From positions 74,144,767-74,208,766 of the forward strand of contig OY720346.1 in assembly GCA_963082975.1 (NCBI GenBank): 64,000 bases of DNA, written 5' to 3'. Positions 1-64,000 of this stretch are shown here, piece by piece (within the stretch, counting starts at the first letter, position 1; every line of letters starts with the position of its first letter). The translations under genes and the position numbers were made by a program. The DNA comes from Labia minor (taxonomy: Eukaryota > Arthropoda > Insecta > Dermaptera > Spongiphoridae). The notes below the pieces were generated by a model that had not been told where the DNA came from, did not search any database, and saw nothing but the letters and a program-made list of their open reading frames with translations.

Positions 1-265
1 AAAAAATACGGGGGATGAGGTAAAGTAAAGAAAAATATATAATATTTTAGACAACCGATATATAACTCATCGTATTATACTAGCAAATATATATATATAA
101 ATTAGTATTTTTGAAATATTTAACCACTCATTTTTTTTTTTTGAAATTCCCACCATAGATAATATTTATAAAGAAAAATCGATCGGTATTGGTTTCAGGC
201 TTGAAAAAAATCATCTATACTGTTTTATTTTTTTTAATTTAAAATAGTAAAATTTAAATGACGTC

Positions 266-515
266 AGACAACGGTTCCTTAAATACAAATATTATTATAA
301 ATATAAATAAAATAAAATTAAAAATATTTATTTTAATAATATTTTGCAATCAAATAACGAAATATATATTATGTTATATCCACAGGCCATACTTTTCTGT
401 CTTTCAGTGCATTAATACGTACGTTTAAGGGCTGTATGTTATTTTGTCTATTTTTTTAAAATTTGTTATTTTAAATTTAAATTATTTAAGGGGCGGCTCT
501 TTGAATCAGGTATTA
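266..515 (-). repeat. Dispersed repeat family E, partial copy
   Basis: The reverse complement of this stretch matches the copies at about 33.9 kb and 43.8 kb. Shared landmarks, in order, are a block reading GCCCTTAAACGTACGTATTA, a run ATGGCCTGTGGATATAA, and an AT-rich tail ending in TTTAAGGA. It is non-coding and looks like a degraded non-autonomous element; the superfamily is not assignable. Confidence 0.6.
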
Positions 516-769
516 ATATTATCAGCCAAACCCGATAATAAGGAATAATTTTTTAATTCATTTGATTTTATTAATTAAATTTTTCCATAATAAAATATTC
601 ACCCTTTACGTTTTTAAAAGGTTTTATTATATAAATATTTTTATTTATTTATTGTATGAATGATCAAACTATTATTATTATAATTATTATAAATTATTTA
701 AAATCTAATATGTATATATAAGATATATTTTCAAAGAATTTTAAAATTATCCTTAATATAGAAGGTCGA

Positions 770-955
770 TTGATGTGTTAAAAAAATGTTTAATGAGTGG
801 ATGGCAAGCATCTGTTTAGGTGTGGGTGGGGGTTGTGGTGGGGGGCATGAACAACAACTGTTGGTTGGCACTTGATTATACCGCAATGGTTGTTCTATGA
901 AAAGAGGCGCCTACTCACCCCATTTCAACTTGACAAATGTAATTTTTTACATACA
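770..955. other. GC-richer non-coding island
   Basis: The island stands out from the AT-rich surroundings, with a G/T-rich stretch near 820-850 and mixed sequence to 940. No ORF, splice pair or match to the repeats in this window is seen. It is a candidate regulatory element only. The rest of 516-1364 is AT-rich with a long TA repeat and an ATT repeat and shows nothing else. Confidence 0.25.
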
Positions 956-1127
956 ACGTTTGTTGATATACTTTCACATCCATGTATATATATATATACA
1001 TGTATATTAATAGATATATACATATCTATGGTAGGTTTAATTGGATCGTGAAAACAAAAGATAAGAGAAAATATATTCCTACTGTTTTACATTATAAACA
1101 CCGAAGTATAGATAAACAGTAAGAATG

Positions 1128-1128
<1 letters not shown>

Positions 1129-1168
<40 letters not shown>
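1129..1168. repeat. (TA)n microsatellite
   Basis: A nearly perfect TA run of about 40 bases. Comparable TA runs occur at about 14547-14580, 31498-31530, 41086-41119 and 46387-46416. TAA/ATT triplet runs, such as 1286-1309, are also common in the window. Confidence 0.9.
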
Positions 1169-1169
<1 letters not shown>

Positions 1170-1364
1170 CATTTATTTATTTTTAAAAAAATAATAACGT
1201 TTTCAAAAATTCATGTTTGTTTATTTTATCTGAACATTAATTTAATCAGAAATTTTTTTTCATAATTGGGGGGAAAAATAATCATTATTATTATTATTAT
1301 TATTATTATAAAAAGAAAGAATAAAGAAATTGTAAAAAAAAAAATTTTTAATATTTTTACAGTG

Positions 1365-1620
1365 TTTTATTCAACTTCCTTTGTTGTCTGTCCTTCTGTA
1401 CATGTTCAAATCTAGTAACTCATTTTTAACACAGTTGCAGTTGACCAATCGAACTAAAACTTTGCACACTCTTCAGATTTGAATGACAATACATGAATAT
1501 AAAATAAAGTTATCATTTAATTAATTAATAATTTAAAGTTGACCAATCGAACTAAAACTTTGCACTCTTCAGATTTGGATGACAATACATGAATTTACTT
1601 AATTAATTAATTAATAAATT
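1365..1620 (+). repeat. Dispersed repeat family D with internal tandem duplication
   Basis: A block beginning GTTGACCAATCGAACTAAAA occurs twice in tandem (about 1439-1498 and 1539-1595), and an inverted piece of the same block lies near 1869-1890. The start (GTGTTTTATTCAACTTC then a TGTCTGTC motif) resembles the repeats at 5395-5605, 21560-21620, 34920-35035 and 60960-61165. Non-coding. Confidence 0.5.
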
Positions 1621-1964
1621 TTAACTCAGCATTAAATATCATTTATATTCTCAAAGTATATACAAATAAAACTTAAAACTTTAAAAACTTATTTACTAAA
1701 AAATTAAAAATAAAAATAAATAATTAAAAAAAAAATTAAGTTACAGTGTTTTATTTATAAATGCACTAAAAACTAGAAAATAATTTTTCTTATTTATAAA
1801 TGATATTTAATGATGGGTTAAAATTTATTAATTAATTAAATGAGAAAATGAATGCTTCATTTTATTTTCATGTATTGTCATCCAAACCTGAAAATTATTT
1901 TAGAATTAAACAAAAGAGCATCTTTTTTTAATTTGTTGGTTACCATTGAAATTGATTTGTTTTT

Positions 1965-2345
1965 TAAATTCTATTTATTAATAATTTCTGAAACCGGATA
2001 TAAATGATATAATTTTTCCTTGAATAATCTTCTGGTCAGTTTCCCGCCCTTATTTCCTGTGTATTCATTCGGGTGTGAGTTACAAATGTAAGAATCATGT
2101 CGTTCCAAGTAATTGAAAAGAGGAGAACAACACACAAAACAGCTACAACAGCTATCAAAGACAAGAGACAAGAGTTGGGCAAAAGTTATTGAACAAACGA
2201 CAAAGAAGAAAGCAGACAAGCGTGCGAATGGATTGCCAATGTCGTAGGGGGCTGTAAATGGACTTTACTTGAATTATACACCTCGAGATACGATACTTGA
2301 TTGTTTGTTCTTCCGATGACCTAATAGCGTTAGCCTTAATAATCT
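1965..2345. other. Complex non-coding island
   Basis: This stretch has mixed base composition and lacks the low-complexity runs of its flanks. A short minus-strand reading frame at 1971-2219 has no recognisable domain and no splice context. Candidate conserved non-coding sequence; a TC microsatellite follows at about 2401-2420. Confidence 0.25.
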
Positions 2346-2877
2346 TGAATGATCATCGAAATTGATGAATAAACATCAACCAACTTGCTTTTAAAAAGAT
2401 TTCTCTCTCTCTCTCTCTCTTACTCTCATTCAAACACTGAAGCATATTATCACCACCATATAGAATTTAAAAACTATTGAATTTGTCCCCATCGTTTGAG
2501 TATTCGATGAATATTAAACAGTCCTCTAACAAAAGAGTATATTTGTATGTGTAAGACACACACACACAAACATAGAGGAGAGAGAAAAACTAACTGGACC
2601 TCAAACTAAATGATAAAAACCTTTTTTTTCTCTCATCATCTTATTTAAATAATAGTATAATAATAATAATAACAATAATTATTTTATTTCTACACATTCT
2701 TTCAACTCATTAAACAAAATTTTCAATTGTAAAATTTCATTCATTAAAGCATTAGTATGTTTATAAAATAATTTTAAAAAACTTTTTTGTTTGTTTATTA
2801 ATTTATTTATTTAAAATCATCAAATTAATAGAGTCTTTATATAACCGAAATAAATAAAATGTAATTATTCAAATTAG

Positions 2878-3367
2878 TCTTTATGTCATGGATTTGGATA
2901 AAACTTTACCAGTGGATTTCTTTTTTAATCCCAAATAAACATTTCTTATGCAATCTTACGCATCTAGTTTATGTGATAAAAAGGATTAAAGTTTGTATAT
3001 AAGTCCAATGATATTTTATTTAGTTACCATGTTTTATTAATTTGACCATCAGAGGGCTCCACTAATTTTCTGGAATTTTTCGGAGAGTTTTTCAGTTCGG
3101 ATTAAATTAAAAAATTTCAGTATATCCAAACCGAACCGAAAAAAGACCGTAAATTAGGAATAAGTGCTTAATTAGTGAATTATTTAATAAAACATTACTT
3201 AATGGCTTAACTTTTCGACGTTCATAACCAGCTAATGTGTCAATCTTAAAAAATATTAATTATCTAGTAAACTAGAGGAGACCGAGATATATTGCATAAG
3301 GAAAGTATCTTTGGAATTAAACAAGGAATCCAATGGCAAAGTTTCAATCAAATCTATGACATAAAGA
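2878..3367. repeat. Foldback (long inverted repeat) element, family F copy 1
   Basis: The two ends are inverted copies of each other. The left end begins TCTTTATGTCATGGATTTG and the right end closes with the imperfect complement. Inside, both arms carry the family core: AAACTTTACCAGTGGATT, then a TTATGCAAT block, then TCTAGTTTATG. Other copies are at 8776-9015 (half), 27608-28077, 39236-39745 and 61672-61939. No coding capacity. It looks like a MITE or foldback transposon. Confidence 0.75.
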
Positions 3368-4696
3368 ACTAATTTGAATAATTAAAATAAATAATAATAA
3401 TAAAATATTATTTAATTGCAATCATTTAAAGTTTTAAAAAAAATTATTAATCACTTTTCTTATATAAATATATATATTTTTTTAATTTTAAATTATATAT
3501 ATATATATATTAAAATAAATTTAATATATGAATAAAGAACCCGCATATATTTGATATATAGATATTTAAAAAAAAAAAAAAAAAAAAAAAAAACACGTTG
3601 GAAAAAAATGATATCCTAGAGTGATTATGATAATAATACATTAAAAGTGAATAAAATTAGTAATATCACCGTCCATTTCCATATAATTATAATATATAAC
3701 GTAAATAAATTTAATATTTATATTTCAAATTATTAATTTTAATATACGTATATATATATATAGATATAGATATATGCTAATAGGTATTATTCTTAGAATA
3801 ATAGAATTAATTGAAATCTTATTTAAATATGAAAAAGGTCAGCTTTTTACAAGTAAAGTACGAATATTTAAAGCAATTAATCCTCTGTTCGTTTATTTAT
3901 TTATTTTTTTGTTTATCTAAGTTGTAGTATGTAGTATGTAGAATGTAGGTAGAAGTGATATGTGTTGAAGATAAGAATGTCTCTGGTGTAAAACTGTTAT
4001 TTACATAATTAGAATTTTGTTGATCTTTTATCTTGTTAAATAAGAAATAAAAATATGAACACGAAGAAAAATTAAATTTATATATTGCTATTTCAATAAA
4101 GAAGAAGTTCTCTTAAATTAATTTGGTTAATTGATTTGATGATAGATAATAACAACGTTAAAGGATTTCATTATTTTAATTTTTAAATTTAATTTTCTTT
4201 CTTTCTTTTGAACTTGTATATTATATATGAAAAAAATAAATTCGAGTGGTGGTAAATTAAATTTACACATATTTATTATTATTAGTAGTAGTACTGGATA
4301 TTGATTATTAAAAAAAAAGAAATACTTAAAAAGATAGGGTGGAATTTTATTGATTATCATATTTAATCTCTAATCTTTTAGGATGCAATAATTATTAATA
4401 TATATTTATAATGAAGGCACCACATTGAACTCATGACCTCTATTTTACAGATTTTTATGTTTAATTCTCCTCACTCTCAGAAATAGTACCTGCATTATTA
4501 CTCTTTACCAATGATTAGATGATGTTAATAGTTAATATACGTCTGAACATTATTTTTTAATTAAATTACTAAATATTTCCTAAATGAATTGATGCCTAAT
4601 TTCTTCATGGCTGACTCCGAAAGTAGAGGGAAAACAATTCATTTATTTGATTTAAAAACCAAAAAACAAAAAAAATTATAAACTATGTATTTATTT
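3368..4696. other. AT-rich spacer
   Basis: Low-complexity AT-rich sequence with poly-A (about 3569-3592), TA and TAA runs. No gene, no long inverted repeat and no splice-bounded open frame is seen. Confidence 0.6.
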
Positions 4697-4974
4697 AAGG
4701 CGCCACAGGGTGGGAGATAGCGTAGCTGGCTCACATTCTCGAGGTTCCGCTGTCAAGTCCCGGGCCTGGCAGGTAAATTTCTCTATGTGTAACCCCACCC
4801 AGCATCCGGGATCAATATTGGGAATGCTACTTGATAAAAAGTAGCGCCTCCGATCAAGAAAATCAAGATAAAGGTCGATAGAACCCATTCTACTGATCAT
4901 AGGACACCTAATTAATATAACAAACATGATAGGCGCTGACCTTGCGTAGGATGTATATAAGCCAGAGGTTTTAT
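4697..4974 (+). mobile_element. tRNA-derived SINE, family S1 copy 1
   Basis: The 5' head begins AAGGCGCCACAGGGTGGGAG and contains an A-box-like TAGCGTAGCTGG and a degenerate B-box-like region starting GAGGTTCCG, as expected for an RNA polymerase III promoter of tRNA origin. The body and the 3' end (CCAGAGGTTTT) match three minus-strand copies at 55884-56175, 58647-58909 and 63138-63410. Reading frames in it are spurious. Confidence 0.85.
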
Positions 4975-5394
4975 AAATATATATAATAGAATATATAGTA
5001 ATATGTGTATTATTACAAATTGAAATAATAAATTAATTTAAAATGGTTTAAATATTTATATAAATGTTATTATTGAATAATAATTATTATATTATATTTA
5101 TAAATAAATAATTTTTATTAATATGAGATTTTATAAATGTATATAAGAATATTGTACTCATATTGACTTCTTAAAAAAAAGGGTATTGTTTTTTTTGTTT
5201 CCTTTCTCTCGGGGACATATATATAAATAAATGGATCCTTTTCTCTATGCCATTTGAGGGAAAAAAACCCTCTTCATTGGTGCTATAAGTGATTAATAAG
5301 AATTCATCATTCATTTTAATGCTATAAAATAATCTTAAATACATTAAAAATGAAAATCTATCCTGAAATAAATATTTATGCTTCAGAATCCGTT

Positions 5395-5605
5395 AAAAAA
5401 AATTAATCAGAGCAATACAAGAGGAGTTAGTTACTAAAAGTAAATTAATCGGTAATTAATTACAATTAATTAATTATAATTCAATTATATTTCTTCTATA
5501 CCTTCTAGGGATCGATTGAAATATCTATAAAAAATGTCAAAAGAGCGAACAGACAGAGAGACACCAAGTGAAGTTGAGAAAAACGTTATAATAAAACCAA
5601 ATAAA
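5395..5605 (-). repeat. Dispersed repeat family D copy
   Basis: It matches 60960-61165 over about 200 bases in the same orientation, including TTATAATTCAATTATAT and GAGCGAACAGACAGA. The stretch between it and the SINE (4975-5394) is AT-rich with nothing recognisable. A run of 12 G lies just downstream at about 5653. Confidence 0.6.
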
Positions 5606-5820
5606 TGAATGAATGAATAAATCAATTAATGTTATATCTATATTGTGTGTGAGGGGGGGGGGGGCTTGGTGGATAACCATTATTGAAATTGGATATAGAT
5701 ATTAAATTAATGAGTTGTTTAAAAGGATAGTAAATGTAAATGAAAAAAGAATATCGATTGATGATGTGAAATCGGCCATTGGAATCAATTCAGTGTTGGT
5801 TCGAAGTGCTTGTTTTTATT

Positions 5821-7895
5821 ATGAGCACTTTCAGAAGAAACTTAAACCCCCTTGCATGGTGTGCCCGTATTTTTGGTGTATTCCCATTGAATTTAAAATA
5901 TCAATATCGTTTAAAGAGTGTCTTCTTTATATGGAGTATAATTTTGGGAGTGGCGATCAATGTAAACCAATTTTTTCCACATTATTCAGACAAGTGGCAG
6001 TTATTTATCAATCCCCTCTATCGTTTTCGTACTTGTATTTTTTTTATTCTCTCTTTATCAACTTCGTATCATTTCCCAAATTTAATTGAACGATTTGAAA
6101 ATTTCGATATTGATTACCTATCGAGTTATCGATGTCCAGTTCATGTGCCATTTTACACTCGTGGTTACTTCTGGTCCATTATCAATCTCCTTTTTACTTG
6201 CATCCATTTAGTTTTGTTACTCTTTGAAAGTTCCCGGGACATTTTTGATAATTGTATTGCCTATTTTTCTTACAATTTCCGTCAAATCTACACGCATCTT
6301 TATCTTTTTTATTGTATTCATTTAATTTCACGTTTTCGTGATTTGGCCATTCAATGGAATTCATTAACCAAACAAAGTGAGAAAGAAATCGATATTTGTC
6401 GTCTTCATTATATTTATTTATCCAAATTGGTACATTTATTATCAGAATCATTTGGTCCGTTTCTTTGTATGTTCTATTTCACTAATTTATTGGAGTTGTT
6501 AACCAATTTGTATGATTTTGTTTATATTCAAAGTACTAGCAACTATAAAGGACCAGCACTTATACTTTTCAAATTAATATCGGTTTATTTTGTATCTGCA
6601 ATCAGTGGACAAGTCACTATCGAGGTAAGAATTTTACTAATTATGGAATGGAAAAAATTAATAAATGAAATCGATGAATGAGAAAATCAAATAATAAATA
6701 TATACAAATTTTAATCAAATTAATTGAAATATTGATTAATATATATATATATCAGTGGCTATAAGGAACTCGAAAGTTCTTGGCCGCAACAATCACACTT
6801 CTCCAAATATCCCTATCCTGTGCCACCAACATCCAATTCCTACCTTCTCCCATCTCTCCCACGTTTCTTCTTACATTGTCCACCCACCGCGTCCTTGGTC
6901 TTCCAAGAGGATGTTTCTCAATCGGTTTCCCCACCAATATTTTTCGCCATTCTTTCCTCTCCCATTCTAATGAGTCTTGCCCATTGTAGCCTTCTCAATT
7001 TTATACCCCTAACTGTCTTGAGGTGCATAGAGGTTATGCAATTCCTAGTTATGCAGTCTCCGCCATTGCCCGGTGACCTCATCTTTCTTTTGCCCATCAA
7101 TGTCGCGAAGAATATTCTTAAATACTCTAAATCTACTCTTCCACGTCTCCTATATAGGATCATAGACTATGCCTCACAACCATTTTTTTCTTTTTGGTTT
7201 TATTTAAAAATTTAGTTAATTTAATGAAAGATCTTTTATGCTGTTGCTTTTTGCTGTTTAAATATTGCATTTAAATATTTTTAAATTTTATAATAATTAA
7301 GTAGATGAAAAAGTAAGATTAATACAAATTCAACATTCATAAATTTAATTAATTACATCAACGAATGATGATATAACCCTAACTAGATCTGGAGATGCAT
7401 AGAGGTCATGCAATTCCTCGTTATGCAGTCTCCCCCATACCTTTGGTCCATAAATGCTGCAAAGAATCCTATTCTCAAATACTCTTAATCTACTCTCGTT
7501 CTCCAGAATCATTGACCATGCCTCACATCCGTATATAACAGCCGGAAAAATATAATTGTTTTTATATATATATTATTTTTTTAGGGTTTAAAAATTATTA
7601 ATGAAATTCAATCTTTTTCACTTTTACGAACAAGTTTCTCCACTCAACAACAATTACAAATGACCACATTACAACTACTCTCTTATCCACTTCAAATATC
7701 CGCTAATCATTATTTTACCATCAAAAAGAACACCTTTATATCGGTAACAAATAAATAAATAAAAATATTTATTTAATAAATTATTATATTAATTTTTTTT
7801 TTTCTTTTCAGTTTATCTTCTCAATCACAACATATTTTATTGTGTTAATGCAATTTCAAACCCAATTATCTGAATATAATTTACAATTTAAATGA
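5821..7895 (+). CDS. GR1: gustatory receptor family 7TM chemoreceptor (3 exons)
   Basis: Exons 5821-6624, 7585-7743 and 7812-7895 give 348 residues. Both introns are phase 0: donor GAG|gtaaga with acceptor ttag|GGT, then donor TCG|gtaaca with acceptor ttcag|TTT. Exon 1 encodes an N-terminal motif (RIFGVFPLN, about residues 16-24), several hydrophobic membrane spans, and the family's conserved LSESFGPFL segment (about residues 211-219) before transmembrane segment 6. The last exon encodes TTYFIVLMQF, the TYxxxxxQF signature of transmembrane segment 7. Gustatory receptors are ligand-gated channels of chemosensory neurons; the ligand is not predictable here. The ATG at 5821 is the first in frame after a TGA at 5767. 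A different frame just upstream also looks receptor-like across a run of five C at 5847-5851, so a longer N terminus is possible. The stop lies 4 nt before GR2. Confidence 0.85.
6752..7178 (-). mobile_element. Non-LTR retrotransposon fragment (reverse transcriptase C-terminal region) in GR1 intron 1
   Basis: The minus strand, with frame changes, encodes the tail of an endonuclease-reverse transcriptase polyprotein. Visible are a WARLIRMGEERM segment, then HPLGRPRTRWVDNV and a closing AQDRDIWRSVI, a pattern typical of these proteins. It is truncated at both ends and frameshifted, hence dead. It lies antisense to the receptor gene, inside its first intron. Confidence 0.75.
7384..7550 (-). mobile_element. 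Second non-LTR retrotransposon fragment in GR1 intron 1
   Basis: The minus strand reads VIYGCEAWSMILENESRLRV and then FENRILCSIYGP, the segment that precedes the region seen in the 6752-7178 fragment in this type of reverse transcriptase polyprotein. Part of the nucleotide sequence (ATGCATAGAGGT, ATGCAATTCCT) is repeated in the first fragment, so these are two independently truncated pieces of one family. It ends about 35 bases before GR1 exon 2. Confidence 0.7.
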
Positions 7896-7899
7896 CAAT

Positions 7900-10149
7900 A
7901 TGCATCTTTTTTATAAGAATATGCAACCATTTGTTTGGGCATTGAGAATATTTGGTGTTCATCCATTAACAAAATCACTTACTTATAGTATCATCTCCAT
8001 TTCATGGTTTTATTCTTTAATTTATTTTATTTTTTTAATCTTTTTTCAAGCATTCTATGATTATAAACAATGGTGGAAAAATCAATTTAAAATTTATTTC
8101 GTTTTCAGAATTTTAAGTGTATTTTTAACAACGTTTATTGGTGATCGTAAATTACCAGAATTTATTCAATCCTTTCAAAATTTTGATAATATCTATTTTA
8201 ATAAATTTGGAATTCAATTTATCTATCAGTGGTATCATCGTGGCGCTTTCTGGATGTTGATGATGATTGTAGTTTTTCTCGTAGAATTTTTAGGTAAATT
8301 TTTTACATCCATTGATCGAATCTCTTTTATAAGTTGTTCCATGAAAGCGTTTATTAAATCCACTACGACTAGTATAATTATTCAATATTATTTCTATTGT
8401 ATTCATTTGCATACACGAATTCGAATGATTCGTTTTCAATTAAAACATGAATTATTATCACCATCACCACGTGGAATTTATTTAGAATATTTGAGATTAT
8501 TGCATTTAGAAATATGCGAGCAAATTAATCGAATGAATGAATGTTTCGGTTTGAGAATTCTTGTCTATCTACTCATAACGATCATCTCCGCACTCTTTGA
8601 TTTGTTTCAATATATATTTATTTCACGCTGGGAATCGTACGGTCATTTATTATTTAATATCAATGCATTTATATTAATATATATACTTGGTACGTTGACA
8701 AGTCAAGTAACCGATGAGGTAAGTCATTTTAGAGAATTTTTCATTTTTTTTAAATAAAATAAAAATACTTATTATGGTAATTGTGTTTGCAAAACGGGAA
8801 GCTTGAGGAATTTGAATGAAACTTTGCCAGTGGATTCCTTTTTTAATTCCATAGAAACTTTCCTTATGCAATATTTCTCGGACGCTTCTTAGTTTACGAG
8901 ATAAAAATTATTAAAATTTGCATAAAAACCCATTCAGCTACCATGTTTTATTCACTTGGTCAGCAGAGGACTCCACTAATTTTCAGGGGGGGGGGGGGTT
9001 CAGTTCGGATTGAATATACAAAAATTAAAAAAATAATTATTAAATAAATTCCCTTACTATTAATTTTAATATATTATTACATTTGATTTTCAATTACAAT
9101 ATTATATATAATATAGGTTTACGAGGTGTGTCTAAAAAGTTCGGTGAATAAAAAAAACATTAAAAAGCGAATGTTAATTGTAAATACCTTTATTAACCTT
9201 CACAATACTCTCTACTTGCCACAAGGCACTTCTCATAACTCTCCACTAGCCACAACCCACTTCTGACAACGTTCGTATAACGCTTGAAAACTGTTGGAGA
9301 AGTCATGAAGTGGAATCGTTCTCGGAGTAGCCGTCACAACGTTCAGGCCGGCAATCCACAAGCAGGACATCAGAAAACACTACTTACTGTGTCTTTGCTA
9401 ATACCCAATTAGAGTCAATCGCCGATCTTTTGTTAGCATCTCTCGTACATGTTCAGTGTTTTCTGGTGTCCTGCTTGTGGATTGCCGGCCTGAACGTTGT
9501 GACGACTACTCTGAGAACGATACCACATCATGACTTCTCCAACAGTTTTCAAGTGTTATACGAACGTTATGAGAAGTGCGTTGTGGCAAAAAAAGTATTG
9601 TGAAGGTTAATAAAGGTATTTACAATTAACATTCTCTTTTTAATGTTTTTATCATACCATTCACCGAACTTTTTAGACAAACCTCGTATAATAATAACGA
9701 AAGTATTAATATAATTAATTAATATTAATGTTTATTTGTAGTAAAATGTAATTTTATTAATTGTAAATAAATGAAGAAATATAATAAAAACCTGTATATA
9801 TTTTTAGGCTGAACAAATAATAATCGATGCATGTAAAATACAAATGTTGAAACATGATGCATCCTGTCATTTGCCAATTTACATGTTAATACAACAACAG
9901 AAAGCCATTCGGCCACATTTTACAGCGTTTGGATTCTTAAAATTAAATAAACATTCTATACTATCCGTAAATAAGATAAGAATAAAATAAAAATCAATAC
10001 TAACTTTATTATTTATTGTTTTATTCCAATTAATTCAATTCTAATTAATATCTAAAATAAATTTTCAGGTGGGAGTGTCAATACTAACATACTTCATAAT
10101 AATTATTGAATTTTCTAAAAGTCTTTTAGAAATGATAATTCAACATTAA
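7900..10149 (+). CDS. GR2: gustatory receptor family 7TM chemoreceptor (3 exons)
   Basis: Exons 7900-8718, 9808-9966 and 10069-10149 give 352 residues. Both introns are phase 0: GAG|gtaagt with tttag|GCT, and TCC|gtaaat with ttcag|GTG. The N terminus has RIFGVHPL, matching GR1. MNECFGLRIL (about residues 208-217) is the conserved segment before transmembrane segment 6. Exon 2 ends GFLKLNKHSILS and exon 3 encodes ILTYFIIIIEF, a TYxxxxxQF-type signature with E in place of Q. The ATG lies 4 nt after the GR1 stop, in another frame, with no room for a separate 3' end or promoter between them. Intron 1 (1089 bp) holds half of a foldback element and a mariner-like foldback. The last exon was copied downstream, where it serves GR3. 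Confidence 0.85.
8776..9015 (+). repeat. Foldback family F half-copy in GR2 intron 1
   Basis: It begins GGTAATTGTGTTTGC then ACGGGAAGCTT, the same outer end as the copy at 61.7 kb, followed by the family core (AAACTTTGCCAGTGGATTCC, TTATGCAATATTT, TTTACGAGATAAAAATTATT). It stops near a run of G at about 8988 and the matching right arm is absent, so the element is truncated. Confidence 0.65.
9122..9686. mobile_element. Mariner-like foldback element in GR2 intron 1
   Basis: A 565-bp element flanked by TA on both sides (9120-9121 and 9687-9688). The ends are inverted: CGAGGTGTGTCTAAAAAGTT at the left and the complement at the right. The arms continue as near-complements for about 240 bases each (for example AATCCACAAGCAGGAC at the left against GTCCTGCTTGTGGATT at the right), so the transcript would fold into a long hairpin. 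The TA duplication and terminal sequence fit the Tc1/mariner superfamily. There is no transposase ORF. Part of the left arm is tandemly duplicated. Confidence 0.8.
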
Positions 10150-11476
10150 AAAAAAAGAAAAAAAAAAGAAAAGACATTTAAACAAATAATAATTTATTGA
10201 TTCAATATAAATTAATGAATAATGTACGTACAATAATTATTCAGTTGGCATTAAACCATCATGCGAATTAGTGGACTTACCAATGAAAAATTTATTTCGT
10301 TCTATAAGGAGTTTTTAATTAAAATGAAACCATTAATCATGTTTATAAAAATATTAGGAATATATCCTGTATCGAATGATAATCAATATAAAATTTTATC
10401 AATTTCATGGATGTGGTCTCTGCTCATTGGATTATTACAAATTATTTTGTTGACATTCGATTTAACAAGTTCATGGAAAATTTTTCTAACCAAATACAAC
10501 ATAATCCGAGTATCAATATATAATTTTACACTTTTAATTGAAGGACGAAAATTTGCTAAAATTATTGATCAATTTTGTTTATTTGATTCCATGTTTGCAA
10601 AAGTTTACTATCAAAAGATAAAAATTGGTTGGATCCAAAATCCGTGGACTTGGGTGATTTTAACTTGTATCGAAATGATATTTTACTATAATATCGTTTA
10701 TTTTTTTAACCGTTTCAGTATTTTTTCTGCACTAATTGATATGCTTAATTTCATTACTAGACAAAATACGATGCATTTATATATATTCTTTTGTTGGAAT
10801 ATTGTATCGCGAATTGAAAATTTAAAAGAGCAATGGAATCAGCAAATTGAATTGATATTGAAATCAAAAATGCATCATAATATTGGTTACACCAATGAAT
10901 ATTGTCTTGAGAAAACACGTCTCTTCTTTTTTCAATTGTGTGAAATTGTCGATTATATTAAAGAAGCATTTGGACTGATATTAATAACTACAATTCTCTC
11001 CATTTCTACTGATCTCCTATTGGATATATATGTATTTTTTTATTTAGAGGGTGGAAGACGAATTACACAATTTTTCTTTCCTGGATTAACTTTGGGAACA
11101 TTATACATTTTGTGTACAGTATGTGGGAAAATTTACACCAAGGCAAGAAAAAAAAATAAATATTTTTATAATTTCGCTTTGATGATTAAAAATTGATAAA
11201 TACTGCTAGATAGAATTATTATTAGAATAGAATAGAATTATTAATAGAATTATAATTACTATTATAGAATTTCAGCTTAATTTATCGCTGAAAGTACCCA
11301 AATTAATTTTTTTAACACGTTGATTGCCAATCACGCGCCAGCACGTGCCGTAGTATCATCAACAAAGAGCCAAACACGCGCTGGGTTAATAAATTTTATT
11401 TATCAATTTTAATTTAAAATTTATAGTTAATTAAATTTAATTAAAATATAATAAATATAAAATATTAATCCAAATC
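9976..11476. repeat. Tandem segmental duplication, unit 1
   Basis: The unit starts ATAAGAATAAAATAAAAATC inside GR2 intron 2. It contains the GR2 last exon, the spacer, GR3 exon 1 and the start of its intron 1. Unit 2 (11477 to about 12945) repeats all of this at high identity. The junction is abrupt at 11476/11477. Confidence 0.85.
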
Positions 11477-11654
11477 ATAAGAATAAAATAAAAATCAATA
11501 CTAACTAACTTTATTATTTATTGTTTTATTCCAATTAATTCAATTCTAATTAATATCTAAAATAAATTTTCAGGTGGGAGTGTCAATACTAACATACTTC
11601 ATAATAATTATTGAATTTTCTAAAAGTCTTTTAGAAATAATAATTCCACATTAA
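10261..11654 (+). CDS. GR3: chimeric gustatory receptor lacking the middle exon
   Basis: Exon 1 is 10261-11142 (294 residues). It ends at an AAG|gcaaga GC-type donor, phase 0, and includes ILGIYPVS near the N terminus and IKEAFGLILI, the conserved segment before transmembrane segment 6. The only family exon downstream before GR4 is 11574-11654 (ttcag|GTG, phase 0; ILTYFIIIIEF signature), a near-identical copy of the GR2 last exon. No 159-nt middle exon is visible in 11143-11573. Joining the two exons keeps the frame and gives about 320 residues without the roughly 53 residues between transmembrane segments 6 and 7. If unspliced, exon 1 reads on to a stop at 11194-11196. Either a functional short receptor or a recent pseudogene; no stop or frameshift is seen in either exon. 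Confidence 0.7.
11312..11389 (-). repeat. TTAA-bounded short repeat in GR3 intron
   Basis: About 70 bases between two TTAA sites. One side starts ACACGTTGATTGCCAA and the other ends ACACGCGCTGGG, a layout like piggyBac-type short elements. The duplicate sits at 12769-12846 in GR4, and a third, inverted copy sits at 23747-23829. Homology to the third copy extends about 60 bases beyond one TTAA (CAGCTT...GCTGAAAGTACC). Confidence 0.55.
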
Positions 11655-12945
11655 AAAAAGAATAGAAAAAACACATTTAAATAAATAATAATCTATTGAT
11701 TAAATATAAATTAATGAATAAATAAATGAATAATGTTCATACAATAATTATTCAGTTGGCATTAAACCATCATGCGAATTAGTGGACTTTATAGCAATGA
11801 AAAATATATTTCGTTCTATAAGCAGTTTTTAATTAAAATGAAACCATTAATCATGTTTATAAAAATATTAGGAATATATCCTGTATCGAATGATAATCAA
11901 TATAAAATTTTATCAATTTCATGGATGTGGTCTCTGTTCATTGGATTATTACAAATTATTTTGTTGGCATTCGATTTAACAAGTTCATGGAAAATTTTTC
12001 TAACCAAATACAACATAATCCGAGTATCAATACAAAATTTTACACTTTTAATTGAAGGACGAAAATTTACTAAAATTATTGATCAATTTTGTTTATTTGA
12101 TTCCATGTTTGCAAAAGTTTACTATCAAAAGATAAAAATTGGGTGGATACAAAATCCTTGGACTTGGGTGATTTTAAATTGCATCGAAATGCTAATTTAT
12201 TATAATATCGTTTATTTTTTTAACCGTTTCACTATTTTTTCTGCGCTAATTGATATGCTTAGTTTCTTTACTAGACAAAATACGATGCATTTATATATTT
12301 TCTTTTGTTGGAATATTGTATCGCGAATTGAACATTTAAAAGAGCAATGGGATCAGCAAATTGAAGTGATATTGAAATCAAAAATGCATCATAATATTGG
12401 TTACAACAATGAATATTGTCTTGAGAAAACACGTCTCTTCTTTTTTCAATTGTGTGAAATTGTCGATTGTATTAAAGAAGCATTTGGACTGATATTAATA
12501 ACTACAATCCTCTCCATTTCTACTGATTTCCTATTGGATATATATGTATTTTTTTATTTAGACGGTGGAAGACGAATAACACAATTTTTCTTTCCTGTAT
12601 TAACTTTGGGAACATTATACCTGTTGTGTACAGTATGTGGGAAAATTTACACCAAGGCAAGAAAAAAAAATAAATATTTTTATCATTTCGCTTTGATGAT
12701 TTAATACTGCTAAATATATTATAGAATTTCAGCTTAAAGTATCCGAATTATTTTTTTTTAATTTTTTTTTAACACATTGACTGCCAAACACGCGCCAGCA
12801 CGTGACATGGTATCATCAACAAAGAGCTAAACACGTGCTGGTTTAATATTATTATATTTATTAATTTTAATTTATAATTTATAATTAATTATATTTAATT
12901 TAAATATAATAATATATCTCTGTTATTTAATACAAATCAATTTTG
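11477..12945. repeat. Tandem segmental duplication, unit 2
   Basis: A copy of 9976-11476 with a 4-base insertion (ACTA) near its start and scattered substitutions. It carries the duplicated GR2 last exon (now 11574-11654), the short spacer, GR4 exon 1 and the TTAA-bounded repeat. The right edge is diffuse, in AT-rich sequence around 12936-12951. Confidence 0.8.
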
Positions 12946-13877
12946 CGAGATAGTCAAGTGGAGACACTTCAGATTTTTTTAATTTAATTAGGAATAATAG
13001 AATTTAAAAATAGTACACTAAAAAATGATGAAAAAATCTTAAGAAACTCTCATAAAGAAAATTGATCAAATTAATGCCAAAAAGATAATCATTCATCATC
13101 ATCATAAATAATTAGAAACATAAGAGTGGGAAACAATTTATTTAAGAAAGAATTATCAATTAAGTTATTGAATTTATTTAATTTAATTAAATATGTACAT
13201 CGATTTATATGATTATAAACGAGAAAAAAAGAAAAAAAATGAAATTGTTTATTTAATTAAATAAATAATAAGAAATAAATTATTCATATTTAGATTATTC
13301 TAGAGAACTTTTTGATACAATTATTATTAATATGATTATGATTATTATTATTATACTAGGCGAACCCGTTGCAAACGGAGTTTGCAATTTATATAAGTTC
13401 AAATTCGATTTGTAACTATCTTCATAATGTCGATATGACATCACATTCCTAACTTCATAATGTTACAGACATCACATAGATACGATGGAAATTATATATA
13501 TATATTGATAGAAAATATGTACATTTTTTTATTTTGATTTATTTTATTTTTTCAGAGTATGGAAATAGTATCGTCTATTCGTCGAGTTCCAATTATAACT
13601 CTGAATCCTGAAAGTCGTCTCCAATTGTATTTGTTTCAATCCCAGATTGTCGCAAATCCTCCATATTTAACTGTGTACGATTTTGCACCACTAAACAAAG
13701 GAACCATCCTTGCTGTACGAACCTTTATCATATCATCTATAAATAATCGATTTAATTTAATTTACTCATTTATTTATTTCTTTGTAGGTTTTTATGTCCG
13801 TATCCACTTATTTTATTATTATAATGCAATTTCAGAAAGATATTGGACAATTAGTATACAATATCAGTGATAAATAA
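11772..13877 (+). CDS. GR4: gustatory receptor family 7TM chemoreceptor (3 exons)
   Basis: Exons 11772-12656, 13556-13714 and 13788-13877 give 377 residues. Both introns are phase 0: AAG|gcaaga (GC donor) with ttcag|AGT, and GCT|gtacga with tgtag|GTT. Exon 1 is about 93% identical to GR3 by eye and contains ILGIYPVS and IKEAFGLILI. Exon 2 ends in YDFAPLNKGTILA, matching the GFxxLNxxxxxS pattern of GR2. Exon 3 encodes STYFIIIMQFQ, a full TYxxxxxQF signature. This is the copy that kept the ancestral exons 2 and 3. The intergenic gap to the GR3 stop is 117 bp, so the array is compact. Intron 1 holds the TTAA-bounded repeat and a Helitron-like end. A degraded hAT-like terminus follows the stop directly. 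Confidence 0.85.
12769..12846 (-). repeat. TTAA-bounded short repeat in GR4 intron 1
   Basis: The duplicated partner of 11312-11389, with several substitutions (for example ACACATTGACTGCCAA). It was present before the 1.5-kb duplication. Confidence 0.55.
13355..13400 (-). mobile_element. Helitron-like 3' terminus in GR4 intron 1
   Basis: On the minus strand, CCGTTTGCAACGG can form a 5-bp stem with a 3-base loop. It is followed six bases later by CTAGT and then AT-rich sequence, as at Helitron 3' ends. The element would extend rightwards on the + strand; its 5' end is not identified. The call rests on one short hairpin plus CTAGT. Confidence 0.35.
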
Positions 13878-13887
13878 GAAATAAGTT

Positions 13888-13957
13888 CGCCCCCAAAATC
13901 GTATAGTCAAATAATCGCCCTTTTAAGATCTCGATCGTCCAGGTTGAGAATCACTAG
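13888..13957 (-). mobile_element. Degraded hAT-like terminus
   Basis: The minus strand begins CTAGTGATTCTCAACCTGG, close to the common hAT terminal motif CAGTGGTTCTCAACC. It continues for about 70 bases up to the GR4 stop codon region. No second terminus was found. Confidence 0.4.
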
Positions 13958-14544
13958 TATATATGAAGAGTTTTAATGACATACAACGCTACTGGTTTGG
14001 AGTTTTTATTTTTTGTTTTATTATAATTTTTTAATTATTATCATCATTTTAATCTAATATTAGTTAAAAATTTGTAGAATTTGACAAGACAAATAATTTT
14101 TTTTTAATATGTAATAGATTAATAATAATAATAATAATAATACAGCAAAAATTGTTAGAAAAGTACAATTTTTTCAAATTATAATAATAATAATAATAAT
14201 ATAGTTAGCTTGTTAAATCGACAGTCCAGTTATGTCCACAAAACGCAGAAGTCGGAGTTCAATTTATTTTGATTCGTTAATGGATGGCTGTGAATAATTA
14301 ACAAGGCATTCTTGGTCAGAATGCAAATAAGGGTTTGGCCCTCAACGTCTCGACAATCTAACCCAGAGTCTACCATTGGGTTAAATGACCCAGGGTGAAG
14401 AATATCTATCTAACTATCTATTCCATAAATAACCTATAAATATTGAAATTATTCATTTTTTTAATCATGTTACTTGTTATTAAAAAAATAAATTAATAAA
14501 TAAATAATAAAAATATGCTACACGTGTTTATGTCCCAGTGTGTG

Positions 14545-14581
<37 letters not shown>

Positions 14582-15199
14582 GTGTGTGTTTATAATAATA
14601 GAAGAAAATGTTTAATACTCGTTACTTTATTTAAAAAATAAATAAAAGTTTATTTGTTTGTTTTTTCAGTTTTCATGTAGAGATCTCCTGAATTGACGAT
14701 ATAACTTTCACTCTATAATTATAATGAAGTGTACTCTTGAGAATATTTAAGTGCATTATTTAAATTATTAATTAAGAGAAACACTAATATTGAACTACCA
14801 CATAACTTATGGACTGGAGTCATGTTAGCAACATTGGAGAGTCCAAGAAGGATAAAAATTTAGTAGAAGTTTAAAGTTTATTATATTTTATATTCTTTGA
14901 AATTATTGATAAAAAATTATATAATTAATATAATTTCAAAAATGTTATTATTATTATTATTATCAGATTTTTTAAGGAAAAACTTTAATGTAATGGAATT
15001 GTAAAAATCGAAACCAATGTATAATAATTTTATAAAATTATATTTTATAATAGTAATTGAACTAAAAAATGAAAATGTAAAATAAAATATGTAGTATAAT
15101 TTTTAATAATGTATTAGTATTAGATTAAGTGGTTATAAATTGTTTTTGTATTTTTATTGTTTTATATATATTTTATCTATTAAAAGAGTGAGAAATACT

Positions 15200-15230
<31 letters not shown>

Positions 15231-16628
15231 TTATCAAATAGTTATTTCTTTATTTTTATATTGAATTAAATGAAAAGAAATTTCATGCTTGATACATCCA
15301 ATATAATAAGAACATAATAAGAAAATATAACCTAAAAGTTAGGTTATGTTATGTTTAATAATACTGTTTTAAATGAAATATGCTAAACCATATCTATCAC
15401 ATTCTAATTTAAAAATAAAAATAAAAAATAAAATGAAAAATAAAAAAAAAATAAAATAAAATATTTTTACCATAAAACTTCAATCTATCTTTTAATGAAC
15501 AAAATGATTAACAATTTAGAATATGTTAATGAATAAATTTTATTTATTTAAACGTTTAGACGTTTTTTTTTCTTGTTTATTTTTTTAATACCTCTCACCT
15601 TTTTTTTCCAAATGCATATTTAAAAGGAATTAAATTCAACACAAATATTCATATACTAATTGTTAATGAAAATTTTAATGAAGAATTAATTATATATATA
15701 TGTATAAATGTGTATATATATATTCTCTTATTAGTATTCAAATACATTTTATGGGAGGTTATGATTTATAATGAAATTAAGATTGTGTAATGAAGAAGAA
15801 AATGTATGCAAAATTTCACAGTTGTTATTAATGAATAAGCCTATAAAAGACAGGTAATTGCAATTAGTCATAAAAGAAGTAAATTTATTTTCTTCATTAA
15901 TTAGACTAATACATTTTTGGCATCCATTGTGTGTTGTTTTTAATTTTTTTTATTTTTATTTTTTTAAATTTCAATATTCTATGAAGGGAGGGAGAAAGTT
16001 GGAAAGAAAATGAATCTCCAATGCTAATTACTATGATTTGTCTTGGAAGAGAAATGGATTAATTAATTGAATGGAGTGGGGGGAGAAATATGTGAACGCA
16101 TGCGAGGAAATGATCGATAGTATCTTCTTTCTCATCTCTTGCTATGCTATCTCCCTTCTCCCACCTTTATCCCTCCCTCCCTTCCATTCCTCCCCCCCAC
16201 CTGCCCAATCCTTACACCCAAATATAGATGGTAGCTAGTTTTCTGTTCACTTTCTCAAATTCGGAATAGATAATATGAATTCTACGAAAAGGTAACCCGT
16301 TAGATAGGGCCGCGTGTTGGTATCAAATTAAAAAGTAAAATGAATAAAATATAGGTCTCTCACTCTTTCTCGATTTTCTTTTAGGTTACTAAGGCATATG
16401 AAAATGAAATGATGAAAAATAAAATTTATATATATATATATATATATATATTTAAAAAAAAATAAATAGATAAAATTAAATAAAATATTTTTAAAAAATT
16501 ATTTGTTTAAATATTTTAATATTATTATTTTTTTCTTTAATGGAAAGATAGAAATATAATTAAAATATATTAAATTCTAAATATGCCTTAGTATAAATAG
16601 TAAAATAATAATTTTAAAGTTTTAAATA
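13958..16628. other. AT-rich spacer with two complex islands
   Basis: Mostly TA/TAA repeats and AT-rich unique sequence. More complex islands lie at about 14205-14410 (with GACCCAGGGTGAAG near its end) and 15975-16330 (pyrimidine-rich, with TGAACGCATGCG). No open frame with splice context is seen. The islands may be regulatory. Confidence 0.4.
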
Positions 16629-16640
16629 TATGAAATTATT

Positions 16641-16911
16641 TTTCTTAAGGTGCCGTCTCCCTTTCGGAGTTTGGCTATCATCATGACTAGGATAGCCTTA
16701 TAAGCTGCCCAGCCATGATTTTTTTTGGGAATGTTAATGCGGAGGTTTCCCGTTGCCTTCCGCATGTATAGAACCAGGAACTGACAGTTCCTGGAGCCGA
16801 GGCAAGTGATGTTAAATTGAATTTTATTTGAAAAATTTGTTCTTAGTTAGAATCGAACGCCGACTTATTGTGTAGAAAATTGCTACGCTACACTCTCTCT
16901 TAGCTGCCTCC
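16641..16911 (-). mobile_element. tRNA-derived SINE, family S2
   Basis: It is flanked by a 12-bp direct repeat, TATGAAATTATT (16629-16640 and 16912-16923), the target-site duplication of a retrotransposed element. The head, on the minus strand, begins GAGGCAGCTAAGAGAGAGTG and has an A-box-like TAGCGTAGC and a B-box-like GCGTTCGATTC, so it is tRNA-related. The body includes GGAACTGTCAGTTCCTGG (as ccaggaactgacagttcc on +) and the tail reads CTTAAGAAA. No second copy is seen in the window. Confidence 0.75.
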
Positions 16912-17172
16912 TATGAAATTATTAAATTATCAAAATATATATAAAAAAAAATTTAAGTAGAAACATATTCTATGATAAAAGTTACTTAGAATTAGATATT
17001 CGACAAAGGTCATGTTTTGGGTCAGAACAGATTCAGAACTTTTTTACCAAAAACATGAAATGAAAAATTTATTCAATCATCGACGAAAGATATAGTATAA
17101 ATTATAATTCAATTTTCTTTCTGAAAAACTTTTTAAAAATTATGTTAAATATTGTAAAAAAAAAATGTACTA

Positions 17173-17545
17173 GGGTAAAGTATACAGTCGGCCCCGAGGC
17201 AGTCATTGGCCCCCTATCGCTAAAACACAAATTATAAGAGATTTTTATTTTAAAAATTATGCTATTAACTATGGTTATGTAATCGTTGGTTGTATGGTTG
17301 AATAATCACTATAGAATACTTAGGCCAATATCTTTAACAGGGGGCCAATAACTGTATTTTTTAGGATTTTTGCGTGCTTATTGAAAATGTCATGAGAAAA
17401 TGATTTTTTTATTATTCATCAAAATGCTCATAGTATTTATGTTCTGCAAACCTAATTTGACACAGATTGTACCACAATTTACCCAGATATGCATTAAAGA
17501 CTGCTAGGAATTGCTTAAGGGGGCCAACGACTGTATGCTTTACCC
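17173..17545. mobile_element. TA-flanked MITE with about 25-bp inverted termini
   Basis: The left end GGGTAAAGTATACAGTCG is the near-complement of the right end, which closes CGACTGTATGCTTTACCC. TA flanks both sides (17171-17172 and 17546-17547). It is 373 bp with no ORF. The TA duplication suggests a Tc1/mariner-type non-autonomous element. Confidence 0.8.
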
Positions 17546-18068
17546 TATATATTTAATTTTAAGATATTTTAAACGTAAAAATGCATAATCGAATTTTCCA
17601 TTGAAAAACACTGCATTGAAGTAACCTGTAGTTATTCATATAAAAAAATAATAAATTCTTTTTGTATTTATATCCTACTTCTTTAAAATATAATAAATAG
17701 ATAATAAATCTTAGAAAATTAATAAAAAATGAATTCTTAAATTATATTATTATATTAAGAGAATAAAATATATTAGATACTTTAGGTTTAATTTATTAGA
17801 AAGGATATAATTATATATATATATATATATCATTCTCTTTTTAGTAAAACAACTATCCAATAATTAATTAATATATATATAAAGTTATATTTTACAAATT
17901 CCAAGGCAGGTTAGTGAAAAAAAAGACCAATTTTGATTCGTTAATAAGAAAACAAAAACAAACTCCTTTGATGAAAAACAAACGTGAAAGCAAATAAACA
18001 AAAAGTGCAATTATTAGAATAAAATTTGAAGCAAATAAGGTTGCCGAGAATAGGAAGAGATCACTTGC

Positions 18069-18482
18069 CTGTCGCACCTGTTTAAACTGCTCCTCGAAAC
18101 TCCAAGTTTGTTGCGAACTAGAACTGCTCTCCGATGAATGGGAAGATGCAGACGAAAAGGCGTTGTTGTTGTTGTTATTATTATTAGTGTTGTTGTTATT
18201 GGAGTGGGCAACGGGTGCAGGAGTTCCTGACGAAGGAGTTGAATGAGTAATGGAATTCGAAATTGGTGGAAGAAATGCCGCGGTACCGGGATGTGAAAAT
18301 GGAAAGGGTGGTGGTAGTGAGAAAGAGAGCGGGGGGATGAGATTTCCAGCTGCAGCAGCGTTTACAGCCGCGGCCGCTGCCGCTGCAGCAGCTAACGCGG
18401 AAGAGACATTGGTGCCATTCCCAAGACTATTAGGTGGTCCAGAACCAACTACAGGGCCTTTGAGAGGACCCTCATCGCCAGT
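18069..18482 (-). CDS. dri: dead ringer/retained (ARID3-type) transcription factor, exon with start of ARID domain
   Basis: This is a minus-strand exon, phase 0 at both ends: acceptor ttttag|ACT at 18483 and a donor after 18069 (CAG|gcaagt) or 18078 (CAG|gtgcga). It encodes about 138 residues: TGDEGPLKGPV, a nine-residue Ala tract, a Pro/Phe-rich part, an eight-residue Asn tract, a Ser-rich part, then TWSFEEQFKQVRQ. That last motif is the conserved beginning of the ARID DNA-binding domain of Dead ringer/ARID3 proteins, which act as nuclear sequence-specific regulators in development. The rest of the ARID (starting LYE in the family) must be on a downstream exon; none is visible at 1-18068. 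The plus-strand frame at 18250-18486 is its shadow. Confidence 0.85.
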
Positions 18483-19479
18483 CTAAAAATAAAGTGGATT
18501 ACAATCATTATTATTAGATATAGTTTTTGGAATCTATCTAACATTGTGAAAATGATGAGGTTTAATAATAGAAAAAGGGACTGGGCTGGGGTGTAAGGAG
18601 GAGGGGAAGGGGAGGGGGAATGAAGAAGAAATTCAGAAACAAAATTTCTCCCTCATTAAATATGTTTAAGAAAAATAGTTATAGATTTGTACTTATATCT
18701 TTTAATAATAATTACTATCACAAATAATTGTAATTTAAATAATATCATAAATGATATTAGATTAATAAGTCAATATGTATTTCAATAGTGAAAAATGAAT
18801 TTTAAAAGTAAAATAAAAGAAAAAGAATAGAATGAATACAAAAAAAAAAAAAAACAAACTTGAATTGTGTAAAGAATAGAAAATTTAGAATATCCCACTT
18901 GGAATACTAACTAATATAATCTAACACAAGTTGTTTAAAAATACAAATAAAATCCGTTAGATGAGAGTTTTGGAGGAAAAAGACAAGCCTCTTCAGTTAA
19001 TAAGTCATAATATATGAATAATAATAATAAAAATTAATGCAATATATATATATATATATTAAAATTTAGGCTTGGAAATAATTTTTTTTTATCTTCAATT
19101 ATATATATATATATATATTATTTTATGTTAAACATAAGTGATATTTTTTAATTAGATGTAAAATAAACAAAATGCTAATGAAGTTACAAATGCAAACAAA
19201 GATCTTAAGTAAAGGAAAATATTTTTTTTTTTGTTGCTTTGGAAGCTTTTAAAAAAAGTGAGACTCCTGGTTGTTGGATTTAAAAAGAAATATATATAAT
19301 TTTTAATCCATTAATTTGGAAAAATAATAATAATAATAATAATAATCACATAATAAGAGATAAATCCATCGATTCAACGCCCTGACCTTCTGTTGATCGA
19401 TATAAAAAGGAGAAATAGGTAACAATAATTTAGAGGTTATAATTATCCCATAACATCTCTAAAACCGAGAAGGAAAAAT
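18483..19479. other. dead ringer intron, AT-rich
   Basis: Intronic sequence on the minus strand. It holds a purine-rich, G-rich stretch at about 18575-18625 and TA/TAA repeats, and no further exon is seen. The whole intron runs from 18483 to 23368. Confidence 0.5.
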
Positions 19480-19680
19480 ATCAAAATCTTGCGATGGAGC
19501 TTAAATCTCTGTGGAAATTGATTAGCATAAAGATAGTTCCAAAAGTTATATTGGTAGAAGGAATATTTCAAGTGAAATTAAAGATATTGGGACTAGTGAA
19601 TAAACTGTCTATCATTATCCAAAAAGCAGTTATACTACAAACTTGCTATATTCTCAGACAAGTTCTAATGCCATAAAGGA
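19480..19680 (+). mobile_element. Non-LTR retrotransposon ORF C-terminal relic
   Basis: The frame at 19494-19676 ends with KAVILQTCYILRQVLMP, and earlier has KIVPKVILVEGIF. The neighbouring relic at 20106-20500 has the same arrangement (IFPIVISAEGIVSRK then VVLLQTSHIVRKLI). This is the C-terminal region of a retrotransposon polyprotein; the upstream part is missing. It is not a host gene. Confidence 0.65.
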
Positions 19681-19745
19681 ATAATAAAGGTTGTTGTGGG
19701 TTAGGGTGAATTCCCTTTCCACCGCACCACAGACCATCTAACAGA

Positions 19746-19972
19746 ATGCTAAATTCTATTGTTCTCGATGAAACAAAGTTTTTGGCGCCACCATGCGAAT
19801 GCTGGTAGTAACTAATTGAAAAAAAAATCGGACTTGTGTGTTTGGTCTTTGCAAAGACCAAACACATACACACAACACACACACAAGCCTGATTTTTTAT
19901 TATATTTTCGAATGCCAGCATAACCAGATGGCGCCAAAAACTTTGTTTCACGGAGAACAATAGAGTTTAGGG
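19746..19972. repeat. Foldback element with perfect central palindrome
   Basis: The left arm (GAAACAAAGTTTTTGGCGCC, TTCTATTGTTCTC) is repeated as its complement on the right (GGCGCCAAAAACTTTGTTTC, GAGAACAATAGAG). A perfect 28-bp palindrome centred at 19851/19852 (GTGTTTGGTCTTTG and its complement) joins the arms. It lies between two retrotransposon relics and is non-coding. Confidence 0.7.
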
Positions 19973-20105
19973 GGCCTGCCCTGCACTCTTGAGTCTAATC
20001 CCCAGGAAAATTGTGGGATATGTGAAAAAAGTTGACTGACACAAGTGTTGAGGATTTCCAAATGCCAATACCTAGTATCCCAAAACAACACTATAAATAT
20101 TCCCC

Positions 20106-20500
20106 AGAAGCAGTATTGGAGAGTAAGGAGGTGGATTTGTACTGGGAGAGACCTATATTAACGAATTAGATAATAAATTATAATCGACCAGACATCCTCA
20201 CTAGTAAAAACACGAAAAAAGCCTCGCTGATTGACATAGCGCTTCCTCTTTCAACGAATATAAAAAAAACTGAAACTGGAAAAGTAATTAAATACGAAAA
20301 ACTGGCTATTCAAATCAAAAATATTTGTAAATTTGAGGAAGTGAAGTGAAAATATTCCCGATTGTCATTTCTGCAGAGGGTATAGTGTCTAGAAAGTTAA
20401 ACAGGATAATTGAGGACAATTTCATCATCTTAAGAACAGGCCAAAGAGTAGTTTTACTCCAAACAAGCCATATCGTTCGGAAGTTAATCAGTTAAATAAA
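20106..20500 (+). mobile_element. Degenerate non-LTR retrotransposon ORF relic
   Basis: The translation shows LYWERPILTN, stop, NRPDILTSKN, SLIDIALPLSTNIKKTE, a frame break, then IFPIVISAEGIVSRK and VVLLQTSHIVRKL. This is a polyprotein C terminus of the same family as 19480-19680. It carries a stop codon and a frameshift and is dead. Confidence 0.7.
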
Positions 20501-22893
20501 AATTATTATCCAAAGACGAATGGGTAATCGTCCGAGACTAGCCCATGAAAAATAAAAGAACAGTAGGGTAAGTTTACCGGTATCTAGTGCCGAGTAAGTG
20601 TTACAACTTGATAATAATGATGATAATAATAATAATAATAATAGGTCTCCTGAATCGTAATTTTTCCAACAAAATAGTATATTATTAAGGTGTAATAAAT
20701 ATTATCTAGATAATATAATAATAGAAATGAAACCCAATTAATAACTGGGTTATTATATTTTAAATTTATTTTCATTCTGTCTTGTTTTTTTTTTATAATA
20801 AAAGCAAATCCCAACTCAAGTATACATTGTTTGGGCTGTGATTTTAATTTTAAATATTTTTTTTTCTCTATCTTTTCCTCTTCCCCCTCCTTTCGTTGAC
20901 CCTGTAAATTCTAAAATCCCTTGAATAATTCTTGACCCATGAATAATTCGGATCAAATAAGAAGGGCTTTATGAAGATGGGATGGATAGGTAGAACTGGA
21001 GAGTAAGGGCGGGGGGAGGTTTTGGATGCACCCTGAAATAAATAGGGGCGGGTCCCCTTGTCGTTTTCAGTTTAGTTTAAACAAAGGAAACAAAGAAAAG
21101 CACACACGACAGACAGAAAACAAGTGAAGCGAATTTTCATTTTTATTATAAAATGAAACGAAAAAGGTGTGAAACGGTTGGCGATTTATAATAACAGTGA
21201 TCTCTCTTCCCCCTCCCTCTCTATATTATTCGGTCACTGGAATTATTTCTAAAGATTAACTACCCTCACCTTAACATCAAACCAAAATAAACAAAAAGAT
21301 TAGACTTTATAAAATCCACCATTTTAAGAATCGTTCTCATCAATTCATTTGAAAAAAAAAATTTGTTTTTAAAAACTGTTAAATATATACAAATATTGAC
21401 AAATAAAGATTTAACCATATGGTAATATTTATTTTAGAAAAACACAATTTTTTAAAATTATTATTTATTGAATTCAGAAAAATGTAGCTTTTATTTTCAT
21501 TTTATATTAAAACCATTAATTTTCTATAAATAGTACAAGTATCTCTTCTATTTTTTTATAACGTTTTAATCAACTTCGTTTTATGTCTGTCTGTCTGTTC
21601 GCTCTTTTGTTACATTCTTAGAAATAAGTATATTACAGTGAAAAATAAAAAAAAAATTAATTTCTTAGCTCTTTAATTTGCTATTTTATAAACCTGTTAG
21701 TATTTTTACAAATTAAATTTTTAGTTATTGTTTTCTTTTCAAAATTATCATGGGGGGCTATAATAGGAAAGATGCTAAAAAGAGACGATTTCGTTTGTTT
21801 TTTTTTATTGCTCTTCACCATGGGGTAATTATCAACTTACACAAAAATATTTTGGGGTAATGATTAAAAAAATTCCCCGACCGCTGGTGTATGTGATTAA
21901 TAAAATTTTTATTATTACCAAAATTTGACTTGATGATTCATATAAATAAATAAAACTAAATGGGCCCAACGTTTTTAGTTAAATATGAATATTTTTTTAT
22001 ATTTATATTATTTTTAATTTTGATTCAGATTTATTATTATTTATGAAAAAAAAATATTGATGCGAGAGAGTGACTACTTAAAGATTGATTGGATCTTAAT
22101 AAACATAAAAACTATTCAGCAAAGTATATAAATAAAAATCGACAAATTTTTCAATTCAACGAGTACAGAATTTTGTTTTGAATCATTTATAAATAAACAT
22201 TTGAAAAAATATTTAAAACAATGTTTAAAGGTGTGTAATCAGTATGACACATATTTATTTATCATAATATAATACTCTATTTTATAGAACAGGCCAAGAA
22301 TTAAATTATAGTTATATTTTTATTCTTGTTTGTGTTGCTATTTGTAATTTAATTTATTAATAAATTTATTATGTACTCTCACAATATAATAATTTTGATT
22401 TTAATTAATACTTTCTTTGTTTGTTTTTTGTATTTGTGTAAAAAAAAAAATGAAATAAAATATAAAAATAAAATTTAAATATAATATTATATATATTTTA
22501 TTTATTTATGGTTAATGAAGTCGAAATGGCTCGAAATGCAAATAAGTAACTAGTCATTATTTTATGTAGAAACGTCGACATTTTCTTCTTCATTTGTTGA
22601 ATGCATCTACCACGAATAATAGATATGCAAAACATTAAAAATAATTATGAAGCAGTTAAATTAATGCAAAATTTCATCATAGAGAGAGACATAATTCATG
22701 CATCATGTTTATTGGTAGCTGCGATTTTAATATTAATGTTAATAGAAACAATACAATAAAGTAAAATTAATAATAAAAATTTTAAAATAAAAAAAAACCT
22801 GTTCTTCATTTTCCAACAATTTGAATTCAAATTTATTTAATAGAGTTGTAGTTGTTTCAATATGAAGACGAATTTGTTTTTTTTTTTTTTTTT
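20500..22893. other. dead ringer intron with complex islands and repeat D remnants
   Basis: Intronic on the minus strand. A complex island lies at 20860-21260, with GGGGCGGGTCCCC-type G-rich pieces and TTTAAACAAAGGAAAC. A repeat D remnant with TATGTCTGTCTGTCTG lies at 21560-21620. A second island at 22510-22730 contains an ATGCAAAT octamer at about 22536. No exon is recognised; the short frames here lack splice context. Confidence 0.35.
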
Positions 22894-22901
22894 GTAATAA
22901 T

Positions 22902-23169
22902 TAATGGTGTATTGGGAGGGGAACGCGGGGAAACGACGTTCCCTTACCTTTTTTCAGAACCGGAACTCGTTCCAGTACTTTTTCATGTCCCGACAACTCC
23001 CATTTAAATCTACTATTAGAATTTCTTTTTTTTTGTGTTCGTTAATATTTTGTATAGTAAGAATAAGAAAAAATAAAAACGTATATGGAAAACATACTTT
23101 GCTGATATTAGGACTTTTTTTGCTCCCACTATGCGTTCCCTTACTTCTTATTTTACCAATCCATCACTG
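22902..23169 (+). mobile_element. hAT-like non-autonomous element, copy 1
   Basis: It is flanked by a perfect 8-bp duplication GTAATAAT (22894-22901 and 23170-23177). It starts GGTGTATTGGGAGGGG after a degraded first few bases and ends CAATCCATCACTG, so the termini are inverted (CAGTGGTGTATTGG type). An inverted second copy is at 37832-38068. The 8-bp duplication and CAGTG ends fit the hAT superfamily. Reading frames inside are spurious. Confidence 0.75.
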
Positions 23170-23368
23170 GTAATAATATATATTAGGAATATATAATCAT
23201 AAAAAAAAATGTAAAGAAGAATGTTTTGAAAATTTTCAAACATAATTTTTGTAGTTTTTTTTTTTTTTAATAATTGTATATGAATGTATTTAAGTGTTGG
23301 AGAAGGGAAAGAGAGAAGAGGGATGGTCGATAATAGTTATTAGTTGATTAAGTGATTTTTCAATTGAC

Positions 23369-23500
23369 CTGTTTAATTTTGGCAATTGTGTCTGGATTAA
23401 GGGACGAAGGGGATGGCTGCGTGGGGATTCGTAAAACGTTCTCCACGCTGTCTTCCTCGTCCTGGAGATCAGGCTCGCTCAAGTCTTCGTCGTTGTTAGA
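23369..23500 (-). CDS. dri: dead ringer/retained, upstream acidic exon
   Basis: A 132-bp minus-strand exon of 44 codons, phase 0 at both ends: acceptor tttgtttcag|TCT and donor AAACAG|gtcaat. It encodes SNNDEDLSEPDLQDEEDSVE followed by NVLRIPTQPSPSS and ends DTIAKIKQ. Acidic and Ser/Pro-rich sequence is expected in the region N-terminal to the ARID domain. It reads in frame into the exon at 18482, across a 4.9-kb intron. GC-rich codon use contrasts sharply with the AT-rich surroundings and the receptor genes. The assignment depends on the neighbouring ARID exon, since this segment alone is not diagnostic. Earlier exons are not recognised to the right. Confidence 0.75.
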
Positions 23501-23746
23501 CTGAAACAAAAGAGAATTATGTTAGTTAAACATAAAACATACATTCATTGATTCTTAATTCGTAAAAAAGAAAAATAATTAATCAATTATGCTTTTCTAA
23601 CATAAATCGAATTAAAAAAAAATCTGGAGTGTCTCCAATCGACCACTTCGCAAATTTGAATTGGATTAATTAAATTAACACATATATTATATTTAAATTA
23701 AATTTACTCAATTAAATTATAAATTAAAATTAATAAATAATATTTA

Positions 23747-23829
23747 TTAAATAAAGCAGCGCGAGTTTGGCTCTTTGTTGATGACAACCACGTCACGTGT
23801 TGGCGCGTGATTGGCCGTCAACGTGTTAA
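23747..23829 (+). repeat. TTAA-bounded short repeat, inverted third copy
   Basis: The complement of the GR3/GR4 intronic repeat (GGCTCTTTGTTGATGA, GGCGCGTGATTGGC, CAACGTG). Similarity continues past the right TTAA through TACTTTCAGTGATTC to AATTCTATATATAGCAG, as in the GR introns, so the repeat unit is larger than the TTAA-bounded part. Confidence 0.55.
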
Positions 23830-26800
23830 AAAATTTAAAAAATTAATTCCGGTACTTTCAGTGATTCAATCAAGCTGGAATTCTATATATAGCAGTTTTA
23901 TACAATTTTGAATCATGTGTAAAACTATCAACATATATCTTTATTTTTACAGTGAGTTTAGAGGGAAAAAATGAAAACATAGTAAGTAATGAAAAAACAC
24001 AAATTTTGAATAATGCCCTTGTACCAAAATTTTATTATTCTAGCGAGATAGTAATGAAAAGAAAATGAAATGAAACGAAAAGAAAAGAACACCATTAAAT
24101 CCTTAAATACTCGAATTGTATTATTAATTTTAAATGAATAAAAAGTACATTTCTTTTAATTAATTCCTCAATTATAATCAAACAAAAGTATAATAATATA
24201 AAAGTAACACTAAAGAAGAGACATTTAGTAATAAAGTACAGGCTTTTTCTAGTTATTTCATAAATACAATCTATTTATTAAAGTACAAACTTGATTGTAA
24301 TAGTAGAAATAAGATTATAGAATTTATGATATATATATAAAAGAAAAAATAATATATACTAATATTAAAAATAATTTCTACAGAAAGTAATAAATAAATG
24401 AAAATTGAAATTTAATTGAAAATAAATTTATAATTATTAAAAATTAATAATTATTTTATTAGAATGTTTGGAAAGGTGTTTTAAAGCAGACCTTTATGCA
24501 ATTGAGAGGCTTCATGATAAGGAAATGAATGATTAGAAATATCAACTAATTGAATCACATAGTATTAAATTATATTTTATTGAATTATCTAAAATCAAAT
24601 TATAGTTTAAAATCGATTCAATAGTCAAATGTGATATAAATAAACCAAAGGACAATGCATTTTGATGACTTCATATATTTGAATTTGGTTCAATTAATTA
24701 ATTAATCGGAATGTTATCCAAAGTTCCTATCCAAATTGATATGAATAATAAATAACATTCAAAACATTAAAAATATTATTATTATTATTATTATTATGAT
24801 TTCTAGAAATTATTAAAAGGAAATCGCCAATTATTTAAATGTCTCTTATTTAATTAAATCGAAATATCAATTTAATAATATCAATCGAATATCATTCAAA
24901 TAACGATTTTAACAGTGAAAGGAAGGATTTCTTCTTTTTACATATTATATATATATAATTAATTTCAATAAATTGATAAATTATCTATATAATTACAAAA
25001 TGATTAAAGGTAGTTAGAATATCCAATGTTTGACATCAGTATTAATTTAAATATATTTTCTTCATATAATTAAGCAATGGAAATATATTTTTCTTGAAAT
25101 ACAAATTCCTTTAAAAAAATCTAATCCAAATACTGACCTTGATGTTATGTTGCAAAATTTAATAAAAACAAAAAAAAAAACAAAATAAGAAAATAACAAA
25201 AAGAAATAATTTTGAAATGAACTATGTTGTTTTGTTTTTTTATTTTAATCATTATTTTAAGTGACTTATTTTCTTTTGTTGAGGTGAAAAATATCAAAAA
25301 CAGATAATGATGGCCATAGGCGAGGAATATGGGAGAAGGAATCTACTATATTGCCTATTTAGGAGAGTTGAGTTAGTCGGTGGCCCCTCCAGGCATTAAC
25401 TTCTCGCCGCGTAACACCGGCAGCCCCTCACGCACACCACACAAAAAAAAATAATAAAAAAAAAATAATTTAAGAATGAGAGAGAGAGAGAGAGAGATCG
25501 AAAGGGGGAGGAGGAGGAGAAGGGTTAAATAAAAAAAATAGGATATAAAACGATCAACTCCAAATCAAACTCAGTTATATAATAGGAATTTTATAGAATC
25601 GCATAATTTTTTTTTTTTAAATAATGAAAATAATTAATCAAAATTTACCCTTCTTGTTCTATCATAAAAAGAAACAAAAAAAGAAAAAGAAAAAGATTTA
25701 TTCTTTTTTTAACATTTAACGAGCATTCAAGTCTCCAATATTAATTTTCTTTGAATAAATATAATTCGTGTGTATACACCACAATTCTATCAATTTATTT
25801 AAATTATCCATTTAAATTTTGAATCAGCATCAAATTGAGAAGTAAATCTATAAACAATCATTAAAATTCATTTTAATTATACATTTAAAATGGAAAAATT
25901 AAAATATTAATAATTATATTATGTATTTTAGATTTACTTATAAGTTAATTATTTATTAATTATAGATTGTTGTTTTTTTATTTTTGATTTTTTTTTTCAT
26001 TTTATTTAATCATATCCGATGACAAATTTTTATCTTATTTGATGGAAATTCTTTGAAATGAAAAAAAAAAAACAAAAAACAAGCAAAAGGATATTCTTAT
26101 GAAACAAACGTTTCTTTTGTTATGATTAGTCAACTTTATAAGATTAGGGATGATATTAAATAAAAACGCCATTAAAATGAGTTGAGACAATTCTTTGAAA
26201 TATGAGCTAATAAAAACTAATTAGCTGACTGGAATCTATATGATGTGATGATTTTTTTTTTTTTTTTTGATATATATATATATAATTATATAAATAATTA
26301 ACTGCTAGATAATGATAGAATAATAAAAATCCAGAGGCATTTGAGAAATGTGTGTCTGGGTTGTGGGGAATTCGGTAGCTGATCGTTTTTGATAGGCACT
26401 TTGATCGCCGTGGGGCCCCCCAGTAAGACCAGGAGCGCATGGAGCACGAACACAGAGCCAGTGAAGCCCTTAGGCTGTCACGGACTGGGATACGGCTAGT
26501 TAGTGTTATAAAACTTATGAAAACCCGAATTGAAATGTCTTGAGGCCGCCGGACTGAATTAAGTGTTATTAGAGTAGAGTAGGACGTAAAAACAAAGATC
26601 AGCCGGTCCCGACGAATTTATTTATTTATAAATTCTATATTGATACCAAAAAAAGAGAGAGATAGAATGGGGGAGAGGGGAGGGAGAGAGAGAGAGAGAA
26701 AAAGACAAAAAATATAAGAGAGAGAGAGAGAAAACAGAATAATTTATTAAGTATATAAATGGGAATATTACATGTAACATCAGACAAGTTTCAGAATGTA

Positions 26801-27607
26801 AAATCTCTTTTCTATTTTTTTTTTTTTTTATTTTTTTTATTATTAAATCTCTTAATGATGTACGTGGAAATAATCTCACTGATATCAAAAACAAGAGTTA
26901 TATTTATTAATCATCATTGGTTAATGAAGAAATAACCATCGAAACATCAACGGATGAGAATTTATTTTTATGTTGGCGTGGAATCAGTAAATTAGCATTT
27001 AATTAGTAGAAAGAACGATGTGCTGGTAGGATTAAAGGTGGGGGGGGGGGGTAGGAAGACTTATATTTATGGAGGGAGGTAATGTTGACTTTACGAAAGG
27101 TGTGTCGCATTAATCAATTCATTGGAATGGATATCCAATCAGAAAAATAAACATCACAGAGGTTCCAGTTTTTTTTTTTCATCGATACTTGTTTAGGATT
27201 TCTAAATGTTTAAGCCTTTTCGTTATTAAGTGAATAAGTATACATTTAGAAATGTTTAATAATGTGAAGAGTTAAGGTGAATGATAAGGCCACATCCCCT
27301 CTCCCCCCCCCATTCATCACCAACAGTTATTTTAACAGTTCTTAATTTGAGAAACACATTCCATCATTTTTCATTACACAAGACTTTCCTCTTAGAAAAG
27401 AGTAAATTAAACAATTCATATTACCTTATAATTCTACTTTTATCAAATTAATTTAGTTATCAGTTTAAAGATAATTAAAATATATCATCTTTAAAATGAA
27501 TAAAATATATTTTTAATCAATAACCAATTGAGAACAAATTAAAAATTCATTTTTTGAATTTTTAAACTAAAGATCAATTTGTAATTTGGGTAATTGTTCA
27601 GTCTAAC
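23830..27607. other. AT-rich non-coding stretch with islands at 25.3-25.6 and 26.3-26.6 kb
   Basis: Probably a dead ringer intron or its 5' flank. The island at 25290-25440 includes GGTGGCCCCTCCAGG and TTCTCGCCGCG and is followed by a GA microsatellite at about 25479-25500. The island at 26315-26615 includes GCCGTGGGGCCCCCCAG and AGGCCGCCGG. GA-rich microsatellite lies at 26650-26735. No exon is supported. Confidence 0.35.
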
Positions 27608-28077
27608 CGATGTATAATGGATTTTGATAAAACTTTACCAATGGATTCCTTTTTTCATTCCAAACAAACTTTCGTTAAGCAGTATTTGGCGGTCGCTTCT
27701 AGTTTATGAGATAAAAATTATTAAAGTTTGCATATATGTAAATTCATTGATATTCTATTTAGCTACCATGATTTATTATTTGACCACCAGAGGGCTCAAC
27801 CAATTTTTGTTGTTTTTTATAAATTCGGTTCGGTTATAAGAAAATTTAAAAAATAATTATTTAAATAATTTTCTCTAGTGAATAAGTGAATAATTAGTGA
27901 ATTAGTCAATAAAACATTATTAAATGGCTGCTCATTCATAACTAGTTTATCTGTCAAACTTTAATAATTTTTATCTCGTAAACTAGAAGCGACCGTCACA
28001 TACTGCTTAAGGAAAGTTTGTATGGAATTAAAAAAGGAATCCACTGGTAAAGGTTTATTCAAATCCATTATACATCG
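27608..28077. repeat. Foldback family F copy
   Basis: The outer ends CGATGTATAATGG and CCATTATACATCG are exact complements. Both arms carry the family core (CTTTACCAATGGATTCC, GGTCGCTTCTAGTTTATGAG and complements). The core matches the other F copies but the outermost bases differ from them. No coding capacity. Confidence 0.8.
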
Positions 28078-31000
28078 CTTATACTTCACAATTACAGATA
28101 TTTGTTGTATATCTTTAAGATTTTAACTAAAGGATTCAAACAACCTAACATAAAGAACAAGAGAAATTCTTTAGATAATCAATCGATTTCCAAGGTAATT
28201 GTTTAGCAACATCCTGTTTTTTATTTGATTTTTTTTTCTTTCCAAAATATATAATGATAAAGGTTGGCATTGATATCTGATCTTGTCCCAAAGAATTTTT
28301 TGATCGGCACGAGTCGTCATTGAAAATTAATTTTTCACTTTGTATAAATTCCAGGGTGATATGTCAGGTCATTTATCATATTGGATTGGGAGGGTGGCTG
28401 GCGCCTGTCCGTCCCCTGCTGAGGGTCGGGGTTCGTGGGAGCAAAGTCGAGAAGCCTTTTGGACTATACAGTGTCCCATTCAAACTCAGTCAATGTCACA
28501 AGAAATAATAATTAACCTATGCGTGGACAATTAAGAAATAGTCGGGAGGGTTTTGTTTTTGTTTTTTTTTTTTGTTTTTTAATAAAATCGATTTTGAAAA
28601 TTAATATTTAAGATTTAATTAATATTAACTATTTAATAAAAAAATAAAAAAAATTAAAATAAAATGGAAAGTGTTTTTTTTTCCTCTTTATCTATCATTA
28701 GAATATAATTATTTATTTATTTCTTATATATATATAATAAAATAAAAAAAAGTATAAAATAAAAAATAAAAAAATATTAAAAACGTTTTTGAACAACTCA
28801 ACAGGTTCTAATAGATCTTTATTTATATTTGATTTTTCTCAGATAAAAGAGTTGCCCTATTATTATCGGGGTATAAAAAACAAAAAAATGTTTATAATTA
28901 TATGTTATTTTTTGGGGGAGGATTTATATTTCGTTGAGTTGGGCTTGAAGGGTAGTAGGTGGATTGGCGAATTGCAAAAGAGGAGTGAGTGAGTAGTCCA
29001 AGAGTGTTCTTCAGATGCCCAGCCCACTGAAGAGCGTCACAGCTTGCGGCTGGGTCACTGAACCCCTCTCCTCTCTATCTCTCTCTTTCAAATACACACA
29101 TACATATTAACCGTCGATTAATTCAAATTATTTCTCCGAAACGGGCTAGAATTATTTTTTAAAGAAAAAAAAAAGATTAAAAAAAAAGAAATAAAATAAA
29201 AATACATCAGATGAAAAATATCATTTCAAAAGGCACCTGACTCTCGATAGTATCTTTTATCTCTTTCTTAAATATAGAAACATTTATCGAAACGAGAAAG
29301 TCTCAAGTTAAACGTTTCAGACAGGGGATAAAAAAAATCAATAATAATAACTAAATAAATTTATAAAAAAAAAAGATTTAAAACAAAACAAGTATAAAAT
29401 AAAATACAATTACGTCTCTAAAAGAAATCTTTTGATATATGTATATATCTTTCAATAGAAAAAAATTAATTTTCTAGAGACTTCAATGCGTGAGTGATCT
29501 TTTTGAAAGAGACTTTAACGATATAAAATGAAAAATTCGTTTATCTATTATTTCCATTATCATGTTATTATCTATCGACAAATCAACATTCTTCTTTATA
29601 AGGAATTGTTTTTGTTTTTGTTTTTTGCTCCATCAGGTTATATAATTAAATTGTTAGATTTTTTATTAAAAAAAGAATACGAATGAAAATTATGAAGAAA
29701 ATCAACCCTAAAATAATGAATTGTTTTTTTTTTAAAGTAATGTTGTTAAAATAATAAATTTTATTATATTATTATAATATTTAATAAATATTATTATTTA
29801 GATTATTATAATTAATCTTTGAAATCTATCCAGAAATATATATATATGTATATATATATATAATGAATATTGATCAAATAATGTCAATAAATAATAGTCA
29901 TCAATTGTAAAGGAAGAAATGAATTTTTAAAAGAATTTTCCCTGATCGAACATTTTTGTTGAGTTGTTTAACATGATGATGATAATTAATCTCATGATGA
30001 TGAAGATCAAAGTAAATAGAAACTTGGAATTATATACATTTTATGTCTCGTTTCCTGGTTTCAAATTTAAATAAAAAATTAATGTTTCTTATTTAAAAAT
30101 GATTTTCCATTTAAATTTGATAAAATTTCTAAAATATATATTCATATATTGTGTAATATTATTTTTTTAATAAAATAACATAATGTATAATTATCTGTAA
30201 TTGTTTTTCATACTAAAAATATTAGTAAAACTTTGCATATATATATATATATATATATATTTCAATATCACTCTTGCTATATTTCTATTATATTTATAAA
30301 TATATAATATCTAAGTATATAAAACGACCTCGTATTGTTAGTCACATCTGTTCTAATAATACAAGAAATTTGATTATCTTCTTAATTTGACATATGGCAT
30401 ATAGATGACTAGTTTTTTCTTTTTATTATTATTCTTATTATTCTTATGATATTTTTTGCCAATGGATTCAAATTAAGATTAATTTTTTGAATAATAGCAT
30501 CAATCTATGCGTGTTTTTAATTTTTATTTTATACATGTATCAAGTTTGTAACGTTTCGTTTGTAAAATATGCATTGGAGTTTTTTTTTGTAAAATTTAAG
30601 GGAGAAAAATAAAAAATAAAAAAATAATTTTTTCTTAAAAACATGTAATTATCTATGAGTATATCTAAAATCAACAATATTATAAGATATATCGAATTTA
30701 TCAGCCTTGGAACTTGTTTATAAACCAATTAAGTAACTACATATATATTATTTATTTTTTATTTTTTTTTTTTTTTTAAATAAAATAAAATATATATAAA
30801 AAAAATATATAGCTATAATAGACAAAGGTAGAATTAATAATTAATTATTTGATAGATAATTAAAAATATTTTTAATTTAATTTTTTTGTTTTTTTTTTAG
30901 AAAGATAAAATAGATTAAATAATAAATAACCATTAAAGTATATTTAAAATATTCAAATTAGAATAAAATTTAATATAATTTAGATATACTAATATTATTT

Positions 31001-31495
31001 AATTTTTTTTTATTTATTTTATTATTACTCTTGGTAAATTGATTTTTGTTTTAAAGTAATTATATGAAATTTCAAGGCAATGAAATGATCATTAAAGTAC
31101 ATTCAATGGTAATTTCAAATTTTAATTTAAATTATTTATGACAATTGGTAGTTATTTTCTATTTTGTGATTTATGCTCGTCAGTGAAAATGAAAAAAAGG
31201 TTTTTTTTTCTTTTTTAGATAATCTTCCCTATTTTCTATTAGAACCATATATTAACCTATAAAATTAGCCGGCGGAGTATGATTATTTATTAAGTGCAAT
31301 GCAACAAAACCCGTGGCCTTATTGACTTAAGGAGGTGAAACATTCATCTCCTTAAAACAAATGATTAAATAAAAGCTATTTCCCATAAGATTACATGAGA
31401 AAATTCAATATTGACAAAAGAATATTTTTTAAACATGTAAAAAATTAGAAATATATATATATATTAATCCTTATTGATTTAATAATATCGTTTTT

Positions 31496-31533
<38 letters not shown>

Positions 31534-33881
31534 TTCCTGATTAGAAGTCCTTACCACTTATAGAAACGATTTCACTTTAAAAAAAATAATAATAATTAAG
31601 TAAAAAATAATTTAATTATACTTTGTGGTAGTTTGAAAAAGATTAATATTTAAAAATGAAAAAACCACCCATTGAAAAATCAACTAATTATTTAAATTAA
31701 TTTCAATAATTATTTTGTTTTATTTTCATATCGTTTTTCTCAACTTCACTTCATGTCTGTCTTTCAAATGAAAACTAAATGCGCCCAACGTTTGTCGTTG
31801 AATCTGAAGCAATTCATCCATAAACTTTATCAGGCTTATAGAAAAATTATTTTATTCTTTTTAGTCCATGAAAAAGAAATCGTTATTTTATAAAAAAAAA
31901 ATTTTATATTCATATTTTATTTATAATTTAATATGTTGTGAATTATTTATGAAACACAAATGGAATTGAAAGTGAAACTTTTTTTTATAAATTGATGAAT
32001 AGTAATGATATTAAATTAAATTTTCATTAAATGCAAATAAATATTGACTAACATAGTTGAGTCTTGGAAGGGGTTGGTTGATTCCTGGGAATAACCCTCC
32101 TTTTTGGTGATAACGAATCGCAAGCCATATTCGTTTTTCCGCAGATTCTGTCCATCGGATCCCGTGAAAGAGATGAATGGTTCGAGTTCATTTGTTAACG
32201 CCTTTGGACGTTTATTGACACACCCAGGGGGCTAGCTACCCCATCATTAATCCCCAAAGCCTTCCAGTTAGATGATTCTTATGTTTTTTTTTTTTAATTT
32301 TTTTTTTTTTTTTTTTTTTGCAAGAATCGATTAATTCTTCCCACTTTGTAATTTGTTTTAATGAAACCAACAAACATCATTAATTATTTGTGTTGTTTTC
32401 AAAGTGAAATATTTTTACATACAAGCTGTCTTGATTTTACCAAATTAAGCACTCAACAACTTTAATTACAATACTCTCTTACAAAAAACAAAAAAAAAAC
32501 AAAAACATCCCCCTTCATCATAGTTCACAAACTTTTTGTTTCTCAATGTGCAAAAATATATGTATATGATAGAAATTATTTTAAAATAAAATACCTAAAA
32601 AGTAAATAAAAATATATATTATGGATAAAAGAAAAATAATAAAAATTATTTACTATATTTTTAAAATCAAATAATAAAAACCAATAAAATTTCAATTTAG
32701 ATTGTATAATTTAATCCATATCATATTTTTGGTTATTAATTATTTTTTGAATTATATAAATTGATTGAGAGAGAGAGAATATATATTATAAAAGAAATCA
32801 TATTTATTTCAGGTCTTGGATGAAATATAAATCCATTTAGTATTAGTTAGGAAGGACTTTTAATTTGTACGGTCCGACCCAGAAGGGGGCCCCTCATTGC
32901 TTGGTCCTCATTCGGTGTTCAGTTCGTGGAATCGCGAGTTTGCAAATTTTCGCATTAAATTGCAGTCGTGTGGTTCTTTAAGTAAAAAGAGACAGAAGAG
33001 TAGGGGGGGAGAGAAAAATGAAAAAACTTGTCTGTAAAATCGATATCAATAAAAACCGATATATAATCAATCTTAAATTGGAAATAATTATATAAAATGA
33101 TCTTTTTATATATATATATTTTGGTTATGATAGACATTTATATATATATAATATAATGAACATTTTTTTCCTTAAAGACACGCACATATTAATGCCAACT
33201 GTTGCTGGTTTTTTAAACACTCAACATGATTTAGTTAGAGCTATGAGAAGAATTAAAAAAATGTGTCTCTAATTAATAATAATATTATTTGAAATTGAAT
33301 AGTATTGAATATGGCAGATCACTATTTAAACAAGACCTTCTTATATTGCATCTGCATAGTAAAATTATTAATGTAGTAATTAAAAATAATTTATGTATGT
33401 AAACTAAAAAAAAAAAAATCATCACCTATAGTTTTTCCAATTATTTGTTTTTATTTTTATTAACACGTTTATTTTTATTTCTAACGAAATTTTTACTATA
33501 TTTTTATTTTTATTTTAAAAATCTATAAATAAATAATTCTTAAATTTGAATATTTTAATTCATTTTTATAATAATTAATAAATTTTTATAAATTATATAA
33601 GTAAAACAAAATATTTTTTAATTATTAGCTAAATTAGAGGTGTGCTCTTAAAAGTATAGGATTTGATATTGTATAAATAAATTAGAACAATATACAATAT
33701 ATTTTTACAAATTTATTCTATAGTTAATAATTTATTTTAAATTTGAATGTATTCAAAATTTTATTATAACTAACTGGAATATAGATAATAAAAATATTTT
33801 ATAACAGGAATGTATAAGATTCAAATTAATAATCATAAAAAGTAATTAATTTATTTTTTTTTATTTTATATATAGTACTTG
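28078..33881. other. AT-rich non-coding stretch with four islands
   Basis: Islands of higher complexity occur at 28255-28530 (GGTGGCTGGCGCCTGTCC), 28900-29090 (AAGAGCGTCACAGCTTGCGG), 32045-32285 (CAGATTCTGTCCATCGGATC, CCCAGGGGGCTAGC) and 32815-32965 (GGTCCGACCCAGAAGGGGGC). None shows a splice-bounded frame with a known domain. A family D remnant lies at 31733-31850. The rest is AT-rich microsatellite-like sequence. Confidence 0.35.
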
Positions 33882-34325
33882 GTTCACTGAGTCGCGGCTC
33901 GGTACTTTAAAAAAAAAATAGTAGAGCCCTTAAACGTACGTATTAATGCACTGAAAAACAAAAAATTATGGCCAGTGGATATAACATAATATAAATTTCG
34001 TAATTTGATTTCAAAAAAAATATTATTAAAATTAATATTTTTAATTTTATTTTATTTATAATATTTTGTATTTAAGGAAGCGCTGTCCGGGGTTGCCCGG
34101 TGCCATTTTTTTATTATTAAAATTCCTATTTTAAATTATTAAAAAAACTAGCAAATATGATTTTATAATTGATAGTTTTTCAAATGATTAAAATTGTATT
34201 TAAGGAAGCGGTGCCATTTATTATTATTAAAATTCCTATTTTAAATTAAGATAAAACTAATAAAGATTTTTTCCAAGCAATTTTTGCTAATACAATAAGA
34301 TATATATATATATATATATATATAG
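33882..34325 (+). repeat. Dispersed repeat family E copy
   Basis: It starts with a GTACTTGGTTCACTGAGTCG hairpin-like head, then GCCCTTAAACGTACGTATTA, TATGGCCAGTGGATATAAC and a GCTGTCCGGGGTTGCCCGG segment. It aligns with 43662-44190 throughout. Non-coding. Confidence 0.65.
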
Positions 34326-35156
34326 GTATTTATTTATTAGATCAAACCATGTAGAAAAATAATAAAAATATAAAGAAAAGAATTTCTCAAAACTGTTAAA
34401 AATGCCTTTTCTAATTCATGATTTTTATTTATAAATAATACTTGTAAAAGTTACTGGGATGAAATTGGAATTTCTAAATTCAGAGATGAAGAGAGAGAGA
34501 GAGAGATATGCATGTCGTTTAAGAAAAAGTGTTTATTTTTATCACAGAACCATTGGAAACGAAGGGAAATCCTAACCTATGACAACATTAAGCCCTGCAT
34601 CTGCAGGCCTTCTTCTCTCCAATGCATCCCCTGCATAACACCAACACCAACCCACAACCATCACCATTAACAAAATATAATACCAAGCAAAAATCACGGC
34701 TTCTAAATATACATATATAAATTCAAGTTATATATCCCAAACCAAAATCATTATTCACTTGAAGATTTACTTAAGTATAAGTATTGTTTTTGCAAATTTT
34801 AGTAATATATTATTAAAATAAGTTAGAGCACAATGAATTGACAATTAAAAAAAAAAAAAAAATTAATATCGTATTCCTGTTATTAAGAATAATTATTTTG
34901 TCTAAATATTTTAGATATATTATAACGTTTTTCTCAACTTCACTTGCCGTCTGTCTGTCCCGGTGTCTGTTCGCTCTTTTGACAAAATTGAAATCGAAAT
35001 CGATTTTTCATCAACTTTAAATTTTTCTATAAATATCATTTTAATATATTATCCAATAAAATATATTTAAACATGAGTTATATAAATTATTACTGAAAAT
35101 AAATAATAATAATAATAATAAATTAATAAATTGAATTTGTAATTTCTACATATTTA

Positions 35157-35187
<31 letters not shown>

Positions 35188-36329
35188 AAAAGAAAAGAAA
35201 AAATCTTAAAATTAATATTTAATATAAAATTTGAATAGTTTATAAATAAAATAGAATAATTTATTTTATCCTCTCGAATATCTATGTCAGATAATAAATA
35301 GAAAGAGTGAATATATATTGTTAAACGAAATATATAAATATTAATTAAGTGAAAATGATCGACTTGATATTAATATTAAGGTTCAAGAAGTAAAATAGAA
35401 TATAAAAATAAAATAAAAAAAAATGGAAAAATAAACTTGATAAAAGAAGAATAAAGAATGAATGTTTGACATAATAATAATAAAGTGTTAAAGAATATTG
35501 ATATAAGCGTTGGTAAGGGATGAGGGGAGAAGAAAAGGGGTGGGGATATGATAATGTCTTTAGCACTTCATTCTATTGTCCGTTTGGAACACCCATTTAG
35601 GAATTAAAATTTTCTTCGTTGTTTTTCTATTAATTACTTTTACGCCTACAGTTTGTTCATTGTTTTTTGTTTTTTGTTTTTTTTTTTGTCTCAAGTTGTG
35701 CGCCATTGATAAATAATAACATCAGTTTCCAGGCAGCCTGCAGATGCAGACTTAACATAAAATTGAAATGAGGGAGGCGTCGCTGCAAATAGAGCAGATT
35801 CCCCCCAAGCCAGGATATCCAGGGGCTAAAATTAAAACCAGCCCCTTGGCGAGTAAACATGAGGGAGGGAGTGAGTGGCTTGGTGGGGAATTTTCGGAGA
35901 AGACTAGGGGTTGAACTTAGGGGATGAAAAATATTCAAATATCTTTACAGTCACATACAGTCTAAATAATACTTTTCTTTTGCATTCTTTTTTTTTTATT
36001 TAAACATAAATAAATTATAAAAGAAAAATAAAGAATTGAAATTAACTAACACTTAAATATATAATAGTTTGTTTTTTTTTTTTTTTTTTTTTGTTTAATA
36101 AAATCATCATTTAAAGATATGAATATTGATCAATTTTTTTTTAGATGTTGCTATTCTAAAAATTAGAAGTTATATTTAAATGATAAAAACATATTAATAA
36201 TTAAACAAATATACAATTTTATTAAATTAAGTAAAATCTAGAAAGATGCCCTCTGCGCCGTGAATTTATGCAACCGTATTATCAGCATTTTTATGGTATA
36301 TATGTCTGGTCTAATATAATATACAATTT
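34326..36329. other. AT-rich stretch with islands at 34.55-34.69 and 35.5-35.94 kb
   Basis: The first island contains CCCTGCATCTGCAGGC. A repeat D remnant with TTGCCGTCTGTCTGTCC lies at 34920-35035. The second island includes CAGGCAGCCTGCAGATGCAG and a G-rich segment. A minus-strand 93-codon frame at 35657-35938 has no recognisable domain. No gene is supported. Confidence 0.35.
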
Positions 36330-36337
36330 GTATATAC

Positions 36338-36646
36338 CAGAGGTTCCCAAACTTTTCTGGTTTGAGGTTCTCTAAATAATCGGAGGCTCCCTTAATACAT
36401 CCGATTTTTTTATATAAATTTTTACTCTCTTGAAAAATTGGAAAAATCTTTTCTTCCCTCCATCGGAAATGTTTCAGAGCATCGCAAAATCATCTGACCT
36501 TTTTTTTAGAACAATATTGAAAAAAATTTAAAAATAATCTAAAAAGTTCAAAAGTTTCCCCAGAAAATCACTTTTTTTTTTTTTTTTTTAGAATCAACCG
36601 CGGCTCCCTTATGACGGCACCGCGGCTCACAGATTGGAAATTACTG
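36338..36646. mobile_element. hAT-like MITE with 8-bp target duplication
   Basis: A 309-bp element starting CAGAGGTTCCCAAACTTTTC, the common hAT terminal motif, and ending GATTGGAAATTACTG. The perfect 8-bp duplication GTATATAC lies at 36330-36337 and 36647-36654. GAGGCTCCCTTAATAC at the left and CGGCTCCCTTATGACG at the right are similar subterminal blocks. No ORF. Confidence 0.85.
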
Positions 36647-36654
36647 GTATATAC

Positions 36655-37823
36655 TATAGTATAAATATACAAACATATAAAAATATATTTAATATCTCAT
36701 ATACTATCTATATTAATATCATTTAACTGCTTTAAATTAATACTTTTGCTGTTATAAAATATTTTATATTCAAATAAATATTAGTTAAAATAAATACTCA
36801 CGTATTTATTACTTATTTTATTAAATTATAATTAAAATGTATGGAATTTTTTTTCTATTCAGGTTTTTAAATATTCCAACTACTACATACAAGTTTTTAC
36901 TCCGTGTCACCAAACTATGTTGTCTTGTCGATTCAAAAAAAAAAAAAAAAAGTATTTTATTAATTTTGATTGATTGATTTCATTACCAGATTCCACTTGC
37001 CTAAAAAAAAAGAGCTCAACGTCTCTTTATCAACTTGATATTACTGACTACTGAAGACATTAGACCCTAAAAATGGAGCGATTTAGATAATTTCTTAGAA
37101 CAGATCCAACCCTTCGTCTTCGCTAAATGCACTCGTTCTTATCATATTTGTCGATTTATGGTAAAAGGATTCCATTTCCCAACTTGATTATCAATACTCA
37201 AAAGCTTTTTGATAGGACTTATGATTTATATTGGAAGCTGAGAGAGAAGGGGGAAGGGAGATGTGGTGAGGTGGTGGTGGGGGGGGGGGGGGTATCGAAT
37301 TCAATTGAGCCCCGAGCCCTGTCCTGTGTGGGTGGTCGTAACACCTACCAGCACAATGGATTCTCATCTCTCTCCATCATCAGTGATCATTAGATGTTTA
37401 ATTTTAAATTCAAATTTGTTATTGACAAAAAAGAAGAGAGAGAGAGAAAAGAAGAGGTTTGATTCATTTTTACTATAATCTATTATAATTTGTCCATGAT
37501 AATAATTCTTTCTAAGATAATTACTTCCTTCCTTTTTATAATAACTTAGTACCCTAATAGACACCGGAAGCTTTGACTAATTAATTTACGAATAAGAAAA
37601 ACATCGTGGCATTTTTTTTTCTCGATGGCTAATCAGTATATAAAGAAATTAGTACAGAGATTGATACAAGTATATTTCATTTCAATTAACAAAACAAAAA
37701 AAGAAAAAAAATAGAATCGTGGTACCATGAAAATAACAAAATAAAATGAAATCATCTTTCATAGAGACAGATTAATTAATTTCCTTTTTTTTTTGTTTAG
37801 TAAAATTAATATAGTACTAAATA
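36655..37823. other. AT-rich stretch with a complex island at about 37.03-37.40 kb
   Basis: The island includes a run of G at about 37278-37291, GAGCCCCGAGCCCTGTCC and GTCGTAACACCTACC. Overlapping plus-strand frames here have no known domain and overlap each other. The remainder is AT-rich. Confidence 0.3.
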
Positions 37824-37831
37824 GGTATATC

Positions 37832-38068
37832 CAGTGATGTATTGGTAAAATAAGAAGTAAGGGAACGGATAGTGTAAACTATTTTTCCATATACGTTTTT
37901 ATTTTTTCTTATTCTTACTATACAAAATATTAACGAACACAAAAAAAGAAATTCTAACAGTAGATTTAAGTGGGAGTTATCGGGAGATGAAAAAGTACTG
38001 GAACGCGTTCCTGTTCTGAAAAAAGGTAAGGGAACGTTCCCCCGCGTTCCCCTCCCAATACACCACTG
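37832..38068 (-). mobile_element. hAT-like non-autonomous element, copy 2 (inverted)
   Basis: The complement of 22902-23169 with a small internal deletion. Ends are CAGTGATGTATTGGT and CCCAATACACCACTG. The flanking 8-mers GGTATATC and GTAATATC are similar but not identical, so the duplication is imperfect or eroded. Confidence 0.7.
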
Positions 38069-38076
38069 GTAATATC

Positions 38077-39235
38077 CAAATAATAATAATAATAAAAAAA
38101 TTAAAAAAAAACTTTCACTGTTTTATATAAACTCAATTAAATTTAAAAACGAAAAAGAAGATATATATTTTTTATTGTATAGAAAATATTAGATAAAAAC
38201 TATCATATAAGTATATGATAATTTTTTTTTCTTTGATATCAATATTAAAATTAAATAATAATATTTAATTAATTTTTTTTTATTTAAAATATATATATAT
38301 AAAATTTCATTAAAATTGATTAATTTTTCAATTAATAGAATAAATTATATTGTTAAAAAAAAAGAAAAGAAAATTGTTCAACATTCATTTTTTTTTTTCT
38401 AATTTTTTAATCTAATTTTACTGGTTAATTTTACTGGTTTTACTGAAAAAAATAGAAAATAGATAGTAATTATGAATAATAAAACATATCTACATTTTAT
38501 TTAAATATAATATATATAAATTAGTATGGATGATTTATTTATTTATTTATTCATTATTATTATTATTATTATCAAAATAATCTTCTTGTTTTTTTGTTTT
38601 GTTTTTGTGTATACATATATATCTAAATTATTTTCACATGATATGAAAGGAAATTTTCATTATTTTAATACGAAGGTGGGTGGGGAGGGGGGGAATGGCG
38701 AAATGACTTGACTTGATTTCTAGGAATTCATAGATTCTCTTGAACGGAGCGATAAGCCGGTAGCTGAGCAACCAGGCCTCCTGACCTAGGCCACGCTTCG
38801 TCCCCTTGAGGGCTCAGGACCCTTTTTTGGAGCCCCCCTCTGGGTGGGCGACGCCCTTCCTGCTACTTACTTATCACCCTCTACACTTGCCTGCATTAAA
38901 TGAATACCAGGGCATGGAAACAAAAACCAAATGATCCGACGATTATGAGGGATTAAATCAAAAACAATCGATGGACGGGTCTGGCCATCTCGTCTATTCT
39001 AATCGGTTCATCAAAGCCCTTAAAGGTCACCATCCTCTTTCCATATTGAAATGAATTGCAGCTCACCTCTTGACTGATAAAAATAAAATACTACTTAAAT
39101 ACTATTTTTTTCGAAATAATATTTTATAATTTATAAATAAAATCCATATTTAATGCAATTTAATTTATCTTTATTAATTTTATTAATAATTATTAGGTTT
39201 TCAATAAAATAATAATAATAATAGTTGGTAATAAG
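38077..39235. other. AT-rich stretch followed by a complex island at 38.64-39.08 kb
   Basis: The island is long and non-repetitive, with AGCGATAAGCCGGTAGC, CAGGCCTCCTGACCTAGGCC, TGGGTGGGCGACGCCC and GATTAAATCAAAAACAATCG. It has no sustained open frame. It is one of the strongest candidates in the window for a conserved non-coding element. Confidence 0.4.
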
Positions 39236-39745
39236 TTAAGGATACATGTCACCTCTCGGATTTTAATGTAACTTCGCTAGTTGATTCCTTGATTAATTCT
39301 AAGAAACTTTTTCTTTAAGCAATATAGCTGGGAAAATTCTAGTTTTCGAGATAAATAAATATTTTTTAAGTTTGACAGATTAGCTGTTTATGAACGTCGA
39401 AATGTGCAGCACATTAAGTAATGATTTCACTAATTCACTAATTATTCACTTATTCATTAATTTTCGGTTCGGTCTGGATTTTGGGAAATTTAAATAATTT
39501 TTTAATTTTTCTAAAACCAAAAAAAAAAAAAAAACAGAAAATCAGTGGAGCCGTCTGATGGTCAAATTAATAAAACATGGTAGCTATAGAATATCAATGG
39601 ATTTATATCTAAACATTAACCTTTATTTATCTCGTAAACTACAAGTTTCCTCGCTATATTACCTAAAGAAAAAGTTTCTTAGAATTAATCAAGGAATCAA
39701 CTGGCGAAGTTTCATCAAAATCCGAGAGGTGTCATGTATCCTTAA
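39236..39745. repeat. Foldback family F copy with exact terminal inversion
   Basis: It begins TTAAGGATACATGTCACCTC and ends with the exact complement GAGGTGTCATGTATCCTTAA. The arms hold the divergent family core (AACTTCGCTAGTTGATTCC, TTTAAGCAATAT, TTTTCGAGATAAATA). The middle contains TTTTCGGTTCGGTC and GGAGCCGTCTGATGGTC, as in the other F copies. Confidence 0.85.
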
Positions 39746-41083
39746 CTATTACCATAATCATTCCCAATTATATTGTTAACAAAAGATTTTTTCAAATGGA
39801 AAATGTATCGTTAAGGATGGATTAAATGTTTTTGATCGATGCACAATCAAAAGATAAAAAAAAAATAAATCTCCCACGTACCTCCTTGTTATATTTCTTT
39901 CAAATAGAACAAATATTGAATTGTAAGCAACCTAATCATCAGTTTATTTAGTTTCCATTTAAATAATTGACAATACAGTGTTGTGGAGGACAAAGGCTTC
40001 AAACTGAATCATTAATAAGTCTTCTGATTACAATAAACGTTGTTTTGGGAGAGGGGGAGGAATTATAAAGTGTTGTAAATTAACATTTTAGGGTGTTTAT
40101 TTTTATTTAGGGCGTTTTCACCTTCTTGTGTGTCGTCCCATTTTCATAAGCCCACACAGGCACCCTTCGGCTCGGTTTATTATTAAAGTAAGCTACGTGT
40201 TTTGAATTAAAAGAAAAGGGACGACGTTTCATTGCAATCGAAAAATCCATGCGTGGGACAATGACAGATTCTCTATTAAAAAAAAATTGACATATCAAAC
40301 TCAACTGATAATTATTAGATTAAAATAAATTGTCAAAAATTTAATAATACATTTATTATAAACCTTTGAATGTATTATTTATAAAAAAAAATATTGTATA
40401 TTTTGATTATTTATCTATTCATATTTATAATTGATAGTATAAGACCAAAAGATTTATATAAATAATAAATAACGGGGAAAAATAGAAAATTTAACCGGAA
40501 GTTGGCTAATTGGAATTTTATCTAGACCTGAATTATAATTCCCCAAATTTATGAGATGAGACGAGAAATTTCAAAATTTTAGATTTTTTTTTTTTTTTTT
40601 TTGAGCAAATTTTAATAATAAAAATTTTATCAAAATTTAGAATTATTTTTATTTAAAAATAATAGTAGCTATTTTATTTGAAAAAAAAATACACACATAA
40701 TCTAATCATGGAATTTAAGTAATTATGAATACTATGAATATTACGTATTAACAATACTAATTTACACAAACCTAATAAGATAAGTAGAATATATGTATAT
40801 TTAATTGTTATATCTACATGAATTCAAAACTTGAGCGAGTATTTATAAATTATGTACTAGAAAAAAATACAAAATAAATAAATAAATATTATGGAAGTTA
40901 AGTAAATGAGAAGAAATTGAATCAAGGACATATTTTGGAAAAATAATATATATTTTTTTTTATTAAACCTAAGCCAAGTAATAAATTAAAGTGTTTAGAT
41001 TAGATAAACAAATTATTCACTCCCTCCTCCTCCTCCTCCACTCCCCATTAGCTTTGTTTTATCCTATTAAATAAAAATTCTTC

Positions 41084-41121
<38 letters not shown>

Positions 41122-43661
41122 TACGATTTGATCGCAGTTATTTTTAATTAAATTTGTTGTTGTTATTTTATTTTGTATTAGTATTATTATTAGTATTAAT
41201 AAATTTACATTGAATTTTAATTTAAAATTGAAATTAATTGTTCGGTGACATTATCATTTTAATTAATTCGAATATCGCTATCTACCATTTAAATAAATAT
41301 GGAAAATTTTGTCTATTTTATGAAGTAATTAAATATTAAAAAAATTACTAATTATCCTTATTAAAATGCCGAAATCTGGAGTCTCTAAAATTCAACATCC
41401 CATGTCTCCTCATTAATCTTGTTTTCTTAGAGAGACATTTTTAATTATAAATTTTACACGATAACGACTAAAAAATGGATACAGTTATTATTAATATTAA
41501 TATAAAATTTAAAATTATTATTAAAGTGTGTTTGTGTAAGAGAGAGAGAGAGAGAGAGATTTAATATATAATAAATATTTGAAATGTTTTTATATTAAAA
41601 ATAAATGAAATGATATATAATAAACAATTTATATGTAATTAAGAGTATAAGTAATAAGACTTTCTAGATTAATAGGATAATTATTCAATCTGCAATTAAT
41701 TATCTATTAAAACAAGGAAGTGAGTTATTATCATCATACAAAGAATATAATATATTAAATAATAATTTCAAATGTGGTTTAAATTTAAACCTGATTGAAG
41801 AGACTTGATTGGCTGGCTCATTAACAATGGATCACGAATTTTCAAAATAAATCAATCTTATCGATAGATGATAACAAAATAAAATTAAAATAAAATTAAA
41901 ATAGATTTTTTCAAATATTTAAAAAATATAAAATATAAATTTCAATGGGATATATATATAATATAAAAAAATTTATTTTATTTATTATAAAATAGATATA
42001 TTTTAATAATAATTAAATAAAAAGTTAGAAAAATAAATTATTTGTAACATATAAATAATATTTTAATATAAATGAAAATAGTAATAATTATAATCATTGA
42101 GAATTTTATTATTTTTATTATATATTTAATATCATAAAATCACCTTGAAAATAAAAAGTAATAATAATTTAGAATAATTATCATCATTAACTCATCAAAT
42201 ATAAATATATATATATATATATATTTGATGAGTTAATAGAATAAATAGGTTTATATTAAATTTTGATAGACATAGTCACTATAATTGTTCTTCTGTGTGA
42301 ATAGATAGTTAGCTATGAAGGGGGATGGGAGTGGGGAGGGGGGAGGAGGAAAGATGGAATGGAAGCGTGAAAAGTAAAGCGCTAATCGCCGAGTGGGTGG
42401 ATGTCAAGACTCACGTGCGAGGGGTAGTAACCCCCTTGGGAGTAGGTAAGCATGGTTGTGAAATTAGCGTCGACTGGATGGCAGCTGCCCTGGGCACTCA
42501 CTACTCCTACTCCCAGGGATGTCAAATGCCAAAGAATCCAGCAAAATGAGGGGAGATGCTGAAGGAGGGAGCGCAGCGGGGGGACAGCCTCTGCGGGGGC
42601 GGCCCCGACATGGAGGGGGCGCAGACCCACTTGTCCCATTTGCTCCACACTGGAGCAGCCCATTTTTCCATTCCTCTTTCAAAAATTATTTATCTAATTT
42701 CTTTTTTTTTTTTGTGTGTTCCTCCAATTTAATTAAATATTATTTCGAACATTCATCATTTATTTATCAATTTATATAATTTTCGTCGTAATTGTGATGT
42801 CTATAACATAATGAACGTAGTTACAATGTCAATGTCAATTAATTTGTAACTAACTTTATTTTTTTTTTTAAATTTTGTTTTATTAAATTAAATAAATGTC
42901 AAATAAAAAAAAAAATAAAAATAAAAAAAAAATTATTACGACGATTTGAATAAAGTTGATAATTTTATATTTAAAAATTTTGTTTTATAAGTATTTGAAA
43001 TGTTCTTTTAAAATATAAAAGTGATTTATGCCGCCGGCAGCATATGATGCCGGGAACGGCTAGTTTAAAAATAATATAATATTATATATATATATTTTTT
43101 ATTTTAAGAATTAAAAATAAATCTAATCTAAATAAACCTATATATATAAATTAATAAATAAAATGAAATAAAATAAAATAGAAATATAATACTTTTATAA
43201 TATAAAGTTGAAGAATGTCAATTGAATAATAATGAAAATGTCAATTTTATTAATTTTTTTCATTCCATTTATTTATCTTTGTTTTTTTTTTGGTTTTTTT
43301 GCTCCATATTAATAATTGAATTGTCGTGAATTGATACGAGTAAGAAAAATAAATAAAGTGGGAGTCAATCAACCGTAGAGGAAATAACTGTTCACCACCA
43401 TCAATACCTTGATTTTACTCGTATATCCGTTAAATAAGCAAATGATAACAAGTTGATCGATAATTGAATGAATGCATGATGCTAATTGATAACGCGACTA
43501 TAATCAGTGAGCAATCGCTAAATATCCTGGCCTCAATCGATAGAATAGATAAATAAAATACAATTTCTTTCAAGAAATTGATAGATGGATGGATGGTTTA
43601 TATCATAAACAAAATGTTATTTATTTAATTAATTAAAAATAAGGATTAAGATTATATATAG
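39746..43661. other. AT-rich stretch with islands at 39.9-40.3 and 42.3-42.7 kb
   Basis: The 40.03-40.29 kb island has GGCGTTTTCACCTTC and GGCACCCTTCGGCTCGG. The 42295-42680 island is the most GC-rich non-coding stretch of the window (TCTGCGGGGGCGGCCCCG) and has overlapping frames on both strands, none recognised. A 52-bp near-perfect palindrome lies at 42186-42237. A possible Helitron 3' end, hairpin CCGGCAGCATATGATGCCGG then CTAGT, lies at about 43032-43062. Confidence 0.35.
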
Positions 43662-44190
43662 TACCGCCGAGATATGGCTCGGCATTTAAAAAAAATATTC
43701 CTTATGAACTATGAATATTTAAGATTAATATTATTATATTTAAAATAAATAAGCGACAAAATATATATGAAATAATTACAAATAATTTAAAAGAACAAAT
43801 TATAAAAAAAAAATAGTCATAAAAAATACAGCCCTTAAACATACGTATTAATGCACCGAAAGACGGAAAAGTATGGCCTGTGGATATAATATAATTTATA
43901 TTTTGTAATTTATATATAATTACAAGATATTATTAAATAATATATAATATTTTAATTTTATTTTATTTATAATATTTTGTCTTTAAGGAGCTGTCCGGCG
44001 TTGCCCGTTGCCATTTTTTTTTTATTATTATTAAAATTCATATTTTAAATTAAGAAAAATCTAAAAAAGATGATTTTTCCCGAGGCTGAAACCAATACAG
44101 ATCGATTTTTCTTTATAAATATTGTCTATGATATGAATTTCATAAAAATATTTCAAAAAGCTAGTATAATAAGATAAGATATAATTTATA
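43662..44190 (+). repeat. Dispersed repeat family E copy
   Basis: The longest E copy: head GTACCGCCGAGATATGGCTC, then GCCCTTAAACATACGTATTA, GTATGGCCTGTGGATATAA, AGCTGTCCGGCGTTGCCCG, and a tail with TTTTTCTTTATAAATATTGTC and GCTAGTATAATAAGATAAG. The tail is shared with 45961-46460. Confidence 0.65.
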
Positions 44191-45960
44191 ATATTTTGTT
44201 TATTAAAATTGTTTTAATAATAAATTAGAGGATTTGATTTCTCCACCCTCACCCTTTTCTTTCTCCTCCCCCCCCCTCCCTCCTCCACCCGTTATCTAAT
44301 TCTTTACCAAGAGTGGTCATTTTCTGGATTGGCTGCGGTCGGCAGCAGCTTGTCTCTCCAGTGAAGCACTAAACCAATAATAATTGGGGAGTAGGGCGGG
44401 AGAGTAGATTTCATCCACACACTGAATATAGTCCCAAAGTTTCATCAGGACATCATTAAAATTTAACGAGGGGATTGTTTTTAGTTTTATATAAGAGTTA
44501 GCGATGCATGCGATATGATAGGGGTTGGACCCACCCTGTTTTTGAGTCATCGATGAAGGGCAGTTGGCCGTGTGGCTGACCATAGCAAACACATGAACGC
44601 TTTTTTCTTTGATTTAATTTCTCCCGTTTTTTTTTTGTTTTTTTTTTTTTATTAATAATTAATATGCAGAAAATCGATCTGGCCTCCAGGTAGAAATTTT
44701 TAACCGCGATATAAATAAATCTGAAAAATCTAATTTATTTGAGAAGTTATTTTAAAGTAGAGATACGAGAGTATTTTAGTAGTATTATTCTTTCTTTCAA
44801 AATAAGCCCACTAAAATTAAATTTATACTTTTATATATATTACCAGAAATATGTAAATACTAGTATTTATAAATAAATATATAAATAAGATTTCTAATTT
44901 AATAAATAAATAATTAAATAAGATTTCTAGTGCATAGTTAAATGTAAAAATTTTATTTTAAAATTTTTATTTTATATGATGTTTTTTACTTCTTCAAAGG
45001 CAGCTTGTTTTTATACAATCTTTGATATAAGAAGATATGGGAGATAAACAAAAACACACAAAAAAAAATCATTGGAAAACAACAGAATTCGGAAATAAAA
45101 AAAACAAATCAATTGAATGGAAAATGTTTATTTCAAAAGGAATTTGGTGTAATTTAGAATTTCTATCAAGGGGATATTAGCAGCCAGAGGCGTTGGGTTC
45201 TCATTTTTTTTTTTAAATAGTGATAATAAATTATGTGAGCATAGCGGGGGTGGAAGGAGGGAATGCACAGAAAAGGGTCGTTTTTGGAAAAAAAAGGACG
45301 ATTTCACTCCCCCGGATGGCCGGCGCCACTCACACTTGAGCACAATAACAATTTAGAACGTATATATAAGAAAATGATAAAATACCATTGGAGAGGGTCT
45401 TCAGGAAAGACTAGCAGCAGCCGGGAGAGGTGGTGAGGGGGGGAAATCCGTTTATGCTATTATCAGCAAAGCGATATTCAACTTGAAGGACAGAGATATT
45501 ACCAAGGCAAACACCAATACAACCCGATTTTATATACTCAACCACCATTACAAACTCGTGTTGTGTTAATGATGATGAGATAAACAAAAACAATAAATTT
45601 GTAAGGGGTTGACTGATAAAATACCAGACTTGGGTTTCTCTCTTTCCTTCCCTCCAGGAAGGAAAATTTTTATTTTTCTTCCTTAGTATCGATTTTGTAA
45701 ATAGGTGGGGAAATTTAAAACTTGAAGCCCTCGTCCGATTGATTGGGTCTTAATATGATCGCGAATTTGACCCAAGGAGATACGATTACTGATTTCTTGA
45801 GAGTCTTCCTCTCTCCTTGAGGAAACCTCCAAAGTAGAGTAGCCACGCGTCTTAACCAAGAAGTGGCTTCAATTTACAAATCATAAAACGAACCTAATCT
45901 TTGATCTAACAAATATAAAATAAACAAATAAATAAATTTAAATTCCACCAAGTATATATA
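44191..45960. other. Non-coding stretch with several complex islands
   Basis: Islands lie at 44225-44600, 45125-45620 and 45640-45860. A minus-strand frame of 91 codons at 44317-44592 is open across the first but has no recognised domain or splice context. The second island includes CCCCGGATGGCCGGCGCCAC. These could be regulatory elements of the adjacent developmental gene. Confidence 0.35.
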
Positions 45961-46384
45961 TATATAGTTCCGGGACCCCGAGCCTCGGCACGGTTATTAA
46001 TTTAAAAAAAATGATTCATTATTATTGGGTATGGCTGGTAATATTAAGACCTGGAACACCGAGCTCTCGCTCGACCCTTTAAAAAATATTGATATACAAT
46101 TCTTCAATTATTTATTACAATTATTAAATATTGCATCATTGCATCAATCGGATTAAAATTAATTGAACTGGGGTCCTCAATAATAATAATAATATAAATA
46201 ATAAGATAATAAGATATAAGAAGCGATGGTTGAGACGTCACATATATACATTTAAATTAAGAAAAAACTAATGAAGATGATTTTCCCAGAGATGTGATCA
46301 ATAAAACTCAATTTTTCTTTATAAATACTATCTCTGGTGAGAATTTCAAAAAAAAAATCGTTAGAGCGGTTTTGAGAACCCATT

Positions 46385-46416
<32 letters not shown>

Positions 46417-46460
46417 CGAACAATTTTAGCTAGCATAATAAGATAAGATATATATATCTA
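45961..46460 (+). repeat. Dispersed repeat family E, divergent copy
   Basis: It starts TATATAGTTCCGGGACCCCG with CGAGCCTCGGCACGG, a head like the other E copies, and ends with AAGAAAAAACTAATGAAGATG, CTTTATAAATACTATC and GCTAGCATAATAAGATAAG, matching the tail of 43662-44190. The middle block is missing. Confidence 0.55.
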
Positions 46461-49400
46461 GGTTTAAAAATTGTTTAAAAAAAAGATTTATATATATATA
46501 TTATTGAATGTAAATCAAAATGAAAAATGTTGACAATAAAATAAAAATATGATTAATTAAATAAAATAATTAAATTAATTTTATATCTATTAATATAATG
46601 AGATACATATATTAGTACAGTTAGGGTGAATAAACAAGATAATAAATCTTTTTTTTTTTAATTTATATATACACATATAAAGAAGAGAAATGAGTAATAA
46701 CCATAGTATAAAATAAATCATTTCTTCTTCATTATAGTATAATAGAAATATAATAATGTATTTTATTCATATTAAAGTGTTGGAAAATAAAATAATAATA
46801 TGAGATAATAAAAATGTAATTTAATTAATAGGATTTCTTAAGAAATTTTAAAAATATATCAAATGCTATCGTTTTTCAAAAGGAAGATACATTAAAATAT
46901 CATTAAAAATAATTATAAATTAATTTGATATGTTCCAAATTAATAACAAATAAATAAATAAATGAATCTAATCTTTAGTGATTGTTTTATTTTATATACA
47001 TACATATATTATTAACTACCGGGATGAACCATTTTAGTTTCATTAATCAAATATAATTTATAAATTTTATATATATATATAATTCAAATTTAAAAATTTA
47101 ATAGCTCTTTATAAAAAGTTATTTACATATTAATCTTATCAACAAAAAAATATAAATTGTAATTCGTGTCATTTGGATAGAATTGATAAATTGAAAGATA
47201 ACTAAACACTTTACGAACAAATTGTCAAATAAATGTACACAATTCTATTTTCTAATTTATGTAAATAAAAAAGAAAAGATGAGAATAAGAAATAATATGG
47301 AGTAAGTGATTGAAGGGTTGACATTGAATAAGAGGTTATGTATTGTTGTTGCTTAGGAGGACATCTATCGATTGTGAGATGAAGATTGACATAAAAGAAA
47401 GGGTAAAGAAATTGGCTTAAAAAAAAAGCCTTGACAGCGAGACTCTCTCCCATTTTATTGAAAATACAAAATTGGCGGTTGATGTAGCACATAAACGCCA
47501 ACATGTTAAGTTTATATCCCTTGCTGAGCTAATTTCGAATATTTTAATATCTAACCGACATCAGAAGTTACAACCAAAGAAAGTACTACTTTGATCATGG
47601 GAAACACATGTTATTCAAGAGGAACTTGAATCCGCTCGTAAATAAATAAATAAATAAATACTTAACTATAACACTATAAATGAATAAATCAAACAAATTT
47701 ATATATAATAAATTTATATATATATATATTATATATGGGTAGAATGAATGAAATAATTGTTTTACATAAATACTATATAAAAAAAAACTAATAATAATAA
47801 ATTATAAATTAATTTAACATAATAATAAATAAAAAAACAAATTAAATATAATATTTTAAATTAATTAAACTAAATTTTTTTTATTAAATGATACTCTCCT
47901 TATTGAAATTTTTTAATGTAATATTAAAAATAGGTAATATTTTATTTATAAATGTACTTTTTTACTTTAACTATATTTTATAAAATTAATTTTATCATTT
48001 TGATAAATATAATGACATAATTATATTTAATATTAGAATATATATAGCTATATATTATCAACTGTTTTTTGTTTTTTTTTATTTTATTCTATATTATAAT
48101 TTTTGAATATATTGATATGTGAAACACACATTTTATTTTTGATAAAATGTTTGTTCACTTTAGAAAAGAAATATATTATATATATATATAGGTATATTAT
48201 TTCTGTTTAACTACGTAATAATGTATTTGAATATATAATATTTCGACGCCCGAGGTAAAGAAATAAAAACCGGTCTTACCTGTAATTTATTTATTATTAA
48301 AATGATATGATCTAAATTTATTTTTATTAAAAATTAATAATAATAATAATAATAATAATAATTTATTAATTATATATGGAGTGATTGCAATGTTGAAATT
48401 TTTATAATAAATAAATTCATCTATTATATATATATATTTATTAGAGATATGACTTAATTTCAATTAATATTTGTGGAAAATTTCAATAAGAGCATCATAT
48501 TATAAAAAAAGATACATATTAGATTTATAAATGCAGTTATAATATATAATAGAATAAAAGTATAAATAATTAACTATAAAATAAGAGAATAATTGTCGTT
48601 AAAAAATAATAAATAAATAACGCGGTATATATTTTACCTTATTTTTTTTATAGCTCAATTGAAATAGTTTAATTCAATCTAATTAATGCTTACTTAATGG
48701 ATTTTTCCTTGATAAATAAAAAACTTTTAGATTAATATTATTATATAAAATGAAAATATCTTTATTATTATTATTATTATTATGTTTTTAATATAAAATG
48801 TGAAAAATAAAATATTTATTGAATTTAAATGTTTATAAATAAATAGAAAAAATTTGAATTTATTTATATAAAATAATAGAGGAGAATGTTATTTATGATA
48901 TTTGATAAGTAAAATTATAAATCAAATGTTTTTTTTTAAAAAAAAAATCCTTCAGGTTGGTTTCTTAAAACGTTTTTGACAAATAAATAAGATAATAAAA
49001 TTTCATGTTTTCTATAGTAATGTTTTTATAATTCATGATAAAATTAATGTAATATAACTTACAAAATTCTAAATTAATAAATATAATTTAGATTTATGCT
49101 TAAAATTTTAGATCATAATTAAAAATGATTGAAAAAAAATATTTAAATTTTCAATAAAAATACTCAGGTATCCTTTTAAATATGAAAATAACATAAAAAA
49201 TACAATTATTATTGTTATTATTACTCTATTCGCATTTTCTAATAAATTTTCAAAATTTATTAATTTCTATAAATATATATATATTTATGTATATATAAAG
49301 AGAATGTCCTTATATATATATAAAATAAACCAAAATTAATGAAAAAATAAAATTTATTTTTTTTCCCTACATTAATAAATATAATTAAAATCCAACCACA

Positions 49401-51032
49401 ATACAATTTGAATTTATTAATAAGTTTTAGACCATTTCATTTACTGAAACGATTTCAAATAGATTGATTTAAATAAATAAATAAATAGTTATTACTCATA
49501 CATAGCGAGAAGAGAGAGAGAAAGGAGACATTAACAACTAAATGAGTTTTACAAACGAGGAGAGTAACAACGAGTGGAGGGATAGAAAAATTATTAATTT
49601 TTTTTTTTAATAGCCACTTAATTTCTATTCTTTTCCTTTTTCACGAAGGACAATTATTTAAATTTAAAATTTGACATAAAATAAATAATATATTTTGTTT
49701 CTCTTTAAAGAAATATTAAAAAAGTAAAAAAAACAACAACAAATTGGCGGTAGGATTATTAAACCGGAGGAGGGGAGGGGGGTAATAATCCTACCTAGAA
49801 GGGGGGCCTCACCTTTGTGATTTTTTTTTCGAAAACAAGAAGAAAATGAGTTAAAAGTCGATAATTATATGAAAGATCAACGTTTATATGACTTCATAAA
49901 AATGTGGTGCCTGAAATGAATGAATATTCAAAGCTTCACGCCACGTTTATTTTCATTTTAATAATCGCAATTAAGGATTGAATCGCGTTTTTAATGGAAG
50001 AGCTGTGTGGTGTCTGTGCGTATGCATTTTCTATAAGGAATTATATATATATTTGTTGGTTGTTGTTGTTGTTGTTATTGCAGGTGCTGTTGGCAGCAGC
50101 TGCGTTTCCAATTTCAATCATATATGGTGTATATAGATCAAACAAATATACTCTATTTCATTGTTATCTTAAAAGTAAAATAAAATAAAAATAAAAAAAC
50201 TCTTGTTTCATTTTTCTTCTGACAGTCAGTCATACCAACTGAATCAAAAAGCACCAATATGTAAATAGAAACAAACACAATATTAAAGAACTTTATCATT
50301 TTACTCTATTTGTTATAATATGATATGTATATAATATAATTTAATAATAGATATTAATTTAGTTAAACAACATTGGTAGGTATATTTATATAATTTGGTT
50401 TCTGTCTATACAATTTGTTAAAAAAAAATTGAGAACAATCTGAATTCATTTATGGTAAATTATTATTTCTTTCATTAATTATTTATTAATAAATAATTAT
50501 TATTTATGAATAAATGAAAGAAAGTAGCCTTCTATTAAGGATGTAATTATGTTTAGTCACGAAAAATTGCTATATTTTTTATTATATACATATAAATGAG
50601 AAGGGCTTCACTTACCCTTTATGCTTTTTTAACATAATGTGTATTTATACTAATTTAAAATCAAGAATGTTGTAATTATAAGTGATTGAAAATAATACCT
50701 TAAGTAAATTGTTTTCTTGGTTTTATTTTGATTTGAAATGTATAAACATTAAATTTATTATTATAAGGCTTTCATATAAAATTAACCTTATATAAAGAAA
50801 TGATTTTCATAATTTCTAATCAATTTTTGTTTCTAAATTTATGTCCTTTATCTATATTATAATTCAAGGATTCAAAGGTAGGTATCCAGGATAGATAAAA
50901 TATATGTCAAGAGATGTCTAGGAAATTGAGTCATTTCAACTTTGATGAATGTGAATGACAACATTGAACAACACTTTACTAAAAAAAAATCTCTAGAAAA
51001 TAAAAGGCACTTAAGTTCCACATACTATAATG

Positions 51033-51065
<33 letters not shown>

Positions 51066-52589
51066 TAAAAGAAAAAATACTGAACAACCAATGATATTTG
51101 ATTTGAAAAAAGTTATATTCTTAGTTATTATCTATAATACATAATAGTTATGATTGAAAAGTGAAAAAATATGTATCATCAGTCAAATAATAACAGATTT
51201 TATAAAACTTATTTAAATAATTTAATTTTAATTTATTTATTTATTTCACTTACAATTATAAATATTATAATAATATAATTTAAAAATTTAGAAAATGAAA
51301 ATAGTGATATTTTTATAATAATTAAAGATATCTAATTTTATAAAATTTAAAATTGTATTATGTTAATATTTAATGAATATTAGAGAAATAGAAATATACG
51401 TTACATTACATACATATATTTTTTCATCTTGCATAAAAATATTAAAGTTTGTTTTTTAAATTATCTACTTTTTTTATTAATCTGCAAAGAATAAGAAAAT
51501 AAATTAAATATAAATTTAAACAAATATATATATAGATATATATATATATATCTTTTGATAATAGATTGATCACGTTAATTAATATCGACCTTTAAAGAGA
51601 GGGAGACAACTAGAGATAAATATAAAATATAAATACATATAAATCATTTTAATGTGAAGAAAATTAAATTGAATCTCCTTGAAATGTTTTTTTTTTCTTT
51701 TATAAAACAAGGAAACGCGATGTTTTGACCTATTCACATCAAACTGCTATTTTGTATAATTAGAAGAGTAAAAAAAAATATTCAATAAAAATAATATTTC
51801 TTACAAAACTAGTGGTTATTATTTCACTATTAAAATAGAATAAATCTTCATTATATTTAACCAGCTAGCTGTGTGCGTAGATGAACCTTTCACTAAAGCT
51901 TTCATTAAGTTTATTTTTTTAGAAAAATTTTATTCGAAATGTTTTTTTTTTATTTTTAAACAAATGATTATTATTATTATTAGTATTAGTATTATTATTA
52001 CTTACAAATAATCTAAGGGTGAATTTAAAAAAATTTTTTGATTTAATATTTATTCCACAAAGAGAATCAATCATCAATATATATAATTTCCTATGTACCT
52101 ATGTTTGTATGAAATGTCTGTAGCATTGTGAAGTTAGCTACAAATTTAGAATTTTTTTATAATTTAAAATTTAAAAAAAATTTAAATACACAAATTGAAA
52201 TATAATAATTTTTAAATTTATCTACAATTTGATATTAATATTATAAGAGAAATAAACATCAAAACCTATCAAAATTATTAATTTGTTTCTATCTTCATTT
52301 TTTTTTAAATTTTGTCTTGTTATTATTAAAATTGAAAAAAAAATAAAAAAATTATTAGGACGATTTTAATGAAATTTTAATATTTTAATATTTTAAATTT
52401 AAATAAAATAATATAGATTATATTATATCCTGATATTATAAATTAATAAATTAATCTTATTTAATTATATTATAAAGTTAATTTAATAAAAAGATGATAT
52501 TATATCGTGATATTAGATCAATTGTAAATGTATAAATAATAATAATAATAATAATAATAATAAAGTATCCAGAAGCTAAAAAAAAAATG
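46461..52589. other. Long AT-rich gene-free stretch
   Basis: Nearly all low-complexity AT sequence with TA and TAA repeats. Moderately complex segments occur at 47210-47640 and 49500-50000 (CCGGAGGAGGGGAGGGGGG). A TTG/GTT-rich stretch lies at about 50057-50080. No exon, RNA gene or clear transposon terminus was recognised. Confidence 0.4.
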
Positions 52590-53520
52590 ATCCATTTCTT
52601 TTCTGTTTAATCGAAAGATTAAATGTTGGATAATTTTGAAAAATAGATTGCAAACCCGGTGTTTTCGGATAGTTTACTCTTGTCGCGTTGTCGATGATGG
52701 ATAGTGAGTGCATTTGGTTCGTTTCGATCATCTATCAGGAGACCCACCAAATCGTGATCGGGACACTGATAAGCGATCCCGGGACCATTTACCCAACGAG
52801 GACCACCGCACGCACGCAGGCCACCACAACAGCCAATGCAGAAAGATCAACACAAGAGGAAGGGATAGAATAGAAGTGAGTGTGTATATGTGGATGGGAG
52901 GGAAGGAGGGGGGGGAGAGTAAAAAAGCGTCGAGACAGCATCACGAGATTCCGGATAATTAATTTGTTAACATATGATGGATTTCAAGCCGAGATGTCCA
53001 AACAGAGAAGCACCCAATCGAATGATTCATCGGAGAAGCTCAATAATTATCATGCCACCTTCCCTCAAGCATGGAGGCAAAGACCATCATCATCAGCCCT
53101 TTGTTTCTTTTCATCCAAACTAAGCGGATTATTCATCTATGTTTGTTTAATATTATTATTATTAATAATAATAATAATAACGAAACCTTTCTCTCTCTTT
53201 CTCCCACTTGTCTGATGCTTGTCTTCTTACATCAGAGTTGAGTTTTTCTATTTTTATTCAGCGTAACCAATGTTTGATTTATTTGCAGTGACATTAGATT
53301 CTATTAACAACCAACCACCTTCGTCTTTGTCTTCAAATGACGACAATTTCCTTAGTCAAGTTTATATTATTTCCCAATCAATTATAAATCAAATAAATTT
53401 TATTTCTACTCCCCTCCAACTGAAGCAAAACCAAAAAACAAACAAAAAAAAAATGAAAAGAAAAGGAAATATAAAATCAAAATTTTAATTTCATAAGGCA
53501 TCATCTAAATAGATTTTGTA
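52590..53520 (+). other. Complex island with unexplained short frames
   Basis: From 52590 to 53215 the sequence is unusually complex and GC-rich for this window, for example GACCCACCAAATCGTGATCG and ACCACCGCACGCACGCAGG. Overlapping plus-strand frames (52688-52873, 52708-52962, 52880-53215) contain no known domain. It could be a conserved non-coding element, a 5' UTR/promoter, or a non-coding exon. No splice pairing was established. Confidence 0.3.
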
Positions 53521-53839
53521 TTCCTTTCACAAAAAATAATTTACCATATTTTTAAAGAAATAATTTTTTTTTTTCATTTTATTAAGATACAACAAATTAA
53601 TATAGTAAATTTAATAAAAAGAAAACCAAATGCAGCAATAATATTTGAAATCAGATCAAAAAAAATAGTTATTTTAAAAATATTGAATAATAAATAAATA
53701 AATAAATATTTAAAAGATAATATATTTAATTTATTTAGAAAAAGAGGTATATGGAAATATGAAGATATCATGAACTGATTGATAGTAAAGTTATTATAAT
53801 AAGATTTAAATAATAATAATAATAATAATATTAATAATG

Positions 53840-54225
53840 GTAACAGGCCAAGTACTAAGTTAATTAGTTAGGGTGGTTACCCTTTCAAGGGAAGAATTTG
53901 TTTCGAGGAGGGGGAAAAAAAGTCTCGCATTCTTTCGAATGTGTGTGCGAAGTATAATGTGTTTTTTCATGTGGGAGAAAAGTCGAGGGCGTTAAGAGAG
54001 CAGACGTTTTTTTTTAATTCAACACAACCATTAATCATTAGCTGATTGAAATTGATCTTTTTTGGCAAATCGTTTGTTGATCAATGAAATTAATCTTATT
54101 CTGGAGCTGAAAATAGGGTCGGTAACATTTTAATAAAGTATATAACGATGAACACTCAGCGAGACAAATCGATTCTTGTCGCTAAAAGTAAAAATAATTA
54201 TTAATTCGATGTGCCACAAAAGAGG
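53840..54225. other. Complex non-coding island
   Basis: Mixed-composition sequence with AACCATTAATCATTAGCTG and GATCAATGAAATTAATC, which contain homeodomain-type TAAT cores. There is no open frame. Candidate regulatory element immediately before the receptor relic. The preceding 53521-53839 is AT-rich. Confidence 0.3.
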
Positions 54226-54278
54226 TATATATATATATATTATACTATTTACTTTAAATTAAGTTCAATTTCAATCAA

Positions 54279-54390
54279 TCAAATTAATATCGGTTTATTT
54301 TGTATCTGTAATCAGTGAACAAGTAACCATTGAGGTAAGAGAGAGAATTTTCCTAATTAATGAATGAAAAAATTAATAAATGAAATTGTG
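54279..54390 (+). pseudogene. Gustatory receptor fragment (end of exon 1 plus intron start)
   Basis: It matches the end of GR1 exon 1 and the start of its intron. It encodes KLISVYFVSVISEQVTIE, aligned with GR1 KLISVYFVSAISGQVTIE, followed by the donor GAG|gtaaga and intronic sequence such as AATTAATAAATGAAAT. Only the last 18 codons of the exon are present and no exon 2 or 3 follows, so this is a relic. A pogo-like element begins 24 bases later. It shows that GR sequence was once copied about 48 kb away. Confidence 0.75.
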
Positions 54391-54413
54391 TTCTTATTAT
54401 ATATATATATATA

Positions 54414-54760
54414 CAGTGAACTCTCTATATAAGCAACCTCTATACAAGCAACTTTTTTTGTTCAAATGTTCTGTATAAGCAACCTTTGAAAGCTAAATAT
54501 TTGATTTAACAGCTGCTCACAACAACATAACCTCAAATTGTAAAAAATTATGTTATTGGAATATCTTTATGTTTTATACTGTTTGTATTGAAGTTAATTT
54601 CTGATAATTAGAATAGTTACTAGAATTTCTCTTAATTTCTGTTAATAAATTAATTAATATTTTTGAATTTTAAATACAACTTCAAACAATGCAACTTTTC
54701 CTAATAATAAATTTTTTTATTGAATATGGTTCATATGAGTTGCTTATATAGACATATTAT
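54414..54760. mobile_element. pogo/Tigger-like MITE remnant
   Basis: The left end CAGTGAACTCTCTATATAAG, followed by CAACCTCTATACAAGCAAC, resembles pogo/Tigger termini (CAGT, then repeats of a tATAAgcAAC unit). At the right, GTTGCTTATATAGAC is the complement of the inner left motif, but the last bases are eroded. TATA lies just before the left end. No ORF. Confidence 0.55.
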
Positions 54761-55883
54761 ATACTAATATATTTAAGCTAATCAAACAAACAGATGGACA
54801 ATGGCCAGTATTTTATTTTGAACAATATGAAATTTTGAAAATTGCAAACAAAGACCACCTAAGAAGTTCTCTTAAAACAATCGATGACAATGATGAGGGT
54901 TTGATAGGTTTAAAAAATCAAGATGAAATTTTTTTTATTTAGGCATCATCTGTTATCAAATGTAACAATTTTTTAATTGATGCTAGTTTATATGACATTA
55001 TCCAATGTCTTCCCTCCCTTGAGGGCCAATCGAAAAGGGCTTTTATGAAATGGATTGCTTTCACATTCCATTGATGTGTTACGTTTGGAAAGTCACCTCT
55101 CTGCAGCCCTTTTTCCCCCACGATTCCATTCTCTCCATTTATATATATATAAATTTAGAATGTTTTGGATGTTGTTTTTTTTGTTTTTTTTATAATCTGT
55201 CGTGCTCTATAATAAATGATTTTATTTGAATTAAAATTCGTTTCTTTTATTTCGGGTGTAGGCTTGTCAATTGTAATTGGAGAAACGTAATTCAGATAAG
55301 AACAAAAAGCGTGAAAACAAAAAGGTTAATAGGGTGGGTGGAATGGATGGATGGATGGTCATAAATAAGGACAAAGAACTAAACATCCTTGACAAATTCT
55401 TATTGATTGTCAAGAAATTCTTAAAATTTATTTGCATTAAAGATGCGGAACCATTTCGTTTCTATTCACAAAATTAGCAAAAGCATTATTTCTAACTTTC
55501 GTATTAACTAATTCTCTTACACATTTGGGTTGAAATAAAAATAGCGAATAGAAGTAAAAGAAAGCAAAAATGTCATTTGATTAGCAGCAAATTTCTTTTC
55601 AAATCCAAAATAACAATTTATTTTTCCAATGAAGTCAAGGTCTTAAATAAGATACCGAGACAAAAATTTTTGTTAAATAACTACACAACTACTATAAATA
55701 TATATTCAAATTATCTCTATTAATTATGAAAAAAGAAATAAAATATTCGATTGTGTTAATTTTTATATAGATTATTGGATACTTTAATTTTTTTCTGAGA
55801 TTCTTTGTTGATATTATATACTTGTATATTTATTAAATCATTTTCCAATTTATTTATTTCTATGATAATTAATTATTAATTAA
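54761..55883. other. Non-coding stretch with a complex island at 54.93-55.14 kb
   Basis: The island contains GAGGGCCAATCGAAAAGGGC and CACCTCTCTGCAGCCC. A plus-strand frame at 55277-55477 and a minus-strand frame at 54939-55121 are short and unrecognised. The rest is AT-rich. Confidence 0.3.
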
Positions 55884-56175
55884 AAAAAACTGACTTTTAT
55901 ACATCCTACGCAAGGGCAGCACCTAAAGTTGGTTATATTAATAAAGTGTCCTATGATCAGTAAATCGGGTCTTATCAACCTTTATCTTGATTTTCTTGAT
56001 CGGAGGCGCTACTTTTTTATCAAGTAGCTTCCCAATTTTGATTTCGGAGGCTGGATTCCGTCTCATAAACTCCAGCTAGAGACAATTCCTTGCCAGACCC
56101 GGGATTTAGACCCGAGACCACGAATATGTGAGATAACTCTGTTAACCAACATCCTACGAGGTGTCTTCTTTATTA
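55884..56175 (-). mobile_element. tRNA-derived SINE, family S1 copy 2
   Basis: Minus-strand copy of the SINE at 4697-4974 (CCTATGATCAGTA, TTTTCTTGATCGGAGGCGCT). A 14-base direct repeat TAATTATTAATTAA flanks it (55870-55883 and 56176-56189), which fits target duplication, though AT-rich sequence makes this weaker evidence. Confidence 0.8.
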
Positions 56176-58633
56176 TAATTATTAATTAAATTATAAAATA
56201 ATTTAGATGATTCTATATTTTTTAATATGAGTATGTTTTATTATGTAGTATGGATAATATCATATAAATAAAAGTATATTTTACTTTTAGTATCAATTAT
56301 TTACTAATGTATTGTGTATTATTATTATTATTATTTTATTAATATACATGTATACTAACTATTCTTCTTTACTTTTATTGACTTTCATGATGTTACTGTC
56401 GCTGTTGTTATTATTATTAAGTCCAAGGCAAGAGTTAAGAAAATATCAACACAGACAAACCCTTTGTGTATGGAGAGTTGCATTTTACGAGCGGCTGCCT
56501 CGCTCAATTAAAAATCGGCCATGGGCCGGCATTTGGTTTCCGAGGGGTTTTACTTAATTTATTAGTCAACCTACCGCGAAAAAATAAATTATAATACTTT
56601 TTGGTTTTTGGTATTTTTTTTTTTTTTTGTTTTTAAAAATTCTTTATAGCATAAAATAAATTACGACGTTTCAGATTACCTTTTAATAATGATAATAAAT
56701 GAAATTAAAATAAAAAATTATATATATATATATATAAAGAACTGAATCCAACATGTATAATAACTTGATTTTAAAATGAAATTGTTTTCTTCATTTTGAA
56801 ATGGATAGGAAGAAAGAAAATATTCATCATATAGAAATCTTCTATTATAATAAACGGAATTTATAATCAATTGTAATTATAAACTCAAAGGAATCGATGT
56901 AAAATGATAACGTTATCGCGTTTATAAATCAATAGAAAATTTAATGAACTAAATTAGAAAGGAGTATAAATAAAATAGTTATTAATAACTTTCAAAATCA
57001 TTATAAATATATATACGTCAATATATATTTATTTAACATATTCGCTAAATGAACAATCAAGTACTAATTAAGTATAAAATAAAAATGAGATGTGGCCAGG
57101 CACAGAACGGACCGACGATTTGAAATAAATTAATTTCCTAACATCATTATATATATATATAAAGTATCAAAAAAAATATTTTTAAAATTTGAATTAAAAT
57201 GACTAAATTATATTATCTTGGTTTTTATTTTTAGTTTAACTACTCAATTATTAATTACTACTTGAAATATTCTCCTACAATGAATTTAAAATTAATACTT
57301 TGTAAACTACCATTTCCGGTTTCTGGATATACACCAAAAGTTGATAAATTTATGCTACTGATGCATTAAGTAAATATATCAAATTTTATCAAAATCCGTT
57401 GAGCCATTCAAGCTGTACACACAATGTACAGACGGACAGACATGAAGCTAAAAATACTTTTTTATGTTAATAAAATGCATGATTCATGTGAAATTTGGTG
57501 TAAAAACAATACCTAACCTTCCTATCGTTGGTCGGTAAAAAGACTCACTCAAAATAAATATATATTACTAATAAAAAATAATAAGCCTATATGTTTATGT
57601 CAAAAAGACAAATAAATTAAATAAATTAATTAATAAAAGAAAATCATAGAATGGAGAAATAATTCAATTAATCTTCAATTTTGTTTTTTTTAAATTATAT
57701 TAAAATGTTGTAACATTTTTTTTTATTCTTTCTTTTTTTTATTTTTTGTGTGTACATATTAAAGAGAATAATAGAATATATATAGAATAATAATGTTTAA
57801 AAAAAATATTGTATTCTTCCAATGTATGATAATGATAAGGGTTTGGTGAAAGCAGTCCTCCATTTTCAAAGATCTCTCTCACCCCCCCCCCCCCCCTCTT
57901 TCTTTCTCTTTCTCTGACATCAAAAGAAATTCAGGTAAATGCCCGTAAAGGGATGAAGAAATTCCATTAGCGATATCATTTCATTCTTCTGTGATGTGAT
58001 GTGCAAATAGAAGTACAGCAGGTCTTTTAGGATTGGTTTGACCTGCCCAGATGGTTCCAAGGGCTCACTCTAATATTAAAATAAACATTTCGTTTAATTA
58101 TCGCTAGAGGGTGGTTGTGTCGATCACGCCCACCTCAATACACTTACAAAAAGGTCTTTTATTCAGGCACCCTGAAATCAAAGACAAAAACCGTTTCGGT
58201 TTATTAATGTTTTTTTCAATTTCAATTGAAGTAGGTCACATGAGATTGGCATTTTGGAGTTTTTGAATGACACCACCCACACTAATAGTATTCAGGATAG
58301 AATCATAAGACCATATTGAGAACAACACTAGACAGTCCCATATAGTCTTGTTTTCAAATGACGTGACCATCGTCCATCCCTCTTCTTGTCTGGGAATTTG
58401 AAAATTGCTACTGCAAAATGAATAGCGAATACAGACAATGGGAATAGGGCGTGCGAAACCTTCTCTTCTTTCTCTTGAATAATTTTACTAAAATTCCCAT
58501 TGAATTGATAAAATATTTTAATGTATTATGATGTTTTTTATTATATTTTATTTATGAAAAAAATTGAGATATTTAATTAAATCAATCATATTTATTAATT
58601 AATATAAATCTTTTTTTTTATTAATAAATAATG
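56176..58633. other. Non-coding stretch with islands at 56.4-56.6 and 57.84-58.48 kb
   Basis: The first island has ACGAGCGGCTGCCTCGCTC and GCCATGGGCCGGCATTTGG. The second, about 640 bases, is non-repetitive with TTTGACCTGCCCAGATGG, GATCACGCCCACCTC and ATGACGTGACCATCG. A remnant of a dispersed repeat ending GTACAGACGGACAGAC lies at 57385-57445. No gene was recognised. Confidence 0.35.
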
Positions 58634-58646
58634 TGAATGCTGTTTA

Positions 58647-58909
58647 AAAAAAACCTCTGACTTTGTACGTCCTACGCCTATCAAATCGGTTATATCAATT
58701 AGATATTCTCTGATCAGTAGAACGGGTCCTATCAACCTTTACCTTAATTTTCTTGATCGGAGACGCTATCAAGTAGCTTTCCCAATGTTGATCCCGGAGG
58801 CTGGGTTGACTCCCTCTCATATACCCCAGCTACAGAAATTCCCTTGTCAGGCCCGGGACCTCGAGAATATGAGCCAGCTTCGCTACCTCCCACCCTGTGG
58901 TGCCTTCAA
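58647..58909 (-). mobile_element. tRNA-derived SINE, family S1 copy 3
   Basis: Minus-strand copy. Its head (right end) reads AAGGCACCACAGGGTGGGAG on the minus strand and its 3' end gives GTCAGAGGTTTTTTTT. The flanking direct repeats TGAATGCTGTTTA (58634-58646) and TGAATGCTGTCTA (58910-58922) differ at one base and mark the insertion site. Confidence 0.85.
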
Positions 58910-58922
58910 TGAATGCTGTCTA

Positions 58923-60740
58923 GGTTTCTGAATTCATTAAAAGTATTTATTAAATAATTTCGATTTTTGTTATTCGGCGAAAAGTTTCAATTTAAAAGCA
59001 TTCTATAATATGTATATTATAAATTATAAATATATATTATGAAAAGTTATTTTTATTTAGGTGAGTGTTGAATATTTGTTAATTACATGAATAAATAAAG
59101 TACGCATTTAATGTTTAATCTATTAAATATATTGATAAAGTTTAAACATTTTTGACATGATTAAGAAAGGGCTGATATGTATACATATATTGCTATCGAT
59201 ATACTTTGAAGGTGACATTAGAAAGTTTCATTAAACATATAATAAAAATAATAATAATATTTTATTATAATATGAAATTTTTAATTGATTAAAAGTATTA
59301 AATAAATAATTTTGTAAATTATTTGTTTAATTCCTTATTTATTAATTTTATTGGTAATTAATTAATATGTATGGGAAATGCAGTGTGTGTGGTATGGTGT
59401 GGTGGGGGAGATGGAGATGGGGTAGGTTTAGGTAATTTTCGATTTTTTTTTTCAGAGTTGAAAACCGAGAAAGACAAACAAGCAAACAATACAATGAATA
59501 AAGGTACGCGCACGCAGCCATCCATCATAAGATTTGCACAACGTGCCCTTTTTTTTGATGGACAAACGAACAAAATATGGTCACCGAACAAAGGGTTAGG
59601 AGAGTAGGAGACTTGATAGATATAGAAACTTTGACCAGCTGCGCTTTCAATAGAGGATGAATTCTCGAGAGAATCGAAAAGGTAACGCGATTCCTCTGTG
59701 GTCCATCAATAATCAATTAAGCAAAACCAACCGAATCAACTAAAATTTATTTTTTACTAAAATTATATATTTCTATGTCAATTAGATAAATATATTATAT
59801 TTCTAATTTCGCGATCTTAATATGTCGAGAGTAAAGTTGGTAGTGCTAGGGACTTTTGAATATAACTAAATTTAGTATGGTAATAAAGGACATAATTGTC
59901 ATTGTATTAATAAGATAATTCACTTTATAATAATTTCATGTTTCCAAATAATTATATTAATTATATCATATATCATATTTTGTTAATCTTAAAATATTAT
60001 ATTTATTGATTATATTCTATTATATTATATATTCTGTATATAACACTATATTAATATCATTATTATATGATGTATCTAATTCTAGCTCTAATTAATAAAA
60101 TATCTTTTCAGAAAATCGAAAAATTATTTTAAGATTACATATATTTATATAAAATTATGATTATATATTGTTCATTGCAAAAAAAAACAATATTATAAGA
60201 CTAATATTATAACTTATTTTGATTAGAAATTTATTATATCTGATTTTGGTAGAGTTTAAGATTAATTTATAAATATTTTATTATTATTAATGAGACCAAC
60301 CAATCACATAATAAATAATGAATGAGTGAAATGATTAGTCCTACTATTTTCTTTTGATATTTAATTCAAAAATTCTTCTTAGTTGAATTTAATTGAATGA
60401 TTAACATGAATGGTAGGTAGAGTGGGGAGAAAGAAAAGAAAGAGAAAAGAAACAACGTTCTTCATGGAGATTGAAAGAAACGATAGATTACTAATTGAAA
60501 TCGCTTAAATTAATCATCAATGAGAGATGCCAAACATATTGATGATTAATAATTGAAATTCTTTTAAATTATTCACCCTCTACCCCTCCTCCTTCCTCAA
60601 CTTCACTTACTTGCTTGGGTTTGATATCATCTTTTTTTAATTAATTGATTCACTTTCAAAGGTTAAATTAAGAAGATTCAAATGAAACGAAAAAAATTAT
60701 ATAAATATAAAAAAAAAATTATAAAATATAACGTTTTTTT
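58923..60740. other. AT-rich stretch with islands at 59.37-59.72 and 60.4-60.64 kb
   Basis: The first island includes AAGGTACGCGCACGCAGCC and TTTGACCAGCTGCGCTTTC. Short frames on both strands overlap and are not recognised. The second is purine-rich, then contains mixed sequence. No gene is supported. Confidence 0.3.
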
Positions 60741-61165
60741 TGCATGGATTAATTGGACTAATGAACTAATAATTTATCTATAAGTCTGACAAAATTTATG
60801 GATGAATTGCTTCATATACAACGAAAAACGTTGGACACAGTAACTGTAGTTATTGAAGTAATGTTTTTAAAATATATTTATTATAATTATTATATTAATT
60901 AAAAATTATTAATTATTCTGAATTATTTTCAAATGAAAACCAACTCAATATTTATCCGTCAGATGACGTAAAAGAAAATTCAAATATTAAAAGCAATTAA
61001 TCGCTAATTACATTACAATTAATTATAATTCAATTATATCTCTTCCTTACCATTTAGGAATCCATTGAATTATCTATAAAAATTTAAAGTTGATGAAAAA
61101 TCGATGTAAATTTGACATAAGAGCGAACAGACAGACAGAAATGAAGTGAAGTTGATAAAAACATT
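60740..61165 (-). repeat. Dispersed repeat family D, longest copy
   Basis: It contains the two blocks found separately elsewhere: AAGCAATTCATCCATAAA-type sequence (complement, shared with 31733-31850) and GAGCGAACAGACAGACAG with GAAGTGAAGTTGATAAAAAC (shared with 5395-5605, 21560-21620 and 34920-35035). Non-coding. Confidence 0.6.
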
Positions 61166-61339
61166 ATAATTATAAAAAAATATAATTTATCGGAATTGAA
61201 ATAAAAATAAATAAATAAATATAATATAATGTTAAAAGCAGGTTTTCAATTAGAGTAATCCAGTTAAAAATAAAAGTATTGTAAAGGGTTGTTTATTAAT
61301 ATGCTTGTAAGTATGTTAAAACAAATACCTATACATAGG

Positions 61340-61550
61340 AATATATAAAAAAACACAGAGAGAGGGGGGAGGATTCTTTTCAAAGGAGTGTTCGCAAAAT
61401 CGATCCAAAGGTTTCGCTTGAATCCCCCTTTGTAAGGGCGTGTCGCCTTGATTCGTGGGGCGTGGTTAAAGGGCCAATGGAACGCAGGCGCTGGCAAAGG
61501 GGTGCACAAAATTCATCCACACCTTCCTTCTCTTTCTATCTATTTCAATC
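61340..61550. other. Complex non-coding island
   Basis: It contains AAATCGATCCAAAGGTTTCG and TTCGTGGGGCGTGGTTAAAG, with a short minus-strand frame that is not recognised. Candidate regulatory element. Confidence 0.3.
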
Positions 61551-61671
61551 AAATGAGTATAGTAACCCATTGAAACATAATATAATTATTATAAGTTTAA
61601 TTATACTTACAATTATATTTAATAATTTCTTATTTTTTGTAATATATATATATATATATGAAAATAAATTT

Positions 61672-61939
61672 GGTAATTGTTTAAAAAACGGGAAGCTTCA
61701 GGAATTTGGATGAAATTTTACCAGTGGATTCCTTTTTTAATTCTAAAGAAACTTGCCTTATGCAATATTTCGCGGTCTCTTCTAGTTTTTATGGAATAAA
61801 AATTATTAAAATTATTAAGTTTCATCCAAATCCCTGAAGCTTCCTTCTCGTTTTATAAACAATTAAAATTAAAAAAGGAATCCATTGGTAAAATTTCATC
61901 CAAATCCTTTAAGCTTCCCGTTTTATAAAACAATTACCA
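61672..61939. repeat. Foldback family F, compact copy
   Basis: The outer ends are inverted (GGTAATTGTTT and ACGGGAAGCTTCAGG at the left, complements at the right). The core CCAGTGGATTCCTTTTTTAA is at the left and its complement at the right, with an extra partial arm in the middle. The outer end matches the half-copy in GR2 intron 1 but not the copies at 2.9, 27.6 and 39.2 kb. Confidence 0.75.
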
Positions 61940-63125
61940 TAAATATTATTTATAAATTTTGAAAATAAAATATGTTCATTAAAAGAATTAAAATCAAAGA
62001 ATAATTAATCGAAATAAAAATAGAAATCATTTGTTTCCTATTCATTTGTAAAGAAATAAGAATTAAAAATCGATTTCAGATGAGAATTTAAAATACATTT
62101 TCCAATGTGTGTGTGTGTGTCCTTCCACCCGGTGATGCAGAATGTTACAAACATACAAACTAAATAATAAATATGCGCATGCCAAGCAGGAATCACCACT
62201 ACCAGTCCTTCTTATACTTACATTATTTAGATATAATCAAATAAAATAATAAGCAACGTTTTTATTGAGTGCGATATGAATTTCCAATTACAAATTGAAT
62301 TGGTATTAATCAAAAAAAAAAAAAATAAAAATAATGTAAAAGTGGGCGGGTGGTAGGGGAGAAATAGAAGGGTTAGATGATAAAAAAACAGTTAGGGCGG
62401 AATTGAAAATGCTTTCAATAATTGACGACAAGTATTTTTCAATCGATTGCCATCGGATATTATTCATAAATAATCTTCGGCATAATTAATTCATTTTATT
62501 GACACAATAGGGAATATCATAGCGGCGAAAGAAGAAAAAATTATGAATCTATTATTCAACAGCCAGCCCTGAAATTAATAGCCACTCTTTTGAAACAAAT
62601 CAGAATTATCTTATTAGAAAATACCATATACAACATTTATGATTATTGAGTTCAACTATTGATGGTCGATTTAAATTTATTATTATTTCTATCAATAATA
62701 ACGAATCATCTTTAAATTTTATTCGAATATACTACACATAAGTTATTAATAGCAAAATTTAACAAAAATTAGAAACAAAATAATTTTTAATACATACTAC
62801 ACCTAATTTTTTCACACATTTATAAATTTTTATTAATTGTATATTATTATAATAGAAAAGAAAAATTAAACATATCATAATCAATATACGAGTAGTGATC
62901 TTTAGATTTGATTATTTATTTATTTATTTATTATTTATTTAATACAGATTTTTTGATTCATTGTTTTTTAAATAAAAAATTGAAGAACACACAAAAACAA
63001 ACTACTAATCCAAAATGGCTGATAATGTCAATATATGAGAAACATATGTGTACCAACTTAACAAAAAAAAAATTCGATAATCGAATGTACACAGCCCGCG
63101 TATATTCAAAATTCAACTTGTATAA
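61940..63125. other. AT-rich non-coding stretch
   Basis: Mostly AT-rich. A more complex segment at 62095-62420 includes a GT repeat and CACCCGGTGATGCAGAATG. No gene or transposon terminus is seen. Confidence 0.4.
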
Positions 63126-63137
63126 TAAGTACATATA

Positions 63138-63410
63138 AAAAAACCCTCCGACTTTGGAAAACGCCTATCAAGCCGGTTATATCAATGAGGTGTCCTATGA
63201 TCAGTAGAACGGGTCCTCTCAACCTTTGCCTTGATTTTCTTGATTGGAGGCGCTATCAAGTAGCTTTTCCCCAATGTTGTTCCCGGAGGCTGGGTTGACT
63301 CCGTCCCATAGGCCCCAGCTAGGGAAAATCCCTTGCCAGGCCCGGAACTTGAACCCAGGACCATGTGAATGTGAGGCAGGTTCGCTACCCACACACCCAA
63401 TGGCGCCCTC
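63138..63410 (-). mobile_element. tRNA-derived SINE, family S1 copy 4 (intact target duplication)
   Basis: Minus-strand copy with a perfect 12-bp target duplication TAAGTACATATA (63126-63137 and 63411-63422). The B-box-like GGGTTCAAGTTCC (minus strand) and the A-box region are the best preserved of the four. This defines the element as about 273 bp, running from GAGGGCGCCATTGGG to GGAGGGTTTTTTT on the minus strand. The frames here are spurious. Confidence 0.9.
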
Positions 63411-63422
63411 TAAGTACATATA

Positions 63423-64000
63423 TGATGTTAATTTTCTTTTAAAAGATTTTAAATAAAATTTATTTTTAATTTGATTGGTATATATATTCCATTATTTATG
63501 TTATTTTAATAAATGAATTTTAATTATTTTACTTTAATTTTAAAGAGGGATTAGTAGTACAAAAAAAAATCGACCAAGCCATTCATTCAATTCTCCAAAA
63601 AGTGAAACACATGTTGCCTATTTTCAAGGATCGAACTCCTCATGGGAACCCAAGGATTACAATAAATAAATAAAAAAAAAAAATGAAAAAAATATCCATC
63701 CAAATAATATTCTTAAAACTCCACCTATCTATCAATTTTCTTTTGTTTTCAAATTTTTAACCATCATAGAAAAATAAACAATTAAATATATTAATTAAAC
63801 AAAAAATTAAAACATATAATTAAACTATTAAGTAACTACAATGTCTTATAGAAATGTTTAAATGAAAGAAATCTGTTCTTTTTTTAATTAAAATAATATA
63901 ATTAAGTGATATCGTCATGGATAAATTACAAATGAAATATAAGAAAAGGGTGGGGGATGTATATATACGAGTATATGTGGGAAAATGTTGTTTCGATTGA
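63423..64000. other. AT-rich end of window
   Basis: No gene is seen. A short mixed segment at 63570-63660 (AAGGATCGAACTCCTCATGG) is tRNA-B-box-like by chance or a SINE scrap. The rest is AT-rich. Confidence 0.35.

Follow-up and report, generated by a model that had tools for sequence, protein, structure and literature searches.

In the dermapteran Labia minor, does a gustatory-receptor first exon that lies directly ahead of a copied last exon from a neighbouring gene encode a new chimeric receptor, as a first-pass annotation of the sequence had proposed, or does it serve another product? We addressed this question in a 64,000-nt stretch of DNA, here called the window (C4:74144767-74208766 of a searched genome of 604 Mb in 71 contigs).

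The receptor row and its gene models

Four gustatory-receptor first exons stand in a tandem row between 5.8 and 12.7 kb of the window, on the + strand, like the exons, the duplicated unit and the repeat fragment described below. Three of them open complete three-exon genes: GR1 (5821-7895; 348 residues), with GT-AG exons at 5821-6624, 7585-7743 and 7812-7895; GR2 (7900-10149; 352 residues), with exons at 7900-8718, 9808-9966 and 10069-10149; and GR4 (377 residues), with exons at 11772-12656 (295 codons), 13556-13714 and 13788-13877. In each of these genes, exon 2 measures 159 nt and exon 3 measures 81-90 nt, all introns are phase 0, and the predicted proteins pass the 26.6-bit cut-off of Pfam 7tm_7 (PF08395) with 43.6, 60.6 and 50.7 bits, respectively. 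The remaining first exon, GR3 exon 1 (10261-11142; 882 nt, 294 codons), has an open frame and is followed, after a 431-nt stretch (11143-11573), by an 81-nt copy of the GR2 last exon (11574-11654) that is in phase with it and retains an intact acceptor. The first exons of GR3 and GR4 outnumber the C-terminal sets available to them, with one exon 2/3 set downstream in compatible phases. Exon 3 encodes S7b, including, after the phase-0 intron, the motif TYhhhhhQF, which reads TYFIVLMQF in GR1 and TYFIIIMQF in GR4; the GR2 last exon and its copy both read TYFIIIIEF, with E replacing Q.

Between the stop codon of GR1 and the start codon of GR2 lie 4 nt (window 7893-7900), a spacing that by itself suggests a run-on or two-gene transcript; a search of PMC2667405 turned up no mention of two-gene transcripts of Gr clusters. 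On such a run-on transcript, the copy at 11574 could serve GR2, whose exons 1 and 2 would sometimes be joined to it over GR3 exon 1, giving an isoform with two changed residues near its end. The acceptor and phase are the same as those of GR2 exon 3, and the GR1-GR2 spacing makes run-on transcription plausible; however, GR2 has its own last exon only 102 nt past its donor, and we regard this use of the copy as the least probable of the explanations considered here.

The surrounding DNA holds further features. GR2 intron 1 contains long inverted repeats (9092-9716), with arms of 133 nt (93% complementary), 62 nt (95%) and, outermost, 58 nt (76%); their arrangement resembles a mobile element with inverted termini. 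In GR1 intron 1, the - strand carries open frames at 6918-7163 and 7345-7512 whose letters resemble those in a frame of the receptor at C4:73.649 Mb. By eye, both frames resemble the terminal stretch of a LINE reverse transcriptase; Pfam returned no match for either. Further downstream, a 196-codon open frame on the - strand (17895-18482) is rich in Ala, Asn and Ser, has QTWSFEEQFKQ before a possible donor, and resembles the start of an ARID3/dead ringer domain; it drew nothing above the Pfam cut-off.

A tandem duplication with intronic breakpoints

Alignment of the two copies bears out the 1.5-kb tandem duplication described in the first-pass annotation. Copy A (9976-11476) comprises a remnant of GR2 intron 2, GR2 exon 3, an intergenic part, GR3 exon 1 and part of intron 1; copy B (11477-12945) is matched by BLAST to 12917 and alignable to about 12945, with positions 1-1483 of the 1501-nt unit matched at 89% identity. 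The unit extends from within GR2 intron 2 to within intron 1 of the receptor downstream, placing both breakpoints in introns, as had been claimed, and GR3 exon 1 is then followed by the second GR2 last exon. No other genomic place matching unit positions 1-1261 was recovered among the 40 of 2466 candidates scored in a whole-genome DNA search.

The copies have diverged unevenly. They show 0/93 differences and one 4-nt indel in the GR2 intron-2 remnant, 2/81 in exon 3 (both residue-altering), 10/105 in the intergenic part, 33/882 (3.7%) plus one 3-nt in-frame indel in exon 1, and 48/277 plus five gap events in the intron-1 part, where the DNA is AT-rich and the alignment uncertain. An assembly duplication error, raised beforehand as a possible objection, is unlikely given this divergence in exon 1 and the larger divergence, with indels, of the non-coding parts.

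Within this pattern, the start of the unit stands out: 9976-10133 and 11477-11638 differ by no mismatch and only the 4-nt indel, whereas the adjoining intergenic part differs by 9.5%. The intron-2 remnant and exon 3 together (2/174) depart significantly from the intergenic part (10/105; p 0.0013) but not from exon 1 (p 0.10). Such identity around the copied last exon could be counted in favour of a functional chimera; yet it spans the intron as well as the exon, and both changes in exon 3 alter residues. Because the intron is covered too, the near-identity is no sign of coding constraint on the copied exon; the plain reading is possibly a gene conversion tract, and promoter constraint inside 9976-10133 may be another. 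Coding selection on the exon-3 copy, also considered, is inseparable from gene conversion, the adjacent intron being equally conserved.

At its other end, the unit carries a fragment of a dispersed repeat. Its last ~240 nt (11237-11476) match at least 39 other places, the 43 listed matches being made up of the two unit copies, one elsewhere in the window, one of only 52 nt and 39 others. In copy B the repeat extends beyond the breakpoint to about 12979; therefore, the duplication junction cut the repeat. At the second breakpoint, the GR2 intron-2 part (query positions 1-93) drew no repeat matches among the 40 of 2466 candidates scored. Unequal crossing-over between two repeat copies is unsupported, with the repeat at one breakpoint only; by eye, the junction has 0-1 nt of common sequence. 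Over 226 aligned columns, derived letters are common to both repeat copies at 7 positions, confined to A at 21 and to B at 29, and different in the two at 3; the shared letters point weakly to an insertion that is probably older than the duplication. The fragments at 11226-11480 and 12701-12990 are 76% identical despite the 3.7% divergence of the exons in this duplication, below the identity of either to most other copies; this low value may reflect poor alignment of the AT-rich ends.

Two endings available to GR3 exon 1

Joined to the copy at 11574-11654 across a 431-nt intron, GR3 exon 1 gives an open, phase-0 reading frame of 320 aa. The annotated features of this join, namely phase 0 at every junction, two stop-free exons and a product of about 320 residues, were all confirmed. 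The alternative ending, GR3 exon 1 with GR4 exons 2 and 3, requires a 2,413-nt intron, is equally phase-compatible and gives 376 residues. This intron falls within the 0.9-4.7 kb spread of intron 1 in seven other members, the ends of four being match ends. The two products differ sharply in domain recognition: the longer one matches Pfam 7tm_7 at 45.5 bits (cut-off 26.6), whereas the chimera matched no Pfam family at E up to 0.1 or, again, at E up to 10. GR3 exon 1 alone and GR4 exon 1 alone likewise matched no family at E up to 10; because GR4 exon 1 alone fails too, the contrast weighs the missing exon 2 and is silent on GR3 exon 1 itself.

No exon 2 turned up between GR3 exon 1 and the copied last exon. 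An HMM derived from the second exons of GR1, GR2 and GR4 was applied with --max, accepting E up to 5, to every stop-to-stop frame at least 15 aa long and detected no family exon 2 in 11143-11573, the interval in which a 159-nt exon would have spoken against the annotated chimera. We applied the exon HMMs to the window's first 20 kb and to the relatives recovered by a search with the GR2 protein (three genes at C4:73.638-73.660 Mb, a fourth at C2:15.93 Mb); that search and the one with the unit DNA may have missed members closer to GR3 than to GR2. In this sample, an exon 2 of their own lies downstream of 7/8 first exons of the subfamily, the exception being GR3; the exon 2 and 3 profiles derive from GR1, GR2 and GR4, so the matches of those three genes hold by construction. 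The exon-3 HMM did not find exon 3 of the gene at C2:15.93 Mb. At C4:73647794, ahead of the first exon at 73649232, a partial match to the exon-2 HMM (its positions 11-28; E 0.0019) is perhaps a fossil exon.

The content of the missing segment can be approximated from solved structures. A profile of six members without GR3 matched Gr43a (8jm9, E 2.3e-10), chains named Gustatory receptor (8zdz, 7.6e-9; 8vc1, 0.0029) and odorant receptors (5.6e-7), and the two Gr43a alignments shown span exon 2 without gaps; phmmer with GR4 alone gave only a chance match (E 1.4) against solved structures. In BmGr9, according to the part of the structural report available (PMC11100771), S6 covers residues 345-389, S7a 395-409 and S7b 424-444, with the motif at 436-444, and an anchor domain formed by S2, S4, S5, S6 and S7a accounts, in each subunit, for 1,235 of the roughly 2,200 square angstroms of buried contact. 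Counting back from TYhhhhhQF on that numbering, exon 2 corresponds approximately to BmGr9 377-429. The 53 residues are absent from the chimera, as annotated. They had been described as lying between transmembrane segments 6 and 7, but on the BmGr9 numbering they are more than a simple loop and take in the inner end of S6, the whole of S7a and the opening turns of S7b. By analogy with BmGr9 as thus described, a receptor lacking exon 2 would keep the pore helix and lose part of the anchor that assembles the tetramer.

Sequence signals around the splice sites were compared for both endings. Exon 1 closes with AAG|gcaaga, a GC donor, in GR3 as in GR4, whereas the first exons of GR1 and GR2 have GT donors and the first-exon ends of four relatives read E|V, as expected from a GT donor; from GC in both copies and GT-like ends in the others, the change to GC probably predates the duplication. 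The accessible part of PMC2490688 states that, in human, nematode and Arabidopsis, genes with alternative splicing show an enrichment of GC donors. The acceptor at 11574, the same as that of GR2 exon 3, marks the nearest family exon downstream of GR3 exon 1 and has 10/20 pyrimidines, as do both GR2 acceptors, against 16/20 at 13556. Neither donor type nor acceptor pyrimidines decide between the two endings. In copy B, AATAAA occurs at 11680, 11717 and 11721, and copy A has none past GR2 exon 3 before 10900, which might favour termination after the copied exon; however, AATAAA is no guide at this locus because it is common at 25% G+C and the 523 nt that follow the stop codon of GR4 contain neither AATAAA nor ATTAAA. 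Motifs for poly(A) addition and initiators were set aside as uninformative at this base composition.

Taken at its strongest, the chimeric reading holds that GR3 exon 1 is spliced mainly from 11142 to 11574 and yields a stable receptor. The open, in-phase exons, the intact acceptor and its proximity all allow this. However, the product would be without S7a, and it is the loss of this anchor segment, the missing Pfam match and the competing shared-exon architecture that keep the chimera from being the best reading; we consider it unlikely as the main product. The claim that the duplication created a chimeric receptor therefore stands as an in-frame possibility and as one splicing outcome only. 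The duplication itself is real, and the chimera, where it is formed, is most likely a by-product.

If the chimera is not the product, GR3 exon 1 could be a decaying duplicate: splicing to the copied exon would give a dead protein, and the frame would be open through youth or conversion by GR4. GR3 lacks second and third exons of its own, and the comparison of GR3 and GR4 rates suggested in the first-pass annotation gave, for exon 1, dS 0.057 and dN 0.034, a ratio of 0.59 that lies below 1 but does not differ from it significantly (p 0.25) and also fits relaxation in one copy. In simulations of neutral decay on the GR3 branch, the frame survived with probabilities of 0.001-0.143 over nine settings, and of 0.015-0.071 at the dS branch length. 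The mildest settings are compatible with chance survival, and conversion from GR4 could mimic constraint, keeping GR3 open without use; yet eight of the nine settings fall below 0.08, and 882 nt have been retained without a stop or frameshift. Exon 1 has also diverged less than the intergenic part (33/882 against 10/105, p 0.018) and than the non-coding parts together (58/382, p 8e-12, with uncertain alignment in the latter). At the 22 residues that differ between GR3 and GR4, GR3 is the better fit to six distant relatives at 13 and GR4 at 6, the remaining 3 being tied, so that GR3 fares no worse than its sister. We regard decay as possible but rather improbable; GR3 exon 1 is probably in use, and use with shared C-terminal exons explains it best.

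Proposed sharing of C-terminal exons and its parallels

We therefore favour, with a probability of about 0.5, the reading that exon 1 of GR3 and that of GR4 serve a single receptor locus as alternative first exons sharing 13556-13714 and 13788-13877, with the copied GR2 exon as a passenger. The arrangement, open frames, phases and splice dinucleotides are read directly from the DNA, and the following course would fit them. Tandem duplication would have produced the two alternative first exons, each with its own promoter and transcript start, and carried 11574-11654 along. Both first exons would be joined to GR4 exons 2 and 3, giving receptors of 376 and 377 residues that differ in their N-terminal ligand-binding parts and have S7 in common. 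GR3 splicing would have to jump both the copied exon and GR4 exon 1, and where skipping fails, the truncated chimera would appear as a by-product.

This shared-exon reading is supported because the product of GR3 exon 1 and GR4 exons 2-3 is recognised as 7tm_7 and the chimera is not, because the required intron lies in the family range and GR3 keeps an open frame with residues no more degraded than those of GR4, and because another locus of this genome has such a layout and precedents have been proposed in print. The pyrimidine-richer acceptor at 13556 adds weak support. Against it, the acceptor at 11574 is intact and lies nearer, and it would be expected to capture at least a share of GR3 transcripts. 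Nor is sharing the rule here: all seven other first exons of the subfamily have their own exon 2, and in an array at C9:54.63-54.75 Mb (54630001-54750000), where second exons only were examined, 18/18 first exons have one. Both endings might even be used, as a splice switch by which GR3 exon 1 yields either a complete receptor through the shared exons or a subunit lacking S7a, with ligand-binding part and pore helix. We consider such a switch very improbable; if it were true, truncated subunits could join tetramers and thereby silence or retune the receptors in the neuron that makes them, and the duplication would have created a receptor together with its own modulator.

The parallel within the genome lies at C1:17.09-17.10 Mb. 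In the 10 kb read there (17090501-17100500), two open first exons with gt donors, 95.9% identical over 1893 bp, precede a single exon 2/3 pair; their pN/pS is 0.68 (7/190.3 and 18/721.7). A further first exon lies about 11 kb upstream, outside the 10 kb read, and the exon 3 peptide also has two weak matches within first exons (E 0.002-0.003, 18 residues). In layout, a near-identical first-exon pair before one C-terminal pair, this locus resembles GR3-GR4; unlike it, it has no credible last exon found between its first exons, belongs to another Gr subfamily and uses GT donors.

As far as the available parts of the relevant papers go, neither chimeric genes formed by tandem duplication nor Gr loci with shared exons are new in kind. 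In Gr39a of Drosophila pseudoobscura, an alternative N-terminal exon is duplicated in tandem and three C-terminal exons are shared, with splicing hypothesised (PMC3011837), and DponGr38a-d of Dendroctonus combine a unique N-terminal exon with two shared C-terminal exons, which the authors regard as alternative splicing (PMC6720082). As excerpted, both resemble GR3-GR4 in having tandem long first exons before one C-terminal exon set, and in D. pseudoobscura Gr39a one first exon is itself a tandem duplicate (PMC3011837). GR3-GR4 differ in that the two first exons are separated by the last exon of a neighbour, its acceptor intact, allowing a truncated ending to compete, and in having GC donors on both first exons, and they are known here from DNA alone. 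In Drosophila yakuba, chimeric genes arise from tandem duplication (Rogers et al. 2017, PMC5460883), and, in the portion consulted, a partial duplication likewise unites parts of two neighbouring genes (PMC5460883); in GR3, by contrast with those chimeras as described there, the join lies within introns, and the predicted product would be set by splice choice. The titles and abstract openings that we found do not describe the GR3 arrangement, and we do not claim its absence from print.

The locus illustrates cleanly how Gr loci with shared C-terminal exons could come about or expand: by one partial tandem duplication with intronic breakpoints, a first exon would be gained and a competing last exon brought along with it.
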